A DNA stretch of 57,381 bases from Puia dinghuensis (GTDB lineage Bacteria; Bacteroidota; Bacteroidia; Chitinophagales; Chitinophagaceae), in NCBI GenBank assembly GCA_026225275.1, contig JAMFSL010000188.1, positions 1-57,381 of the forward strand, in the 5' to 3' direction. Below the pieces are notes generated by a model. The model was not told the origin of the DNA, ran no database searches, and worked only from the letters and a program-made list of their open reading frames with translations. The translations under genes and the position numbers were made by a program. Position 1 is the first letter of the stretch. Each line of letters opens with the position of its first letter. Below, piece after piece: positions 1 to 57,381 of the stretch.

Positions 1-2
1 CG

Positions 3-1286
3 CAGCCATGGCCGGCGGGTCTGGCGACAGTCAGGGTGCAGTATGCGGGCCATCCGATGATCGCCAAGCGGCCGCCATGGGACGATGGATTTACCTTCAC
101 CAACGATTCTACGGGGCATCCCTGGGTCGCTGTCACGGCGGAGGGAACGGGGGGAAAGATCTATTTCCCCGCCAAAGATCATCCTTCCGACGAACCGGAT
201 GAAGGCGTCGATCTGACCATCACTGTGCCGAAAGGGCTGGTCGTAGCCGGACCCGGCCTGCTGGCTGGGGTAAAGACTAAGGGAGACCGCAGCAGCTATC
301 ACTGGAAGACTAACTATCCTATCAATAATTACAGCATTGTCTTCAATGTCGGGGACTATACCGTGGTGACGCGCACCTATACCAGCATCGACGGGCACAA
401 AATACCGATGCAGTTTTATGTACTGAAGGAGCATGCGGATAAAGGCGCTTATCAACTGGAATTGCTGGAACGTTTTGCGCATGTGAAAGAGAAATACTTT
501 GGGGAATATCCCTGGGCAAAGGAGAAGATCGGGATCGTGGAGACGCCGCATTTGGGTATGGAGCACCAGACGATGAATGCCTATGGTAATAAGTTCAGGT
601 ATACGCAGATCGGTGGCAAGGATTTCGACGGGCTGATGAATCATGAATTCGGGCATGAATGGTGGGGCAATAAGGTAACGGCCGGCGACTGGGCCGACTA
701 TTGGATCCATGAGGGGATCGGCACTTTCGGGGATGCCCTCTATACCCGCGATATGGAAGGCGAGGCCGCCTATGAAAAGATTTTTCAGCATTATGTACCC
801 CGGATCCGCAATGACAAGCCGGTCGTGCTGGGCAAGGATATTACCGAAGACGATGCGTATCATCCCGATATATATCCGAAGGGCGCCTTTTTCATCCACA
901 CCCTGCGCTATATTTTAGGTGATAGCGTCTTCTTTCCCGCTATCAAGCGTATTGCTACCGACACTAACCATACCTATATCCATTCAGCCAGTACGGCCGA
1001 AGTGGAACAGACCTTCGAACAGGCATACGGGAAGGATTTGTCGGAGTTGTTCCACCTCTATCTGTACACCACAGATAAATTGGAGATCCGGGTGAGGCCG
1101 ACCGACCCGAGCCATTACCTGGTGCAATTGTTGAACATAGACATGTCCCTGCCATTGGAGATCACTACAGATACGGGGACCCAAAAAATGATGGTCGATA
1201 AGAAGGGGGTTACGGTGACCAGTACGACCATGCCATTCATCGACACGCGGGATTTTTATCTGAAGAAAGTTATCTATGATTTATAA
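3..1286 (+). CDS. M1 family metallopeptidase (aminopeptidase N-like), 5' end cut by window
   Basis: This is the C-terminal part of a zinc aminopeptidase that removes N-terminal residues from peptides, probably periplasmic or secreted. The reading frame is open to the left edge, so the true start lies outside; the first in-frame GTG at 36 is not taken as a real start. Counting from that codon, the zinc site HEFGH lies at about 203-207 followed by WWGN, the third ligand is the glutamate in IHEGIGTF (about 226), and a GMEHQT motif near 175 takes the place of the family's GAMEN exopeptidase motif. The visible part lacks the large helical C-terminal domain of classical aminopeptidase N, as in the short M1 enzymes common in Bacteroidota. 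It is followed 38 bp later by another aminopeptidase, so the two may act together in peptide breakdown. Confidence 0.9.
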   Translation, partial: QPWPAGLATVRVQYAGHPMIAKRPPWDDGFTFTNDSTGHPWVAVTAEGTGGKIYFPAKDHPSDEPDEGVDLTITVPKGLVVAGPGLLAGVKTKGDRSSYHWKTNYPINNYSIVFNVGDYTVVTRTYTSIDGHKIPMQFYVLKEHADKGAYQLELLERFAHVKEKYFGEYPWAKEKIGIVETPHLGMEHQTMNAYGNKFRYTQIGGKDFDGLMNHEFGHEWWGNKVTAGDWADYWIHEGIGTFGDALYTRDMEGEAAYEKIFQHYVPRIRNDKPVVLGKDITEDDAYHPDIYPKGAFFIHTLRYILGDSVFFPAIKRIATDTNHTYIHSASTAEVEQTFEQAYGKDLSELFHLYLYTTDKLEIRVRPTDPSHYLVQLLNIDMSLPLEITTDTGTQKMMVDKKGVTVTSTTMPFIDTRDFYLKKVIYDL

Positions 1287-1324
1287 GGTCAAGTCAGTAA
1301 ATTGCCAGTTCAAATCATTCGATC

Positions 1325-2710
1325 ATGTTTGACAAGAGTATCTATATCAGCCGCAGGGAAAAACTGAAGCGGCAATTAGGCCAGGGGTTGGTTTTGCTGC
1401 TAGGCAACGAAGACAGCAGCATGAATTACAAGGACAACCTGTATCACTTCCGGCAGGATAGCAACTTTCTGTATTTTTTCGGTCTGGACAGACCCGGTCT
1501 GGCGGCGGTGATCGACATCGATAATGACAAGGAGATCCTCTATGGCAATGACCTTACGCTCGACGATATCGTTTGGACGGGGCCTCAGCCTTCCATAGCG
1601 CAACAGGCGGAGCCGGCGGGTGTCAGCGATGTCCAGCCTTCGCACGCGTTGCCAGTCGAGCTGGCTTCTGCCCGGGGACTGGGCAGGACCATCCATTTCC
1701 TTCCGCCTTACCGGCCTGAAAATATCCTCAAATTGAGTGCGTGGCTGGGATTTTCGCCTGCCGCGCTGAAGGGGCATGCAAGTGTTCCCCTGATCAAGGC
1801 AGTCGTTGCGCAGCGATCGGTCAAATCCGCAGAAGAGGTGGCCCAGATCGAGGCAGCGGTGGATGTAACGGCGGCGATGCACCTGGCGGCGATCAAAGGG
1901 GCCCGGGATGGGATGACCGAGGCGCAGCTGGCCGGCGTGTTGCATGGTATTGCCATCAGTGCGGGCGGCAATCTGGCCTTTCCGACGATCCTGACGGTCA
2001 ACGGACAGGTCCTGCACAATCATTACGGCAACACGGTGATGAAAGAAGGACAGATAGCCATCTGTGACAGCGGCGCCGAGAATGCCATGCACTATGCAGG
2101 GGATATGACACGAACCTTTCCGGTCGGCCGAACATTCACGACCCTGCAGCGGGAGATGTACGATATCGTCCTTGCTTCCCAGGAGGCTGCAATAGCTGCT
2201 TTGCGGCCGGGGGTCTTATTCAGGGACGTGCATTCGCTGGCCTGTGAAAAGCTGGTGGAGGGATTGAAGGCGGCGGGAGTAATGAAGGGCGACCCGAAGG
2301 AGGCTGTGGCGGCCGGCGCTCATACCATGGTCTTCCAGTGCGGGCTGGGGCATATGATGGGGCTGGACGTGCATGACATGGAAGATCTGGGTGAAGAATA
2401 TGTCGGCTATACCGATGACTTAAAAAAGAGCAAGGATTTCGGGTGGAAATCGCTTCGTCTGGCCCGGAGCCTCGAACCGGGTTTTGTCGTGACCATCGAA
2501 CCAGGGCTCTACTTTATCCCTGAGCTGATAGATCGCTGGGGCGCAGAAAAGAAATATGGTGATTTCATCGATTACAATAAGCTGGAAGCCTTCCGGCATT
2601 TCGGGGGTATCCGCATAGAAGAAGATTTGCTGGTGACGGCAGAAGGCAGCAAATTGCTGGGTAAACCGCTGGCTAAGACGGCGGCGGCGATAGAGGCGCT
2701 ACGGGGGTAA
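1325..2710 (+). CDS. Xaa-Pro aminopeptidase (M24B, aminopeptidase P)
   Basis: A 461-residue dinuclear-metal peptidase that removes the N-terminal residue preceding proline. The N-terminal third (about 1-160) matches the aminopeptidase P N-terminal domain, and the pita-bread catalytic domain follows. The five metal ligands are readable: D248 (CDSGAE), D260 (GDMTRTF), H343 (GLGHMMG), E392 (IEPGLYF) and E432 (RIEED). Length fits the family. There is no signal peptide, so it is probably cytoplasmic. It lies 38 bp after an M1 aminopeptidase on the same strand, suggesting a peptide-catabolism pair. Confidence 0.93.
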   Translation: MFDKSIYISRREKLKRQLGQGLVLLLGNEDSSMNYKDNLYHFRQDSNFLYFFGLDRPGLAAVIDIDNDKEILYGNDLTLDDIVWTGPQPSIAQQAEPAGVSDVQPSHALPVELASARGLGRTIHFLPPYRPENILKLSAWLGFSPAALKGHASVPLIKAVVAQRSVKSAEEVAQIEAAVDVTAAMHLAAIKGARDGMTEAQLAGVLHGIAISAGGNLAFPTILTVNGQVLHNHYGNTVMKEGQIAICDSGAENAMHYAGDMTRTFPVGRTFTTLQREMYDIVLASQEAAIAALRPGVLFRDVHSLACEKLVEGLKAAGVMKGDPKEAVAAGAHTMVFQCGLGHMMGLDVHDMEDLGEEYVGYTDDLKKSKDFGWKSLRLARSLEPGFVVTIEPGLYFIPELIDRWGAEKKYGDFIDYNKLEAFRHFGGIRIEEDLLVTAEGSKLLGKPLAKTAAAIEALRG

Positions 2711-2756
2711 GGGGTGGCAAAGGTTTTGCAGTTACTTTGTTATAAAACATTTTTTT

Positions 2757-3041
2757 ATGGCAAAGTATTCAACTGCATCGCAGCACAAAGTCGAGGAGAA
2801 CATGAAGGAAATGAAAGAAGGCAAGCTGAAAAGCGGCCGCAGCGGCAAGAAGGTCACCAATCCCAAGCAAGCCATCGCTATCGGTTTGTCCGAAGCCCGC
2901 AAAGAGGGGGATAAAGCGCCTAGCAGGCCGAAGAGCTCAACGGGACGGAGTTCGGCGAAAAGTTCCGGCAGTACGACCGGTAATTCCAGTGGACGGAGTA
3001 CGGCTAAGAATGCCAATAGCACCGGCAGACGGAAGAGTTAA
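2757..3041 (+). CDS. Small basic DUF6496-like protein
   Basis: A 94-residue, strongly basic protein. The N-terminal half carries the pattern KVEENMKEMKEGKLKSG followed by KKVTNPKQAIAIGLSEAR, which resembles the DUF6496 family of small bacterial proteins. The C-terminal half is a low-complexity tail rich in Ser, Lys, Arg, Gly and Thr, as seen in nucleic-acid-binding tails. No function is established to my knowledge. The stop codon overlaps by 4 bp the end of the convergent outer-membrane protein gene. Confidence 0.75.
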   Translation: MAKYSTASQHKVEENMKEMKEGKLKSGRSGKKVTNPKQAIAIGLSEARKEGDKAPSRPKSSTGRSSAKSSGSTTGNSSGRSTAKNANSTGRRKS

Positions 3042-5797
3042 CTGGATTTCTTCCTTTCCAGGGGAAAACTATGGAAGCGATAGATAAAGCTCAGCAGGAT
3101 GATCCGGCCGGGCAGATTGGACTGTTGGGTCTGCACATAGTTGATGCCGACCGATTGGGTGTAATTGCTGGGGGTATTGAGAATACCGAAGGCGGAAAGC
3201 CGGATTTGGGCGCGGCGATCGCGTAGAAAATCCTTGAAGATACTGGCATTCCATAGCGCGACGGACTTCTGGGGCAGTGTGCCCTGGGCGCCTGTGATCT
3301 GCCAGTTGTAATTACTGCTCAGAGTAATGGCGAAGGGTAATTCATACGAAACATCCAGGGAATAATTTTGCACCCACGTCTCCGTATTCTGGGTTGTATT
3401 GATCGAATAAAAAGCTCCCGTATAATTCACTCCTGCGACTGCATCTATAAAGAGTTTTTCCACCGGATGAAAGTTTAATTTCCAGTTGCCTCCCCAGCCG
3501 AGGCTTGTGGTCACGTCCGTCAGGCCATTGGTCAGACTGACATTGCGGCCGTATTGAGTATGCATAGAGATACTGCTGTTGCCTTTGCGCTGGTTACCCA
3601 ATGGAAATCCGTAAGTGACAGTGGAATTGACGTTCCAGACGCCGTTCACATTGACATATTGTATTTGCTGGATGCCGCCGGATAAGACCGTTGTGGCGGC
3701 GGTGATCTCATGCTCGGTATAGTTGCCTTGCACGGATATCTGCAGGTTCTGAAAATTGCGGCTGTTGAAGGTGGTATAGGAGGCATTGACGGAATGCATC
3801 AACTGCTCCAACAGGCCGGGATTACCGATCTTAACGAGGAAGGGATTGGTGAGATCCGGCAGGGGTTGCAACTGCGCGATCGTCGGGGGAGTAGTCGTGG
3901 CCATATAGGCGATATTGATCGTGGTGCCTTTGGTAGGTGTATAGATCAGTGAGGCTCTGGGATACCAGTTGAGTTCGCGCTGGCGGATCGAGCTGTCTGC
4001 CGTGAGATTGTGATCGACCAGATTGCTGAGCTGTAGGGTAATCCCCAATTGATAGCGGAACTTACCATCGGTAGCATTCAGGCCTGTGCTGAAACGCTGG
4101 ATCGTATTATCATTAATAAAGTGATTGGTGGTAAGGGTATCGGGTATATCGTATTTGCCAGTAGCGCTATCGAAATCATAGGATTGCCGGTCGGAGTGAT
4201 TAGTGGACTGATTGAGGCGATAGGAAAAGTCGAGGATATGACCGGGTTTCAATGGTTGGGTATAGGAGAGGGCAGCGCCATAGCCGTCAGTGGAGGAGTG
4301 TTGCGAGGCCGTCTGGTTGGTCAGTGTTTGCGACAGCAGGCTGCCGGTGCTGTCGAAGTTATTCACGAGATTAAAAATATTCTGGGGTTGGTTTTGGTAC
4401 TGGTGGTTCTCCGTCAGGCCGATCAACAGGGTATGGCCCGGAAGCCGCCAGCGCCGGCGGAAGTTGAAGGCGTTCGTGAGTGAATACCCCTCCGTGTGAC
4501 TGCTATTTTCCGTATTGCCCTGGTTGCTAAGATAGCCTCCGGTAGTTTTCAGTGTGGAGATCCCTACCGTGTCCATGGAGGAACTGGTGGCCGTCTGTGG
4601 CGTTACCGCGGAGCGCAGGTTGACGAGGTTATTACTATCTATCGTATACTCCACAAAGGCATTGCCATGATAGGATTGGTTGCGGGTGCGGGTCTGGCTG
4701 TAACTATTCTGCAACAGGGAGGAGTCTGTCAGGTAGGTTTGCAGTTGGGTCGTCTGGTTCAGTACCGTCTTTGCCCCGTTCATTCCTGCATTGAGGGTGA
4801 CCGCCAGCTTGCTGTTCTTATCGTTGCGAAAATTCAGCTGGGCGTTATTAAATGTCTGCAGTCCACCACTGCCGGGTCCGTTCTTATTATCCGTTCCGGT
4901 GAACTGGTTATTCATATTGTTGAGGTTTCCCGACGCGAATATCCAGGAGTTGCCGAGACTGGTCGCTGTGCCGCCGGCGGAATAGCTGCCGGTGAGGTCG
5001 GTGCCGGAACCGCCCGTGGCGCCACTGGTGGGCGGGTTGGTGGAAGTGCCTGTACCGGCATAGACTTTCCCGAAATATCCTTTTTTCCTGCTTTTCTTCA
5101 GCCGGATGTTCAGGCTTTTGGTGCCCGTTGTTTCGCGGATGCCTGTCAGTCTTGCCCTTTCCGTTTGAGAGTCGAATGCTTCGATCTGGTCGACGATATC
5201 GGCGGGCAGGTTTTGCGAGGCGATGCGAGGATCGTTCAGGAAAAATTCTTTTCCATCCAGGTAGATCTTGTCGACTTTTTGCCCTTGCATGGTGATGTTG
5301 CCATTTTTATCGACCTCGATACCCGGGAGTTTGCGCAGCAGGTCTTCGACCGTGGCATTCGGCCGGGTAGGAAAGGCGGCGGCATTGAAGGCGATCGTGT
5401 CGTTCCTGACGATAGCCGGCGGGATGGCGGCATTGACGATGACCTGCATGAGATCGCTGGCGGAATGGTGCAACCGGATACGCATTCTTGTCATCGTGGT
5501 GGTGGGGTCGAGATTGACCGCTAAGGTATCCGTCCTGTAACCGAGATAGGTGGTGACCAGACTGTAGGCGCCGGGCGCCAGGTCAGCAAATACAAAATCC
5601 TTTTTTCCGCTGCGGCGTTGGCGGAGGACAGCGCCATCCGGACAGCGTATTAATGATACCGTTGCGTCTTCCAGGAGCTGTCCGCTAAGGCTATCCGTGA
5701 CCGTTCCCCGAATAGAGAGGCTCTGGGCGTGCGCGCGGGTGCTCCCACAGATGATTATAGTGACAATGATGATCAGTAAGCCAATTTTCCTATGCAT
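3038..5797 (-). CDS. Outer membrane beta-barrel family protein (TonB-receptor-like)
   Basis: A 919-residue outer-membrane protein. The N-terminus is a signal peptide (hydrophobic stretch at about 5-20, cleavage near AHAQ). A carboxypeptidase-regulatory-like beta-sandwich follows (about 27-110), then a plug-like segment (about 120-225, with PNATVEDLLRKLPGIEVD and VDKIYLDGKEFF), then a long barrel rich in aromatic residues and Asn/Thr/Ser. This is the architecture of the Bacteroidota outer-membrane beta-barrel family related to TonB-dependent receptors. No SusD partner is next to it, so its substrate (peptide, metal or siderophore) cannot be told. The two-component genes upstream run in the same direction 99 bp away and may regulate it. 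Confidence 0.88.
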   Translation of the reverse strand: MHRKIGLLIIIVTIIICGSTRAHAQSLSIRGTVTDSLSGQLLEDATVSLIRCPDGAVLRQRRSGKKDFVFADLAPGAYSLVTTYLGYRTDTLAVNLDPTTTMTRMRIRLHHSASDLMQVIVNAAIPPAIVRNDTIAFNAAAFPTRPNATVEDLLRKLPGIEVDKNGNITMQGQKVDKIYLDGKEFFLNDPRIASQNLPADIVDQIEAFDSQTERARLTGIRETTGTKSLNIRLKKSRKKGYFGKVYAGTGTSTNPPTSGATGGSGTDLTGSYSAGGTATSLGNSWIFASGNLNNMNNQFTGTDNKNGPGSGGLQTFNNAQLNFRNDKNSKLAVTLNAGMNGAKTVLNQTTQLQTYLTDSSLLQNSYSQTRTRNQSYHGNAFVEYTIDSNNLVNLRSAVTPQTATSSSMDTVGISTLKTTGGYLSNQGNTENSSHTEGYSLTNAFNFRRRWRLPGHTLLIGLTENHQYQNQPQNIFNLVNNFDSTGSLLSQTLTNQTASQHSSTDGYGAALSYTQPLKPGHILDFSYRLNQSTNHSDRQSYDFDSATGKYDIPDTLTTNHFINDNTIQRFSTGLNATDGKFRYQLGITLQLSNLVDHNLTADSSIRQRELNWYPRASLIYTPTKGTTINIAYMATTTPPTIAQLQPLPDLTNPFLVKIGNPGLLEQLMHSVNASYTTFNSRNFQNLQISVQGNYTEHEITAATTVLSGGIQQIQYVNVNGVWNVNSTVTYGFPLGNQRKGNSSISMHTQYGRNVSLTNGLTDVTTSLGWGGNWKLNFHPVEKLFIDAVAGVNYTGAFYSINTTQNTETWVQNYSLDVSYELPFAITLSSNYNWQITGAQGTLPQKSVALWNASIFKDFLRDRRAQIRLSAFGILNTPSNYTQSVGINYVQTQQSNLPGRIILLSFIYRFHSFPLERKKSS

Positions 5798-5895
5798 AGG
5801 AGGTAGGGATAAAGATAAGTCAGCGGGTTGTACCGATGGGGGGATTTTGGTTGGTCGGTGAGTGGGGGTGATGGGGGTGTATTCGGGGGCGGACT

Positions 5896-7152
5896 CTACC
5901 AGATGAAGCTGAAGGAATGGCGGTTGCCGGAAAATTGATAGGAAGGCTGGAGGGAAGTCACCTCACAGATCTGTTTGATGATCGATAGTCCCAGGCCGTT
6001 ATGACCGGTATGCTGTTCGCCTTTATAGAACCGGCTGAACATGCGCCGGGGGTCGAGTCCAAGGGCAAGACCTGTATTGCTGATCGTTAGTTGTCGTGGC
6101 TGCAGTTCGATATCGATATCTCCATGCGGGATATTGTGGTTGCTGGCATTGCTGAACAGATTGTTTAACAGGATATCGATCAGCTCGGGGCTGGCCAGGA
6201 TCATGGTCGGCGAGAGCCGGGATGAAACCGTCACGCCGCTGGTCTGCCAGAGTTCCCGGAATTGCCCGAGCTTATCTTCTATCTTCTCTTTCAAAGGAAT
6301 CTCTTCCAGGTGATTAAATTGCTGGTTGCTGATCTTGGTCAGCAGCAGGAGGGACTGATTGAGACGGGATAATTTTTTGATGGCGGCGAAAGCGCTGCGA
6401 ACGATCTCGCTCTGTGACTGGGACAGGTGTTCGTCCTGGATGAGCATTTCCAGCTTGGATCTGATAATGGACAAGGGGGTCTGCAGTTCGTGGGAAGCGT
6501 TTTCGGTGAATTCTTTCAGCAACTGGTAATCTTCTTCTGCTTTCCTTGCCGCCATGCCAAGGCTTTCGTTCATGAAGGCGAATTCCTGGGTTGTCGTGGC
6601 AGGAAAATGCAGGTCCCTGGTATTGCCCAGCTTAAAATGCTGCATGACGTGCAGGGCATCGTAGAATGGCTGCCAAAGCCGGCGAAGCAGGATGCGGTTG
6701 GTCAGCAGGAAAGCCAGTATGATGATCAGGATGGTGGCGGAGGATACCAGCAGGATGGCCCGGGAAAGATGGTGTAATCCTTCCAGGGGTTTGGCAATCG
6801 TCACTCTGTACCAGCGGTCGCCGGCGTGCAGGGTGAAGATGAGCTGTCTGAAATTGTGCATCTTTTGTTCGCGCTGGCTGTACCGGGTCACCAGGGTGAA
6901 TTCGTCAGCATTCATTTCCTGTCCAATGGGTTCGTAGGTCACCTGTTCTTCGTCCAGCGGATGGCCTGCAGGAGGGAGTTGGTGATATTGTGTGTAGTAA
7001 TCCTGGATGCTGTGGCGGATACCCGATAAGTCACCGTCCATTTCGCGGATGAGAACATAATTGGTCCACAGATAGGTGGACAATGCCGACGTCAGGAAGA
7101 CGATCACCATGACGAGCAGGTTGATGCGGGTATACTTGGTGAACAGTTTCAT
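5896..7152 (-). CDS. Two-component sensor histidine kinase
   Basis: A 418-residue membrane kinase. Two transmembrane segments (about 11-31 and 131-150) enclose a periplasmic sensor region of roughly 100 residues. The cytoplasmic part has the phosphoacceptor motif SHELQTPLS with H221, then an ATPase domain with the N box NLFSNASNHN and a GLGLSIIKQI G box near the C-terminus. The start codon overlaps the end of the response-regulator gene by 4 bp, so the two are translationally coupled. The signal is unknown; the barrel protein downstream in the same direction is a possible target. Confidence 0.93.
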   Translation of the reverse strand: MKLFTKYTRINLLVMVIVFLTSALSTYLWTNYVLIREMDGDLSGIRHSIQDYYTQYHQLPPAGHPLDEEQVTYEPIGQEMNADEFTLVTRYSQREQKMHNFRQLIFTLHAGDRWYRVTIAKPLEGLHHLSRAILLVSSATILIIILAFLLTNRILLRRLWQPFYDALHVMQHFKLGNTRDLHFPATTTQEFAFMNESLGMAARKAEEDYQLLKEFTENASHELQTPLSIIRSKLEMLIQDEHLSQSQSEIVRSAFAAIKKLSRLNQSLLLLTKISNQQFNHLEEIPLKEKIEDKLGQFRELWQTSGVTVSSRLSPTMILASPELIDILLNNLFSNASNHNIPHGDIDIELQPRQLTISNTGLALGLDPRRMFSRFYKGEQHTGHNGLGLSIIKQICEVTSLQPSYQFSGNRHSFSFIW

Positions 7153-7841
7153 GATCTGCGGCCCTCCGTGGTTGAAAATTTATAGCCCATTCCATAGACG
7201 GCGCGAATATAGTCGGGACAGCCGGCCTGCATTAGTTTTTTCCTGAGGTTCTTGATGTGTGTATAGATAAAATCGTAATTATCGGCCATGTCAATACTAT
7301 CGCCCCAGAGGTGTTCCACTATGGCCTCTTTTGTGACTACCTTGTTTTTATTGGCAATAAAATAAATCAGCAGATCGTATTCTTTTTTTGTCAGATCGGC
7401 CCGGCCGTTGGCGCCAGTGACGATCTTTTCCTGCAGGTCCAGTGACAGCTTGTCGAGGACGATCCTGTTCCTCCCTTCGAAGGATTTCCGGCGGATGATG
7501 GCGGCGACACGGGCGGCCAATTCTGGCATATGGAAGGGCTTCGTGAGATAGTCGTCGGCGCCGAGGTTCAGGCCTAAAACTTTGTCATCCAGGGAATTCC
7601 TGGCGGAGATGATAAGGACGCCGTCGGCCTTGTTGTCGGATTTCAATTCCTGGAGGATAGTGAGGCCATTGCCATGCGGCAGGTTGATATCGAGAATAAT
7701 ACAGGCATAATCATAGAGATGGACCTTTTCCAGTGCCGCATAATAGTCATAAGCCGTCTCACAGGTGAATTTTTCATGGCTCAGATAGGTGCGGATGCTA
7801 TCTGATAATTCCTGCTGGTCTTCTATGATCAGGATCTTCAT
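7149..7841 (-). CDS. OmpR/PhoB-family response regulator
   Basis: A 230-residue DNA-binding response regulator. The receiver domain has the acidic pocket at D8 (IIEDQQ), phosphoacceptor D51 (ILDINLPHG) and the conserved lysine in TKPF. The C-terminal winged helix (about 130-225) shows LTKKEYDLLIYF and YIHTHIKNLRKKL, typical of the Trans_Reg_C domain. It is the first gene of a two-gene unit with the histidine kinase that overlaps its stop codon. Confidence 0.95.
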   Translation of the reverse strand: MKILIIEDQQELSDSIRTYLSHEKFTCETAYDYYAALEKVHLYDYACIILDINLPHGNGLTILQELKSDNKADGVLIISARNSLDDKVLGLNLGADDYLTKPFHMPELAARVAAIIRRKSFEGRNRIVLDKLSLDLQEKIVTGANGRADLTKKEYDLLIYFIANKNKVVTKEAIVEHLWGDSIDMADNYDFIYTHIKNLRKKLMQAGCPDYIRAVYGMGYKFSTTEGRRS

Positions 7842-7964
7842 GTAATGGCGAATATCCTCAAATTTCCGGCGGGAAATTGTAGAAATTCTGTATTATACCC
7901 TTATTGAGGCGGCTATGGACAATGAATTTACCTTTCCCTTTCGTAGCTTTGGCAAAACGATCTA

Positions 7965-8648
7965 ATGAATAGCCTCGGCCGTCGCTTTGCCATCTGGTCC
8001 CTCTGTTTAATCACCACCCTGACTTCCCTCCGATTAGTCGCTCAAGTGAATAACCCACCTTTCTGGAATGATATAGCGGAATTCAAGCACCAGGACAGTC
8101 TACAGCATCCGCCTTCCGGAGCCATTCTTTTTGTAGGGAGCTCGTCTTTCCATAAATGGACCAATGTACAGAGTTATTTTCCAGGCTATTCAATCATCAA
8201 CCGGGGGTTTGGCGGATCCACCTTTCCGGACCTGATCCGTTATGCGGGAGAGATTATTTTTCCCTACCATCCACGGCAGATAGTTATTTATTGCGGTGAC
8301 AATGACCTGGCCGTTTCCGATTCTATAACGGCTACGATGGTATATAATCGTTTTGTCAGATTGTATAATCTTATCCGATCGAAGCTGAAAGATGTCGACA
8401 TCGTTTATGTGTCCATCAAGCCGAGTCCGAGCCGGCAAAAGCTGATGCCTAAAATGGAAGAGACCAACGATATGATCAGAAATTTTATGGCCAGTTATAG
8501 TCACGCCACTTTCGTGGACGTTTATCATGCCATGCTGACGCCACAGGGTCTGCCGATGGAAGATCTTTTTGTCGGAGACAAACTACACATGAATGAGAAG
8601 GGGTACAAGATCTGGCAACAGATACTTCAACCTTATCTTGATAAATAA
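7965..8648 (+). CDS. Secreted SGNH/GDSL-family hydrolase
   Basis: A 227-residue esterase or acetylhydrolase of the SGNH fold with an N-terminal signal peptide (hydrophobic 9-26, cleavage near VAQ). The four family blocks are visible: FVGSSSFHKW with the presumed nucleophile S60, the glycine of RGFGGSTF (about 83), the asparagine of GDNDLA (113), and the D205/H208 pair in GDKLHMNEKG. A promoter-like TAGCTTTG lies at 7944-7951 just upstream. It precedes the sugar cluster on the same strand by about 100 bp, so a role in glycan deacetylation is possible but not shown. Confidence 0.88.
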   Translation: MNSLGRRFAIWSLCLITTLTSLRLVAQVNNPPFWNDIAEFKHQDSLQHPPSGAILFVGSSSFHKWTNVQSYFPGYSIINRGFGGSTFPDLIRYAGEIIFPYHPRQIVIYCGDNDLAVSDSITATMVYNRFVRLYNLIRSKLKDVDIVYVSIKPSPSRQKLMPKMEETNDMIRNFMASYSHATFVDVYHAMLTPQGLPMEDLFVGDKLHMNEKGYKIWQQILQPYLDK

Positions 8649-8715
8649 TTCTTCTCATATGATCATAATATTAGGTATTTATTAAGGAATTGTGATTTCT
8701 GATCTTCAAGGTAAG

Positions 8716-8742
8716 TTGGTATAAGATATACGTTGACATTTG
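8716..8742 (+). promoter_or_regulatory. Possible promoter of the ulosonate-like sugar cluster
   Basis: TTG at 8716-8718 and GACATTTG at 8735-8742 match the Bacteroidota -33 and -7 pattern except for the first base of the -7 box; the spacer is 16 bp, short for this class. Transcription would begin almost at the ATG at 8749, giving a leaderless message. The match is weak. Confidence 0.3.
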
Positions 8743-8748
8743 TGTCGT

Positions 8749-9864
8749 ATGTCGAGAGAAACTACGTTTCGAAGGAAGAAGATCCTGTTCATCGTCGGAT
8801 CTCCTAACCAGACAAGTCAAATGCACCAGGTGGCATCCCTGCTACCCGAGTACGACACTTTCTTCAGCCAGATCTACAGCAAACATCCTATTATCCGGCG
8901 CGTGGTGCGACAGGGGTGGCTGGACAAGAGCATTTTTGCGGGGGAATTCAGGAGGAAGGCCGATGCCTATCTGGAACGGCATCATCTTCGAAATGACTAT
9001 GCACAGTCCATCTATCACAACCGCTATGACATGGCTGTGATCTGCACGGATCTGTTGATCACAAAGGAGTTAAGACAGTTGAAGACGGTATTTGTGCAGG
9101 AGGGTATGACAGATCCCGTTACGACCTGGGGGAAATTTACCCGTCGGCTGGGCCTGCCTTCTTACTGGGCCGCCAATACCGCTTTCAACGGGTGTAGCAA
9201 TATCTGCGATGTGTATTGTGCAGCTTCCGACGGCTATAAACAACAATTCAGCGGGTGGGGTACGGACCCTGAAAAGATATTTGTAACCGGCATTCCCAAT
9301 TATGATAATGCCGCTGCCTTGCTGCAGAATGATTTTCCGCACAAAGGATACGTGATGGCTGCGACGTCGGATATCCGGGAGACTTTAAGGAAGGAAGACA
9401 GGCCGGCCTTTATTCGTCACTGCGTTGACATTGCGGCCGGTCGCCCACTCCTCTTCAAACTTCATCCGAACGAGGAAAAGGAGCGCGCGATCCGTGAGAT
9501 CCAGGATGGAGCGCCTACGGGTACGCTGATTTTTACAGAAGGCAATACTGAGCAGATGATTGCCAATTGCACCGAACTGATCACCCAGTATTCTACCGTT
9601 GTGTATATCGGTATTGCCCTGGGAAAGAAGGTGCATTCTTATTTCGATGTAGAAAAGTTAAAGCGGCTTGCCCCGATACAGAATGGGAGCAGGTCTGCTA
9701 GCCACATCGCGGACCTTTGCCGCCGTTATCTGGAATTCAAAGGAACAAGAGAAGAATTTTTACGGACAGCACGGATCAACTCTATAAGCAGTACTCATGA
9801 GCGTGAAAGATCAGCACATCCTTACCATTATTCAGACCAGGAGGGGATCTACCCGACTGCCTGA
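8749..9864 (+). CDS. Putative GT-B-fold glycosyl/glycerophosphotransferase of surface glycan synthesis
   Basis: A 371-residue cytoplasmic protein with no signal peptide. Its second half resembles the CDP-glycerol glycerophosphotransferase and related GT-B families: LFKLHPNEEKE near 240, an acidic EGNTEQMI stretch, and TQYSTVVYIGIALGKKV, the usual nucleotide-donor region. I choose ATG 8749 rather than TTG 8740 as the start. It is the first gene of a same-strand block with a CMP-sugar synthetase and a NeuB-like synthase, which suggests it transfers the CMP-activated sugar made there. Its end overlaps the next gene by 68 bp, an unusually long overlap. A sugar-epimerase-like role cannot be excluded. 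Confidence 0.55.
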   Translation: MSRETTFRRKKILFIVGSPNQTSQMHQVASLLPEYDTFFSQIYSKHPIIRRVVRQGWLDKSIFAGEFRRKADAYLERHHLRNDYAQSIYHNRYDMAVICTDLLITKELRQLKTVFVQEGMTDPVTTWGKFTRRLGLPSYWAANTAFNGCSNICDVYCAASDGYKQQFSGWGTDPEKIFVTGIPNYDNAAALLQNDFPHKGYVMAATSDIRETLRKEDRPAFIRHCVDIAAGRPLLFKLHPNEEKERAIREIQDGAPTGTLIFTEGNTEQMIANCTELITQYSTVVYIGIALGKKVHSYFDVEKLKRLAPIQNGSRSASHIADLCRRYLEFKGTREEFLRTARINSISSTHERERSAHPYHYSDQEGIYPTA

Positions 9865-10618
9865 TAAGGTGTTGATGCCTTTGCAAGGCAAACCGCTCTT
9901 CGTCCGACAGGCAGAGCGGGTAAGGTCAGCCAGTCTCTGCGGGCGTGTTATCATCGCCACCACCACCACCGACAGCAACGATGATGTCATTGCCGAAGTC
10001 TGCCGGAATGAGGGACTCGACTGTTACCGCGGTCATGCCACCGATCTGCTGGACAGGCATTACCGGGCGGCGCTGCACTATACTGCGGACACCGTCATCA
10101 AGATTCCCAGTGATTGTCCCCTGATCGATCCCGCGTTGATCGACGAGGTCATCGGCTATTGGCTGGACCATGCCGGTGAATATGACTTTGTCAGCAACCT
10201 CCATCCCGCCACCTGGCCTGATGGTAACGATGTGGAGATCATGACCATGGACGTGCTGGAGACGGCCTGGCGTGAAGCGGTGCGCCCGTTGGAACGCGAG
10301 CATACTACACCTTATATATGGGAGCGGCCGGAGCGGTTTCGCATCGGTAATGTGGCCATGGGCGGAGGTGCGGATTATTCCATGACTCATCGATTCACCA
10401 TCGATTATATAGAGGATTACCATTTTATACGGGCAGTGTTTGACGAGTTATATCCGGCGAATTCAGCTTTTAGTGTCGGGGAAATTCTTGGGCTGTTGAA
10501 GAGACGCCCGGATATCTATGCTATGAATGCCGGTTTCGCGGGCGTTAACTGGTACAGGCATCATTTAAATGAATTGAAGACGGTCAGTGCTGATCAGACA
10601 AAAACGAATGCATTATGA
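9797..10618 (+). CDS. SpsF-type cytidylyltransferase (CMP-sugar synthetase)
   Basis: A 273-residue enzyme of the acylneuraminate/Kdo cytidylyltransferase superfamily, which activates a 2-keto-3-deoxy sugar acid with CTP. The nucleotide-binding signature is at the N-terminus (IIQTRRGSTRLPDKVL, residues 11-26), followed by KIPSDCPLIDP near 98, the metal-binding Asp region of this fold. It resembles the SpsF branch rather than NeuA or KdsB proper. The ATG at 9797 lies inside the preceding gene; its stop overlaps the next start in an ATGA. It presumably activates the product of the NeuB-like synthase encoded downstream. Confidence 0.85.
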   Translation: MSVKDQHILTIIQTRRGSTRLPDKVLMPLQGKPLFVRQAERVRSASLCGRVIIATTTTDSNDDVIAEVCRNEGLDCYRGHATDLLDRHYRAALHYTADTVIKIPSDCPLIDPALIDEVIGYWLDHAGEYDFVSNLHPATWPDGNDVEIMTMDVLETAWREAVRPLEREHTTPYIWERPERFRIGNVAMGGGADYSMTHRFTIDYIEDYHFIRAVFDELYPANSAFSVGEILGLLKRRPDIYAMNAGFAGVNWYRHHLNELKTVSADQTKTNAL

Positions 10619-11469
10619 CAAATGAACAATCGGCGGAACTACAATCAACCGCCTTACGGGTAAGAGAGCATATTATCCGCCTGTCTGCAGGCGGGGGCTG
10701 TTTTATCGGCGCATCCCTTTCCTGCGTTGAAATCATGGTCTATCTCTATACGCATGTTATCCGTCGGAATGCGGACAATCCGCATGATCCGAAGCGGGAC
10801 TATCTTTTCTTATCCAAGGGGCATGATGTGCCGGCGCTGTATGGCACCTTCGTCGAGATGGGCTGGCTGGCGGAGGAGCGGCTTTCGAACCATTTGTCTA
10901 CGCAGGACAGTATTTACTGGCATCCTAACCGTCAAATTCCTGGCGTTGAATTTCATTCCGGTTCGCTGGGACATCTTCCGGCGGTGGCGGCCGGGGTTGC
11001 GCTGGACTGCAAACTACGCGGCAGTAAGAACCGCGTGGTCGTGATCACGGGTGACGGGGAACTGAATGAGGGAAGTGTATGGGAGACCTTGCTGGTGGCT
11101 AATGCTTATGGGCTGGATAATTTGACGTTGGTGGTGGATAGAAATATGTTTCAGGCAAATATTCGTACGGAGGAGCTGGTTCCGCTGGAGCCGTTAGCCG
11201 ATAAGTTCAAAGCATTCGGCTGTGAGGTGCGGCGGATCGACGGGCATGATTATGAGCAGCTGGAAGAGGCGTTTGATGGGGGGGAAGAGAAAGGGAAAGT
11301 GAAGGTCATTATTGCAGATACCGTTCGCGGAAAAGGGCTGCCCAGCATCGAGGCCAGGGCCGATCGTTGGTTTTGTGCTTTTAGCGGGGATGAGGTGGCG
11401 CAATTGCTGGAAGAGCTGCATGGGAATAAAGAGGCTTCCATTGAATCCGAAACATTAGTTGTACGATAA
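10615..11469 (+). CDS. Transketolase, N-terminal (ThDP-binding) half
   Basis: A 284-residue protein equal to the N-terminal third of a transketolase, which transfers two-carbon ketol units between sugars. The thiamine-diphosphate motif begins GDGELNEG at 146-153 and ends at N177 (VVDRN), and the SKGH motif is at 67-70. It contains no pyrimidine-binding domain; that domain is in the next gene, 9 bp away, so the two subunits form a split enzyme. Split transketolases are known in special pathways such as synthesis of the antibiotic precursor AHBA. Here the neighbours (aminotransferase, NeuB-like synthase, cytidylyltransferase) suggest it builds a special sugar rather than serving the pentose phosphate pathway. 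Confidence 0.92.
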   Translation: MTNEQSAELQSTALRVREHIIRLSAGGGCFIGASLSCVEIMVYLYTHVIRRNADNPHDPKRDYLFLSKGHDVPALYGTFVEMGWLAEERLSNHLSTQDSIYWHPNRQIPGVEFHSGSLGHLPAVAAGVALDCKLRGSKNRVVVITGDGELNEGSVWETLLVANAYGLDNLTLVVDRNMFQANIRTEELVPLEPLADKFKAFGCEVRRIDGHDYEQLEEAFDGGEEKGKVKVIIADTVRGKGLPSIEARADRWFCAFSGDEVAQLLEELHGNKEASIESETLVVR

Positions 11470-11478
11470 TATTTTCTT

Positions 11479-12408
11479 ATGACTTACGAAGAGCTTTTGA
11501 CAGAGACGGCGCTAAAGGATGAACGCATCATTGTGATGACGGCTGAGAACAGGGCATTGGTGCGAAATCTTCCCAGGATATTGGGGGCGCGATTCGTCGA
11601 TACGGGCATCACCGAGCAGACGATGGTAGGCATGGCGGCGGGACTGGCACTGCGGGGACGGATTCCCATTGTGCATGCGCTGGCGCCTTTTCTGACTATG
11701 CGGGCCTTTGAATTCATCCGGACGGATGTCGGCATTGCCGGACTGCCGGTCAAACTCAGCGGATATATTCCAGGCTTTCTTTCCGATGGGAATGGACCTA
11801 CACACCAGGCCATCGAAGATATTGCGATCATGCGGGGCATCCCTGGTATGGAGGTATACAGTCCGGCAGACGAAGATGACAGCGTGAAGATGCTGCCTTC
11901 TATCTGGGCGGCGCCTGCTCCTGCTTATGTCCGGATCAATCACAAGAAAGGGACGTTTGTACATGCTCCCTATGAACCGGGCAAGGCAGAAGTGGTGGCC
12001 GAGGGTAAGGACCTGACGTTGTTGGTATATGGTTTTCTGTTCGACAATGCTCTGCAGGCCAGGACCTTGCTGGAAAAAGAAGGTCTTTCCGTCGGATTGG
12101 TGAATATGCGGTCGCTGAAGCCTGTGGATCAAGAGGCGATCGTGCGTGCTGCCCGCGGCTCGCGGCTGCTGGTGACCATCGAAGATCATCTGCAGACGGG
12201 CGGCTTGTATTCCATTGTAGCGGAGGTGCTGTTGCGTCACAGGCTGGCAGTCGCCGAAGTGCTGCCCCTGGCACTCGACGAACACTGGTTCCGGCCAGGA
12301 CTGCTGGGTCAGGTGCTGGAGACGGAAGGATTTACGCCGGTGGCAATAGCATCGCGGATCAAGCGGCACCTGGAATTTGATTTAAACTCACACATATATG
12401 TCCAATAA
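11479..12408 (+). CDS. Transketolase, C-terminal (pyrimidine-binding) half
   Basis: A 309-residue partner of the preceding N-terminal half. It has the Pyr domain with the cofactor-activating glutamate E46 in DTGITEQTMVGMAAGLA, then the transketolase C-terminal domain (about 185-300). Together the two genes give about 593 residues, close to one transketolase. The gene overlaps the next start by 11 bp, so translation is probably coupled. Confidence 0.92.
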   Translation: MTYEELLTETALKDERIIVMTAENRALVRNLPRILGARFVDTGITEQTMVGMAAGLALRGRIPIVHALAPFLTMRAFEFIRTDVGIAGLPVKLSGYIPGFLSDGNGPTHQAIEDIAIMRGIPGMEVYSPADEDDSVKMLPSIWAAPAPAYVRINHKKGTFVHAPYEPGKAEVVAEGKDLTLLVYGFLFDNALQARTLLEKEGLSVGLVNMRSLKPVDQEAIVRAARGSRLLVTIEDHLQTGGLYSIVAEVLLRHRLAVAEVLPLALDEHWFRPGLLGQVLETEGFTPVAIASRIKRHLEFDLNSHIYVQ

Positions 12409-13738
12409 AGTTGCATTCAACGAAAATTATCCGGTTATCACGGAGTCTGAAAAGCTTTACGAGCGCGCTTTGCCCATCATGACACCTGTGACACAGACCC
12501 TTGCCAAGGGGCCGGGTCAGTACGTCAAAGGCGTTGCGCCCAAGTACCTGAAAAGAGGAAAAGGCGCCCGGGTATGGGATGTGGATGGTAATGAATACCT
12601 GGATTACAATATGGGGATCGGTCCCTTGAGTCTGGGCTATGCCTATCCGAGGGTCGACGAAGCCATTATCGCTCAGCTGAAGGACGGCATCACTTTTTCG
12701 ATGATGCATGAACTGGAGGTGGAGCTGGCCGAGCTGGTTCACCAGGTGATCCCCAATGCAGAATCCATCCGGATCAGCAAGACCGGTGCGGATGTGACCA
12801 GTGCTGCCGTACGGGTAGCGAGGGCTTATACCGGCCGGAGTAAAGTACTGTGCTGCGGTTATCATGGCTGGCATGATTGGTATATCGCCGTCACCAGCCG
12901 CAACGCCGGGATACCTTCAGAAATAAAAGATCTGAGCGCTACGTTCGATTACAACAATATCGCCTCCGTGAAAGATGCGCTGGATGAGGATACTGCCTGT
13001 GTGATCCTCGAGCCTTTCGTCTTCGAAGCGCCGAAGGACAATTTTCTGCAAGAGCTAAAAGCACTGTGCGCTGCCAACGGTACGCTGCTGATCTTCGACG
13101 AAATGTGGACGGGTTTTCGGATCGCGGTAGGCGGTGCGCAGGAATATTTTGGGGTGACACCTGACCTGGCCTGTTATTCCAAAGCCTTCGCCAATGGAAT
13201 GCCCATCTCGCTGCTGACTGGTCGGAGGGATGTGATGGAGTTGTTTCAGGAGGAAGTGTTCTTCTTCACTACGTTTGGGGGCGAAGCCCTGTCTCTGGCA
13301 GCGGCTATTGCGACGATCCATGAGATGATGGAAAAAGATGTTCCCGGTTATCTGGCAGAAAAAGGAAAGCGGCTGAAAGACGGCTATAATATGCTGGCGG
13401 TGGAATTGGGTATTTCCGGCTATACCCGGTGTACAGGTTATGATTGCCGTTCGCTGGTCAGCTTTGATGCGACGGCGGGTAATCCCCTCGAATTGAAATC
13501 CTATGTGCAGCAGGAGATGATCAAAAGAGGCATCCTCTGGTCGGGTTTCCACAACATGAGTTTCAGCCATACAGATACTGATGTGGACTATACGCTGGCG
13601 GCCTATCGCGAGGTGCTGGGGCTGCTGAAGGATGCGGTATCGGCCGGAGATGTGGCGGCGAGGCTGAAAGGGACGCCGGTAGAAGCGGTATTCCGTAAGG
13701 TCAGTCAATTTAATATGAAACCGGTGGTCAGGTCGTGA
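12398..13738 (+). CDS. Class III PLP aminotransferase (glutamate-1-semialdehyde aminomutase-like)
   Basis: A 446-residue PLP enzyme of the class III family. The cofactor lysine is K262 in YSKAFANGMP, the PLP-ring aspartate is D234 in IFDEMWTGF, and CGYHGWHDWY near 153-162 matches the aromatic stacking region of glutamate-1-semialdehyde aminomutase. The sequence is close to that enzyme, but the context argues against haem synthesis: it sits between a split transketolase and SDR/NeuB-like genes. It probably aminates a keto-sugar or moves an amino group within one. Substrate unknown. Confidence 0.88.
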   Translation: MSNKVAFNENYPVITESEKLYERALPIMTPVTQTLAKGPGQYVKGVAPKYLKRGKGARVWDVDGNEYLDYNMGIGPLSLGYAYPRVDEAIIAQLKDGITFSMMHELEVELAELVHQVIPNAESIRISKTGADVTSAAVRVARAYTGRSKVLCCGYHGWHDWYIAVTSRNAGIPSEIKDLSATFDYNNIASVKDALDEDTACVILEPFVFEAPKDNFLQELKALCAANGTLLIFDEMWTGFRIAVGGAQEYFGVTPDLACYSKAFANGMPISLLTGRRDVMELFQEEVFFFTTFGGEALSLAAAIATIHEMMEKDVPGYLAEKGKRLKDGYNMLAVELGISGYTRCTGYDCRSLVSFDATAGNPLELKSYVQQEMIKRGILWSGFHNMSFSHTDTDVDYTLAAYREVLGLLKDAVSAGDVAARLKGTPVEAVFRKVSQFNMKPVVRS

Positions 13739-13795
13739 GACCGGGTGATCGATGAACACAAGATAGCTGGCGAACGAATGTAAATAACTGAATGC

Positions 13796-14599
13796 ATGGA
13801 TCTATTTTCATTAGCGGATAAGGTGGCGGTTGTCACCGGCGCCTGCGGGCTGTTGGGTACGCAACATTGCGAAGCGCTGGCTGCTGCTGGAGCTAAAGTA
13901 GTGGTGGCCGATCTGGATGAAGCGGCTGCGCAGCGGGTGGCCGATGGACTCGGGGAAGGACATTTGCCCATCAGGCTTGATGTAACCGATAAGGATTCCT
14001 TACAGGCGGCCCGGCAGCGGATATGGGCGACGTACGGGCGGATCGATGTGCTGGTTAATAATGCCGCCATCAACGATATGTTCGAAAATCCCCTGCTGGC
14101 GGCCGAGCAGTCGAGGTTCGAGTTGTATCCGCTGGAGATGTGGGATCGTTCATGGAAGGTGAATGTCAGCGGCGTCTTTTTATGTTCGCAGGTGCTGGGC
14201 GGCGTCATGGCCGAGCAGGGCGGAGGCAGCATCATCAATATCGCTTCCACTTACGGTATGGTAGCTCCCGACCAGACCATTTACCGGGATGCAGACGGGA
14301 AGCAAACCTTCTATAAATCCCCGGCGTACCCCGTAACAAAATCGGCGGTCATCGGATTTACCAAATTCCTTGCCTCCTATTGGGGGCATAGAAATGTCAG
14401 GGTCAATTCGCTGTCACCCGGTGGAGTAGAGAATGGGCAGGATGTTTTCTTCAGGAGCAATTATTCCAACAAGACTTTATTGGGCCGGATGGCAGCGCCT
14501 TCGGATTATAAGGGGGCGATTGTCTTTTTGGCGAGTGAGGCGTCGGCCTATATGACAGGAGCGAATCTTGTCGTAGATGGGGGATGGACAGCTATATGA
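13796..14599 (+). CDS. SDR-family oxidoreductase of the sugar cluster
   Basis: A 267-residue classical short-chain dehydrogenase. Visible are the Rossmann motif TGACGLLG (15-22), D39 after the second strand (VADLDEA, favouring NAD), NNAA near 85-90, the catalytic serine region NIASTYG and the YPVTK active-site pair near 179-183. The C-terminal GANLVVDGGW is typical of the family. It resembles SDRs found with NeuB-like synthases in surface-sugar loci. It probably oxidises or reduces an intermediate of the cluster. Confidence 0.88.
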   Translation: MDLFSLADKVAVVTGACGLLGTQHCEALAAAGAKVVVADLDEAAAQRVADGLGEGHLPIRLDVTDKDSLQAARQRIWATYGRIDVLVNNAAINDMFENPLLAAEQSRFELYPLEMWDRSWKVNVSGVFLCSQVLGGVMAEQGGGSIINIASTYGMVAPDQTIYRDADGKQTFYKSPAYPVTKSAVIGFTKFLASYWGHRNVRVNSLSPGGVENGQDVFFRSNYSNKTLLGRMAAPSDYKGAIVFLASEASAYMTGANLVVDGGWTAI

Positions 14600-14631
14600 T
14601 CTATTAACCTTCATACTAAAAATTGACATCT

Positions 14632-15573
14632 ATGAACACGACGATTCAGGAACAAGTAAATGCCACCGGCGCGATCCCCCGCAAGGCTTTTCGAGTCAGC
14701 CCGGTAAGAAGTATCGGCGCCGGTCATCCGGTGTACATTATTGCCGAGATCGGGATCAATCATAACGGATCTCTCGAGATTGCCAAAAAGCTGATCGACG
14801 AAGCCGTTCAGGCTGGTTGTGATGCTGTCAAATTTCAAAAGCGGACGCCGGAGCTTTGCACACCCAAGGATCAATGGCATCTGGAGCGTGACACGCCCTG
14901 GGGTCGGATGACGTATATCAATTACCGGAAGATGATCGAAATGGGTTATGAAGAGTATGCTACTATCGATGCGTACTGCCGTGAGAAGGGCATTGACTGG
15001 TTCGTCAGCTGTTGGGATGAAGCGTCAGTGGATTTTATGGAGCAGTTCAATCCCGGGGTCTATAAATTTGCCAGCGCTTCCCTGACCGATCATGCGTTGA
15101 TAGAAAAGGTGAGGCAGACCGACAAACCGTATATTCTGTCTACTGGCATGTCGACCATGGATGAAATCTTCGCGGCTGTAAGTAAATTCGGCACCGATCA
15201 GCTGATGGTCGCGCATTCTACATCCGCCTATCCCTGTCCTCCGCAGGAACTCAATCTGCGGATGATCGATACGCTGGGAGAGCTTTTCCCGGAAACACCG
15301 ATCGGCTATTCCGGTCATGAGACTGGGCTGGCTACGACAGTGGCTGCGGTGGCGATGGGCGCCTGTTTCGTGGAAAGACATTTTACGCTGGACAGGGCCA
15401 TGTGGGGATCCGATCATGCTGCCAGTGTAGAGCCACAGGGCATGCAGAAGCTGGTGAGGGATATCCGGGATGTGGAGCAATCGATGGGCGACGGTATCAA
15501 ACGGGTATATGAGAGTGAACTGGGGGCCATGCGGCGGTTGAGAAGGACTCGTTCTGCGGAGGCGATGGTATGA
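14632..15573 (+). CDS. NeuB/SpsE-like ulosonic acid synthase lacking the SAF domain
   Basis: A 313-residue TIM-barrel enzyme of the N-acetylneuraminate synthase family, which condenses phosphoenolpyruvate with an aldose to give a 2-keto-3-deoxy sugar acid. Family motifs: AEIGINHNGS (38-47), DAVKFQKRTP, YKFASASLTDH, STGMST, IGYSGHETG and the metal-region ERHFTLDR. NeuB proper is about 340-350 residues with a C-terminal SAF (antifreeze-like) domain that caps the neighbouring active site; this protein ends right after the barrel (about GAMRRLRRTR). ATG 14632 is preferred over TTG 14623. The stop overlaps the next start by 4 bp. Confidence 0.9.
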   Translation: MNTTIQEQVNATGAIPRKAFRVSPVRSIGAGHPVYIIAEIGINHNGSLEIAKKLIDEAVQAGCDAVKFQKRTPELCTPKDQWHLERDTPWGRMTYINYRKMIEMGYEEYATIDAYCREKGIDWFVSCWDEASVDFMEQFNPGVYKFASASLTDHALIEKVRQTDKPYILSTGMSTMDEIFAAVSKFGTDQLMVAHSTSAYPCPPQELNLRMIDTLGELFPETPIGYSGHETGLATTVAAVAMGACFVERHFTLDRAMWGSDHAASVEPQGMQKLVRDIRDVEQSMGDGIKRVYESELGAMRRLRRTRSAEAMV

Positions 15574-16466
15574 TGCAAACGATCGTTTATTATACTACGG
15601 GCATCCTGGTGCTCAGCGTATTCATCTTCGTCTGGCTGGAGCGTAAATTTCCCTACACCAAAGGGATGCCCATCTTCCGGGACGGTTTTTGGGTAGACCT
15701 GATATGGTATACCTTCATTCAGAGTTATTTCCTGAAGATCTTCATCTTCGACTATATCATCATGCCGCTGGACCGGACCTGGCATCTGTCCTCCCTGCAC
15801 CTGGTCAGTTCGTGGCCGGTGGCTGTGCAGGTGCTGTTCTTCCTGGTGATACATGATTTTTACATTTATTGGTTTCACCGGGCGCAGCATAGCTCCAAGT
15901 TATTATGGCGGACGCATGAGGCTCATCATTCCAACAAGGAGGTAGACTGGCTGGCGGGCACGCGTTCGCATTCGCTGGAGATACTGATCAACCAGACCGT
16001 GGAATTTGCACCTATCGTTCTTTTAGGGGCCGATCCGGTCGTCGTACCGATCAAGGCGCTACTCGATGCCGTATGGGGCATGTATATACATTCCAATATC
16101 AATGTCCGGTCGGGCAAGTTGCAGTATTTTATCAACGGGCCGGAGATGCATCAGTGGCATCATTCCAATGACAGGGCTGTTTTCTATGCCAATTATTCCA
16201 CTAAATTCGCGGTATGGGATTGGCTGTTCGGAACCGCTTATCTGCCCCGGGACAGGAAGCCGGATGAGTTCGGCCTTCCTTATGATTATCCCAGGGATTA
16301 TTTTCTACAGCATTTCTTTGCGATCAGAAGGGTGGATGAGAAGAAGCTGGCGGCGAAGTATCCCTGGTTCAAGGCGTATCATTTTTCCCGGCAGGGGATC
16401 ACGGAGTGGGCGAAGAGGAGGTGGAGTAAAGGTAGGGAAGGCATGGAATCTGCAATTGAGAATTAA
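15570..16466 (+). CDS. Sterol desaturase / fatty acid hydroxylase superfamily membrane protein
   Basis: A 298-residue membrane enzyme with di-iron histidine boxes: H95 and H103 in IHDFYIYWFHR, H116/H119/H120 in THEAHHS, H174, and H194/H197/H198 in MHQWHHS. Hydrophobic segments at about 5-22, 42-65 and 80-100 place it in the inner membrane. This superfamily inserts hydroxyl groups or double bonds into lipid chains. It is translationally coupled (ATGA) to the NeuB-like gene, so it may modify the lipid carrier or the lipid to which the sugar is attached; that link is inference. Confidence 0.87.
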   Translation: MMQTIVYYTTGILVLSVFIFVWLERKFPYTKGMPIFRDGFWVDLIWYTFIQSYFLKIFIFDYIIMPLDRTWHLSSLHLVSSWPVAVQVLFFLVIHDFYIYWFHRAQHSSKLLWRTHEAHHSNKEVDWLAGTRSHSLEILINQTVEFAPIVLLGADPVVVPIKALLDAVWGMYIHSNINVRSGKLQYFINGPEMHQWHHSNDRAVFYANYSTKFAVWDWLFGTAYLPRDRKPDEFGLPYDYPRDYFLQHFFAIRRVDEKKLAAKYPWFKAYHFSRQGITEWAKRRWSKGREGMESAIEN

Positions 16467-16476
16467 ATTCATCGTC

Positions 16477-16842
16477 ATGGCGTGGGTGTATCTGATCATC
16501 GCGGCCGTCTTCGAGATGGCCTGGACGTTTTCCTTACGATTTATGAATGTGAAAAGGCTGAGGGCCCTTCACTGGAAAGCTTTTTTCACCCAGCCCGGTA
16601 ACTGGGCGATCGTTTGGCCTTTTATCGGTTATATTTTGTTTGGCCTGGGGAATGTGTATTGTATTTCCGTTGCCATGAAGGAGATTCCGGCTTCTACGTG
16701 CCTTGCGGTGTGGATGGGGACGGCGCTGGTGGGGGTTAAGTTGGTGGAGATCATTTTCCTCAAGGGGAGTTATGATGTCTATCAATTTATTTATATAGGG
16801 TTGATCCTGGTTGGAGTAGTGGGGTTGAGGAAGAATCCGTGA
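16477..16842 (+). CDS. Small multidrug resistance (SMR) family transporter
   Basis: A 121-residue four-helix inner-membrane protein of the SMR family. The essential membrane-embedded glutamate is E13 in AAVFEMAW, and FLKGSYDVYQ ahead of the last helix is typical. The FEMAW pattern resembles SugE/Gdx guanidinium exporters more than EmrE. The protein is about 15 residues longer than usual because of a loop (NVKRLRALHWKAFFTQ) after helix 1. The ATG at 16477 is 10 bp after the stop of the hydroxylase-like gene. It could be the last gene of the sugar operon or an unrelated addition. Confidence 0.85.
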   Translation: MAWVYLIIAAVFEMAWTFSLRFMNVKRLRALHWKAFFTQPGNWAIVWPFIGYILFGLGNVYCISVAMKEIPASTCLAVWMGTALVGVKLVEIIFLKGSYDVYQFIYIGLILVGVVGLRKNP

Positions 16843-16891
16843 GGGGTGGATATAAGAGTTTCAAGCAGAGGTGATGACCGCAGCGAAGACT

Positions 16892-18064
16892 TCAGAAAGC
16901 CTCCCGCAGCTGCACGGTGAAGGCGTTGGAGTGTCGGGCGACACCATAATCGAGGCGCAGATTGAGCTTTTCTTCCTTGCTGAGCATAAAGCGTACGCCG
17001 CCACCATAGGCATAATGCCAGCCATTCAGCTCAAACTGTCCGGGCATATGAGCTACTTCCCCTGTCGAAGCGAACGCCACCATCCCGATCCGCCAGAACA
17101 GCAGGCGGCGGTATTCCGCCTGGTAGGCCTGTAAACATTTGTCGGTGAAGCGGCCGCCATAATAGCCCCGCATCATATCGGCGCCTCCGAGCTCTTCCAG
17201 CTTTCTGAATGGGCTATTGCCCAGCGTGAGTCCTGCTATTCCCTGCAAGGCCAATACTGATTTGGACGATAGCTTAATGAATTTCCGGATGTCGGCGTTG
17301 AAGACGCGGAATTTGAAATCGCTGCCGAGAAAGGTAGGGAACCAAACGTATGTCAGCTCCGCAAAAAATCCGTGATCGGGACTATAGGCGCTGTTGCGGG
17401 TATCCCAGGACAGGATAGGCCCGATGCCGGAGGTATTGCCCCCATATCTGCCGGTGATATTCTCCTGGTCGAAAAGCCCTCCGGGGGTATAGGAGATAGG
17501 GCCGGTATGCTGGAATTCATAGGTCACGCCGAAGTACAGCTTTTTGCGAATTCGCTGCAGGAACTGCGGATTGATAAAATATTGTTTTTGACTGAATCCC
17601 TCTTCATTGGCATAGGGGGTATGATTCCCCAGCCCCCAAAAGTCATCCGGATAATAGCTGTAGGAAGCCTGAAAGCGCGCCAGTTGATCTTCTTTGGCAA
17701 AAAAGATCGTCGAACTGGCCACCAGGATCAACTGTCTACGAAGCGTGTAGAGACCAAGGATGTTGACATCGGAGGTGCGGACGGAAGTATCCTTCATGGG
17801 TTTAAAGAAGCGGGCTGCTATACCGCCGAAGCCCCAGTTTGTCTCCAGTGAGTGAACAACGAAGGGGAAAGCGAGCACATTTTTAGCCTTTTCTTTGGGC
17901 TTGATGATGATACGTGGCATGGGGCGCGGTGGGAGGGTAATACTAAAGGGGACGAGATCTTTTTTGCCGGCAACAGTATCTACGGCAGGAACGCCATGGA
18001 TATGCTGGGCGAAAAGCGAAGAGGTCAGCAGTATTAAGAAGGCAATAATGAGACCGGCTCTCAT
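16892..18064 (-). CDS. BamA/TamA-like outer membrane protein (surface antigen D15 family)
   Basis: A 390-residue outer-membrane barrel. I place the start at the ATG at 18064, giving a clean signal peptide (MRAGLIIAFLILLTSS, cleavage after FAQ); an in-frame start at 18172 would put 36 residues before it. From about 60 the sequence alternates like a 16-strand barrel, with SWDTRNSAYSPDHGFF, the turn found in the Bac_surface_Ag domain, and GGADMMRGYYGGRF near 305, matching the conserved loop-6 RGY motif. No POTRA domains are visible. Such short members act as barrels of uncertain role in Bacteroidota. Confidence 0.85.
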   Translation of the reverse strand: MRAGLIIAFLILLTSSLFAQHIHGVPAVDTVAGKKDLVPFSITLPPRPMPRIIIKPKEKAKNVLAFPFVVHSLETNWGFGGIAARFFKPMKDTSVRTSDVNILGLYTLRRQLILVASSTIFFAKEDQLARFQASYSYYPDDFWGLGNHTPYANEEGFSQKQYFINPQFLQRIRKKLYFGVTYEFQHTGPISYTPGGLFDQENITGRYGGNTSGIGPILSWDTRNSAYSPDHGFFAELTYVWFPTFLGSDFKFRVFNADIRKFIKLSSKSVLALQGIAGLTLGNSPFRKLEELGGADMMRGYYGGRFTDKCLQAYQAEYRRLLFWRIGMVAFASTGEVAHMPGQFELNGWHYAYGGGVRFMLSKEEKLNLRLDYGVARHSNAFTVQLREAF

Positions 18065-18300
18065 ATAATAATAGTGTCTTTCGGTCAGGTATAATGCAAA
18101 GATGAGGGCAAAGTGGAGTTCGAACAATAGACTGGTTGCTGATTTTGGAATAACCATCCCAATATGGGACATGGTCGGGAGGGGCTATTTTTACAAATAT
18201 TTAATAGTCAATTACTTGTGAACTGGTATGCCAATTGTTTTCTACTAAGCGTTCACGAAACATGATGTAAAGTTAACCTGTACCCCTTAATACTGAAGAC

Positions 18301-18777
18301 ATGACAACAACAACTACTATCACCGCCCACGAATTAGAAATGAATGTTTTGAAGAGCAAGATCATGGAATTACAGAGTGCCTTATTATATACGGAAAGTA
18401 TTTCGATCGTAAAACTTCCGACCCACGTGATTTCTGATGTAGAGGTTGATGCAGAAGGACGGATATGGTTTGCGGTTCCCCGCCCGGCGCAGCACATCGA
18501 AGCCTTTGAAAAAGAGATGCCTGCCAAGTTGGATTTCTTCCGCAAGGGAAAGGACTTCTTTGTGAAGGTGAGAGGGATTGCTGTTCTGCTGACCGATGCC
18601 GGAACGATCAATAGTTATGAGTCTTTGTCTGACGACATGAAGAAAAAGATGAACGATAAGGGATCTATGGGGATTATGGTGAAGATAGAGGATACTGAGA
18701 TTATTGATAACTCTCCCAAGTCGGCACAGAGCTGGCTGCAGAGCAGCAGGTCACACTTGTCGAGCTGGTTCTTCTAA
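18301..18777 (+). CDS. Pyridoxamine 5'-phosphate oxidase-like (FMN split-barrel) protein
   Basis: A 158-residue cytoplasmic protein. The segment about 30-110 (SISIVKLPT, GRIWFAVPRP, LDFFRKGKDFFVKVRGIAVLL) resembles the FMN-binding split barrel of general-stress-protein-26-like PPOX proteins. The last 25 residues are Ser/Gln-rich and end in SSWFF. No partner gene is adjacent. A strong intrinsic terminator lies 62 bp after the stop. The family call rests on pattern only. Confidence 0.55.
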   Translation: MTTTTTITAHELEMNVLKSKIMELQSALLYTESISIVKLPTHVISDVEVDAEGRIWFAVPRPAQHIEAFEKEMPAKLDFFRKGKDFFVKVRGIAVLLTDAGTINSYESLSDDMKKKMNDKGSMGIMVKIEDTEIIDNSPKSAQSWLQSSRSHLSSWFF

Positions 18778-18832
18778 GCCAGTCTGTGATGATGATAAAT
18801 TTGTAGTTTACTGCGCGTGTTACATATAGGAA

Positions 18833-18870
18833 GCCGAAGCCCCGAATTGTTCGGGGTTTTCGGTTTTTAG
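18833..18870 (+). terminator. Intrinsic terminator of the split-barrel gene
   Basis: CCCCGAA (18840-18846), loop TTG, TTCGGGG (18850-18856), then a T-rich run interrupted by CGG. A weaker outer stem extends it on both sides. It lies about 60 bp after the stop at 18777. Confidence 0.8.
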
Positions 18871-18968
18871 GAATGTCTGAGTGGAGGAAAGAGGCGGGGG
18901 GCTGGGATCGTGGAGAGGGCGGCGGGCCTCCTACGGCAAGCCTTCGGCGGCCGAGGGAAGGGCTAAAA
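18870..18968. other. G-rich intergenic stretch without a gene
   Basis: Part of the 446-bp gap between 18778 and 19223. It is purine- and G-rich on the plus strand and has no credible coding frame. No recognisable element was seen; the flanks hold a plus-strand terminator and a minus-strand RNA candidate. Confidence 0.4.
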
Positions 18969-19085
18969 AGAAAAAAGGTCCACTGTAGAAACAGCTGACC
19001 TCTAACGATTGCTTGCCATATGAAAAATCTTAATCTTAGTCCTCTATATATTGAGCTTTGATATTGATCTCTTTGATGACACAAA
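18967..19085 (-). ncRNA. Candidate small RNA with its own promoter and terminator
   Basis: Read on the minus strand, a perfect -7 box TATATTTG (plus positions about 19082-19089) is followed by about 110 nt with no credible reading frame, ending in an intrinsic terminator: AGGTC and CTGT pair with ACAG and GACCT around a TTCT loop, then a run of six T (plus positions about 18970-19005). The -33 match is poor. Size and isolation fit a Bacteroidota small RNA, possibly of the 6S-Flavo type, but I could not match a conserved structure. It could also be a long 3' leader tail of the DUF92 gene. Confidence 0.45.
18970..19005 (-). terminator. Intrinsic terminator on the minus strand
   Basis: Minus-strand hairpin with a 5-bp outer stem (AGGTC/GACCT), a 2x2 internal loop, a 4-bp inner stem (CTGT/ACAG) and a TTCT loop, followed by at least six T. 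It would end the small RNA candidate or transcripts from the DUF92 gene. Confidence 0.65.
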
Positions 19086-19223
19086 TATACAGCGCTTTTA
19101 TACCCCCACATAGACAACTTAAAGCGATTTCTATCATCTCAAAACGGGGAAAAAAATCGTAAACCCTTGCTGGTATTGGGTTTGATTAAAAATTTATCAT
19201 GAAGCCCAAGGCCAAATCCGCCG

Positions 19224-19940
19224 TTAAATACAGGGGAATAAAAGAGCGCATGTAAGGGCAGCGGCCAGTGTATTCAGAAAATTGACGGTATTATTAGATA
19301 ACTGCCCCTTGCGCTCCCATACGGCGCCCAGCACTGAGTCGACGAGATTTCCCAGCGTTCCCGACAGGACGAGAACAAGGAATATCCTCGTCTTCCAGCC
19401 ATGCCCCAGGGCATAAACGGCGGCGATGATAGCCGATGCCGCAATACCGATCAGCCATCCTTCCCGGCTGACGACGCCATCGAGTCCTTTTTCATCCGGT
19501 CGCCAGGTAAGAATATGATAATACCGGCGGCCATATACCATCCCGAGTTCTGAGGACAGGGTATCGGCTGCCGCCGCAGAAAGGCTGGCGGCCATCATCA
19601 ACTGAAAGAGAAGACTGTCACGAGGAAATAGTAGCGCCATGAGACCCGCGATAGCCGCTACGCCGCCATTGGCGATCACCTGGCCGGCGGTGCGCGTAGG
19701 CTGATGGGCAGCATGGCCCTTAATCAGCGCTTTTTCTTTTTTCTTCCAGGAAGTGGCTGTGGTTCCCAATATGAAAAAGGAGGTCAGCATGGCCAGTCCG
19801 GTATAGCCGCCGCCTTTATAGACCAACCAGCCAAGGATCGCACCGGTCAGAGCGGCCGGTATCGTCAATTTTTTCCGGCTGATGCTGAAGATGATGCCGG
19901 CCAGCAGGATCAGGAGGACGATAAGGTCGGGACGTGTCAT
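19224..19940 (-). CDS. DUF92 (TMEM19-like) integral membrane protein
   Basis: A 238-residue protein with about six hydrophobic helices (for example 5-21, 28-60, 100-125, 160-200, 220-238). The pattern of ILGTTATSWKKKEKA, ANGGVAAIAGLMAL, AAADTLSSELGMVYG and SGTLGNLVDSVLGA matches the DUF92 family, some members of which (plant VTE6) phosphorylate phytyl phosphate. The conserved ADT-SE-G and GN-DS-LGA patterns are kept. Role here unknown. Confidence 0.88.
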   Translation of the reverse strand: MTRPDLIVLLILLAGIIFSISRKKLTIPAALTGAILGWLVYKGGGYTGLAMLTSFFILGTTATSWKKKEKALIKGHAAHQPTRTAGQVIANGGVAAIAGLMALLFPRDSLLFQLMMAASLSAAAADTLSSELGMVYGRRYYHILTWRPDEKGLDGVVSREGWLIGIAASAIIAAVYALGHGWKTRIFLVLVLSGTLGNLVDSVLGAVWERKGQLSNNTVNFLNTLAAALTCALLFPCI

Positions 19941-19977
19941 GAGTGAAAATAACTAACTTTAGTTGAAACTTATTATT

Positions 19978-21636
19978 ATGGGGCTGGATGCGGATGCCAT
20001 CGTTGTAGGCAGTGGTCTTGCCGGTTTAGTAGCCGCGAATGAACTGGCCATTGCGGGCCGGCGGGTGATCCTCGTCGACCAGGAACCGGAGCAGAGTCTT
20101 GGCGGACAGGCCTTCTGGTCACTGGGCGGCTTATTCCTGGTGGATTCACCTTTGCAGCGGCGGATGGGGATCAAAGACAGCCATGCATTGGCGCTACAGG
20201 ACTGGATCGGTGCGGCAGGTTTCGACCGGCCGGAGGATCATTGGCCCCGTCAATGGGCGGAATCGTATGTCGGTTTTGCGGCTGGCGAGAAATATTCCTG
20301 GCTGCGGGGACTGGGCATCCGATTTTTTCCGGTGGTAGGCTGGGCCGAACGGGGAAGAAATACCGTGCCCCGATTTCATGTGACGTGGGGCACCGGCCCC
20401 GGCGTGCTGGCGCCATTTTTATTCCGCCTCGATGAGGCGGTGAAGCGGAGTACGACCATGTTGAAATTCCGGCACCGGGTGAAAGAATTGATCGTCTCCG
20501 AAGGCGCCGTCACCGGCATAAGGGGAGAAGTGTTAGCGCCCAGCGATGTAAAGCGGGGGCAACGAAGCTCGGATACCGTCATTGGAAATTTTAGCCTGAC
20601 TGCGCAAATAGTCATCGTGACATCCGGCGGCATCGGCGCCAATCACGACCTGGTACGAAAGAACTGGCCCCTGCGTCTGGGTTCACCGCCTTCGTCCATG
20701 TTATGCGGAGTACCGGCGCATGTGGATGGTCGAATGCTGAGTGTTGTACAGCAAGCGGGCGCGAATCTGATCAACCCCGACAGAATGTGGCATTATACCG
20801 AAGGTATCACCAACTGGAACCCGATCTGGGAAAATCATGGGATCCGCATTCTTCCCGGTCCTTCTTCTATGTGGTTCGATGCAGGGGGCGGCAGATTGCC
20901 ACCACCTTTGTTTCCGGGTTTCGATACGCTGGCTACACTGGATCATCTTGTACATAACGGTGGAGAACATTCATGGTTAATTCTAAATCAGAAGATCATT
21001 CGAAAGGAATTCGCTTTGTCGGGGTCTGAACAGAACCCCGACCTTACCAATAAGGACTGGCGTATGTTGCTGGGCAGGATGTTTGGCAAGGCGGCACCGG
21101 GCCCCGTGGAAGCCTTCAAGGAGCAGGGGGTGGATTTTGTCGTCAGGGATAATCTGAAAGACCTGGTAGAGGGTATGAATGCGCTGACACCCGGGTCGCC
21201 CTTGTCTTTCGACGCGCTGTATGAGGAGATCGCGCGAAGGGACGAGCAGGCGGGAAGCAAAAACGGCACGACAGGAAACAAGGACGGGCTGTTGGGCGGT
21301 GATCTGCAAGTCGATGCGATTCGTCAGGCGAGAAACTACCTGGGCGATAAACTGATCCGTACAGCGCCTTTACACAAAATTCTGGATCCGGCGGCGGGGC
21401 CACTGATAGCCGTGAGGCTGCATATTCTTACCCGCAAGACGCTGGGGGGATTGGAAACAAATCTAAATGGGCAGGTATTGAATGCCAGAGGGGAGGTGAT
21501 TCCAGGGTTGTATGCGGCGGGAGAGGTAGCTGGTTTTGGCGGCGGCGGGATGCATGGATATAGAGCGTTGGAAGGTTCCTTTCTCGGTGGCTGTCTGTAC
21601 TCCGGCAGAGTGGCGGGCAGGGCATTCAATTCCTGA
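19978..21636 (+). CDS. FAD-binding dehydrogenase (KstD/fumarate-reductase flavoprotein family)
   Basis: A 552-residue flavoprotein. The N-terminal dinucleotide site VVGSGLAGLVAANELAIAGRRVILVDQE (read in pieces from residue 7) is complete, GGQAFWSLGG follows, and GLYAAGEVAGFGGGGMHGYRALEGSFLGG near the C-terminus is the second FAD-contact region of this family. The family includes 3-ketosteroid-1-dehydrogenases and fumarate-reductase-like enzymes; this branch is usually annotated only as FAD-binding dehydrogenase. ATG 19978 is preferred to the TTG at 19963. Its 3' end overlaps the convergent monooxygenase-like gene by 11 bp. Confidence 0.87.
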   Translation: MGLDADAIVVGSGLAGLVAANELAIAGRRVILVDQEPEQSLGGQAFWSLGGLFLVDSPLQRRMGIKDSHALALQDWIGAAGFDRPEDHWPRQWAESYVGFAAGEKYSWLRGLGIRFFPVVGWAERGRNTVPRFHVTWGTGPGVLAPFLFRLDEAVKRSTTMLKFRHRVKELIVSEGAVTGIRGEVLAPSDVKRGQRSSDTVIGNFSLTAQIVIVTSGGIGANHDLVRKNWPLRLGSPPSSMLCGVPAHVDGRMLSVVQQAGANLINPDRMWHYTEGITNWNPIWENHGIRILPGPSSMWFDAGGGRLPPPLFPGFDTLATLDHLVHNGGEHSWLILNQKIIRKEFALSGSEQNPDLTNKDWRMLLGRMFGKAAPGPVEAFKEQGVDFVVRDNLKDLVEGMNALTPGSPLSFDALYEEIARRDEQAGSKNGTTGNKDGLLGGDLQVDAIRQARNYLGDKLIRTAPLHKILDPAAGPLIAVRLHILTRKTLGGLETNLNGQVLNARGEVIPGLYAAGEVAGFGGGGMHGYRALEGSFLGGCLYSGRVAGRAFNS

Positions 21637-22852
21637 TCTCCGGCGAATGCACATGTTCGGGCCTCACCCCGATGCCTACCAGCCGGGCGGGTATTCTTCG
21701 TAAGAAGGGGTAGCGTTCTGCCCAGCGCATGAATAGAGGCACTGTGGTCTTTTCCACGTCTTTTCTCCGGGTGCTGATCCCCTCTTGAATGCGTACTTGC
21801 AGGGCCTGGATGACGCGGGTCGGAAAGGTCCGGCGGATCTGCAACCTGGCGAGAACCGTCAATGGTACATCGGGCTCATCGCGCAGAGGCCGCCATAGAA
21901 AATTGGCAGCTGCCACGGCATCCTGGATGGCCAGGTTGATGCCGACGCCTCCGACGGGAGACATCGCATGGGCCGCATCTCCGATACAGATCAGGCCTTC
22001 CTGGTACCAGGTGTGGAGGTGGTCTATTTTAACGCTTAATAATTGGATATCCGTCCAGGCGGTCAGTTCCAACAACCGGTCTTTCAGAAAAGGAGACGTT
22101 TCCGCCAGGTCTTCCCGAAATTTGCTGAGCCCTTCCGCCTTCAGCTTATCGTAACCATTTTTGTCGATGATATATCCGCACTGCCAGTAGGTAGAACGAT
22201 CCAGCAGGATGAGTATCCTGCCCCGGGAAAAATTACCGAGGATCTGGCCGGGATCTTCAGGGCGCCGGGATAGCCGGAACCATAGTACGTCGATCGGAGC
22301 TCCGGTATCGATGACGGAAAGCCCCGCCTCTTTTCGAACAGTCGACTGACGTCCGTCGGTGCCGATGACTAGTTTGGCATGTACCTCCAATGGCCCATCC
22401 GGCGTCGTGGCGATGATGCCGGTGATCTTATCTTCGTTTTTCAGCAGACCGGTGACATCAGCCTGCCGGATCAGGGAGAAGGAATTGTATCGGGCAGCCT
22501 GCCCGGCCAGAAAATTCAGAAAGTCCCATTGCGGCATGAGGCCTATAACCGGCCGGGCTACTTTAAGGTGAGAAAAATCCGCGAGATGAACCTCATGTCC
22601 ATTAAAGATGGCGGACATCGATGATATTTCCTGGTGTGGCACCCGGAGAAAATCCTCCAAAAGACCCAGTTCATGCATGAGCTGAAAGGTAGAGGGATGA
22701 ATAGTATCTCCTCTGAAGTCGCGGAAAAAATCCTTGTGTTTTTCCAGAACGATGACGTCGATACCTGCTCTGGCCAGAAGAAATCCTGTCATCATGCCGG
22801 CCGGGCCGCCGCCTACGATGCAGCAAGTGGTATGCAGTTCTCTACCGTCCAT
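21626..22852 (-). CDS. FAD-dependent aromatic/PHBH-type monooxygenase-like oxidoreductase
   Basis: A 408-residue flavoprotein of the p-hydroxybenzoate hydroxylase/UbiH group. The FAD site IVGGGPAGMMTG is at 12-23 with E36 after the second strand, the DG motif is IGTDGRQSTVR near 160, and the GD motif is CIGDAAHAMSPVGGVGINLAIQDA near 275-298. It probably uses NAD(P)H and oxygen to hydroxylate a small aromatic or related compound. No substrate clue nearby except the convergent FAD dehydrogenase, whose gene end it overlaps. Confidence 0.87.
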   Translation of the reverse strand: MDGRELHTTCCIVGGGPAGMMTGFLLARAGIDVIVLEKHKDFFRDFRGDTIHPSTFQLMHELGLLEDFLRVPHQEISSMSAIFNGHEVHLADFSHLKVARPVIGLMPQWDFLNFLAGQAARYNSFSLIRQADVTGLLKNEDKITGIIATTPDGPLEVHAKLVIGTDGRQSTVRKEAGLSVIDTGAPIDVLWFRLSRRPEDPGQILGNFSRGRILILLDRSTYWQCGYIIDKNGYDKLKAEGLSKFREDLAETSPFLKDRLLELTAWTDIQLLSVKIDHLHTWYQEGLICIGDAAHAMSPVGGVGINLAIQDAVAAANFLWRPLRDEPDVPLTVLARLQIRRTFPTRVIQALQVRIQEGISTRRKDVEKTTVPLFMRWAERYPFLRRIPARLVGIGVRPEHVHSPEIRN

Positions 22853-22924
22853 TTGGTTAAAGGTACAATAAGCGTACCGGTTACACCATGGGTCACAAGA
22901 TCTTCGAGCCGATCCGAACTCTTG

Positions 22925-23206
22925 CTAGTCGGTGGGATGATCCGTCTCATATTTGTCGATGGCTTGCCCTACTTCCATACTTAAGGTAGTTTCCTTGCCG
23001 CTATCGCAATGCACCCACATTTCATTCGCTTTCTTTATACTCACGTCTGGTAGGATCGATCTTTCCTTTTGTGATTTTGTCCGAAAATTTTTGACGACGT
23101 AGAAAGTTTCGGAGTGGTGTATTTCGATGTCTGCGGTCAAAGGGATCGTCAGATTGGAATGATCCAGTCTAAAATTAAATCCTATGGTATAAGTCCTGTT
23201 TATCAT
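22925..23206 (-). CDS. Small hypothetical protein
   Basis: A 93-residue cytoplasmic protein that I do not recognise. It has a beta-rich N-terminal half (YTIGFNFRLDHSNLTIPL, IEIHHSETFYVVKNF) and a charged C-terminus. No signal peptide or membrane segment. It lies 72 bp upstream of the flavin monooxygenase-like gene on the same strand. Coding use looks plausible but there is no independent support. Confidence 0.5.
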   Translation of the reverse strand: MINRTYTIGFNFRLDHSNLTIPLTADIEIHHSETFYVVKNFRTKSQKERSILPDVSIKKANEMWVHCDSGKETTLSMEVGQAIDKYETDHPTD

Positions 23207-23360
23207 ACAGCGTTTTTATTAATCGCTTGTATGGTATTTACAAGTAGCATACCACGCAATAGAATATTTTATAATAAAAGGTTAAGCCCGGCTGTTATAG
23301 CCGGATATGAGGAGGATTCAAGGTGTTTTGTTGCCCTTGCCGAGCGTATTGTTGCAATAA

Positions 23361-23382
23361 ATTGTGGAATAAGATCCACAAT
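23361..23382 (-). terminator. Hairpin after the UxuA-like gene
   Basis: ATTGTGGA (23361-23368), loop of six, TCCACAAT (23375-23382): a perfect 8-bp stem beginning 6 bp after the stop of the minus-strand gene that ends at 23388. The following tract on the minus strand is TTATTG, so T-richness is modest. A second hairpin (CCGGCT-N5-AGCCGG) lies near 23288-23304. Confidence 0.5.
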
Positions 23383-23387
23383 CTTAT

Positions 23388-24530
23388 CTACAAGGACATG
23401 ACTGCCCACATCAGCGCCCGGGCAAAGGCTACGTTGAATGCCTGGGCAGTATAACCGCCACCACCGCCACCGCCTGCAACGCCGCCGCTCAAATTAGCGC
23501 CGCCGGGACGATCGCGGTCATAGTCGAGAATATGGGGATGTTCGGGATAAAGCCCCCGGTTATAGCCGTAACTGTATAATTTTTGCATAACGGCAAATAA
23601 ATTTACCTGACCCTGGTCAATAAAGACCTCATGATATTTATCGTATGGGATGTCCGATATCACGTTGCGGTAGTGCATGTGGTTGATGCGGTCGCGGGAG
23701 GCAAAATACTGGCAGACTTTTACCGGGTCTTCACCCATTTCCCGCGTTACACCGCAATCGAAAGTAATGCCATTGGAAGGACTGTCCACGAGAGTGATCA
23801 GGCGTCGCCATCCTGCCAGGTTGGCCATGATCTGATCTGATCCATGGCTGATCTGGGCGACGGGATCGTTGGGATGCAATGCCATGCGGACTCCTGCCTT
23901 CTCTGCAACGGGTATTACTGCCTTTAGGAAATACGCCAGATTTGCCCAGATCTCTTCGGCTTTGTGGATGCCTATCTCCGGTTTGGCGGGCAGGTCCCTG
24001 ACCATACTGTTGTCAAATGCGGTAATGCCGGAACCGCCGCGTCCTATCTCTTCCTCATATCCTTCTATAAGACGATCCACATAAAAATTATATTCGACAG
24101 TGGGAAGTCCGCAGGCACCTGCCACTCTCAGAGACTCCTGGAATATAGCAATATCGGCGTCACGGCCTTTGCGACCGAGGACTGTATCGATGCTGACGGG
24201 ATGCATAATGTTGATAACGGTCAACCCTTTCGCTTTGAGCCGGTCCATAGCGGGGCGGAGTTCAACTTCTTTCCAGGGGCCCTGTATGATACCTGCATTA
24301 ATATAGCCGACCCCGATTTGTCGCCATCTTCGGATGGCCGCATCGTCGGCGTCGAGTGGACAGTTAACGACGATCTTTGGGGTGTTGGGCCCTTCGGAAA
24401 GGGGCCATTGCACTGGTTTGGCGGCACGGCCATGGCCAGGGGAAGATGTGGGTGCATCAGTTAAACCGGTGAAGGACAATGCCGTCAGGGCAGTGCTGTC
24501 TTTAATAAAGTCTCGTCGATTTTTTTTCAT
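23388..24530 (-). CDS. Exported UxuA-like (D-mannonate dehydratase-like) TIM-barrel protein
   Basis: A 380-residue TIM-barrel protein resembling D-mannonate dehydratase and sugar-phosphate isomerase/epimerase folds. The N-terminus KKNRRDFIKDSTALTALSF is a Tat-type signal (RRDFIK), so a folded, metal-bearing protein would be exported. Motifs similar to UxuA: MALHPNDP (H219), FDCG (C259) and HMHYRNV (285-290, compare HFRNV), and YPEHPH near 328-333. UxuA itself is cytoplasmic, so the substrate may differ. Near the C-terminus there is an insertion with seven consecutive glycines (353-359), unusual for this fold. Confidence 0.78.
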   Translation of the reverse strand: MKKNRRDFIKDSTALTALSFTGLTDAPTSSPGHGRAAKPVQWPLSEGPNTPKIVVNCPLDADDAAIRRWRQIGVGYINAGIIQGPWKEVELRPAMDRLKAKGLTVINIMHPVSIDTVLGRKGRDADIAIFQESLRVAGACGLPTVEYNFYVDRLIEGYEEEIGRGGSGITAFDNSMVRDLPAKPEIGIHKAEEIWANLAYFLKAVIPVAEKAGVRMALHPNDPVAQISHGSDQIMANLAGWRRLITLVDSPSNGITFDCGVTREMGEDPVKVCQYFASRDRINHMHYRNVISDIPYDKYHEVFIDQGQVNLFAVMQKLYSYGYNRGLYPEHPHILDYDRDRPGGANLSGGVAGGGGGGGYTAQAFNVAFARALMWAVMSL

Positions 24531-24631
24531 ATTCGGGAATCGTTACGGAAAGTTAACGAATTCCCTGCGTAGGAAGACGGCCGTAAAACGCTTCCTGAAA
24601 TCGGCTATATATAAGACAAATTTTTCCTGGA

Positions 24632-24661
24632 TTGAACAGTATTGAATAAACGGTATCTTTA
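24632..24661 (+). promoter_or_regulatory. Predicted promoter of the subtilase gene
   Basis: TTG at 24632-24634 and TATCTTTA at 24654-24661 with a 19-bp spacer match the Bacteroidota -33/-7 consensus apart from the last base of the -7 box. It leaves a leader of about 25 nt before the ATG at 24691. Confidence 0.6.
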
Positions 24662-24690
24662 TCTCTAATTTAAATGATTATTACTATCTC

Positions 24691-26289
24691 ATGAAGACAA
24701 TATGGATTAAGTCATTGTCGACGGGCATCATGGTTCTGTCGCTATTTTTATCGGCAGGGGCTCAGAAGATCAACTGGCAGAATATGGATTTACAGAAGGA
24801 TTCTGTTTTCGGCATCAGTACGGAAAAGGCGTATACCGAACTTTTACAGCATAAGAAGCCGCACCCCGTTGTGGTAGCGGTGATCGATGGAGGTGTAGAC
24901 ACGGCGCATGAGGACCTGAGATCTGTCTTATGGCATAATCCCAAGGAAATTCCCGGGAATGGCATTGATGACGACAATGATGGGTATGTGGACGACGTGT
25001 ATGGATGGGATTATATCGGTGGAAAAAAGGGCGATGAGCATCAGGATAACCTCGAGATGACGAGGCTGGTACGGGAGCAGGGGCCGCTTTATGACAGCCT
25101 TGCCAAGGCAGACTCCATCCCTCAAAAGCATATGGCGGGATATCTGGCGTACGAGAAAATGAAGACAGATTATGAGCGCCAGGTCAGCGAAGCGGAGCGG
25201 TTCGTGACTGTTATCCGGCAGTTCAGGGAATTATTGGATAGCGTTGTCGGGAAGATAGGCAAGGATACGCCGACGCTGGGGGATTTCGAAAATTATCTCC
25301 CGACGAGCAGCCGGGAAAGGTGGGTGAGATCGACCGTCGAGAAATTCATGATGGATGGCAATTCCTATGCACAATTTATAGCACAGGAACTCGATGTACC
25401 TTTCAATCATTTCCGGGATGAACTGGCTTATCATCTGAATGTCGAATTTGATCCGCGACCAATCGTGGGTGATGATTATAACAATCCCGACCAGCACGAT
25501 TATGGCAATAACGATGTCAAGGGACCGGATGCAGAACATGGGACGCATGTATCGGGCATTATCGGGGCTGTGCGGCATAATGGGCTGGGGATGGATGGGG
25601 TGGCGGACGATGTGCAGATCATGGTCCTGAGGGTAGTACCGGATGGGGATGAGCGGGATAAAGATGTCGCCAATGGGATCCGGTACGCGGTGGATCATGG
25701 GGCGAAAGTCATTAATATGAGTTTTGGCAAGCCTTATTCCAAGGACAAGCAGGTCGTGGATGAGGCGGTGAAATATGCGATGAGTAAGGATGTATTGCTG
25801 GTACATGCGGCGGGTAATGACGGAGAGGACCTGGATGACTCCAGCAATGTGGATGTGCCTTCACCCTATTATGCGGATGGCAGTGGGGTAGCGGGGGCCT
25901 GGATCACGGTCGGGGCGACAACATGGATCGATGATACCAGTCTGGTCGCGGGGTTCTCCAACTACGGTAAGACGCGGGTGGATGTATTTGCTCCGGGAGC
26001 GCAGATCTACTCCAGCGTACCGGGATCGAAATATACCTACTTAAGCGGGACAAGCATGGCTACGCCGGTGGTAACGGGTTTAGCGGCATTGATCAGGGAA
26101 TATTATCCCAAGCTGAAGGCAGAGGATGTGAAACAGATCATTATGCGGTCGGTAGTGAAGCCGGGGCATCCGGTGGTGATAGGAAAGGACGATACCCGTA
26201 AGGTGGTGGATCTGGCGGATATTTCAGTATCCGGTGGGATCGTGAATGCCTACCAGGCGTTGCTGATGGCGGAGCATTTTAAGCGGTAA
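24691..26289 (+). CDS. Secreted S8-family serine peptidase (subtilase)
   Basis: A 532-residue subtilisin-like protease with a signal peptide (cleavage after SAGAQ, about 25). The catalytic triad is D66 (VAVIDGGVD), H283 (HGTHVSG) and S454 (GTSMATP), with the oxyanion asparagine N376 (AAGND). About 217 residues separate D66 and H283 where subtilisins have about 40; the insert (about 100-275) begins with an Asp-rich DDDNDGYVDD motif, perhaps calcium-binding, and is otherwise helical. There is no sorting domain at the C-terminus. It is probably periplasmic or surface-associated. The stop is 4 bp from the convergent MarR gene. Confidence 0.93.
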   Translation: MKTIWIKSLSTGIMVLSLFLSAGAQKINWQNMDLQKDSVFGISTEKAYTELLQHKKPHPVVVAVIDGGVDTAHEDLRSVLWHNPKEIPGNGIDDDNDGYVDDVYGWDYIGGKKGDEHQDNLEMTRLVREQGPLYDSLAKADSIPQKHMAGYLAYEKMKTDYERQVSEAERFVTVIRQFRELLDSVVGKIGKDTPTLGDFENYLPTSSRERWVRSTVEKFMMDGNSYAQFIAQELDVPFNHFRDELAYHLNVEFDPRPIVGDDYNNPDQHDYGNNDVKGPDAEHGTHVSGIIGAVRHNGLGMDGVADDVQIMVLRVVPDGDERDKDVANGIRYAVDHGAKVINMSFGKPYSKDKQVVDEAVKYAMSKDVLLVHAAGNDGEDLDDSSNVDVPSPYYADGSGVAGAWITVGATTWIDDTSLVAGFSNYGKTRVDVFAPGAQIYSSVPGSKYTYLSGTSMATPVVTGLAALIREYYPKLKAEDVKQIIMRSVVKPGHPVVIGKDDTRKVVDLADISVSGGIVNAYQALLMAEHFKR

Positions 26290-26293
26290 AGCA

Positions 26294-26755
26294 TTAAGGC
26301 TGCATCGTAGCCTTTACGTTGGCGATCATTTTATTGACCAGGTCAAGGCTGTCCTGGAGACGTTGGATGTCGATATCGGGGATAGCGGAGTCGTAGAGAT
26401 CCGCGCCCCACGACTTCAGCTGTTCTTTGAGGACAAGTCCTTTTTCGGTCAGGAAGACCAGCCTGTTGCGGCGGTCTTTTTCGTCTTCTACTCTTGTTAC
26501 AATTTGCCGTTTGACCAGGTTGTCAATGAGATAAGTGATGCCTGATTTGTCGCGGAGTGTCAGGTCGGCCAGTTCCTGCTGGTTGACGCCGTCCTTTTTC
26601 CAGAGGCAGCTAAGGATTTCCAGCATTTCAAATGTGAGGTCGATCCCTTGTTCGCGGATCCTCAACTGGATGTTGCGCCGCAAATGGTTTTTGAGGTCCG
26701 TCATGGCGCGACCCAGTTCAAGCGCGATCTCTGTTTTTGTTTTTGATTCCGTCAT
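26294..26755 (-). CDS. MarR-family transcriptional regulator
   Basis: A 153-residue winged-helix regulator. The DNA-binding part is in about 40-105: GVNQQELADLTLRDKSGITYLIDNLVKR is the HTH and EDEKDRRNRLVFLTEKG the wing. The start is ATG 26755; a TTG 12 bp upstream is less likely. The region between this gene and the divergent TetR gene is 126 bp and carries promoter elements. No ligand is evident. Confidence 0.9.
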   Translation of the reverse strand: MTESKTKTEIALELGRAMTDLKNHLRRNIQLRIREQGIDLTFEMLEILSCLWKKDGVNQQELADLTLRDKSGITYLIDNLVKRQIVTRVEDEKDRRNRLVFLTEKGLVLKEQLKSWGADLYDSAIPDIDIQRLQDSLDLVNKMIANVKATMQP

Positions 26756-26833
26756 GGCTCGGTGCAAATTTAATAAAACTATTTTTATTTAGTCCTTTAG
26801 GCAGTCAGCCCGAATATGATGCGCCAATTGACT

Positions 26834-26877
26834 ATTCGACAAAATTTGTTTATTTGTCTAAAAATACGCTAGCTTTG
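26834..26877 (+). promoter_or_regulatory. Promoter and probable operator of the TetR gene
   Basis: TTTG at 26845-26848 and TAGCTTTG at 26870-26877 with a 21-bp spacer form a good Bacteroidota promoter that would start transcription at or within a few bases of the ATG at 26882. Overlapping it are TTCGACAA, TTTGTTTA (to 26852) and TCTAAAAAT (26857-26865), a set repeated before the next operon at 27516-27559. Confidence 0.6.
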
Positions 26878-26881
26878 TACC

Positions 26882-27499
26882 ATGTCGGCGGACCCCACGA
26901 TAAAGGACGATTTATTTCAGGAGCAGGTGATCAAGGCTGCGCAGCAGTTGTTTCATCAATACGGGCTGCAGAAAGTCACCATGGATGACGTGGCCAAGGC
27001 TGTCGGGAAGGGGAGGAGTTCGTTATATTACTATTACAAAAGCAAGTTGGAGATTTTTGGTGCGGTCATGGATGCTGAGATCAGCGAAATCCTGACGGAG
27101 ATTGCCCGGGCAGTGGAAAAGGCGACGGAGGTGGAACAGAAAATTCATGTATTCTGTGTAACGAAGCTAAAGGAAGCACGGAAGAGGAAATCGTTCTATG
27201 CCATGCTGGAGGCAGGAATGGATGCCGATGAAAGGTCCTATTATACCAAAATTGAGCCTGCTATCCGCGCCAGGATGTTGGCGGAAGAAGGTGCGATACT
27301 CAGGAAGATTGTGACGGATGGAATAGCCAAAGGCGAATTGCGTAAGATGGATCAGAAGGAGCTGGACGGGCTGGTATTTGTGTTGTTAAGCAGCATCCAT
27401 GGCTTGAAGAGGGCGCTCGTGACGGATAATGAGCATCACCGGATAGAGCCCACCATCGATGCCTTAACCCGGATGATCATGCATGGGCTGACGACATAA
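26882..27499 (+). CDS. TetR/AcrR-family transcriptional regulator
   Basis: A 205-residue regulator with the TetR N-terminal HTH at about 14-60 (VTMDDVAKAVGKGRSSLYYYYKSK) and an all-helical ligand/dimer domain after it. It is followed by a small membrane protein and an isochorismatase-fold protein on the same strand. Sequence blocks shared between its own promoter and the promoter of those genes suggest that it controls both. Confidence 0.92.
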   Translation: MSADPTIKDDLFQEQVIKAAQQLFHQYGLQKVTMDDVAKAVGKGRSSLYYYYKSKLEIFGAVMDAEISEILTEIARAVEKATEVEQKIHVFCVTKLKEARKRKSFYAMLEAGMDADERSYYTKIEPAIRARMLAEEGAILRKIVTDGIAKGELRKMDQKELDGLVFVLLSSIHGLKRALVTDNEHHRIEPTIDALTRMIMHGLTT

Positions 27500-27515
27500 A
27501 AAATTTTGACCTTTT

Positions 27516-27559
27516 TTCGACAATATGACGAATAGTGTTGATTTGTTTAATCTAAAAAT
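27516..27559 (+). promoter_or_regulatory. Second copy of the putative TetR operator
   Basis: TTCGACAA (27516-27523), TTTGTTTA (27542-27549) and TCTAAAAAT (27551-27559) repeat in the same order the blocks found before the TetR gene, with different spacing. The last block ends 8 bp before the ATG at 27568. Confidence 0.45.
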
Positions 27560-27567
27560 CTCTCATT

Positions 27568-27876
27568 ATGCAATGGTATCATTATTTCAGCGGCTTTTGG
27601 GCGGGCGCCTTTCTGGCTAATTTCGTCCCTCATTTTGTCAATGGTGTTTCGGGCAATCCTTTTCCGACGCCTTTTGCCAATCCGCCTGGCAAGGGTTTGT
27701 CGTCGCCGGTCGTCAACGTATGGTGGGCGTTGCTGAATGGAGTAGTGGGATATTTACTTTTCAGGGTGGGCAGAGTTTCGCCTGATGATGTTCTTTCTTT
27801 GATCGTCTTTTTAGCGGGAGTTGCGGCCCTGAGCCTTCTGTGCGCAAAGAATTTTGTAAACAAGCATAAAATTTAA
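27568..27876 (+). CDS. Small membrane protein of unknown function
   Basis: A 102-residue protein with two or three hydrophobic segments (about 5-22 weak, 52-66, 74-92) and a Pro/Gly-rich loop (GNPFPTPFANPPGKG) between the first two. I do not recognise a family. It lies 11 bp before the isochorismatase-fold gene and 68 bp after the TetR gene, so it is probably part of the TetR-controlled unit. Confidence 0.7.
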   Translation: MQWYHYFSGFWAGAFLANFVPHFVNGVSGNPFPTPFANPPGKGLSSPVVNVWWALLNGVVGYLLFRVGRVSPDDVLSLIVFLAGVAALSLLCAKNFVNKHKI

Positions 27877-27887
27877 ACTGTCAAATA

Positions 27888-28448
27888 ATGGAACAAAACA
27901 CGTCAAACACAGCGCTTCTTGTTATGGATGTTCAGGCCGGGATAGTCGGTATGTTACCTGATAGTCAATCTATTCTCGGTGCTACTGCCAAGGCTATCGC
28001 GCATGCCCGGGCAAAGAAAATTCCGGTCATTTATGTAGTCGTCGGTTTTAGGCCGGGGGCGCCGGAAGTCAGCCTGAATAACAAGAGCTTTGGCGCTGGT
28101 AAGGAAAAGTTTGCCGGTATGAACATGGATGAGTTTATGAAGGTTCATCCGGATGTAGCACCGGCTGCGGGCGAAGTGACCGTTACCAAACGGCGCGTCA
28201 GCGCTTTTACCGGAAGTGACCTGGAAGTGGTATTAAGGGCATACGGCGTCACGCACATCGTGTTGACCGGTATTTCCACCAGCGGAGTGGTTTTATCCAC
28301 TACACGTGAAGCTTCAGATAAAGACTATCGGATCACTATACTGGCCGATTGCTGTGCCGACGGTGACGAGGAAGTACACCGGGTGCTGACGACAAAGATT
28401 TTCCCGCGCCAGGCAGATGTGGTGACGCTGGCAGAGTGGACGGCTTAA
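27888..28448 (+). CDS. Isochorismatase-fold hydrolase-like protein without catalytic cysteine
   Basis: A 186-residue protein of the isochorismatase/cysteine hydrolase superfamily. The aspartate (D14 in LLVMDVQAG) and lysine (K101 in VTKRRVSAF) of the usual Asp-Lys-Cys triad are kept, but the cysteine position reads GISTSGVV (128-135), with Gly or Val instead of Cys. Isochorismatase itself also lacks a nucleophilic Cys at this place, and TSGVV subfamilies are common, so the protein may catalyse a non-covalent reaction or bind ligand. It probably belongs to the TetR-controlled unit. Confidence 0.88.
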   Translation: MEQNTSNTALLVMDVQAGIVGMLPDSQSILGATAKAIAHARAKKIPVIYVVVGFRPGAPEVSLNNKSFGAGKEKFAGMNMDEFMKVHPDVAPAAGEVTVTKRRVSAFTGSDLEVVLRAYGVTHIVLTGISTSGVVLSTTREASDKDYRITILADCCADGDEEVHRVLTTKIFPRQADVVTLAEWTA

Positions 28449-28463
28449 TGATAATGGCGTCCA

Positions 28464-30026
28464 TTAATGGTCTGATACGACAACTGGAGCATTCGACTTC
28501 GGCACGGTTCTTTTTTTGAGGATCGTGACGATAACCAGTGGGATGCAGCATGCATTCAGGATGGCCAGCAACAGAAAAGCATTCATGTAGCTCAATAGAA
28601 AGGTCTGTCTGACCACGGTTGCCTCGAGGGCTCCGATGGCTTGCCGGGAGGCCTGCCAATAGGTGGCGCCGTAGGACATAAATCTGGCTATTCCCGATTG
28701 TATTCTGGCGGCGGTGCCGGGGTCGGAGGGCGTAATATAGGTGATTAAAGCCGTCCTGTTGACGGCGGCCCGCTGGGCAATAAAGGTATTGATGAGGGCT
28801 ATCCCGAAGGAACCACCCATCTGGCGCATCATATTGTTAAGAGCCGCGCCTTGCGGGATATCGGAAGGTTTCAATTCGGATACAGCCAGCGCTGTCAGCG
28901 GAACGATGAGTAAGGCGGCGCCGACGCCCCTGAAAAGTAAGGCGATGAAAAAATTGGCGCTTCCAGATTCGAGGTTAGAGCCGGACATGAGGTAACCGAA
29001 GGTGGCAGACATGGCGAATCCGCAGATGATGAGATACTGTGGCCGAACTCCGCTCTGCAGCATCTTGCCCAGGAATGGTGAGATCATCGCCGCCATCAAA
29101 GTCCCTGGCAGCAGCATGGTGCCGGTCTGAAAGGCAGAATAGCCGATGATACGCTGAGCATACAACGGAAAAACGAATACCGCGCTGAATAGTCCGAAGC
29201 CCAACACGAAGGTCATAATAGCCGAAATCGATAAGGTGCTGCTTTTCAGCACCCGCAGGTTGATGACCGGATATTTGACCCGTAGCTCCCACCAGATGAG
29301 GACTGCCAGAAAAACGGAAGCGATAGCTGTCAATACACAGATATAGGTCGCCGAGAACCAGTCGTCCGTTTCGCCTCTTTCCAGCACGACCTGTAATGAT
29401 CCGATCCCAACGGCGAGTAAAAAGATTCCGAGCCAATCGATTTTTCGTCCATCGGTAGATCTTTTGGAAGGTCTGAGATAAAAAGCAGACAGTATAGCCG
29501 CCATAATTCCGATGGGAATATTCACATAGAATATCCATTGCCAGGACAGATTATCGACGATATAGCCGCCCATAACCGGACCAATAGATGGACCGATGAT
29601 GATACCGAGGCTGAATATTCCGCTGGCGGTACCACGTTCTTTGGGCGGGAATGTTTCAAACAGAATGGCCTGAGAGGTCGATAACAAAGCGCCACCACCG
29701 AGACCCTGGATGAACCGGAAGGCTACCAGTTCCCATAGGTTGGTAGAGAACCCGCACATGGCCGAGGCGAGGGTGAACAAGATGATAGAGCCTATATAAT
29801 ATTGCTTTCGACCGATCTTTTCCGCCAAAAAGCTGGTCATGGGAATGATGATGACATTGGCGATGGCGTAGGAAGTGATGACCCAGGCCGTATCTTCGAG
29901 GGCGGCGCCGAGGTTACCGCTCATAGTGTTGATCGAGACGTTGACGATGGTGGTATCGATCAGTTCGATAATCGTGGATGTGATGATCGTGACGACGATG
30001 ATCCATTTTCTAAAACCTGTTTCCAT
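28464..30026 (-). CDS. DHA2-family MFS multidrug efflux permease (EmrB/QacA type)
   Basis: A 520-residue transporter with about 14 transmembrane helices. I place the start at ATG 30026 (METGFRKW), dropping 42 upstream residues that contain no membrane segment. DHA2 hallmarks: LIDTTIVNVSI in helix 1, AEKIGRKQYYIG after helix 2, RFIQGLGGGALLS in helix 4 and the antiporter motif GIIIGPSIGPVMGGYIVD in helix 5. It uses the proton gradient to export drugs or metabolites. It is divergent from a MerR regulator with two dyad operators between them. Confidence 0.93.
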   Translation of the reverse strand: METGFRKWIIVVTIITSTIIELIDTTIVNVSINTMSGNLGAALEDTAWVITSYAIANVIIIPMTSFLAEKIGRKQYYIGSIILFTLASAMCGFSTNLWELVAFRFIQGLGGGALLSTSQAILFETFPPKERGTASGIFSLGIIIGPSIGPVMGGYIVDNLSWQWIFYVNIPIGIMAAILSAFYLRPSKRSTDGRKIDWLGIFLLAVGIGSLQVVLERGETDDWFSATYICVLTAIASVFLAVLIWWELRVKYPVINLRVLKSSTLSISAIMTFVLGFGLFSAVFVFPLYAQRIIGYSAFQTGTMLLPGTLMAAMISPFLGKMLQSGVRPQYLIICGFAMSATFGYLMSGSNLESGSANFFIALLFRGVGAALLIVPLTALAVSELKPSDIPQGAALNNMMRQMGGSFGIALINTFIAQRAAVNRTALITYITPSDPGTAARIQSGIARFMSYGATYWQASRQAIGALEATVVRQTFLLSYMNAFLLLAILNACCIPLVIVTILKKRTVPKSNAPVVVSDH

Positions 30027-30092
30027 TCTATTGATTCTTAAATTGGCTGTTGTTCGATCATTTAACAATATGCATTGCTGCAAAATGCTAAT

Positions 30093-30140
30093 CTTTGTAA
30101 CTTCGTGACAAAGGTAGATTAATTTTTGTAACTTTGTTAC
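30093..30140. promoter_or_regulatory. Twin MerR-type operators on divergent promoters
   Basis: Two dyads of the form GTnAC-N3-GTnAC lie at 30097-30109 (extended to CTTTG...CAAAG, 30093-30113) and 30128-30140. Their centres are 31 bp apart, about three helical turns. Operator 1 overlaps a minus-strand -7 box TACCTTTG (plus 30109-30116) facing the MFS gene; operator 2 contains a plus-strand -7 box TAACTTTG (30129-30136) facing the MerR gene. No convincing -33 boxes were found. Confidence 0.65.
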
Positions 30141-30167
30141 GCGAATTGTCACATAATTGCAATAGGT

Positions 30168-30521
30168 ATGAAACGGAAAGAAATCGATAAGGCGGACCTT
30201 GATATTCTGATGGATGTGGAATTTTTAGTGTCCGTCATCGTTGCGATCGGAGAAGTGGCGAATATAACCGGAGTGCCGCAGCGGAAGATCAGGTATTGGG
30301 ATGAGAAGGGGTTGATTGAACCTGTCGACGAAACCTCCACGTGCAGGCAATATGACTACGTGAATATCAAAAAAATAGTGTTGATCCAGGAATTGTTGGA
30401 CGAGGGGTATACTTTGGATATGGCTTCCAAGAAAGTGAATGAGCGGTTTGCAAAAGTAGCTGACGTTTTCAAACGTGTCTCTGCGTTGAAGAATAGCAAA
30501 AAGGCTGATCAACCGGGGTGA
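30168..30521 (+). CDS. MerR-family transcriptional regulator
   Basis: A 117-residue regulator. The MerR HTH and wing are at about 27-60 (IGEVANITGVPQRKIRYWDEKGLI, then CRQYDY), followed by a short helix for dimerisation. It lacks a long effector domain and metal-binding cysteines. The first 20 residues are charged and precede the usual MerR start; an internal ATG for MDVEF (residue 15) is an alternative. It is divergent from the MFS efflux gene, which it probably controls. Its end overlaps the convergent penicillin acylase gene by 13 bp. Confidence 0.9.
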   Translation: MKRKEIDKADLDILMDVEFLVSVIVAIGEVANITGVPQRKIRYWDEKGLIEPVDETSTCRQYDYVNIKKIVLIQELLDEGYTLDMASKKVNERFAKVADVFKRVSALKNSKKADQPG

Positions 30522-32614
30522 TAGATCTTTTCGGCCGCGGCCAGGACTTTTTCTTTGTCGAGCGTCATCGGCTTCATCTGCTGGCGCCGGAACATATCTT
30601 CCTGGTCCTTGTAATGAGGGGAGTTCGGGTGGGAAGAGGCGCCGAAGGTGTTGACCGATTCGATAACAGGCAGACCATTTTTGGGATAGCGAACCAAACA
30701 GATATAGGCATCGCCGGAGGTGACCTTTCGCAGCCCCTTCTTATAGGGTTCGGTATAGGCGGCTGCGAGTACGTCAGGTAATCCGGAGGCGGAGCGGATA
30801 TCGTCACCGCGTACCAATTTTTGGATGTCGCCCAGCACGAGGTCTGTCGTGCCGAAATACTTCATCATATAATCATATACATATCTATAGGTCTCCAATG
30901 ATTCAGCCTTTGTCAGTTGACGGGACGGGGATCCGCCCAACTTACCGGCCACATAGTTATAAATGAGGAGAAATATAGCGGCGCCCTGGCTGCTGGCGAC
31001 AGCCTGGTGGTCCCATTGCTGTAAATGAGTGATGATATCCTTCCACTCCGGATAATCGCCGGCGTTTAACTGCATCATGGTGTCGATGCCGTAAGGGTAG
31101 GCCAGCCGGGCGGGCAGCTGCCGGTCGAATTTGAGGCGTTTGAAGCCGGCATAGTCGATCTTGTCGAAGTTTTGGAGGATCTCCCTGACGCGCAGGCTGC
31201 GGTTGTTGTCATAGATCTCGAATCCGTCCTTAGGATCGAATTTTCGGGGGTCGAGGTCGTATCGGGGATCAGTCGCAAGGAAAGGAGAATGATTGGTATT
31301 GAATAAATAGCCGGACGGAGGGTTAAGGTATTGTGGTAATTCGGTGACCGGCTTGAACGTTGTCCAGAGGGTTGCGGACGTATCGCCCCGGACAGTACTG
31401 CTCCAATGATAGGCGGGATTAGGATTGCGCCGGGGTATCTTGCCATTACTGATATAGAAAATGGTGTCATAGCGGTCCGCGTACATAATATTGAACATGG
31501 GGATGCTGGTCATGCTGAGCGCCTGGTAGAATTCGGTAAAATTCCGGGCCTTATCCATGCGGTACCATTCTTCGAGGGCTTTACAGTCCATGTTGGCGGG
31601 TGTTCGCAGGGCGAAAACGCCTTTCTTTGTTTTCACCGTGGCGCCGTATCGGCTCCAATACGCTTTTTTGTGGATTGTAAAGGGAATACCTTTAACATGC
31701 AACGCAACAGTGCTCACTTCCAGGTCCAGCCACTGGCCGTCGAACCGGTATTGATTGTCGTTGACAGGATTCATCTGCAGTTGAAATACATCGACCTTAT
31801 CCTGGTTGTTGACCGTATGCGCCCAGCCCAGGTTTTCATTCGTGCCATGAAAGATGAGGCAGCCGCCCGGGAAGACGCCTCCCAGCATGTTCCATCCCTG
31901 GTCGCTATGCACATGGGCCTCGTAAAAGGCCGTGGGTCCTTCCAATGGTTGATGAGCATTGATGGCCAGGTAGGCCTCGCCGGTAGTCGTCCGGGAGGAT
32001 TGAAAAGCAAAGGCATTCGAGCCCTTCGGGCCCCGTTCATCGCCGGCCGCTCCTGAAGAAAAGCCGGGGATGGTGGCCACCTTTCCGCCGAGGATGCGTG
32101 GAAGGACCGTCCCGACATCACAAAAGATACTGATGGAGAAAACCACGCCGGCCAGGTATTCCTGCTGCGTCAATGGGAAGGCCCGCTTATATTTTACTTC
32201 TCCAGGATGAGCTGTGGCGTATGCATTCAGGCCCTGGACATAGCCCGACATCAGGGCAATGAAATCGGGGCTAAGGGTATTCCACTGGTCCTCTACCAAT
32301 TGGCGACAGCGCAGGAGGCTCATGGTATAATCTGCTGCGGCTCCTTTTTTTTCGAGTGCATCGCCGAGCCTGCCTTTTGACAGCAGTGTCACCAGTTGCA
32401 ATGTGCCGAAATCGTCTTCTGCCTGTGCCCAGGCCAGACCATAGGCTACTTCCGGGTCGGTAGGGGCGAAGATGTGTGGCACGCCGAAGCTATCGCGGGC
32501 GATGGTGATGTGGCGCGGATCGATGGGTGTAGCGGTTTGGGTTGCGGCGGTCTGAGCGGTGGCGGGTGGCCCGGACAGGATGATAAGGCTAAGGAAAAAA
32601 AGGAGGCATTTCAT
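30509..32614 (-). CDS. Penicillin acylase family protein (Ntn hydrolase)
   Basis: A 701-residue periplasmic amidase precursor. Signal peptide 1-20 (LIILSGPPATA). The N-terminal part (35-190) corresponds to the alpha subunit, and autocleavage before S199 in KGSNAFAF would release the Ser nucleophile of the beta subunit. Other family features are FHGTNENLGWAHTVNNQDKVDVF and a conserved asparagine in the later NTNHSPFLA. Relatives cleave penicillins, acyl-homoserine lactones or acyl-amino acids; the substrate cannot be told from sequence. Confidence 0.92.
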   Translation of the reverse strand: MKCLLFFLSLIILSGPPATAQTAATQTATPIDPRHITIARDSFGVPHIFAPTDPEVAYGLAWAQAEDDFGTLQLVTLLSKGRLGDALEKKGAAADYTMSLLRCRQLVEDQWNTLSPDFIALMSGYVQGLNAYATAHPGEVKYKRAFPLTQQEYLAGVVFSISIFCDVGTVLPRILGGKVATIPGFSSGAAGDERGPKGSNAFAFQSSRTTTGEAYLAINAHQPLEGPTAFYEAHVHSDQGWNMLGGVFPGGCLIFHGTNENLGWAHTVNNQDKVDVFQLQMNPVNDNQYRFDGQWLDLEVSTVALHVKGIPFTIHKKAYWSRYGATVKTKKGVFALRTPANMDCKALEEWYRMDKARNFTEFYQALSMTSIPMFNIMYADRYDTIFYISNGKIPRRNPNPAYHWSSTVRGDTSATLWTTFKPVTELPQYLNPPSGYLFNTNHSPFLATDPRYDLDPRKFDPKDGFEIYDNNRSLRVREILQNFDKIDYAGFKRLKFDRQLPARLAYPYGIDTMMQLNAGDYPEWKDIITHLQQWDHQAVASSQGAAIFLLIYNYVAGKLGGSPSRQLTKAESLETYRYVYDYMMKYFGTTDLVLGDIQKLVRGDDIRSASGLPDVLAAAYTEPYKKGLRKVTSGDAYICLVRYPKNGLPVIESVNTFGASSHPNSPHYKDQEDMFRRQQMKPMTLDKEKVLAAAEKIYHPG

Positions 32615-32650
32615 GCTGAAATGTAAAGAAAATATAGGGAAGGGGGTATT

Positions 32651-33049
32651 TTAAGCCATTTTCGGCTTTATCCCGACAACTGACAACACCTGGAATCTAT
32701 ACAGCCATGCCAGTATAGTAGTACAAATGAAAACGGTCAGTGCATAGGTGAAAAGCGTGTAATCGCCATACCACTTCAGGCCCAGGGCAGTCAGGTGAAA
32801 GTAAAGGGCCCCGGCCATCAGACCCATGGCCAGACATGATCCCCACCCAGTGGTGCGGGGATAAAGAATGAGGATGGAAGCTGTCAACTCCAGCACGCCG
32901 GTGCCGATACGTCCCCAGGGTTCCATTCCTATCTTTGTGAAGAGCGCTACCGATTCAGGAGCGGCGGAGAATTTGAAGAAAAGAGTCTGCAACAAAATAA
33001 GGGCGGATACCAGCCGGAGTACCCAGATAAGGATCAGATTGATTTTCAT
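32651..33049 (-). CDS. DoxX-family membrane protein
   Basis: A 132-residue protein with four transmembrane helices, opening with LIWVLRLVSALILLQTLFFKF, and with ELTASILILYPRTTGWG in the middle, typical of DoxX. DoxX proteins are linked to redox and membrane stress functions. It is 9 bp after the YHS-domain gene at the end of the sigma-factor run and may be controlled by that sigma factor. Confidence 0.87.
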   Translation of the reverse strand: MKINLILIWVLRLVSALILLQTLFFKFSAAPESVALFTKIGMEPWGRIGTGVLELTASILILYPRTTGWGSCLAMGLMAGALYFHLTALGLKWYGDYTLFTYALTVFICTTILAWLYRFQVLSVVGIKPKMA

Positions 33050-33058
33050 ACATTGATT

Positions 33059-33523
33059 TTATGAGTGGAAAAATTTTATCCAGTTTGCGTCTGCTTTTGC
33101 CTGCAGATTGACTTCATCCTTGTTCCATTTGTTAAGAGTATTATTGACCCAGGTATGATAGAACAGGAACAGCTTGCCGTTTGAGATCTTGAATGTTTCC
33201 GGGTCTATTTCCACTTTTTCCCCGCTGGCCCCCATAGCATAAGCGCACCATCCGCCATATTGAGGTTCATACTTTTTCGGGTCCTGCAAAAAAAGCTTTT
33301 TGTCACCTTCACTGGCAAAATAATATATCACTCCGTCTGCAGTGGCGCTGATGTCACTGCCGCCTTTCACGGCTTTGTTTTGCGTGAAATATGCCGTGGG
33401 ATCATAGCCTTGGATGGCCACATTATTATTCAGATTGAATTCTTTCAAACGAAGCATAGGTTGAGCGGCGGCCAATTCGGTCAAAAGGAAGGTCAGCGCC
33501 AGGATAGCGAATGTTGTTTTCAT
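33059..33523 (-). CDS. Secreted YHS-domain protein
   Basis: A 154-residue protein with a signal peptide (cleavage after LAAAQ, about 20) and a YHS-like domain (about 33-115), with GYDPTAYF near 39-46, ADGVIYYFASEGDKKLF and YGGWCAYAM. YHS domains are small metal- or redox-related modules. It sits between an anti-sigma candidate and DoxX. Confidence 0.87.
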   Translation of the reverse strand: MKTTFAILALTFLLTELAAAQPMLRLKEFNLNNNVAIQGYDPTAYFTQNKAVKGGSDISATADGVIYYFASEGDKKLFLQDPKKYEPQYGGWCAYAMGASGEKVEIDPETFKISNGKLFLFYHTWVNNTLNKWNKDEVNLQAKADANWIKFFHS

Positions 33524-33538
33524 GTCGATTTTTTGATT

Positions 33539-33838
33539 TTAATTTTTAAGGTCTTCTGTCAATTCATCCACCTGTCTTTGTAATTGTATTTTTTCTTCGC
33601 TGCTCAGGGTGTTGGTGGGCCGTTCTTGCATTTCCTTCCTTTCGCGGGCGAAGACTTGATTGATTACAGCGGAAAATTGCTGGAATTTGCGGCAAACATC
33701 ACAATAATGAAGGTGTATCCTATGCTGAAGGTATTCGGACAGCGTTAGTCTTGATTCCTGTTTTTTGATCGTCAGGCGTTGGGCCTTTTGGCAATCGTAC
33801 AAGATCTTTTTGAATGCGGTAAAATTAATCAACTTCAT
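33539..33838 (-). CDS. Candidate zinc-binding anti-sigma factor (ZAS-like)
   Basis: A 99-residue soluble protein with no membrane segment. It has C16 and the motif H42-x3-C46-x2-C49 (HLHYCDVC), the zinc-binding anti-sigma (ZAS) pattern, in a helical context. Its start overlaps the stop of the ECF sigma gene by 4 bp. Together these suggest a redox- or zinc-responsive anti-sigma factor. The C-terminal part is a charged helix (QLQRQVDELTEDL). Family match is by motif only. Confidence 0.65.
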   Translation of the reverse strand: MKLINFTAFKKILYDCQKAQRLTIKKQESRLTLSEYLQHRIHLHYCDVCRKFQQFSAVINQVFARERKEMQERPTNTLSSEEKIQLQRQVDELTEDLKN

Positions 33839-34419
33839 AATGACCAGATTTTGGCGATGCAGCTACGGAGTAGCAATTTCGCGCGGTGTAGGATAACCCA
33901 GTAATTAGACGAGGTAATGTTAAATTTCTTACAAATAAAATCGGCATTTTCTCCTGAAACATATTTCAGCAGGAAAACCTGGGAAAGGCTGGCCGGTAAT
34001 TTGCCGATACATCCGTCCAGGACCTTTTTAAGTTCCGATTGATTGATGCTGACGTCACTTTCGAAGTTGGAAATTGCAGGGAACGCGGCTATTTTATGAT
34101 GGCCATATTCTCCGGGCGTATTGAAATCGAAGTAGTGATCGCTGAAGGATTTTTCGGTATTATCCAGGTATTCCGACATTGGGATCTCTTTTTTGCCGGT
34201 TCTGTAATGATCTATTATCTTATTATTCAGAATCCGGACCAGCCAGGTTTTTTCACTGCAATCGCCGCGAAAGGTATCAACGGCTTTGATGGCAGACAAG
34301 AAAGTATCCTGGATCAGGTCTTTGGCCAGTTCGGTATCGTTGAGTTTATACCTAGCCAGGGAAAACAGATGATCTCCATAATTTTCTACCCACTTTCGGG
34401 TGTTGAGCGTTCTTTTCAT
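33835..34419 (-). CDS. ECF-type RNA polymerase sigma factor
   Basis: A 194-residue sigma-70 family protein. Region 2 covers about 10-75 (DHLFSLARYKLNDTELAKDLIQDTFL, TWLVRILNNKIIDHYR) and region 4 about 130-190 (LPASLSQVFLLKYVSGENADFICK and a HTH after it). The spacer between the regions is longer than usual, about 50 residues (YLDNTEKSFSDHYFDF). It is coupled to the ZAS-like gene downstream, and YHS and DoxX genes follow. Confidence 0.92.
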   Translation of the reverse strand: MKRTLNTRKWVENYGDHLFSLARYKLNDTELAKDLIQDTFLSAIKAVDTFRGDCSEKTWLVRILNNKIIDHYRTGKKEIPMSEYLDNTEKSFSDHYFDFNTPGEYGHHKIAAFPAISNFESDVSINQSELKKVLDGCIGKLPASLSQVFLLKYVSGENADFICKKFNITSSNYWVILHRAKLLLRSCIAKIWSL

Positions 34420-34430
34420 TTCTGTGTATA

Positions 34431-35078
34431 CTACGGTTTTACAATAAGGTACAATTGCGACAGGGCCACTGTCAATAATACCATTCCGAATAACAGGTCC
34501 AGCACCTTTTTATTCCTCATGAGCCAAGAGGTCAATTTTTTACCGGCGACAATAAATGTTAGCAGGCATGCGAATGTGCCTGTTCCTGCTGCCAGGATGA
34601 ACAGGTAAGCGGTATATCCTTTGCCTACCCAGCTATTTTGCATGGCGATGGTTATCCAGCTTGTCCAATAGGGGATTTGCAGTACGTTGATGGCGCTTAG
34701 CGTCAATCCGAGTGCAAAGCCGGCGGCGATCTTTGTTTTTTTGATTTTTGTTTGCGGATCGTTGCCTGCCCCTTCATGGCTGTTTTCAAAAAGGTTTCTA
34801 AAACACCCCACGGCCGTGATCAGCAATAGCAATAATGTCAACCAGCGCAGAATCATGAAAATAGAGGCATATTGATGGGCCATCGCCAATCCCTGCATAC
34901 AAAAGAACATGTACAGCATTTCTACCAGTACTACACCCACCGAGAATTGGCAGGCTTTTCGTCCACCTTCTGTCAGGGTAATTCGAATGGCTGTTACGTT
35001 AAGATTTCCCAGAGGCAATCCGCCAAGGAAGCTAATTAAAAAACCTGAAACCAGGGAAATAAAAGCCAGCATGTACAT
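34431..35078 (-). CDS. LysE-family amino acid exporter-like protein
   Basis: A 215-residue membrane protein with about six helices. GFLISFLGGLPLGNLNVTAIR at the N-terminus matches the LysE/RhtB opening, where the family usually has PGP before the N-x-T stretch. It probably exports an amino acid or similar small molecule. It lies 3 bp after the ATP-grasp gene and 11 bp before the sigma gene. Confidence 0.82.
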   Translation of the reverse strand: MYMLAFISLVSGFLISFLGGLPLGNLNVTAIRITLTEGGRKACQFSVGVVLVEMLYMFFCMQGLAMAHQYASIFMILRWLTLLLLLITAVGCFRNLFENSHEGAGNDPQTKIKKTKIAAGFALGLTLSAINVLQIPYWTSWITIAMQNSWVGKGYTAYLFILAAGTGTFACLLTFIVAGKKLTSWLMRNKKVLDLLFGMVLLTVALSQLYLIVKP

Positions 35079-35081
35079 AAC

Positions 35082-36146
35082 TTACCAGTTTTGGGCGCTT
35101 AGAATTTTTTTTATCTTTCCCGACGCACGTACTTCCCTGACGCCTTCGGAAAAGCGGAGATAGGGGATATTTTTATGCGTATGATTATAACTGGCAATCT
35201 CGTAGGTCAGCCGCCAGTGCTTCAAAATCTCTTTCCATGCGAATACGATAGAATGACTGGGATCATAGATATGGGTAGGGCTGCTGCCGCTGCCATTAAG
35301 TTCTATGAGGCTGAATTTTTTTCCGGCCGACAGCTCTTCCCAGGAATTATACTTGATATCCAACCGCCCAAAATAAAAGCCAGGGATCTGCGTGCAGATG
35401 TCATTGATCAGATTTTCCAGGGATGGATTGACGAGGTGGGTACCATCTATAAATTTTGATCCCCGGGCGTGGTTGCCATAATATGATATCTGCATCGTCT
35501 CGCCGGTCGCCGGTATTGCATGCATTTTTGCCCCTAGTTCGTGTGCGATTTTCTTGCGGTATAAGGAATATCGTTGATTTTGTTCGACCAATGTTCCCAC
35601 GGTATCTGTACCGTTGCCGGTGATAGTGGCAAACTCTTTAAGTACAATGCCTGATATTTTTCCTCTTTTTTCATTGGGCATACGATGGTAGAAGATCCCC
35701 GCTTCATTAGGGTAAGGAATATAGGATTGGATTAAGAAGCGTAAGGGCATCGACTGATAGTAAGCCAACAATTCTTTTTGCGAGCAGATTCTTTTCACAC
35801 CCATGCCTTGCATGCCGATGTCCGGCTTGACGATACATGGGAAGGTGATTTTTGTTTTTTCCAATTCCTGCAGGACCGCTGTGAACGGCATTTTTTTGTC
35901 TACACAAATCGTAGTTGGATAGAGTTCCTGAGGCAACAAGGTATATATATCGTTTTTACTTTCCATAACGAACCCGCCGGTGTGGATGCCGGGATTCGTA
36001 GCGTTCATAAAGTAGAAGCTGCGAGCTTTGAACCCGAGCCATAGCCAATACCAGCCTACAGGAGCATAGATCAGGTTAGTGGGCCAATACTCCCAGTTAA
36101 ATAATCTGATGATAAAGGCAGACAGGAATTCTTTTATTTGTTTCAT
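35082..36146 (-). CDS. ATP-grasp-domain protein of unknown substrate
   Basis: A 354-residue protein with an ATP-grasp fold: FPCIVKPDIGMQGMGVKRI (about 106-124) gives the ATP-binding lysine and glycine loop, RLDIKYN near 268 and LIELNGSGSSPTH near 285 the metal-binding Asp/Glu/Asn. The N-terminal 60 residues are hydrophobic and aromatic and may associate with the membrane. Such enzymes join a carboxylate to an amine or similar nucleophile. The LysE-like exporter 3 bp downstream suggests an exported amino-acid-like or peptide product, as inference. Confidence 0.75.
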   Translation of the reverse strand: MKQIKEFLSAFIIRLFNWEYWPTNLIYAPVGWYWLWLGFKARSFYFMNATNPGIHTGGFVMESKNDIYTLLPQELYPTTICVDKKMPFTAVLQELEKTKITFPCIVKPDIGMQGMGVKRICSQKELLAYYQSMPLRFLIQSYIPYPNEAGIFYHRMPNEKRGKISGIVLKEFATITGNGTDTVGTLVEQNQRYSLYRKKIAHELGAKMHAIPATGETMQISYYGNHARGSKFIDGTHLVNPSLENLINDICTQIPGFYFGRLDIKYNSWEELSAGKKFSLIELNGSGSSPTHIYDPSHSIVFAWKEILKHWRLTYEIASYNHTHKNIPYLRFSEGVREVRASGKIKKILSAQNW

Positions 36147-36847
36147 ACTGACAGACTGTAATTTTGAACCTGTATCAGGTCAGAATAATAAAAAGTGGAT
36201 TTTTCTTTGGTTATTTCGAGACAGGAGATGCTGACCGTCAACATTTTGCCTATCCGGTTGATGCGGATGTTGTGGTCTTCTTGTCCTCCGGGGTCGGTAT
36301 GCAAATGGAAAGTATAAATGGCTGAGACAGAGTATGGCCGTTGTGCAGCCAACCATTGCTGAAAGAAATTTTCTCTGTACTGCCGTACTTCGCCGGCGTA
36401 TAAGGTGCAACTCGACCAGAGATGAGCCTTTTTGGCGTCTTTCTGTATCCTGGTTTTCATCTGGCCATCCCAGCGTAGTTCATGCAGTTTATTCTTTTGC
36501 CAAAGCACCATCGTGAAGGGTTCGATGTCCTGCAGACCGATCTGGCCGAAAGTGGTCAACGGGTCGTCGGTGGTAAAGACATCCCAGAAGATCTGGCCGC
36601 GGCTTTTGCGGTAAGCCGGCTCCGGACGGTGTTTTTCGACGGCGCCGTTGAGCAGGACCAATGCCCGGCCATCGTTTCGTAGGGCGATCCATGTCCCACC
36701 GGCCTTGGTGTCTTTGGGGCCGACGAAGGAATAATGACCTCGTTCTTCACGAAAAGGGGCAAGGGCCGGGGGGCGTTCGGCGTTCTCATCCCGATTCGAG
36801 GTGATGAACACTTTACCATCGGCAGGGATAAAGCTTACCGTGCACAT
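36143..36847 (-). CDS. NRDE-family (TANGO2-like) protein
   Basis: A 234-residue protein beginning MCTVSFIPADGKVFITSNRDEN, the hallmark of NRDE/TANGO2 proteins; GGTWIALRNDGRALVLLNG follows. An N-terminal cysteine at position 2 suggests an Ntn-type fold, and TANGO2 relatives have been linked to haem or lipid handling. It overlaps its neighbours by 4 bp downstream and 13 bp upstream, consistent with one transcript. Confidence 0.9.
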   Translation of the reverse strand: MCTVSFIPADGKVFITSNRDENAERPPALAPFREERGHYSFVGPKDTKAGGTWIALRNDGRALVLLNGAVEKHRPEPAYRKSRGQIFWDVFTTDDPLTTFGQIGLQDIEPFTMVLWQKNKLHELRWDGQMKTRIQKDAKKAHLWSSCTLYAGEVRQYRENFFQQWLAAQRPYSVSAIYTFHLHTDPGGQEDHNIRINRIGKMLTVSISCLEITKEKSTFYYSDLIQVQNYSLSV

Positions 36848-37329
36848 TGCGCCTGGTATTTAAGGGTAGAAGGAGCCACGCCGAATTCCTGCGGCAGTTC
36901 GATATCCGAGACTTCGGTGATCCCGATTCGGATCAGCGCCATATGGTGGATGGCATGTTCTGTATTATAGACAATTTCCCGGAAGTAGGTAGTGGAAATG
37001 ACGCAGGGTTTGTCTTCCGGCCCAAGGCTGGTCTGTAACAGCAGAGCTTTGTCGGGATTTGCAATAGCATTCGTAATAGCGGCCAGGCATTCGGCGGCTA
37101 CCTCTTTATGGATAGCGATAGCCTGGTTCCTGGGGCGGGCATCGTAATTGACGGTGCCTATTGTGTAGCCGTTGACGAGGCATTGAAAGAGCTCTACCAC
37201 GTGGCGGACATGCTGGCCGACGGAACTGCCCGAAAGTGTCTGGCAGGACATCGTGTACTGTCTGTCGCTTAACTGATCGAGGGCTATGACTAAATCTTTA
37301 ACTGTCGCCCTTGCTGTTCCAAAAATCAT
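36835..37329 (-). CDS. DinB-family protein
   Basis: A 164-residue four-helix-bundle protein of the DinB/YfiT type. Histidines that could bind a divalent metal lie at H40/H43 (SVGQHVRHVVEL) and in HAIHHMALIRIG near 126-132. Members are putative metal-dependent thiol transferases or hydrolases. It is the first gene of a minus-strand run that continues through NRDE, ATP-grasp, LysE and sigma genes. Confidence 0.82.
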   Translation of the reverse strand: MIFGTARATVKDLVIALDQLSDRQYTMSCQTLSGSSVGQHVRHVVELFQCLVNGYTIGTVNYDARPRNQAIAIHKEVAAECLAAITNAIANPDKALLLQTSLGPEDKPCVISTTYFREIVYNTEHAIHHMALIRIGITEVSDIELPQEFGVAPSTLKYQAQCAR

Positions 37330-37435
37330 TTTTTAGGGTTTTCAGTAAAGACGGGGTGGGAGATGGAACCTTACAGGGGAGGGGGTATTTTTTTAATAAA
37401 TTTGATTTTTTTATAATTAATTGATAATTAATTTT

Positions 37436-40400
37436 TTATCTTATGACGAATACTGTTCCATTTAACCTGAATGGCCTGTTATAGTAATCCCTCCCGACGA
37501 TGATATAGACAAAAGTGCCTGATAAGGCGTGACCTCCGGCTGTCCCGTCCCAGGAGGCATTGATATTATTGGTGGCAAATACTTCGGCTCCCCAGCGGTC
37601 GAAGACCGCTATATGAATTGAGTTGACAAGTCCCTGGGCAATGACGCGCCACTGGTTATTGGTTCCCTTATCCGGGGTAAAGGCATTGGGTACAAAAAGT
37701 TTGACCGAGTCGAATACTTTTATATTGAGTGGGGATGAAGAACTGACGCAATCACCCCGCGTAAAACGTACATAGAGTGTTTCGTCTTCTGTGACAATGG
37801 GTGTTGTCAGGGTATCCGTAGTGGAAGTTGCGAGCACGGTAGCTCCGGCAGCCGCGTTATCCAGCAGTTCGTATGTCCCAGGCTGAGGGTTGCCTATGAT
37901 GACAATGGTGGAGGTGTTTCGTGGGATGTATTGATCGCTGACCTGCGGCGCTGGCGGTGCCAACTCGATGTCCTGGATGTTAAAAGTATTGCTATTGACG
38001 GTGCATTGGTATTGATCGGTAACGGTGGTGTAATAGTCTCCGGCATAGAGGCCAGTCAGGAGGCCGGCAGTAGAGCCTGCGATTTGAGAGCCATTGAACC
38101 ATTCCCAGGCATATGTCCTTGTCTGATCGACCATTTTAAGATCTTTGATAGCGCCCTGTCCGCTATTGCAGGTGTCATTCAGGACCTGCAGCGCCGAGTA
38201 GTCAAAAGCGGGCTTGTCGATCTGCGCGACCAGGAGGGCTGGGGTTTGTGCCTGGCAACCATAGGCATTGCTGAGCTGCAGCTGATAGGAGCCTCCGCCA
38301 AGGCCAGTGATATTTTCTGTGGCGCCTGCCGCGGCGCCGTCGGCGGTATTGACCCAGTTATACGTCGTGGCATTCGTTGAGGTGATGCCCATGATAGCCC
38401 CATTGATAGCATTGCAACTGGCAGGTGAAATGACCATTTGGCTCGTGTCGTAAGTGATCGAACCGTTATCGGCAATGCGGTAATACGCCGTGAAGATCGT
38501 ATCGCAGCCACCAGCATCTTTGAAGACCAGCCGGTAAGGACCGGCTGCCACATTCGTCAGGTTCAAATCATTGCTGATCGTATGGCCGGTCGAGTCTTCC
38601 CAGCCCAGGTAGACGGCGCCGGTGGCGTTCTGGTAGGTGATGCCTGTGATCGAGCCGCTGGAATTGCCGCAGGTGGTCGGCGTGATCTGCAAGGCATCCG
38701 TGGTCAGGGATGGGCCGGCCTGATTAAGCAAGGTGATCGGCCCGTACTGGGCGGAACAGGTGGGATCCTGTACCAGGGCGACCTGCAGGGTATAAGCGCC
38801 GGGCGCCAGGTTTGTCAGGGGATTGCTGGCCGTATAGTCAGGACAAACGATGTCGGTGCCTTTGAGCCAGACGTAGGTAGCAGTGGGATCGAAGGCGTCG
38901 CTATATTGAAAGGCGCCATTGTTCTGACCGCAGCTGGGTTGGGTGATGGCAATGTCGCTGATATTGATAGCGGGCAGACTAACGTTGGCTATCGTGTAGG
39001 GCGTGCTGGTAGCCGAGCAGGAGGCGCCGCCGATGGAGGTGATGAAAGTATAGGTACCGGGGCCTACATTGGTGAGGTCCGTGCTGTTGGCGACTATATT
39101 GCCCTGGGCGTCCTGCCAGTACCACTGTGTTCCGCTGGTGACCTGGATGTTTTTGATCGAGCCGTTATTGCGGCCGCAGGTGGCATTTTGGACGACGATG
39201 TTGTCCGTATTGATAGTGGCGGTGGAGAATGCGGAGGTTGCCCCATAGGTGTCCGTGGCAGTGGCGACGATGGCGCCGGTGGCGGTAAGAGAATAGCTCC
39301 AGTTACCATTATTATCGGCGGAGGTGGTCCCAATATAAGTCTTTCCTTCACAGCCGGGGCATTCGTCGTCGTAGAAGAGTTCGACGGTGGACCCGGGCAG
39401 GGCTGTGCCGCCTACCTCGCCGGCGGTGAGAAGGGTGATGTTGACGAAAGGCATCGGGCGAGGGGCCAGCATCCAGTTGAATTCGATGCCCAGGTTATTG
39501 CAGAAAATGCTATTACGGGAGATGGTGATGTTGCTGCACCAGAATTCATAGACGCCATAGCCGCCATAGGCGAGATAATTCTTGTCCGTCACTGCGGGGC
39601 CGCCGACGAGGGCGCTGCTGCAAAATTCGAAATCCAGGATCGGGAAGCTGCTGGCACTGGTTAAACCCGTAAGGTTGGTGACGTTGTCAAGCCCTACGCC
39701 GATGTGGTTACCCTGAATGGTAATGGGGCTGGAAATGCCGAAGAAGTCAAAGCTGCTTGCCGATACATTGCCGGTGATGTTTACCGCTATGGGAGTGGTG
39801 CCTGTGACATTAGACGACCCATCGTCAAAGCCGCTGATCATGAACTGACCGAGGTTAATGGCCAGACGGGTAGTGCCGGTTAAATCAGTGCCTTCGGTGT
39901 TGCCCTGGATGTTGAGGTAGCCAAAGTTGCCTGACCGCGCGCAGCTATAGTTCATCGGGTAATCCTGATCGACCATATTATTGCCCTGGCCGGGGTTGAG
40001 GCCGCCAATCTGTAGATTACTGACATTCGTCAGATAGAAGGTTACACCATTGAGGGCGATGCCCGCGGTGGTGCCAGTGGGATTGATACCCAGGAAATTA
40101 CCCTGGATGGTTAGGTTGCTGCACCCGGGATCTGAATCAAAGACCACGTCACAGTAAACGACCTGACTGCAGCCATCGATAACGTTACCGCTGCCGGCGG
40201 CGCCAATCTGGACGTTGCTGCTGGCCTGCAGGTGAAAACCCAGGTTCGACCCGCAGCCCTGGAGATACAGGCCGTATACGGCAATATTGGCCTGCCCTAC
40301 GGCTTCGAAGAAGGGGATGTATTGCAAGGGATAATTGATTAGGAGCTCGATCCGGGCGCTGCTGATGCCGAAGACCGGCGCGGGCTCGGTGGTGCCGTCG

Positions 40401-40642
40401 ACGGTCAGGTTAGAAGAAAGGTCGGGAAGGGCAGATGCGAGGGTGATGGTACGGCCAGCCTGGCTTTGGTCGGCGATGTTGAAGGTGATGATGTCTGCCG
40501 TCGCAACGCCATTGGCGGCGGCCTGGTTGATGGCGTCACGGAGGGTGCCTGGTCCACTATCCGCGTTGGACGTCACGGTAAATGTGGTCGCAAAGGACGA
40601 TAAGGCGCAGCAAAGCAGGATCAGGGTTAGAGGGAGTTTCAT
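37436..40642 (-). CDS. Large secreted protein with type B T9SS C-terminal sorting domain
   Basis: A 1068-residue exported protein. Signal peptide 1-18 (LILLCCALSSFA). About 20-400 is a right-handed beta-helix-like region rich in short Asn/Gly strands (ITFNIADQSQAGRTITL opening). About 480-900 contains about five SprB-like repeats of roughly 85 residues, each with a CG/CN-x-NxGxI core (CGRNNGSIKNI, CGQNNGAFQYS, CGNSSGSITGI, CNAINGAIMGI, CNSGQGAIKDL). The end (LFVPNAFTPDKGTNNQWRV, VFDRWGAEVFAT, GTFVYIIVGRD) is the gliding-motility-associated C-terminal (type B) domain that directs export by type IX secretion. A cell-surface or adhesin role is likely. Confidence 0.93.
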   Translation of the reverse strand: MKLPLTLILLCCALSSFATTFTVTSNADSGPGTLRDAINQAAANGVATADIITFNIADQSQAGRTITLASALPDLSSNLTVDGTTEPAPVFGISSARIELLINYPLQYIPFFEAVGQANIAVYGLYLQGCGSNLGFHLQASSNVQIGAAGSGNVIDGCSQVVYCDVVFDSDPGCSNLTIQGNFLGINPTGTTAGIALNGVTFYLTNVSNLQIGGLNPGQGNNMVDQDYPMNYSCARSGNFGYLNIQGNTEGTDLTGTTRLAINLGQFMISGFDDGSSNVTGTTPIAVNITGNVSASSFDFFGISSPITIQGNHIGVGLDNVTNLTGLTSASSFPILDFEFCSSALVGGPAVTDKNYLAYGGYGVYEFWCSNITISRNSIFCNNLGIEFNWMLAPRPMPFVNITLLTAGEVGGTALPGSTVELFYDDECPGCEGKTYIGTTSADNNGNWSYSLTATGAIVATATDTYGATSAFSTATINTDNIVVQNATCGRNNGSIKNIQVTSGTQWYWQDAQGNIVANSTDLTNVGPGTYTFITSIGGASCSATSTPYTIANVSLPAINISDIAITQPSCGQNNGAFQYSDAFDPTATYVWLKGTDIVCPDYTASNPLTNLAPGAYTLQVALVQDPTCSAQYGPITLLNQAGPSLTTDALQITPTTCGNSSGSITGITYQNATGAVYLGWEDSTGHTISNDLNLTNVAAGPYRLVFKDAGGCDTIFTAYYRIADNGSITYDTSQMVISPASCNAINGAIMGITSTNATTYNWVNTADGAAAGATENITGLGGGSYQLQLSNAYGCQAQTPALLVAQIDKPAFDYSALQVLNDTCNSGQGAIKDLKMVDQTRTYAWEWFNGSQIAGSTAGLLTGLYAGDYYTTVTDQYQCTVNSNTFNIQDIELAPPAPQVSDQYIPRNTSTIVIIGNPQPGTYELLDNAAAGATVLATSTTDTLTTPIVTEDETLYVRFTRGDCVSSSSPLNIKVFDSVKLFVPNAFTPDKGTNNQWRVIAQGLVNSIHIAVFDRWGAEVFATNNINASWDGTAGGHALSGTFVYIIVGRDYYNRPFRLNGTVFVIR

Positions 40643-40759
40643 GGTTAATACTGAAACAAGATATAAAAATTTCCTGATTAAATATGAATAATGCCCGGGC
40701 TCTTGATCTGTATAAAATAACGCCGGATGGGATGGTTAAATAGATCACTATATTTGGGT

Positions 40760-41263
40760 ATGGCGCAAAAGTCTCCTCCTTTGTTGCTGCATTTCCGCGA
40801 CTGGCTGGCGTTGCCTTTTGTGGTGACGGTTATTATTCCATTTTTGCTGTACAGGATAAGAGCGCCATTGATGCGGACGCCCCCGGTGGCGTTTAGTGTT
40901 GTTGGTGCGATCCTGTATGTTTTGGGATTGAGTATGCAACTATATACGACGAGCCTGTTCTGGCGTTTTGCCCAGGGTACACTGGCGCCCTGGGAGCCTA
41001 CTCAAAAACTGGTCATACGCGGGCCTTACCGTTACTGCCGCAATCCGATGATCACCGGGGTAGTGGCGATGTTGCTGGGAGAGGGGTTGTTTTTCAATGC
41101 GCTGGCCATTACGCTATGGGGATGCTTTTTTTTTGTGATGAATACGATGTATTTCATTTTCAAGGAGGAGCCTGCCATGCTGGCGAGGTTTGGCGAGTCC
41201 TATGCCGAATATAAGAAGCATGTGCCGCGGTGGGTACCGAGGCTGAGGCCGTATCACGGGTGA
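40760..41263 (+). CDS. Isoprenylcysteine carboxyl methyltransferase-like (ICMT/PEMT) membrane protein
   Basis: A 167-residue membrane methyltransferase-like protein. Hydrophobic helices lie at about 15-30, 40-60 and 97-125; GPYRYCRNPMITG and the EEPAMLARFGESYAEYKKHVPRWVP tail are the SAM-binding signature of this superfamily. I choose ATG 40760 over ATG 40727, because TATATTTG (40749-40756) directly upstream could be a -7 box and the extra 11 residues add nothing recognisable. The methylated substrate is unknown. Confidence 0.82.
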   Translation: MAQKSPPLLLHFRDWLALPFVVTVIIPFLLYRIRAPLMRTPPVAFSVVGAILYVLGLSMQLYTTSLFWRFAQGTLAPWEPTQKLVIRGPYRYCRNPMITGVVAMLLGEGLFFNALAITLWGCFFFVMNTMYFIFKEEPAMLARFGESYAEYKKHVPRWVPRLRPYHG

Positions 41264-41267
41264 GGGT

Positions 41268-41432
41268 TTACTCCGCCCTAAGGCTTTTCGCAGGGTTGGC
41301 TATAGCCGCTTTTATCGCCTGGGAGCTTACCGTCAGCAAGGCGATCAGTACGGACAGAAGTCCTGCTGATGCGAATACCCACCACCGGAGCCCAATTCTA
41401 TAGGTATAGCTTTGCAACCATTTATCCAGACG
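41268..41432 (-). pseudogene. Remnant 3' end of an FtsX-like ABC transporter permease gene
   Basis: Reading the minus strand from 41432 to the stop at 41268-41270 gives about 54 residues: LDKWLQSYTYRIGLRWW, VFASAGLLSVLIALLTVSSQAIKAA (in two parts) and ending NPAKSLRAE. This is the last helix and C-terminus of MacB/FtsX-type permeases of Bacteroidota (compare QAIKAALANPVKSLR). Upstream of 41432 the homology stops and a frame stop follows within about 35 nt, so the gene lacks its other 750 or so residues. It probably marks an insertion or deletion joined to the ATPase gene. Confidence 0.8.
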
Positions 41433-41448
41433 TGGGCAGTTTCTATAG

Positions 41449-41539
41449 TTGTGGACAGAAATAAATATTTATACTTGTCCATAAGCCATTCTTAAAGTAT
41501 ATTTGTGGACGAATATATATTTTTAAATTTGTCCACAAA
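41449..41539. promoter_or_regulatory. Promoter of the AAA ATPase flanked by two long palindromes
   Basis: Palindrome A has arms TTGTGGACA (41449-41457) and TGTCCATAA (41476-41484), one mismatch, with ATAAATATTTAT between. Palindrome B has perfect arms TTTGTGGAC (41502-41510) and GTCCACAAA (41531-41539). The promoter for 41545 has TTG at 41475-41477 inside A and TATATTTG at 41498-41505 inside B, spacer 20 bp. Thus both -33 and -7 lie in palindrome arms, which suits strong autoregulation. Confidence 0.75.
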
Positions 41540-41544
41540 CTATA

Positions 41545-42990
41545 ATGGCTGAGACGATTATCGGCAGGGATGCCGAAAAGAAAATATTACGAGACATGCT
41601 TGCCTCCGGGGAAGCGGAACTGATCGCCGTATTGGGCCGTCGCCGGGTAGGGAAAACATTCCTTGTCCGAAACTTCTATGAACAAGCCCTGGTCTTTGAA
41701 TACACGGGGGTTCATGAGGCAGACCTTGGGGAGCAGCTGCACAATTTCAGTAATGCGCTTCAGCAAGCCACGAGATCTGTGATCCCTCTCGCTTCTCCAA
41801 CCAACTGGATACAGGCTTTTACTTTTCTCAGCTATTTCCTGAAAGAAAAATTGATCCGAGAACAAACAGTTGTACTGTTCGACGAATTCCCCTGGATTCA
41901 TACACCTAAATCCGGATTCCTGTCGGCTTTCAGTCATTGGTGGAATACCTGGGCTTCCCGGCAGCCGAGTTTAAAAGTGGTGATCTGTGGGTCGGCGGCT
42001 TCCTGGATGATCGAAAACATTATTAACAACAGAGGCGGGCTTCCCAACCGGGTAAGCCGGACAATTCGTCTACTTCCCTTCTCGCTTAAAGAAACGGAAG
42101 AGTTCCTTGTCAACCGTGGTATTACACTTGACCACTACCAGATACTACAACTCTATATGGCAATGGGAGGGATTCCTCAATACCTGAAGCAGGTGGGCAA
42201 AGGTGAAAATGCCGAACAGGTTGTAGATAAGCTTTTCTTTGAGAAAAACGGCCTACTCAAAACGGAATTTACAAACCTGTATCAGTCCTTGTTTGCCAAT
42301 GCAAGCCACCACGAAGCCATTGTCCGGGTATTGGCTAAAAAAGGGCAAGGGTTGAGCCGGACTGAAATTATAGAAACCTGCAGGTTCACCACAGGCGGCA
42401 CTACTACACGATTATTTGAAGAACTGGAAGAATCCGGATTTATCACGCAGTATATCCCCTTTGGCAAGACCTCCCGGGATAGTATTTACAAACTCTCCGA
42501 TGAATACTCCCTTTTCTATTTGAAGTTCATAGAACATGCCCGGGCCAGCGGCGCCGGCACCTGGCATAAAATCGTTACCGGGCAGTCCTACAATAGCTGG
42601 AGCGGTTACGCCTTCGAAGCCATCTGCCAAAAACATGTGTCACAGATTAAGCAGGCACTTGGCATAGCAGCCGTTTACACCGAGACTTCGGGTTGGCGAT
42701 ATATTCCCAAAAAAGGAGAAAAGGGGGCACAAATTGACCTCCTGCTCGATCGGCAGGATCATTGTATCAATCTTTGCGAAATAAAATTCTCCACCGATGA
42801 ATTTATTATTGATAAGAGGTATGCAGAGGATTTTGAAAACAAGGTAAAGGTATTCAGGAGACAGGCCAAAACCAAAAAGGTGATCTTCCCTACGATGATC
42901 ACCACTTATGGAGTACTGAAGAATAATCATTATTCTGGTCTTATCCAGGCAGAAGTGTTGATGGAGGATTTATTCAGAGCAACTTCGTAG
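41545..42990 (+). CDS. AAA ATPase with C-terminal DUF234-type nuclease domain
   Basis: A 481-residue protein. An archaeal-type ATPase domain is N-terminal: Walker A GRRRVGKT (31-38), Walker B VVLFDEF (109-115), with CGSAASWM near 148-155. A winged-helix segment follows (about 260-320, SRTEIIETCRFTTGGTTTRLFEELEESG). The C-terminal DUF234 region keeps a PD-(D/E)XK nuclease pattern: E358 (GYAFEAI), D398 (AQIDLLLD) and E412-I-K414 (CEIKF). Related ATPases occur in many copies in archaea and Bacteroidota, of unclear function. It is preceded by paired palindromes and a truncated permease, suggesting recent arrival. Confidence 0.9.
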   Translation: MAETIIGRDAEKKILRDMLASGEAELIAVLGRRRVGKTFLVRNFYEQALVFEYTGVHEADLGEQLHNFSNALQQATRSVIPLASPTNWIQAFTFLSYFLKEKLIREQTVVLFDEFPWIHTPKSGFLSAFSHWWNTWASRQPSLKVVICGSAASWMIENIINNRGGLPNRVSRTIRLLPFSLKETEEFLVNRGITLDHYQILQLYMAMGGIPQYLKQVGKGENAEQVVDKLFFEKNGLLKTEFTNLYQSLFANASHHEAIVRVLAKKGQGLSRTEIIETCRFTTGGTTTRLFEELEESGFITQYIPFGKTSRDSIYKLSDEYSLFYLKFIEHARASGAGTWHKIVTGQSYNSWSGYAFEAICQKHVSQIKQALGIAAVYTETSGWRYIPKKGEKGAQIDLLLDRQDHCINLCEIKFSTDEFIIDKRYAEDFENKVKVFRRQAKTKKVIFPTMITTYGVLKNNHYSGLIQAEVLMEDLFRATS

Positions 42991-43060
42991 CCCAACAGCG
43001 TATAATTTACATCTATCCGGGAAGTTGTTCGCGAAATGTTTTAAGATTATCTTTATAGGA

Positions 43061-44584
43061 ATGGGTTTCCTGAAATTTTCGATGCTTGTCCTGCTTGGAC
43101 TATCTGGTTTTGTTCCCACGGGAAGGTCAGGGGAAAGAACGCTCAATGTGCTTTCTTTCGGCGCCAGGGGGGATGGGGTGACGTTGAATACAAGTTTTAT
43201 CCAGGCGGCCATCGATTCGGCCACGGCCATGGGAGGCGGGGTGGTGGTAGTCCCACGGGGAAAATTCCTTTCGGGCACGCTGGTCTTAAAGTCGAATGTG
43301 ACCTTACAACTCCGGGAGGGGGCTACTATTTTGGGAAGCATCAACCCGGCCGATTATCAGCACTTGGCATTTATTCTTGCCGAGGGGCAGGAAAATATTT
43401 CCATTACCGGAAAGGGAACGATCGACGGGCAGGGGCGCAAGTTGGCCTTGTACCTGGATAGCCTGTTCTATGCCGGTAAATTAGACAGTTCTCAATATAA
43501 TCTTCGAAGAAAGCGACCGGAGAACAGGCCCGGAGATCTTAAAATATCGGATTGTAAAAATGTGCGTGTTTCCGGGATCACGGTGAAGAATGCCTGCGGT
43601 TGGGTGCAGACTTACCGGCTCTGCGAAGATCTGGTCATTGATAGTATCCGTGTGGAGAGCGATGCCTATTGGAATAACGACGGCATCGATATCGCCGATT
43701 GTAAAAAGGTCCGGATCACTCATTGTTTTGTCAACTCGGCCGACGACGGCATTTGCATGAAATCGGAAGATGGGGCGGATCATTGGAACGAAGATATTTA
43801 TATCGCCGATTGTACTGTCCGTTCGAGTGGCAGTGCCATTAAGTTCGGTACCACCTCTGTCGGAGGTTTTAAAAAAGTACGGATCAAAAATATCCACGTA
43901 TTCGATACCTTTCGTTCGGCCATTGCCCTGGAGTCGGTGGATGGAGGAGATCTGGAAGATATTGACATCGATCATATCGTGGCCACCAACACGGGAGATG
44001 GTATTTTTATCAGGCTGGGCCATCGGAACAAGAATGGAAAAATAGGCATGCTACGCAATGTGGCTATCAGGAATGTTAAAGTCCAGATACCGTTTGACCG
44101 ACCGGATAAAAATTATGATCTGCGCGGCCCCGATCTACCCTTCTTCCATAATCCCTTTCCCTGTTCTATAACGGGAATTCCAGGACATCCTGTGGAAAAT
44201 GTGACCCTGGAAAATATAGAGATCACTTTCCCCGGTCGCGGGAATGACGGTCTTGCCATTATTCCGCTCAACCGGTTGAAGGATGTAGGGGAAAATGAGA
44301 CCGGCTATCCTGAGTTTTCCATGTTCGGCGAATTGCCGTCCTGGGGATTTTATGTCCGGCATGTGGATGGATTGACAATGAAGAATATTACAGTAAGAAC
44401 GGCGGAAAAGGATTTCCGCCCGGCCTTTGTCTTCGATGACGTGAATAAACTGGATCTGAATACTATTACTATTGGGAAGGCAAACAATAATGCGCCGGTG
44501 ATCCTGAGTCATGTGACGCGTTCAGGCATTCAGAAAGTGATCACGCCCGGGTTTTCCGGGAATCCGGTGAAGACGATTGAATAA
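43061..44584 (+). CDS. GH28-family (polygalacturonase-like) parallel beta-helix glycosidase
   Basis: A 507-residue secreted glycosidase-like protein. I choose ATG 43061 (MGFLKFSMLVLLGLSGF signal) over TTG 43025. It begins NVLSFGARGDGVTLNT, the usual GH28 opening, then a beta-helix. Catalytic-type motifs are NNDGID (about 205-210) and SADDGICMKS (about 226-235). The usual GHG histidine motif is replaced by SSGSAIKFGT and the RIK motif reads KKVRIKN. The Asp triad is therefore present but the histidine is not, as in several divergent GH28 groups, so pectin may not be the substrate. Confidence 0.87.
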   Translation: MGFLKFSMLVLLGLSGFVPTGRSGERTLNVLSFGARGDGVTLNTSFIQAAIDSATAMGGGVVVVPRGKFLSGTLVLKSNVTLQLREGATILGSINPADYQHLAFILAEGQENISITGKGTIDGQGRKLALYLDSLFYAGKLDSSQYNLRRKRPENRPGDLKISDCKNVRVSGITVKNACGWVQTYRLCEDLVIDSIRVESDAYWNNDGIDIADCKKVRITHCFVNSADDGICMKSEDGADHWNEDIYIADCTVRSSGSAIKFGTTSVGGFKKVRIKNIHVFDTFRSAIALESVDGGDLEDIDIDHIVATNTGDGIFIRLGHRNKNGKIGMLRNVAIRNVKVQIPFDRPDKNYDLRGPDLPFFHNPFPCSITGIPGHPVENVTLENIEITFPGRGNDGLAIIPLNRLKDVGENETGYPEFSMFGELPSWGFYVRHVDGLTMKNITVRTAEKDFRPAFVFDDVNKLDLNTITIGKANNNAPVILSHVTRSGIQKVITPGFSGNPVKTIE

Positions 44585-44697
44585 ACAAATATAAAAAATT
44601 ATTATTTGTATTATTGGTTTCCATCAAGGAAACCACTTACATGGTTTTACAGACAATAATGTATTATAACCGACCGTTGATAGCGCATCCAATACTG

Positions 44698-45297
44698 ATG
44701 AAAAAGGCAATTACCATAGCATGGCTGCTGGTTATTTTCAGCAGCATGGCATATATCTTCTGGTATACGGACTGGAAATATAGCCTCCCCACACCTGTCC
44801 CTAACCAATATCATCCGGTCGGGACGGGTACCTATGTCGATCTGGGTGGGAAATTACCCGTACCAGGTGATAAGCCGGTATTTCTGCATTTCTTTAACCC
44901 GGATTGCCCCTGTTCCCGCTTCAACATCCCCAATTTCAAAGCGCTTGTAAGAAAATACGGGGATAAAATCTCCTTTGCCATCGTTGTCCTGAATAATAAA
45001 GACTATACGGCGAAGCAAATACAAAACAAGTTTGACGTGAATATCCCCATATCCTTCGATTCCAGCATAGCGGCGGCATGCGGTGTTTATTCCACCCCGC
45101 AGGCCGTCCTGTTGGATGCGAGCCTCCGCCTGTATTATCGGGGCAATTATAACAAGAGCCGGTACTGCACGGATACAAAAAGCAACTATGCCCAAATGGC
45201 GATCGATTCTCTGTTCGGCAATATATACCGGCCCGTCTTTGCCACCTATGCCCTGAAGGCTTACGGTTGCCAATTACCGGTCTGTACCCCAAAATAG
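44698..45297 (+). CDS. Membrane-anchored thioredoxin-like protein with CxC motif
   Basis: A 199-residue protein with one N-terminal transmembrane segment (KKAITIAWLLVIFSSMAYIFW) and a thioredoxin/AhpC-like fold outside the membrane. The redox motif region reads FNPDCPCSRFN, which is C-x-C rather than the usual C-x-x-C; YSTPQAVLLD has the cis-proline. Two more cysteines lie near the C-terminus (YGCQLPVC). ATG 44698 is preferred over an upstream start at 44614. It directly precedes the histidine kinase gene, whose start at 45303 is 5 bp after this stop. Confidence 0.75.
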   Translation: MKKAITIAWLLVIFSSMAYIFWYTDWKYSLPTPVPNQYHPVGTGTYVDLGGKLPVPGDKPVFLHFFNPDCPCSRFNIPNFKALVRKYGDKISFAIVVLNNKDYTAKQIQNKFDVNIPISFDSSIAAACGVYSTPQAVLLDASLRLYYRGNYNKSRYCTDTKSNYAQMAIDSLFGNIYRPVFATYALKAYGCQLPVCTPK

Positions 45298-45302
45298 CAC
45301 CT

Positions 45303-46622
45303 ATGGTAACTCAACAAACATACCGGGCGATACGTGATTCTTATCTGGCGAAGGTCAAGCACAAATCGGACAGGCTGATGAATTATTTTCTGATCAGCTT
45401 TTTTATAACCGGTCTGCTCCTGGCATTTTTTTACGACACCTGGCTCATCGCCGTCGGCGTAGGGAGCCTGTCATTGCTTGCCTATTATTCCACGAGGCTC
45501 CTTTTAGCCGGCTCAAATGTCTATCAATACGTGGTAAGCGCGGTATTTGGCATTTTTATGGCCCAGTTCATTTACCAGATGCACGGGTTATTCGAAATGC
45601 ATTTTTTTGCGTTTATCGGCAGCGCCATATTGATCACCTATCAGAATTGGAAATTGCAGATACCCCTGGTGGCGGTCGTTGTCGTACATCATGCCTTATT
45701 CGGTTATCTGCAATATATAGGATACGACAAGATCTATTTTACCCAGCTGGATTATATGACCCTCCAGACCTTTATCATTCATGGGATCCTGGCGACGGTC
45801 GTATTTTTCATTTGCGGCTTATGGGCCTTTCAACTGAAGAAGCTAAATGAGTACCAGATAGAGCAGAACTTTGAAATGGGACGTTTCCAGGAAGAACAAT
45901 TGCAGAAAAAGGCGCTCTTAAAGTCAAATGATGAGTTAAAGAAATCCAACAAGGAGCTTGACAGCTTCGTTTACAGCGTTTCCCATGATCTCCGGGCGCC
46001 GCTGTCTTCTATGCTGGGGGTGGTCGGCCTGTGTGAAATGGGAACGCTGGACCCTTTCATGCAGAAAAATGTAACCTTCCTGAAGAGCAGTATAAAAAAG
46101 CTGGACGGTTTTATCATGGATATTTTGGACTATTCCCGGAATTCAAGGTTGGAAGTCGACCGCCAGGAAATACATTTTACGGACCTGCTGACCGATATAT
46201 CCGCCAACCTGAAGTTCATGGGCGCCGATGATCAAAGGACAGTCGATATAAGGACGACGATCCGGAACGGCGTCGCCTTTTATTCGGATAAAAGCCGGAT
46301 AGGAATCATTCTCAATAACCTGATCTCCAATAGTATCAGGTATCGGAATCCAGAGGCTGCCGATCCCTTCGTGGAAGTAAATGTGGATGTGTCCGAGTCC
46401 GCCGCGGATATACGGGTCAAGGACAATGGGATCGGCATTGACAAGGAGAATCAGGCAAAGGTATTCAATATGTTCTACCGCGTTTCGAGCAAATCGATCG
46501 GTTCGGGGCTTGGGTTGTATATCGTAAAGGAAGCTGTGGAGAAGCTGCATGGTGCGATCGAGCTCAGATCCGAGCCCGGCAAGGGATGTGAGTTCAGCAT
46601 TCATCTGCCTAATTTGGTCTAG
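45303..46622 (+). CDS. Membrane sensor histidine kinase
   Basis: A 439-residue kinase. ATG 45303 lies 5 bp after the stop of the thioredoxin-like gene; an in-frame start at 45267 would overlap it. About six transmembrane segments (about 27-45, 47-64, 72-90, 100-113, 119-140, 157-178) form the sensor with no large extracellular loop. A short coiled coil (180-222) leads to the phosphoacceptor H228 in SVSHDLRAPLSS, then the ATPase with NLISNSIRYR, DNGIGIDKENQ and GSGLGLYIVKEAV. Its partner is probably the receiver-only protein encoded 85 bp downstream. Confidence 0.93.
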   Translation: MVTQQTYRAIRDSYLAKVKHKSDRLMNYFLISFFITGLLLAFFYDTWLIAVGVGSLSLLAYYSTRLLLAGSNVYQYVVSAVFGIFMAQFIYQMHGLFEMHFFAFIGSAILITYQNWKLQIPLVAVVVVHHALFGYLQYIGYDKIYFTQLDYMTLQTFIIHGILATVVFFICGLWAFQLKKLNEYQIEQNFEMGRFQEEQLQKKALLKSNDELKKSNKELDSFVYSVSHDLRAPLSSMLGVVGLCEMGTLDPFMQKNVTFLKSSIKKLDGFIMDILDYSRNSRLEVDRQEIHFTDLLTDISANLKFMGADDQRTVDIRTTIRNGVAFYSDKSRIGIILNNLISNSIRYRNPEAADPFVEVNVDVSESAADIRVKDNGIGIDKENQAKVFNMFYRVSSKSIGSGLGLYIVKEAVEKLHGAIELRSEPGKGCEFSIHLPNLV

Positions 46623-46707
46623 CGGGCATGTAAGAACGTCGACGGATAGGGCAGACATGATATATTTAACGGAAGGCCCGTGAATAAATTTAAACATCTG
46701 GCTGTAT

Positions 46708-47100
46708 ATGGAATATAAATACAAAAAAACAATGGTCATTGACGATAATCCAATTGACCTGTATATTGCTGAAATGGTCATGGCAACGACGGGATTTGCC
46801 GAAAAGGTGATCTGCGTGAGCTCCGCCAAAGAGGCGCTGGAATACCTTAAGCCCCTGTATGAAAATCCTGAAGAGCTTCCGGATTTAATCTTCCTCGACA
46901 TCAATATGCCTGAAATGAGCGGTTTTGATTTCCTTAACGAATATCAGCACCTGCCTGAAAATGTCAGGAAGAAATGTATCATCATGATGCTTACCACCTC
47001 GCTGGACGAAGATGACCGGATGCAGGCCGAGCGCAACCAGTTTGTCCGGAAATTCCTTAATAAACCATTGGATAGGGATAAACTTGGCCAGTTGATGTGA
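46708..47100 (+). CDS. Single-domain response regulator (receiver only)
   Basis: A 130-residue receiver with no output domain. Acidic pocket D12/D13 (VIDDNPID), phosphoacceptor D64 (IFLDINMPEMSG), Thr/Ser of MLTTS and the lysine of LNKPLD are all present. Such proteins act by protein contacts, as in CheY-like and phosphorelay systems. Together with the upstream histidine kinase it forms an output-free two-component pair whose target lies elsewhere. Confidence 0.93.
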   Translation: MEYKYKKTMVIDDNPIDLYIAEMVMATTGFAEKVICVSSAKEALEYLKPLYENPEELPDLIFLDINMPEMSGFDFLNEYQHLPENVRKKCIIMMLTTSLDEDDRMQAERNQFVRKFLNKPLDRDKLGQLM

Positions 47101-47121
47101 ACGGAGCAGTGTGTAAAATAA

Positions 47122-47292
47122 TATTTTGAAATTTTCGATATTATCAGCTCAACGCTCGAACTTAAAACCGGCCCTGCGGTTGAATACCTGCCCCCGGCTG
47201 ATTATTTTATGAAGACCAACAGCCATTCAGTTCCCTATATCAATGTTACGATTTCCTCTTTGCCGTTTTTGAAATCGGTCTTTCATTGGTAA
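47122..47292 (+). pseudogene. Possible 3' gene fragment
   Basis: An open frame of about 56 codons without a proper start (a stop at 47119-47121 precedes it) ends at TAA 47290-47292. Its translation (for example EIFDIISSTLELKTGP and YINVTISSLPFLKSVFHW) has coding-like composition, but I do not recognise it. It may be the tail of a lost gene next to the horizontally acquired-looking SDR/HxlR pair. The rest of 47101-47324 shows nothing else. Confidence 0.3.
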
Positions 47293-47324
47293 GAAAAAGG
47301 GAAAGGCGCCCCCATTTGTTATCA

Positions 47325-48074
47325 TCAACTAAGCGCCATCCCCCCATCAATCAAAATCTCGGCACCAGTAATATAAGCCGAACTATCTTCACATAAATGA
47401 ACCACCGTTTTTGCTATTTCTTCGGGTTCACCTTTCCTTCCTAAAGGGCTTTTAGCCATAATGCTTTCGTATATTTTGTGCTGCAGTTCAGGATCAATAT
47501 TAACCCGGCTCAACAGGTTGGTATTGGTCGGGCCCGGGCTTACAATATTTACCCGGATTTTCCTGGTAGCTAGCTCTAATGCCGCAGTTTTAGCGATAGC
47601 GTTCAATGCCGCCTTACTTGCAGAATATACTGAAAACATAGGTGCACTTACCTGCGCCGCTATTGACGATAAAAAAACCACCGATGCACCATCGTTTAAT
47701 AGTGGTATAAATTTGCTCAGCGTAAAATAAGAGCCCCTGACATTAACGTTCATTACCTCCTCAAAATTAGCGATCGTACCATGTTCTATCGGAAATATCC
47801 CCCCGCTCATCCCGGCGTTGATAAACAGGAAATCGACCTTTTTATATTGGGCTTTAACCGTTGCCATCAGCTTATCAATATCAGCAAGGCTACCCTGATC
47901 GGCCAAAACACTGTGTACCCCTAAATCTTCAGCGGCCTTATCCAGAGCATCTTTACGGCGGCCGGTTATGATAACGGTAGCTCCGCGTTCTTTAAACTCT
48001 TTAGCAGCAGCATAACCTATACCACTGTTTCCGCCGGTTATTACGGCTGTCTTATTCTTAAAACTGTTTGACAT
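47325..48074 (-). CDS. SDR-family oxidoreductase (glucose-1-dehydrogenase-like)
   Basis: A 249-residue classical SDR. TGGNSGIG (13-20) is the NAD(P) loop, TGRRKDAL after the second strand suits NADP, NAGMSGG is near 85, the serine is in LSSIAAQVSA, YSASKAA is the catalytic YxxxK, and the C-terminal GAEILIDGG is typical. Codon use is more A/T-rich than in the neighbouring genes. It is divergent from an HxlR regulator with a perfect dyad between them, a common arrangement for HxlR-controlled oxidoreductases. Confidence 0.9.
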   Translation of the reverse strand: MSNSFKNKTAVITGGNSGIGYAAAKEFKERGATVIITGRRKDALDKAAEDLGVHSVLADQGSLADIDKLMATVKAQYKKVDFLFINAGMSGGIFPIEHGTIANFEEVMNVNVRGSYFTLSKFIPLLNDGASVVFLSSIAAQVSAPMFSVYSASKAALNAIAKTAALELATRKIRVNIVSPGPTNTNLLSRVNIDPELQHKIYESIMAKSPLGRKGEPEEIAKTVVHLCEDSSAYITGAEILIDGGMALS

Positions 48075-48133
48075 GACTAGGTGATTTTAATTGAATACAA
48101 AGTTATTTTGCAGATGCCATAACTTTACAGATC

Positions 48134-48151
48134 GGTATACCGGAGTATACC
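48134..48151. promoter_or_regulatory. Perfect dyad, probable HxlR operator
   Basis: GGTATAC (48134-48140), CGGA, GTATACC (48145-48151): a perfect 7-bp inverted repeat with a 4-bp spacer, 17 bp upstream of the HxlR gene and about 60 bp upstream of the divergent SDR gene. Location and symmetry suit a winged-helix dimer. Binding is inferred. Confidence 0.7.
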
Positions 48152-48167
48152 TGATAATGATAATTAT

Positions 48168-48530
48168 ATGAAAGCAATAGAAAATAGAACAGCCCGCTGT
48201 AAACAGAATGATCTTGCCCTGCAGGATACCATTTATGCCATTGGCAGTAAATGGAAAATGCGCATTTTTAGATCTATGTGTTTTGGCAATATCCGGTTTG
48301 CTGAAATCGAGAAAAGTTTAACCGGCATAACCAAAAGAACGCTTTCCAAGGAATTAAAAGAATTGGAGGTCAACCAACTCATAACCAGAAAAGCATACCC
48401 CGATCAACCTTCTAAGGCAGAATATAAGCTTACCAGTTATGCCAGAACATTGATTCCGATGATCAATGAAATGGTACGCTGGGGTACCGAGCATCGACAG
48501 ATGATCATTAAAGGGCAAAAGACGGCGTAA
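48168..48530 (+). CDS. HxlR-family transcriptional regulator
   Basis: A 120-residue winged-helix regulator. IYAIGSKWKMRIFRSMCFGNIRFAEIEKSL and ITKRTLSKELKELEVNQLI are the HxlR hallmark stretch, followed by the wing (SKAEYKLTSYARTLIPM). HxlR proteins often sense electrophiles or oxidants through a cysteine near the N-terminus; here C11 (TARCKQND) could serve. It probably represses the divergent SDR gene through the dyad between them. Confidence 0.92.
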   Translation: MKAIENRTARCKQNDLALQDTIYAIGSKWKMRIFRSMCFGNIRFAEIEKSLTGITKRTLSKELKELEVNQLITRKAYPDQPSKAEYKLTSYARTLIPMINEMVRWGTEHRQMIIKGQKTA

Positions 48531-48534
48531 GTCT

Positions 48535-50349
48535 TCAAAATTGGTGCGGTGAACCGCTTACAAACCTGTTGTTTTTTATTTGGATGTGATGGCAAGCCGT
48601 CAGTGCAACAGTTTTGAGGGTCTTACTTGCGTCAGGAATACTCCGATCAGCCTGGAAATACGGCACCTCTTCGATGCTATTGCCGGAAAAAGTCAATCCG
48701 TCAACAGACCGGGCTGTCAGAACAGCCGGGGTGTAACAAATGAACCGATTGCCGGTGATGTGGATATTGGAATGCACGGGGCGCGAGAGTTGATGATTTT
48801 CGGGTGCGATAGCAATGACATAATTGGCGGGGAGTTGGTTATGACCGCATTCACGGAATAGATTGTGTCGGATAGTCAGATCATGAACCTGACCGGATTC
48901 GTACCAGGAGAGGCCGTCATCTGCGACCAGGATGGCGGACATGCCGAGACGACTAAAATTATTATCCTCAATAACTGCTTTGCGCCGGGTAGTGATGAGA
49001 AAGCCCCGGGTTTCGGTGCCGGCTACAAAGCAATGGCGGATGTGGACCCGGGGTGTCCAGGTAATGTTCTCTATTACATCTCTCAGCCGAACTTCCCCGG
49101 GCACGGGCCGGGTAAAGGTGACGCGGATCTCTCTTGGGGATATCCATTCCGCGGATTTGACAACTCCATATTGCTCAATCAAGAGGGTGCGCGGCCGGAC
49201 AAAAGCGACGGAGTCTCCGGGATAGTAAGCCATAAAGCCATAGGTCTGCGGGTGCATGTACCGCAAGATCAACTGATCAGCCGAGGGTTTGCCGACGATC
49301 CTGAGGTGAACGCCATGTACATTTACGGCGTCGTCATGCATACCATCGAAGCGGCAACTATCGATCGATATAAGGCCTTTGCAGCAGGAAAAGTGCATCC
49401 CGTCCGCAAAAGACGCGATCATCCGGCCGCTACCCAGTGCGGGTTCGATGAATACCTTGTTCATCGAGATATTCTCCGAGAATTGGGCAACAATGCCCAA
49501 CCCATGCATATACCGCATGCTTACATTTTTCCACCGTATATTCTTACTGTTGACCAGGAAAGCGCCGACCTCATCGCGCACGGGATCCCGAACAGTAAAT
49601 ACGCTGCCGGCAGGAAACCGGGAACGATCGTAGGTCCCGGAGAAATGCAACATGCCGGGCGCGGGTTCGGTTATCACCGACCGGAGCAGACCATCATATT
49701 CGTCATTGGCGTAAAAGAAGGCATGGGTAGTGTCGATCCGGATACAGAAATGGTCCTTTGCTACCCAATCTTCCCCATACCAGGTGAGCCGGCCACTGTC
49801 GATGCGATGCCAGGAGTCGGGATGGACCCGGACGTCGATGGCGGTGTCAGAAGCGCGGGTCACCGTGAATTCGGACATGGTGGGACGGGCGAAATCTTCG
49901 GTGAGGTTCGCCAGGGTCAAACCATTACAATGATCTATCACCATCGTGGTCATCTTCCCATGAAAGACCAAAAGGCTGCCGTCACCTTCTATCCGGAGGT
50001 TTCGGATGCCTTCGAATAGAAGGCCGATCGTTTTAACCTTCGACGGGCACTCCGTTTCAGAACTGGTATTGCTGATGAAGTATGTTTTTTTAATGGCGCT
50101 ATCGGGGTAGAGATCATATCTGCCATGAGGGATGACCAGCACAGGGTTTGCCAACAGCTTACAGGCGCTGATCGCGTGTTGAAAGGCCGTGGTAGCGTCC
50201 TTGCGGCTGTCAGGTTCAGCGCCGAAGTGGGTGACAAGGATGGGCTGGCTCGTTTGTGCAGGAGCCTCGGCATAGAGGAGCGCCGGATGGACAATCGTCA
50301 GGGTAACGAGTGTAAAAAGGATGACTACAAAAAGGCTCAGATATTTCAT
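48535..50349 (-). CDS. GH110-like alpha-1,3-galactosidase (right-handed beta-helix)
   Basis: A 604-residue secreted glycosidase. Signal peptide 1-28 (LFVVILFTLVTLTIVHPALLYA). The beta-helix follows, with GLGIVAQFSENISMNKV and FADGMHFSCCKGLISIDSCRFDGMHDDAVNVHG, closely resembling Bacteroides GH110 enzymes that remove alpha-1,3-linked galactose from blood-group-B or linear structures. The last third has beta-helix repeats (GNRFICYTPAV, GNSIEEVP). It is divergent from SusC with 130 bp between them, so it probably belongs to the same glycan-use locus. Confidence 0.82.
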   Translation of the reverse strand: MKYLSLFVVILFTLVTLTIVHPALLYAEAPAQTSQPILVTHFGAEPDSRKDATTAFQHAISACKLLANPVLVIPHGRYDLYPDSAIKKTYFISNTSSETECPSKVKTIGLLFEGIRNLRIEGDGSLLVFHGKMTTMVIDHCNGLTLANLTEDFARPTMSEFTVTRASDTAIDVRVHPDSWHRIDSGRLTWYGEDWVAKDHFCIRIDTTHAFFYANDEYDGLLRSVITEPAPGMLHFSGTYDRSRFPAGSVFTVRDPVRDEVGAFLVNSKNIRWKNVSMRYMHGLGIVAQFSENISMNKVFIEPALGSGRMIASFADGMHFSCCKGLISIDSCRFDGMHDDAVNVHGVHLRIVGKPSADQLILRYMHPQTYGFMAYYPGDSVAFVRPRTLLIEQYGVVKSAEWISPREIRVTFTRPVPGEVRLRDVIENITWTPRVHIRHCFVAGTETRGFLITTRRKAVIEDNNFSRLGMSAILVADDGLSWYESGQVHDLTIRHNLFRECGHNQLPANYVIAIAPENHQLSRPVHSNIHITGNRFICYTPAVLTARSVDGLTFSGNSIEEVPYFQADRSIPDASKTLKTVALTACHHIQIKNNRFVSGSPHQF

Positions 50350-50396
50350 GGCGGGAAAGATAGGGAAACGAAATTGAAAATTTTTTATGACGAAAC

Positions 50397-50428
50397 TTTG
50401 CGGATTCGAAAAAAGAATTTTACTTTTA
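50397..50428 (+). promoter_or_regulatory. Predicted promoter of the SusC/SusD locus
   Basis: TTTG at 50397-50400 and TACTTTTA at 50421-50428, spacer 20 bp, match the Bacteroidota pattern except the last base. A transcript would start about 50434. Just downstream (about 50436-50455) is a short tandem repeat of CAGAC, three copies, which may be a regulator site. Confidence 0.55.
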
Positions 50429-50435
50429 TGTTATA

Positions 50436-50455
50436 TCAGACCAGACCAGACTAGT
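50436..50455 (+). repeat. Short tandem repeat (CAGAC x3) in the susC leader
   Basis: Three adjoining CAGAC units spaced without gaps (TCAGACCAGACCAGACTAG) lie between the predicted promoter and the SusC start. No other copy was noticed in the window. Function unknown. Confidence 0.6.
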
Positions 50456-50479
50456 TAATCAAATACAAAACTAACGATC

Positions 50480-53400
50480 ATGCTTGCAAAAATTCTCTTT
50501 AGGATGTGCCTCCTGAGCCTTGTCGCAGGAGGCTTTGTCATTCTGCCCGGCGCCGCCGTAGCGCAGGCTTCGCACGAGGTCACAGGGCGGGTGACAGATT
50601 CCACAGGCGCTTCGCTGGGCGGGGTGAGCATCGGTATCAGAGGGTCGAAGCGCGGAGCGACCACCGATTCGACCGGATATTTTTCTTTGAACGTCCCGTC
50701 CGGGAATGTCACGCTCACTTTTTCCATTATTGGTTACCAGGACAAACAAGTGCCGTTGAACGGTGAGTCTCAGATCAATGTGTCGCTGAATGGAGGTCGC
50801 AAGGACTTGGGGGAAGTGGTGGTGATCGGTTATGGAACCCGGAAGAAGGTGAACCTTACGGGAGCTGTCAGCGATATCTCGGGTGCGGAGATCGCCAAAT
50901 CGCCGGTAGCCAATATTTCCAACGCACTCGGCGGATCCATGCCCGGGTTGATCGTCAACACACGGAGTGGGGAGCCCGGTGCGGACGATGCGGCGTTTTA
51001 CATCCGGGGATTGGGAACGCTGGGGAATACGGCTCCGTTGATCGTGATCGATGGTATCCCCGACCGCCAGGGCGGTTTCAACAGACTTGACCCCAATGAC
51101 ATAGAATCTTTTACCGTACTTAAGGACGCCACGGGTGCTATTTACGGGGCACGTGCGGCGAATGGTGTGATCCTGATCACTACCAAGCGCGGGATCACCG
51201 GAAAGTCCGAATTATCCTTTACCGCCAATGGTGCCATGACCCAGGCGACGCGGGTGCCGAAGATGCTGGATTCACATGACTATGCGGAATCGACGAACGA
51301 ATACGACAACCTGTTAGGTCAACAACCTACCTATACGGCGCAGCAATTACAAAATTACCAGAATGGGTCCGATCCTCTCGGCTATCCCAGTACCAATTGG
51401 TGGAAGACGGTGATGCAGCCCTGGTCCTTCCAAAACAACGATGTCATGTCTTTAAGGGGCGGATCGGATAAGGTGAAATATTATCTGTCCGGTCAGTACC
51501 TGTATCAAAACAGCATGTACAGGGGAGGCTCTGATTATTATACAAACAAGAATGCCCGTGCCAATGTGGATATCCAGGCCACGCCGAGTCTCCGCATCGG
51601 GCTGGACGTCATGTACCGGAATGAGTACAGGTTAAATGAAGGGCCGCAATATGGCACCGCGGGCGATATTTTCCAGGAATTGTGGAGTGCTTACCCTTAC
51701 CTCGTGCCCCGTTACCCGAATGGTGATGTAGGCGTAGGGATCAGTGGGGGACCGCAGAACAGCATGGTATACGTGTTAAACGGCGATCTTGGGAATACGA
51801 CGATCGGGTATGACTTTTTACAGACCAAGACTTCGTTGAGCTGGAACCTGGACAGGGTCACGCCGGGTTTGCATCTTGACGGGTATTATGCCTATGACCT
51901 CTTCTTCTATAACTATAAAGGATTTAACGCGCAGCCGCCGCCAGCCTATAGCTATAGTGAGGCGACAAATAGTTATACCGAGGTGCAGTCTTCGATCCCG
52001 CCGAACCTGAACGACTCGACGGCCAAGACCGAGGACCAATTGGTGAACGTCAAGCTGGGCTGGGAGCGCAAGATCGGCCGCAGCTCACTGGAAGCGTTTG
52101 CGGCCTATGAAGTGTCGCGGGAGACCTATACGGGGCTTTCCGCCTACAGGACCGGGTTCTTGAGCAATAACGTTCAGCAGCTGTTTGCCGGAAGCACCAT
52201 CGGAGAATCGAACAATTCCGGGGAGTTACAAACGGCAAGACAAAATTATATCGGCCGTGTTTCCTACAATTTCGACGATCGTTACCTGGTAGACGTGAAC
52301 ATGCGTGAAGATGGGTCGCCGAACTTTCCTGTGGGAAAGCAGTATGGATTTTTCCCGGCGGTGTCAGGCGCCTGGCGTATATCCAATGAGGCTTTTTTCA
52401 AATCCAGGGTCATTGATGAACTGAAGGTCAGGGGGAGCTGGGGGCAGACTGGAAACGATGCGGTGAGTCCGTTCCAGTACATTCAGACCTATCAGCTGCA
52501 GGCGGGGCAGATCTCCCAATACCTGGCGGCGGGATATTTTTACGGCGCGACTCCGGGCCAGGTGCCGGGATTCGTGCTCGGACCGACACCGAATATCAAT
52601 ATTACCTGGGAGACGGCCACGACTACAGACCTGGGGTTAGATATGAGATTATTGAAAAACCTGACTTTCGATCTGGATGTGTTTCGCAGTTTCAGAACGC
52701 ACATCCTGGTGCCACCGAATGAGGTCGTGCCTGAATATACGGGTTTGGATCTTCCGGACGAGAACCTGGGAAAAGTGTTGAACAGAGGGATCGAATTTCA
52801 ACTGGGCTGGAAGAAGAGTCAGAACCGGGACTTCTCCTATTTTATCAATGGCAATTTTACGTTTGCTGTCAACAAGGTCATTTATGAAGCGGAACCGGTT
52901 TCGGTACCTTCGTATCAACGGATGACAGGCCACCCCGTTGGATCATTCCTGCTTTACCAGGCCCAGGGCCTGTACCAGGACACGGCGACAGTAAACAAGA
53001 CACCGCACCCCGTTGGGTCGGGCCCTGGTGACATCCGGTACAAGGATGTCAATGGAGACGGGCAAATCGATGGCCTCGATGAAGTGAGGACCAATAAGTC
53101 TGCCACACCGGAGATCATGTATGGTTTTACTTTCGGCGGACGGTATAAGAGCCTCGATGCAACGATCTTTTTCCAGGGGCAAGCGGCAGCGCAGGCACTC
53201 CTTCAACCAGGTGGATTAAATATGGCGCAGCAATTCTACAATGGACGTTGGCTGCAGCCGGGCGACAACAAATATCCAAGGACGTTCAATGGTCCGACCA
53301 ATGCCACCTACGGGTCGAATACTTATCAGTCGACCTTCTGGCTGCTGAATGATGGATTCCTGCGGTTAAAGAATGTAGAGATAGGGTACAATCTCAATAG

Positions 53401-53605
53401 CGCGGGTTGGATGAGAGGCGCGAAGATAACCTCGGCGCGGATCTATGTCAGCGGGAATAACCTTTTGTCCATCGATAAATGGGGGCCATCGTTTGATCCC
53501 GAGGCGCCGCCGACGCCGACTTCACCGGGGCAGGTGGCATCCACCAGCGGCCGGTATTACCCTCAGCAGCGGGTGTTGAACCTGGGGATAAGCGTTCATT
53601 TTTAA
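50480..53605 (+). CDS. SusC/RagA-family TonB-linked outer membrane transporter
   Basis: A 1041-residue TonB-dependent glycan importer. Signal peptide 1-30 (cleavage near AVAQ). A carboxypeptidase-like domain (about 34-110, VTGRVTDSTGASLGGVSI) and the SusC hallmark GEVVVIGYGTRKKVNLTGAV come next, then the plug (about 120-230, FYIRGLGTLGNTAPLIVIDGIPD) and a 22-strand barrel to the end (YPQQRVLNLGISVHF). No STN domain, so no anti-sigma signalling is expected. SusD follows 27 bp later, as in the standard pair. Confidence 0.95.
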   Translation: MLAKILFRMCLLSLVAGGFVILPGAAVAQASHEVTGRVTDSTGASLGGVSIGIRGSKRGATTDSTGYFSLNVPSGNVTLTFSIIGYQDKQVPLNGESQINVSLNGGRKDLGEVVVIGYGTRKKVNLTGAVSDISGAEIAKSPVANISNALGGSMPGLIVNTRSGEPGADDAAFYIRGLGTLGNTAPLIVIDGIPDRQGGFNRLDPNDIESFTVLKDATGAIYGARAANGVILITTKRGITGKSELSFTANGAMTQATRVPKMLDSHDYAESTNEYDNLLGQQPTYTAQQLQNYQNGSDPLGYPSTNWWKTVMQPWSFQNNDVMSLRGGSDKVKYYLSGQYLYQNSMYRGGSDYYTNKNARANVDIQATPSLRIGLDVMYRNEYRLNEGPQYGTAGDIFQELWSAYPYLVPRYPNGDVGVGISGGPQNSMVYVLNGDLGNTTIGYDFLQTKTSLSWNLDRVTPGLHLDGYYAYDLFFYNYKGFNAQPPPAYSYSEATNSYTEVQSSIPPNLNDSTAKTEDQLVNVKLGWERKIGRSSLEAFAAYEVSRETYTGLSAYRTGFLSNNVQQLFAGSTIGESNNSGELQTARQNYIGRVSYNFDDRYLVDVNMREDGSPNFPVGKQYGFFPAVSGAWRISNEAFFKSRVIDELKVRGSWGQTGNDAVSPFQYIQTYQLQAGQISQYLAAGYFYGATPGQVPGFVLGPTPNINITWETATTTDLGLDMRLLKNLTFDLDVFRSFRTHILVPPNEVVPEYTGLDLPDENLGKVLNRGIEFQLGWKKSQNRDFSYFINGNFTFAVNKVIYEAEPVSVPSYQRMTGHPVGSFLLYQAQGLYQDTATVNKTPHPVGSGPGDIRYKDVNGDGQIDGLDEVRTNKSATPEIMYGFTFGGRYKSLDATIFFQGQAAAQALLQPGGLNMAQQFYNGRWLQPGDNKYPRTFNGPTNATYGSNTYQSTFWLLNDGFLRLKNVEIGYNLNSAGWMRGAKITSARIYVSGNNLLSIDKWGPSFDPEAPPTPTSPGQVASTSGRYYPQQRVLNLGISVHF

Positions 53606-53632
53606 TTCAGCCACCATTAAAAGAAAATTTTC

Positions 53633-55285
53633 ATGAAAAAGATATATATCATACTCGGGCTTGCCACGATGATAAGCGGGTTGTCGTGTAAAAAGGTATT
53701 GAACCTGCAACCGACAAATTCCTTTTCCACCGACGCGGTGTGGAGCAGCCCGGCCCTGGTCCAGGTGTTTGTCAACGAGATTTACGCGGAAGCCGTTTTT
53801 GGGTTCAAGGATGCCGGGTTTGGCTGGGGTTCCCAAACGGACGAGTTGTTCAGTAATTTCAACTGGTGTAATGAGAACCAATACGTTCAGGGTCAGGCTA
53901 CGCCTGACAATCAAAGCAGTTCGTTCCCGTTGAACTACAGCTCCACCATTAATTTCTGGCCGACGCTATACAGCACCATCCAGAAGACCAATACCTATTT
54001 CCAGAACATCGGGTTGTTGGATACCGTGGGCAATGGAGCACAGATCACCTCCATGACCGCCCAGGTGTATTTTCTCAGGGCCCTTTGCTATTTCGAACTG
54101 CTGAAGCGCTTCGGTGGGGTTCCGTTGATCACGAAGGTTTATACGGCGAATGATGTGACGTTTACTGAGACAAGGGCTTCATGGGATTCTACCGAAGCGT
54201 TCATTCTTTCGGATATCGCGGCTGCGTTGCCGGGTTTGCAGGCGACGGCGGCTTCAGGACAGGAAGGGACGGCAACGACCGGAGCGGCCCTTGCGCTAAA
54301 GTCGAGGTTGCTGCTGTATGCGGCCAGCCCGGAGTATAATACGTCCAATGATATGAGCCTGTGGCAGTCTGCGGCCGATGCCGCTCTGGCGGTGATCAAT
54401 CTGAACCAATATTCGTTGTATGGGACGTCCACGACATATGGCACAATATTTACCGATTTTTTCAACCCCGAAGTGATTTTCGCGAGAGTATATGGAGATG
54501 TCTACGAAGACCGGTACAACACCGTGTACCGGGACCTGAGCCCGAATGGTTATAACGGGTATAGTGCTTACAACGTGCTGGAGCAAATGGTAGAGGCCTT
54601 CCAGATGAATGATGGTACGGCGTTCAGTTGGAGCAACTCCACAGAGGCGGCCAATCCATACCAGAACAGAGATCCCCGGTTCTATGCGGATATCCTGTCC
54701 AACGGAGCGTCGTTCCAGGGTCGGCCGGCGCAGTTCTGGCTCGGCGGTCTCGACTCCAAGCTGAGTTCGTTATCGCCGTGGAATGCATCCAAGACCGGGT
54801 ATACCATTTTGAAGATGGTCGACTCGACGTACAATTTCAATATCCAGCCTTATAGTCCGGCGCAGTGGATTGTCTTCCGGCTGTCGGAAATATATTTGAA
54901 CTATGCCGAGGCCGAGGCCGAGCTAGGGCAGACGGGGACCGCCTTGACTTATTTGAACCTGATCCGTGCGCGCGCCGGCATGCCGGCGGTAACGTCGGGC
55001 GGTGGGGCCGACCTCATCGCGAAGATCCAGCAGGAGCGGCGTATCGAGCTGTGTTTCGAGGGGCATCGGTATTTCGATCTACGGCGCTGGGGTCTGGCCG
55101 AAACCGGTAACCAGGATGCGTTGGGGATCATCATTACCCCGACGAATGCGTCCAATACGACCTTTTCTTACCAGGTGGATACCGTGCAGACCCGGGTCTG
55201 GATGCCGAGCTTCTATTATTACCCGATACCCCGTTCGGAGATAGAAGCTAATCCTAACCTGACACAGAACCCTGATTACAATTGA
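53633..55285 (+). CDS. RagB/SusD-family outer membrane lipoprotein
   Basis: A 550-residue surface glycan-binding protein. A lipoprotein signal with the lipid-anchor cysteine at about 19 (ISGLSCKKVLNLQPT) starts it, then the SusD N-terminal helical (TPR-like) part, with AQVYFLRALCYFELLKRFGGVPLIT near 140-165, and the C-terminal SusD/RagB domain, ending in the typical RRIELCFEGHRYFDLRRWG and YYYPIPRSEIEANPNLTQNPDY. It works as the lid over the SusC barrel. Confidence 0.95.
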   Translation: MKKIYIILGLATMISGLSCKKVLNLQPTNSFSTDAVWSSPALVQVFVNEIYAEAVFGFKDAGFGWGSQTDELFSNFNWCNENQYVQGQATPDNQSSSFPLNYSSTINFWPTLYSTIQKTNTYFQNIGLLDTVGNGAQITSMTAQVYFLRALCYFELLKRFGGVPLITKVYTANDVTFTETRASWDSTEAFILSDIAAALPGLQATAASGQEGTATTGAALALKSRLLLYAASPEYNTSNDMSLWQSAADAALAVINLNQYSLYGTSTTYGTIFTDFFNPEVIFARVYGDVYEDRYNTVYRDLSPNGYNGYSAYNVLEQMVEAFQMNDGTAFSWSNSTEAANPYQNRDPRFYADILSNGASFQGRPAQFWLGGLDSKLSSLSPWNASKTGYTILKMVDSTYNFNIQPYSPAQWIVFRLSEIYLNYAEAEAELGQTGTALTYLNLIRARAGMPAVTSGGGADLIAKIQQERRIELCFEGHRYFDLRRWGLAETGNQDALGIIITPTNASNTTFSYQVDTVQTRVWMPSFYYYPIPRSEIEANPNLTQNPDYN

Positions 55286-55336
55286 GCAGTGGGTTCGCGT
55301 TTTTTGAACTATTTTGGATAAAAATTTGAAGGGCGT

Positions 55337-56347
55337 ATGAAAACGGTTTTTGGTGAAATAAAAAAGCTTGCGGAGATGCCCTCCTATTCCAAGCATGACC
55401 GGCTTGTGCAGGGGATTATCAATGCGATCGATGAAAAGGTGCTGGTGACCGATGAAATGCTGCCGTCGATCAACACGATGATCCGGGAACTGAAGTTTTC
55501 CCGTGATACAGTAGTGAAGGGTTACCAGGAACTCATCAACCGGGGATTAGTCGGATCTACCCGCGGAAGGGGATATTATATCACCAATGGCAATACCGAG
55601 CAGACCCTTCAGGTGGCGCTCCTGATGTACAACATGGATACTTTCGAAGAACAGTTTTACCGGAATTTCCGGTCCGAACTAGGGCCGAATGTCCACCTGA
55701 ACGTTTACTTCCACCATGGAAATATCGATATCTTCGAGACCATCCTGACGCAAATCAAAGGAAAATATGGGATGTTCGTAGTGGCGCCGATCCCGCATCA
55801 GCGGACCCGGGCGCTGCTGGAGGCGATACCCCGTCACCGCTTCCTGATGGTGGATCGTTATGAGCCGCTGGATGGGGAGTTCAATCATATCACCCAGGAG
55901 TTCGAAAAAGCCTCATACAGAACATTCATGGAATTGGCGCCCGTGATCCGGCAGTTCGACGAGATGATCTTTTACCATTCGGTGGATTCTCTCGATCCCA
56001 GGGAGATCCCGATCGCTTTCAAGAAGTTCCTGAAGGACGCCAAGATAAAAGGGCGCCTTGTGCCGGAATATAAACCGGGAACCCTCGAAAAGGGTAAGGT
56101 GTATTTTACGTTGGACAACTTCGCCCTTTTCGCCATGCTCAAAGAATGCAAGGCCAGGAAGCTCAGGCCGGGTAAGGATCTTGGTATCCTGTCCCACAAC
56201 GATGAGCCGGCAAAGGAATTGATTGGCATCACCACTTACTCGGCGGATTTCTCGTTGATGGGGAAAAAGGCCGGCCAGTTCGTGATGACGCGGGAGGCGG
56301 TGCGGGAAACGATGCCGATGGTGCTCTGGAGGAGGAATACATTGTAG
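55337..56347 (+). CDS. GntR-type transcriptional regulator with periplasmic-binding-like sensor
   Basis: A 336-residue regulator. The N-terminal winged helix (about 10-80) contains LPSINTMIRELKFSRDTVVKGYQELINRGLV and STRGRGYYI, typical of GntR-type domains. The C-terminal part (about 90-330) resembles a LacI-type sugar-binding domain (NVHLNVYFHHGNIDIFETILTQ and GKDLGILSHNDEPAKELIGI). Such fusions sense sugars. It lies between SusD and the symporter, so it probably controls the locus. Its stop directly abuts the next gene's GTG. Confidence 0.88.
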   Translation: MKTVFGEIKKLAEMPSYSKHDRLVQGIINAIDEKVLVTDEMLPSINTMIRELKFSRDTVVKGYQELINRGLVGSTRGRGYYITNGNTEQTLQVALLMYNMDTFEEQFYRNFRSELGPNVHLNVYFHHGNIDIFETILTQIKGKYGMFVVAPIPHQRTRALLEAIPRHRFLMVDRYEPLDGEFNHITQEFEKASYRTFMELAPVIRQFDEMIFYHSVDSLDPREIPIAFKKFLKDAKIKGRLVPEYKPGTLEKGKVYFTLDNFALFAMLKECKARKLRPGKDLGILSHNDEPAKELIGITTYSADFSLMGKKAGQFVMTREAVRETMPMVLWRRNTL

Positions 56348-57381
56348 GTGGCGAACCTGATTACGATAGGCAGTTTTCTCTTGTTTACGGTGATTATCGC
56401 TTTCGTGGCCTGGCGACAGGCACGCAAGACGAGGGTGGACACGCTGAGCGGCCTGTTCCTGGCGGGGCGTAAGCTTGGCCCCCTGCTGGTGGGCGGAGGG
56501 TTGCTGTTTGCCAATATCAATACGGCGACCATTGTAGGGGAGAACGAGCTGGTGTATACCAACAATATGACCGTCATGGCCTGGGGCATTACATCGGTAT
56601 TGGCGATGCTGGTCGTCTCGGAATTCATTATGCCGATCTATCTCAGGACGGGTATCGCGACGACGCCGGATTATTTGTCCGCCCGATATGACCGCGGGAC
56701 TGGTAAATTGGTATCCGTCATTTTTCTGGTCAGTTACGTCATCAATTTATTGCCGACAGTATTGTATTGTGGCGCTGTAGCCTTCAGCGGGCTGTTTCAT
56801 TTGCCGGACAGACTGGGACTGGACTACTGGACGACGATATGGATCGTGGTATGGATCATGGGGGCGACGGGTTGTTTGTACAGCGTACTTGGAGGGTTGA
56901 AGGCGATCGCAGTGTCAGACACACTCCTTGGGATGGGCATTTTCGCCGGTGGTATACTGTTGCCATTTTTCGCCGTACGCTATGTTGGTCATGGAAATAT
57001 CCTTACGGGCATTCATACAGTGCTGGCAAGCCATACGGACCATCTCAACAGCATTGGTAAGGCTTCAGACGCCATCCCCTTTTCAACGCTGTTCACCGGA
57101 ATGATATTAGTCAATCTGTATTATTGGGGAACCGAGCAATACATCGTACAGCAGGTGTTGGCATCCCGGGATCTGCGGACCTGTCAGAAGGGTATTGCGG
57201 TGGCTTGTCTGGGGAAACTTTTGTCGCCGCTCCTTTTGAATATTCCCGGACTCATCGCGGTGCACGTGTTCACACATCTGCACAACACGGCCGAGGTTTT
57301 CCCTGCTTTGTCGGCGCTGGTATCGCCCCCTTTCATCTCAGGGTATATCGCCGCCATCATTTTTGGGGCGGGTCTGAGCAC
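56348..57381 (+). CDS. Sodium:solute symporter (SSS/SLC5 family), cut at window end
   Basis: At least 344 residues, continuing past the right edge. Start is GTG 56348, immediately after the stop of the regulator gene; no ATG is in range. About ten hydrophobic segments are visible, with LAGRKLGPLLVGGGLLFANINTATIVGENE and WTTIWIVVWIMGATGCLYSVLGGLKAIAVSD, SSS family signatures (Na+ and sugar sites). It probably imports the monosaccharide released by the GH110-like enzyme or its relatives. Confidence 0.9.
   Translation, partial: MANLITIGSFLLFTVIIAFVAWRQARKTRVDTLSGLFLAGRKLGPLLVGGGLLFANINTATIVGENELVYTNNMTVMAWGITSVLAMLVVSEFIMPIYLRTGIATTPDYLSARYDRGTGKLVSVIFLVSYVINLLPTVLYCGAVAFSGLFHLPDRLGLDYWTTIWIVVWIMGATGCLYSVLGGLKAIAVSDTLLGMGIFAGGILLPFFAVRYVGHGNILTGIHTVLASHTDHLNSIGKASDAIPFSTLFTGMILVNLYYWGTEQYIVQQVLASRDLRTCQKGIAVACLGKLLSPLLLNIPGLIAVHVFTHLHNTAEVFPALSALVSPPFISGYIAAIIFGAGLS

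Follow-up and report, generated by a model that had tools for sequence, protein, structure and literature searches.

The window, which is the whole 57,381-nucleotide stretch of DNA analyzed here, carries an operon for a putative nonulosonic acid pathway. The eight genes listed in the original prediction are all present on the plus strand where they were placed, and their reading frames are separated by -68, -4, 9, -11, 57, 32 and -4 bp in order. Genes were assigned using Pfam and NCBIfam profile matches. The first gene (GT; 8749–9864) encodes a protein with a GT-B fold in the AlphaFold2 model, presumed to be a CMP-ulosonate glycosyltransferase. It is followed by genes for an SpsF/KdsB-type cytidylyltransferase (9797–10618; CTP_transf_3, 2.8e-24; PDB 6oew cytidylyltransferase, 2.3e-37), the N half (10615–11469; Transketolase_N, 1.9e-21, and the family alignment) and C half (11479–12408; Transket_pyr, 2e-24; Transketolase_C, 2.4e-20) of a split transketolase-like ThDP enzyme (TK), a PRK06209-like class III aminotransferase (AT; 12398–13738; Aminotran_3, 4e-48) and a short-chain dehydrogenase (SDR; 13796–14599; adh_short_C2, 1.7e-47). 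A 32-bp gap (14600–14631), which is the site of a KdsC-type phosphatase gene in the loci of many relatives, precedes the gene for a SAF-less NeuB-family synthase, probably a Kdn-9-P synthase (14632–15573, with an alternative TTG start at 14623; NeuB, PF03102, 2e-78). The eighth gene encodes a weakly OlsE-like membrane enzyme of the fatty-acid-hydroxylase type (FAH; 15570–16466; FA_hydroxylase, 3.8e-30). A ninth gene, unmentioned in the prediction, lies 10 bp downstream on the same strand and encodes an SMR-type small membrane protein of 121 residues (16477–16842; Multi_Drug_Res, 1.9e-9, with the match beginning at an inner start), a possible glycolipid flippase. Upstream, also on the plus strand, an SGNH/GDSL hydrolase gene (7965–8648; Lipase_GDSL_2, 6.8e-15) is possibly associated with the operon by synteny, and its counterparts in the three nearest relatives (L045–L047; 60–69% identical) also lie 5′ of GT.

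The gene set was followed through 81 NeuB-relative loci, of which 57 have enough flank to be fully seen, and through a second sample of 38 transketolase-centered loci. The split transketolase is found in 38 of the fully seen relatives, the aminotransferase, cytidylyltransferase and GT in 43 each, and an SMR match in 26. The predicted neighborhood recurs, with GT, SpsF, both transketolase halves, AT, SDR and NeuB together in 31/38 transketolase-centered loci. Loci with the same gene order come from five phyla as named by NCBI, and the grouping is thus more than chance. The operon occurs in at least three phyla other than that of the window (Chloroflexota, Myxococcota and Pseudomonadota), and an operon-type transketolase half is encoded by 40 of 395 sampled genomes of the window's own phylum, or approximately 1 in 10. 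In five of the 57 fully seen loci, GT, SpsF, AT, SDR, HAD, NeuB and FAH occur together but the transketolase is missing, and no operon-type transketolase is encoded elsewhere in the genomes of these loci. Therefore, the ThDP enzyme is not always needed alongside AT and SDR. FAH is also missing from some complete operons (e.g. L065, L069, L093 and L096). An open-access full-text literature search found no paper on the enzyme combinations of the operon.

What is the substrate of the NeuB-family synthase? The genome, which is 99.9% complete, encodes a single NeuB, the window's copy. This protein has no SAF domain by Pfam, a loss that the prediction passed over; the domain is missing from all six members of its subfamily scanned and is found in all three canonical NeuB controls. 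The KFQKRTPE motif is present in 79 of the 81 members and reads KFQKRSPE in one, the remaining row having been cut to 8 residues in processing. The SAF-less subfamily also occurs with only a phosphatase in eight fully seen Chlorobi loci and four Streptomyces loci, and no operon-type AT or transketolase was found in the four Chlorobi and two Streptomyces genomes searched. Nor was an operon-type SpsF found in seven Chlorobi genomes, in which the best match is 37%. Read by eye, the four Streptomyces loci contain NeuB and a cytidylyltransferase–HAD fusion, and no epimerase is present in the part inspected. In the NeuB tree, the Chlorobi and Streptomyces clades are both nested among operon-type rows, and the synthases of transketolase-containing operons differ consistently from the Chlorobi and Streptomyces synthases at 6 and 11 columns, respectively. 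Passages of two papers place Kdn in Streptomyces walls (PMC11481543, PMC7831098). Because the subfamily is accompanied by only a phosphatase in Chlorobi and Streptomyces and Streptomyces walls contain Kdn, the window's NeuB probably acts on mannose-6-phosphate, as judged from kinship in the tree and neighboring genes. ManA is encoded in the genome. A Kdn-type route from mannose-6-phosphate would need no hexosamine epimerase and is thus a simpler account of its absence.

That absence, pointed out in the original prediction, extends to all nine genes, among which the Pfam and NCBIfam profiles identify no NeuC/LegG-type epimerase and no hexosamine epimerase or dehydratase of the kinds used in the Neu5Ac, legionaminate and pseudaminate pathways. 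The only Epimerase_2 (PF02350) protein of the genome is encoded on another contig, where the neighboring genes, judged by eye, seem to encode a glycosyltransferase and a WbpB-like oxidoreductase. A KdsC-type phosphatase, which had not been mentioned before and is sometimes fused to NeuB, is common among the relatives; a KdsC/HAD-type match is present in 52/57 fully seen loci and 23/38 transketolase-centered loci. All four relatives' phosphatases scanned have KDN-9-P phosphatase as the top model, with scores (147.8–157.7 bits) under its cut-off of 180, and all four exceed the KdsC-family cut-off. The window has no phosphatase match at an E-value of 1, and KdsC-family proteins are encoded elsewhere in the genome.

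The ThDP enzyme departs from ordinary transketolases at substrate-contacting positions. In an alignment of up to 42 operon rows with seven control transketolases, the GHPG histidine is replaced by phenylalanine in 39/41 rows, the other two having gaps, and is retained in 7/7 controls. The histidine that lies beside a tryptophan in the three nearest controls is phenylalanine in 40 of 41 operon rows and tyrosine in one. The D469-type aspartate is asparagine in 42/42 rows; it is present in four of the seven controls and lost in three. The catalytic glutamate and the R520-type phosphate-contacting arginine are retained in every row (42/42), and the R358-type arginine is not conserved; the S385- and H461-type columns were not confidently placed. 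For E. coli transketolase, the portion consulted of one study describes docked aldehydes bound by H26 and H261 and a D469T/R520Q/S385Y variant whose acceptor range moved to aliphatic and aromatic aldehydes (PMC5073344). The residue changes suggest that the acceptor is probably an aldehyde other than an ordinary sugar phosphate. A phosphorylated substrate may nonetheless be used, given the retained R520-type arginine and the three controls that lack the D469-type aspartate.

The aminotransferase, whose top NCBIfam model is PRK06209 (384.5 bits versus a cut-off of 486), lacks 9 of the 11 positions of the GSAM gating loop in 54/54 rows, whereas all 11 are filled in 7/7 HemL controls. The arginine of the GSAM NSPVRAF motif, a carboxylate-binding residue, is lysine in 53 of the 54 rows, with a gap in one, and arginine in all seven controls. 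Given this lysine, the substrate may carry a carboxylate. Because the GHPG histidine is phenylalanine and the gating loop is missing, the transketolase and aminotransferase more likely make a separate amine than the substrate of NeuB. The SDR has PRK09186 as its top NCBIfam model (175 bits versus a cut-off of 255), a model linked with the flagellin-modification protein PtmA.

A lipid connection is suggested by FAH and by the neighbors of the operon in some relatives. The sole NCBIfam match of FAH is OlsE (107 bits versus a cut-off of 475). An OlsF-like gene adjoins the operon in seven distinct loci (L076, equivalent to L257, L084, L123, L247, L252, L263 and L269), a minority. LplT, OlsB-like and OlsA-like genes lie in the Methylomagnum operon region, a GNAT-type gene lies directly 3′ of NeuB in L065, L069 and L093, and an LPG_synthase_TM-like gene lies 5′ of GT in L099, L113 and L064. 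These features point to a glycosylated aminolipid as the product. In the window's genome, OlsF has no matches and the best match to the relatives' GNAT is only 23% identical; the nine genes include no OlsB/OlsA or OlsF acyltransferase by NCBIfam, and the operon has no obvious fatty-aldehyde-making enzyme.

From the directly observed gene content, synteny, domain losses and residue changes, we tentatively propose, as a leading account that could well be wrong, that the operon consists of two modules. The first module, comprising NeuB, SpsF and GT, with the KdsC-type phosphatase in many relatives, would convert mannose-6-phosphate and PEP via a 9-phosphate route to a CMP-activated Kdn-type nonulosonic acid that GT transfers. 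The phosphatase step in the window's genome would be supplied by a protein encoded outside the operon. In the second module, the split ThDP enzyme would join a two-carbon unit to an aldehyde, probably no ordinary sugar phosphate, and the aminotransferase would convert the resulting hydroxyketone to an amine, with SDR as the third member. Once acylated, and hydroxylated by the OlsE-like FAH, this amine would become an aminolipid, which GT would glycosylate and the SMR protein, or LplT- or LPG_synthase_TM-type proteins in relatives, would move across the membrane. All of these substrates, the joining of the two modules and the lipid product are what we infer. A narrower version, which we consider rather improbable, is a new class of bacterial glycolipid in which the Kdn-type acid sits on a sphingoid-like amino alcohol made without serine palmitoyltransferase, with a transketolase-type reaction placing a ketol unit on a long-chain aldehyde and C2 transamination, N-acylation and hydroxylation following.

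On another reading, gene 1 is itself a diverged UDP-sugar 2-epimerase rather than a transferase, so that the operon would contain a hexosamine epimerase. Gene 1 has no Pfam match at 1e-3, and its model (pLDDT 88.6) has UDP-GlcNAc 2-epimerases as top Foldseek matches at TM-scores of about 0.5–0.56; weak Epimerase_2 matches occur in 39/43 family members (best 5.5e-07). However, Glyphos_transf matches occur in 30/43 (best 1.2e-07), TagF is also among the fold matches, and when its profile is compared with that of the epimerase encoded on the other contig, the probability is 15.7% (E 0.0017 over 78 columns). Moreover, the epimerase catalytic histidine is apparently lost, and the pathway phosphatase suits a phosphorylated substrate. 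The Q-E-G and H-P motifs and S282, invariant in 43 aligned rows, resemble bacterial sialyltransferase motifs. We regard an epimerase as very unlikely. Scarcely more probable is an ordinary Kdn or other nonulosonate decoration of capsule or LPS with TK, AT and SDR as unrelated passengers. NeuB, SpsF, GT and a phosphatase would be enough for a Kdn glycan, but the three supposed passengers are flanked by SpsF and NeuB in loci from five NCBI-named phyla, the residue changes in TK and AT are family-wide, and no polysaccharide-synthesis family was recognized by eye in five or more of the 81 loci.

The remaining readings tie TK and AT to the sugar. The original prediction was that they may produce an amino-aldose for NeuB to condense with PEP, by a logic like that of the AHBA pathway, in which split transketolases also occur. 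The genes are adjacent and co-directional, and the few columns at which the operon NeuBs differ from those of Chlorobi and Streptomyces could reflect a changed substrate. Nevertheless, this role is not favored, since the NeuB subfamily manages without operon-type AT and TK in those lineages; five loci have AT and SDR but lack TK, and substrate contacts of TK are replaced. We consider it improbable, although the outline of the prediction, a CMP-ulosonate pathway without a hexosamine epimerase and perhaps with a glycolipid end product, is supported. A stronger competitor, still on the unlikely side, is that SDR and AT, with the ThDP enzyme in those loci that have it, modify the nonulosonic acid directly (e.g. 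by oxidizing and aminating Kdn to amino-Kdn or by extending its chain) and that the amine is then acylated. The five loci with AT and SDR but no ThDP enzyme fit an oxidize-then-aminate pair, acyltransferase-type genes adjoin some operons, and the PRK09186 match of SDR agrees with it. However, phenylalanine in place of substrate-contacting histidines of E. coli transketolase suits a polyol less well. If the two-module model is true, Kdn-type sugars would have a wide role among environmental bacteria, the ThDP enzyme would be a naturally re-specialized transketolase of interest for C–C bond formation, and the operon would possibly represent a new route to amino-alcohol lipids.

The operon resembles several known systems in part. 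Like the pathway to KDN, 2-keto-3-deoxynonulosonic acid, in which mannose-6-phosphate is processed by KDN-9-P synthase, a phosphatase and a CMP transferase, it has a NeuB-family synthase and a CMP transferase, lacks a hexosamine epimerase and is accompanied in relatives by a KdsC/KDN-9-P-phosphatase-like neighbor; unlike that pathway, it adds the ThDP enzyme, class III AT, SDR, FAH and SMR, and the window has no phosphatase. The Streptomyces NeuB locus, which is linked to a teichulosonic/Kdn wall polymer, shares a NeuB 63–65% identical to the window's, SAF-less in the one scanned, and a HAD domain, there within the cytidylyltransferase–HAD fusion, but has other transferases and lacks operon-type TK and AT in the two genomes searched. 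The ornithine/glycine lipid system (OlsB/OlsA, OlsF, OlsE) is partly matched by the weakly OlsE-like hydroxylase and by OlsF- or OlsB/OlsA-like genes adjoining some relatives' operons, whereas the window's operon has no such acyltransferase and its genome no OlsF match. The AHBA pathway, like the operon, combines a split transketolase with an aminotransferase and a PEP enzyme of the aldol type; however, the operon's PEP enzyme is a NeuB-type protein that other phyla encode without TK, and no AHBA synthase was identified among the nine genes by Pfam or NCBIfam. Finally, the split transketolase of Carboxydothermus hydrogenoformans (PDB 6yaj/6yak) shares the two-chain layout (N half, 6.5e-47; C half, 2.6e-46), whereas the operon family has phenylalanine for its GHPG histidine.

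The operon of Puia dinghuensis is a genuine and conserved locus. The eight reading frames of the original prediction are present on the plus strand at 8749-16466, overlapping or nearly abutting, and the names given to them match the Pfam and NCBIfam assignments: a GT-B-fold protein (GT, gene 1), SpsF, the N and C halves of a split transketolase-like ThDP enzyme (TKN and TKC; together TK), a class III aminotransferase (AT), an SDR, NeuB and a fatty-acid-hydroxylase-type enzyme (FAH). A ninth gene on the same strand (16477-16842) begins 10 bp past the hydroxylase gene and encodes a 121-residue membrane protein of SMR type. Within a 6.59-Mb genome that is 99.9% complete and in which a single NeuB was found, the window forms contig 296. 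Upstream of GT lies an SGNH hydrolase gene (7965-8648, plus strand), and the predicted hydrolase could target acyl moieties in the operon product. The SGNH hydrolase gene also precedes GT in the window's three nearest relatives. No description of the enzyme combination, transketolase with NeuB and its partners, was found in the open-access full text searched, and the table of a legionaminate paper does not contain this gene set.

Species genomes were scanned with an alignment of eight NeuBs, and 80 loci of at least 579 relatives were kept, of which 57 were counted and 23 were omitted as their contigs end close to NeuB. Gene presence was scored by tblastn thresholds, and "absent" means undetected. 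The 57 flanked loci (from 80 of at least 579 relatives) contain NeuB in 57 cases, a KdsC-type phosphatase (HAD) in 52, SDR in 44, GT, SpsF and AT in 43 each, FAH in 39, each TK half in 38 and SMR in 26. The order GT-SpsF-TKN-TKC-AT-SDR-HAD-NeuB-FAH-SMR, whole or partial, occurs in Bacteroidota, Ignavibacteriota, Chloroflexota and Myxococcota, and a Methylomagnum plasmid carries GT to NeuB and then HAD. For five of these 57 loci, which keep AT and SDR but are without TK, no operon-type copy was detected elsewhere in the genome.

Because the first sample was chosen by NeuB, a second was drawn by the TK N half. Operon-type TKN is present in 40 of 395 genomes of the window's phylum, the window's own included, at an identity of at least 58%, with the next match at 44%. 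Thirty-eight of the 40 were fetched, leaving out the window's own genome and G485, in which the match is in pieces; four of the 38 loci are shared with the NeuB-centred sample. GT, SpsF, TKN, TKC, AT, SDR and NeuB stand together in 31 of the 38 loci. AT is found in 36, FAH in 26, HAD in 23 and SMR in 6. The other seven loci all have TK; AT, SpsF and GT are variably present, and NeuB is missing at the locus. Three of them (L265, L266 and L261) contain operon-type TK with or without AT and two (L254 and L260) the TK halves only, in surroundings that by eye consist of housekeeping-like or dienelactone-hydrolase-type genes. The remaining two (L272 and L277) have GT-SpsF-TKN-TKC-AT with neither SDR nor NeuB at the locus and, by eye, a flippase-like membrane gene before GT and an acyl-CoA-synthetase-like gene nearby.

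What does the operon produce? In our best explanation, which is tentative, NeuB, SpsF and GT would yield a CMP-Kdn-type sugar, and TK, AT and SDR would provide the amine of a glycosylated aminolipid. Gene 1 has a predicted GT-B fold whose nearest neighbors are UDP-GlcNAc 2-epimerases and TagF. Its QEG and HP motifs, invariant in all 43 rows, resemble motifs of bacterial sialyltransferases, and we assign it with moderate confidence as a predicted transferase. A role of gene 1 as a hidden epimerase was weighed on fold and profile comparisons and judged unlikely.

The KdsC-type phosphatase precedes NeuB in many relatives or forms its N-terminal fusion (e.g. Taibaiella and Mucilaginibacter), with single chains of 473-563 residues at loci L058, L078, L079, L082, L083, L090, L100, L101, L104, L106, L109 and L039-L041. 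Four of these phosphatases score best against KDN-9-phosphate phosphatase, under its cut-off, and pass the KdsC-family cut-off. This neighborhood and these scores point to a phosphorylated product of the synthase. The phosphatase was undetected by tblastn in the window, in 5 of the 57 flanked loci (from 80 of at least 579 relatives) and in 8 other loci among the 31 complete TK-centered loci. The window's genome encodes a KdsC-family protein that is 32% identical to the operon-type phosphatase and a second, 48-54% identical, in two pieces at the end of contig C242 and the start of contig C334. The readings of the two pieces share 41 residues, and this gene is probably split by an assembly break.

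NeuB belongs to a distinct subfamily. The SAF domain is absent from the window's NeuB and five other members scanned and present in all three canonical controls. In a 103-row tree, the subfamily is set apart (support 99/98) from 23 canonical rows, which are attached by long branches. Chlorobi (10 rows, branch 99/96) and Streptomyces (4 rows, branch 97/79, just below the support mark) fall among the operon-type rows. In 108 of 293 aligned columns, one shared residue reaches 90% or more within all four groups compared, and the TK-operon NeuBs differ from Chlorobi at 6 columns and from Streptomyces at 11. No operon-type AT or TK was detected in the four Chlorobi and two Streptomyces genomes searched (excluding that of locus L124), and NeuB of this subfamily can therefore, as judged from gene content, function without either enzyme. 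The CMP-ulosonate part of the original prediction is supported in outline, but its proposal that TK and AT make the NeuB substrate, by the logic of AHBA pathways, is not favored. In Azospirillum thermophilum, the plasmid locus L222 has a NeuB sharing 45% identity with that of the window; it occurs with a HAD-type protein and adjoins genes annotated as LegB, LegC-type aminotransferase and NeuC.

By eye, a cytidylyltransferase-HAD fusion adjoins NeuB in the Streptomyces loci, whose genes we take to be linked to Kdn; no published link was found in the literature searched. The window's genome contains ManA. Published work describes Kdn in Streptomyces walls (PMC11481543, PMC7831098) and its formation from Man-6-P and PEP (PMC7845648). 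Given the Streptomyces kinship and wall Kdn, the Man-6-P route, the cytidylyltransferase-HAD neighbor and ManA, we infer a Kdn-type nonulosonic acid.

A destination for this sugar is suggested by FAH and the neighbors. FAH weakly resembles OlsE, an OlsF-like gene adjoins the operon in seven distinct loci, and Methylomagnum has LplT, OlsB- and OlsA-like genes. A GNAT-type gene, presumably resembling a ceramide synthase, directly follows NeuB in L065, L069 and L093, two of which are titled as Chloroflexota classes. Clustering of genes from 81 loci gave no further family in at least five loci recognizable by eye as glycan synthesis. These features together favor a lipid bearing one sugar as the predicted product, although a search of the window's genome gave no match to OlsF and FAH is missing from some operons. 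A variant that we regard as unlikely places the Kdn-type sugar on a sphingoid-like amino alcohol, formed by TK-type ketol transfer to a long-chain aldehyde; a serine palmitoyltransferase search of the window's genome gave four alpha-oxoamine-synthase-type model matches, three of them strong and none above the cut-off.

Returning to the glycosylated aminolipid, the real puzzle of the operon is the module of ThDP enzyme, AT and SDR, the last of which scores best, below the cut-off, with the NCBIfam model PRK09186, a model linked to PtmA of flagellin modification. The simplest predicted chemistry would be two-carbon transfer by TK and transamination by AT, giving an amino alcohol. In the TK family, Phe replaces the His of GHPG in 39 of 41 rows (the other 2 have gaps), and all seven control transketolases have His. 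A second His stands next to Trp in the three nearest controls; 40 of 41 rows have Phe there and one has Tyr, in a placement that depends on the alignment and falls on Trp in a gap-free one. The D469-type Asp is Asn in all 42 rows and Asp in four of seven controls. The HP His, THQ His, catalytic Glu and R520-type Arg are retained, and the S385- and H461-type columns could not be placed. R358, H461, H100 and H473 are positions in E. coli numbering; H26, H261, S385, D469 and R520 are numbered as in PMC5073344. The alignments support only the two His-to-aromatic changes and the Asp-to-Asn change, rather than a general loss of phosphate-binding residues, and one Arg is kept. According to one study (PMC5073344), H26 and H261 of E. 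coli transketolase bind aldehydes in docking, S385 touches the substrate phosphate, and substitutions of S385, D469 and R520 shift acceptors to aliphatic and aromatic aldehydes. A simple reading of altered specificity is weakened by the retained R520-type Arg and the unplaceable S385-type column. In AT, the comparison is with GSAM, in which the gating loop and an Arg have functional roles: the loop is absent in all 54 AT rows, and Lys, not a neutral residue, occupies the Arg column in 53 of them.
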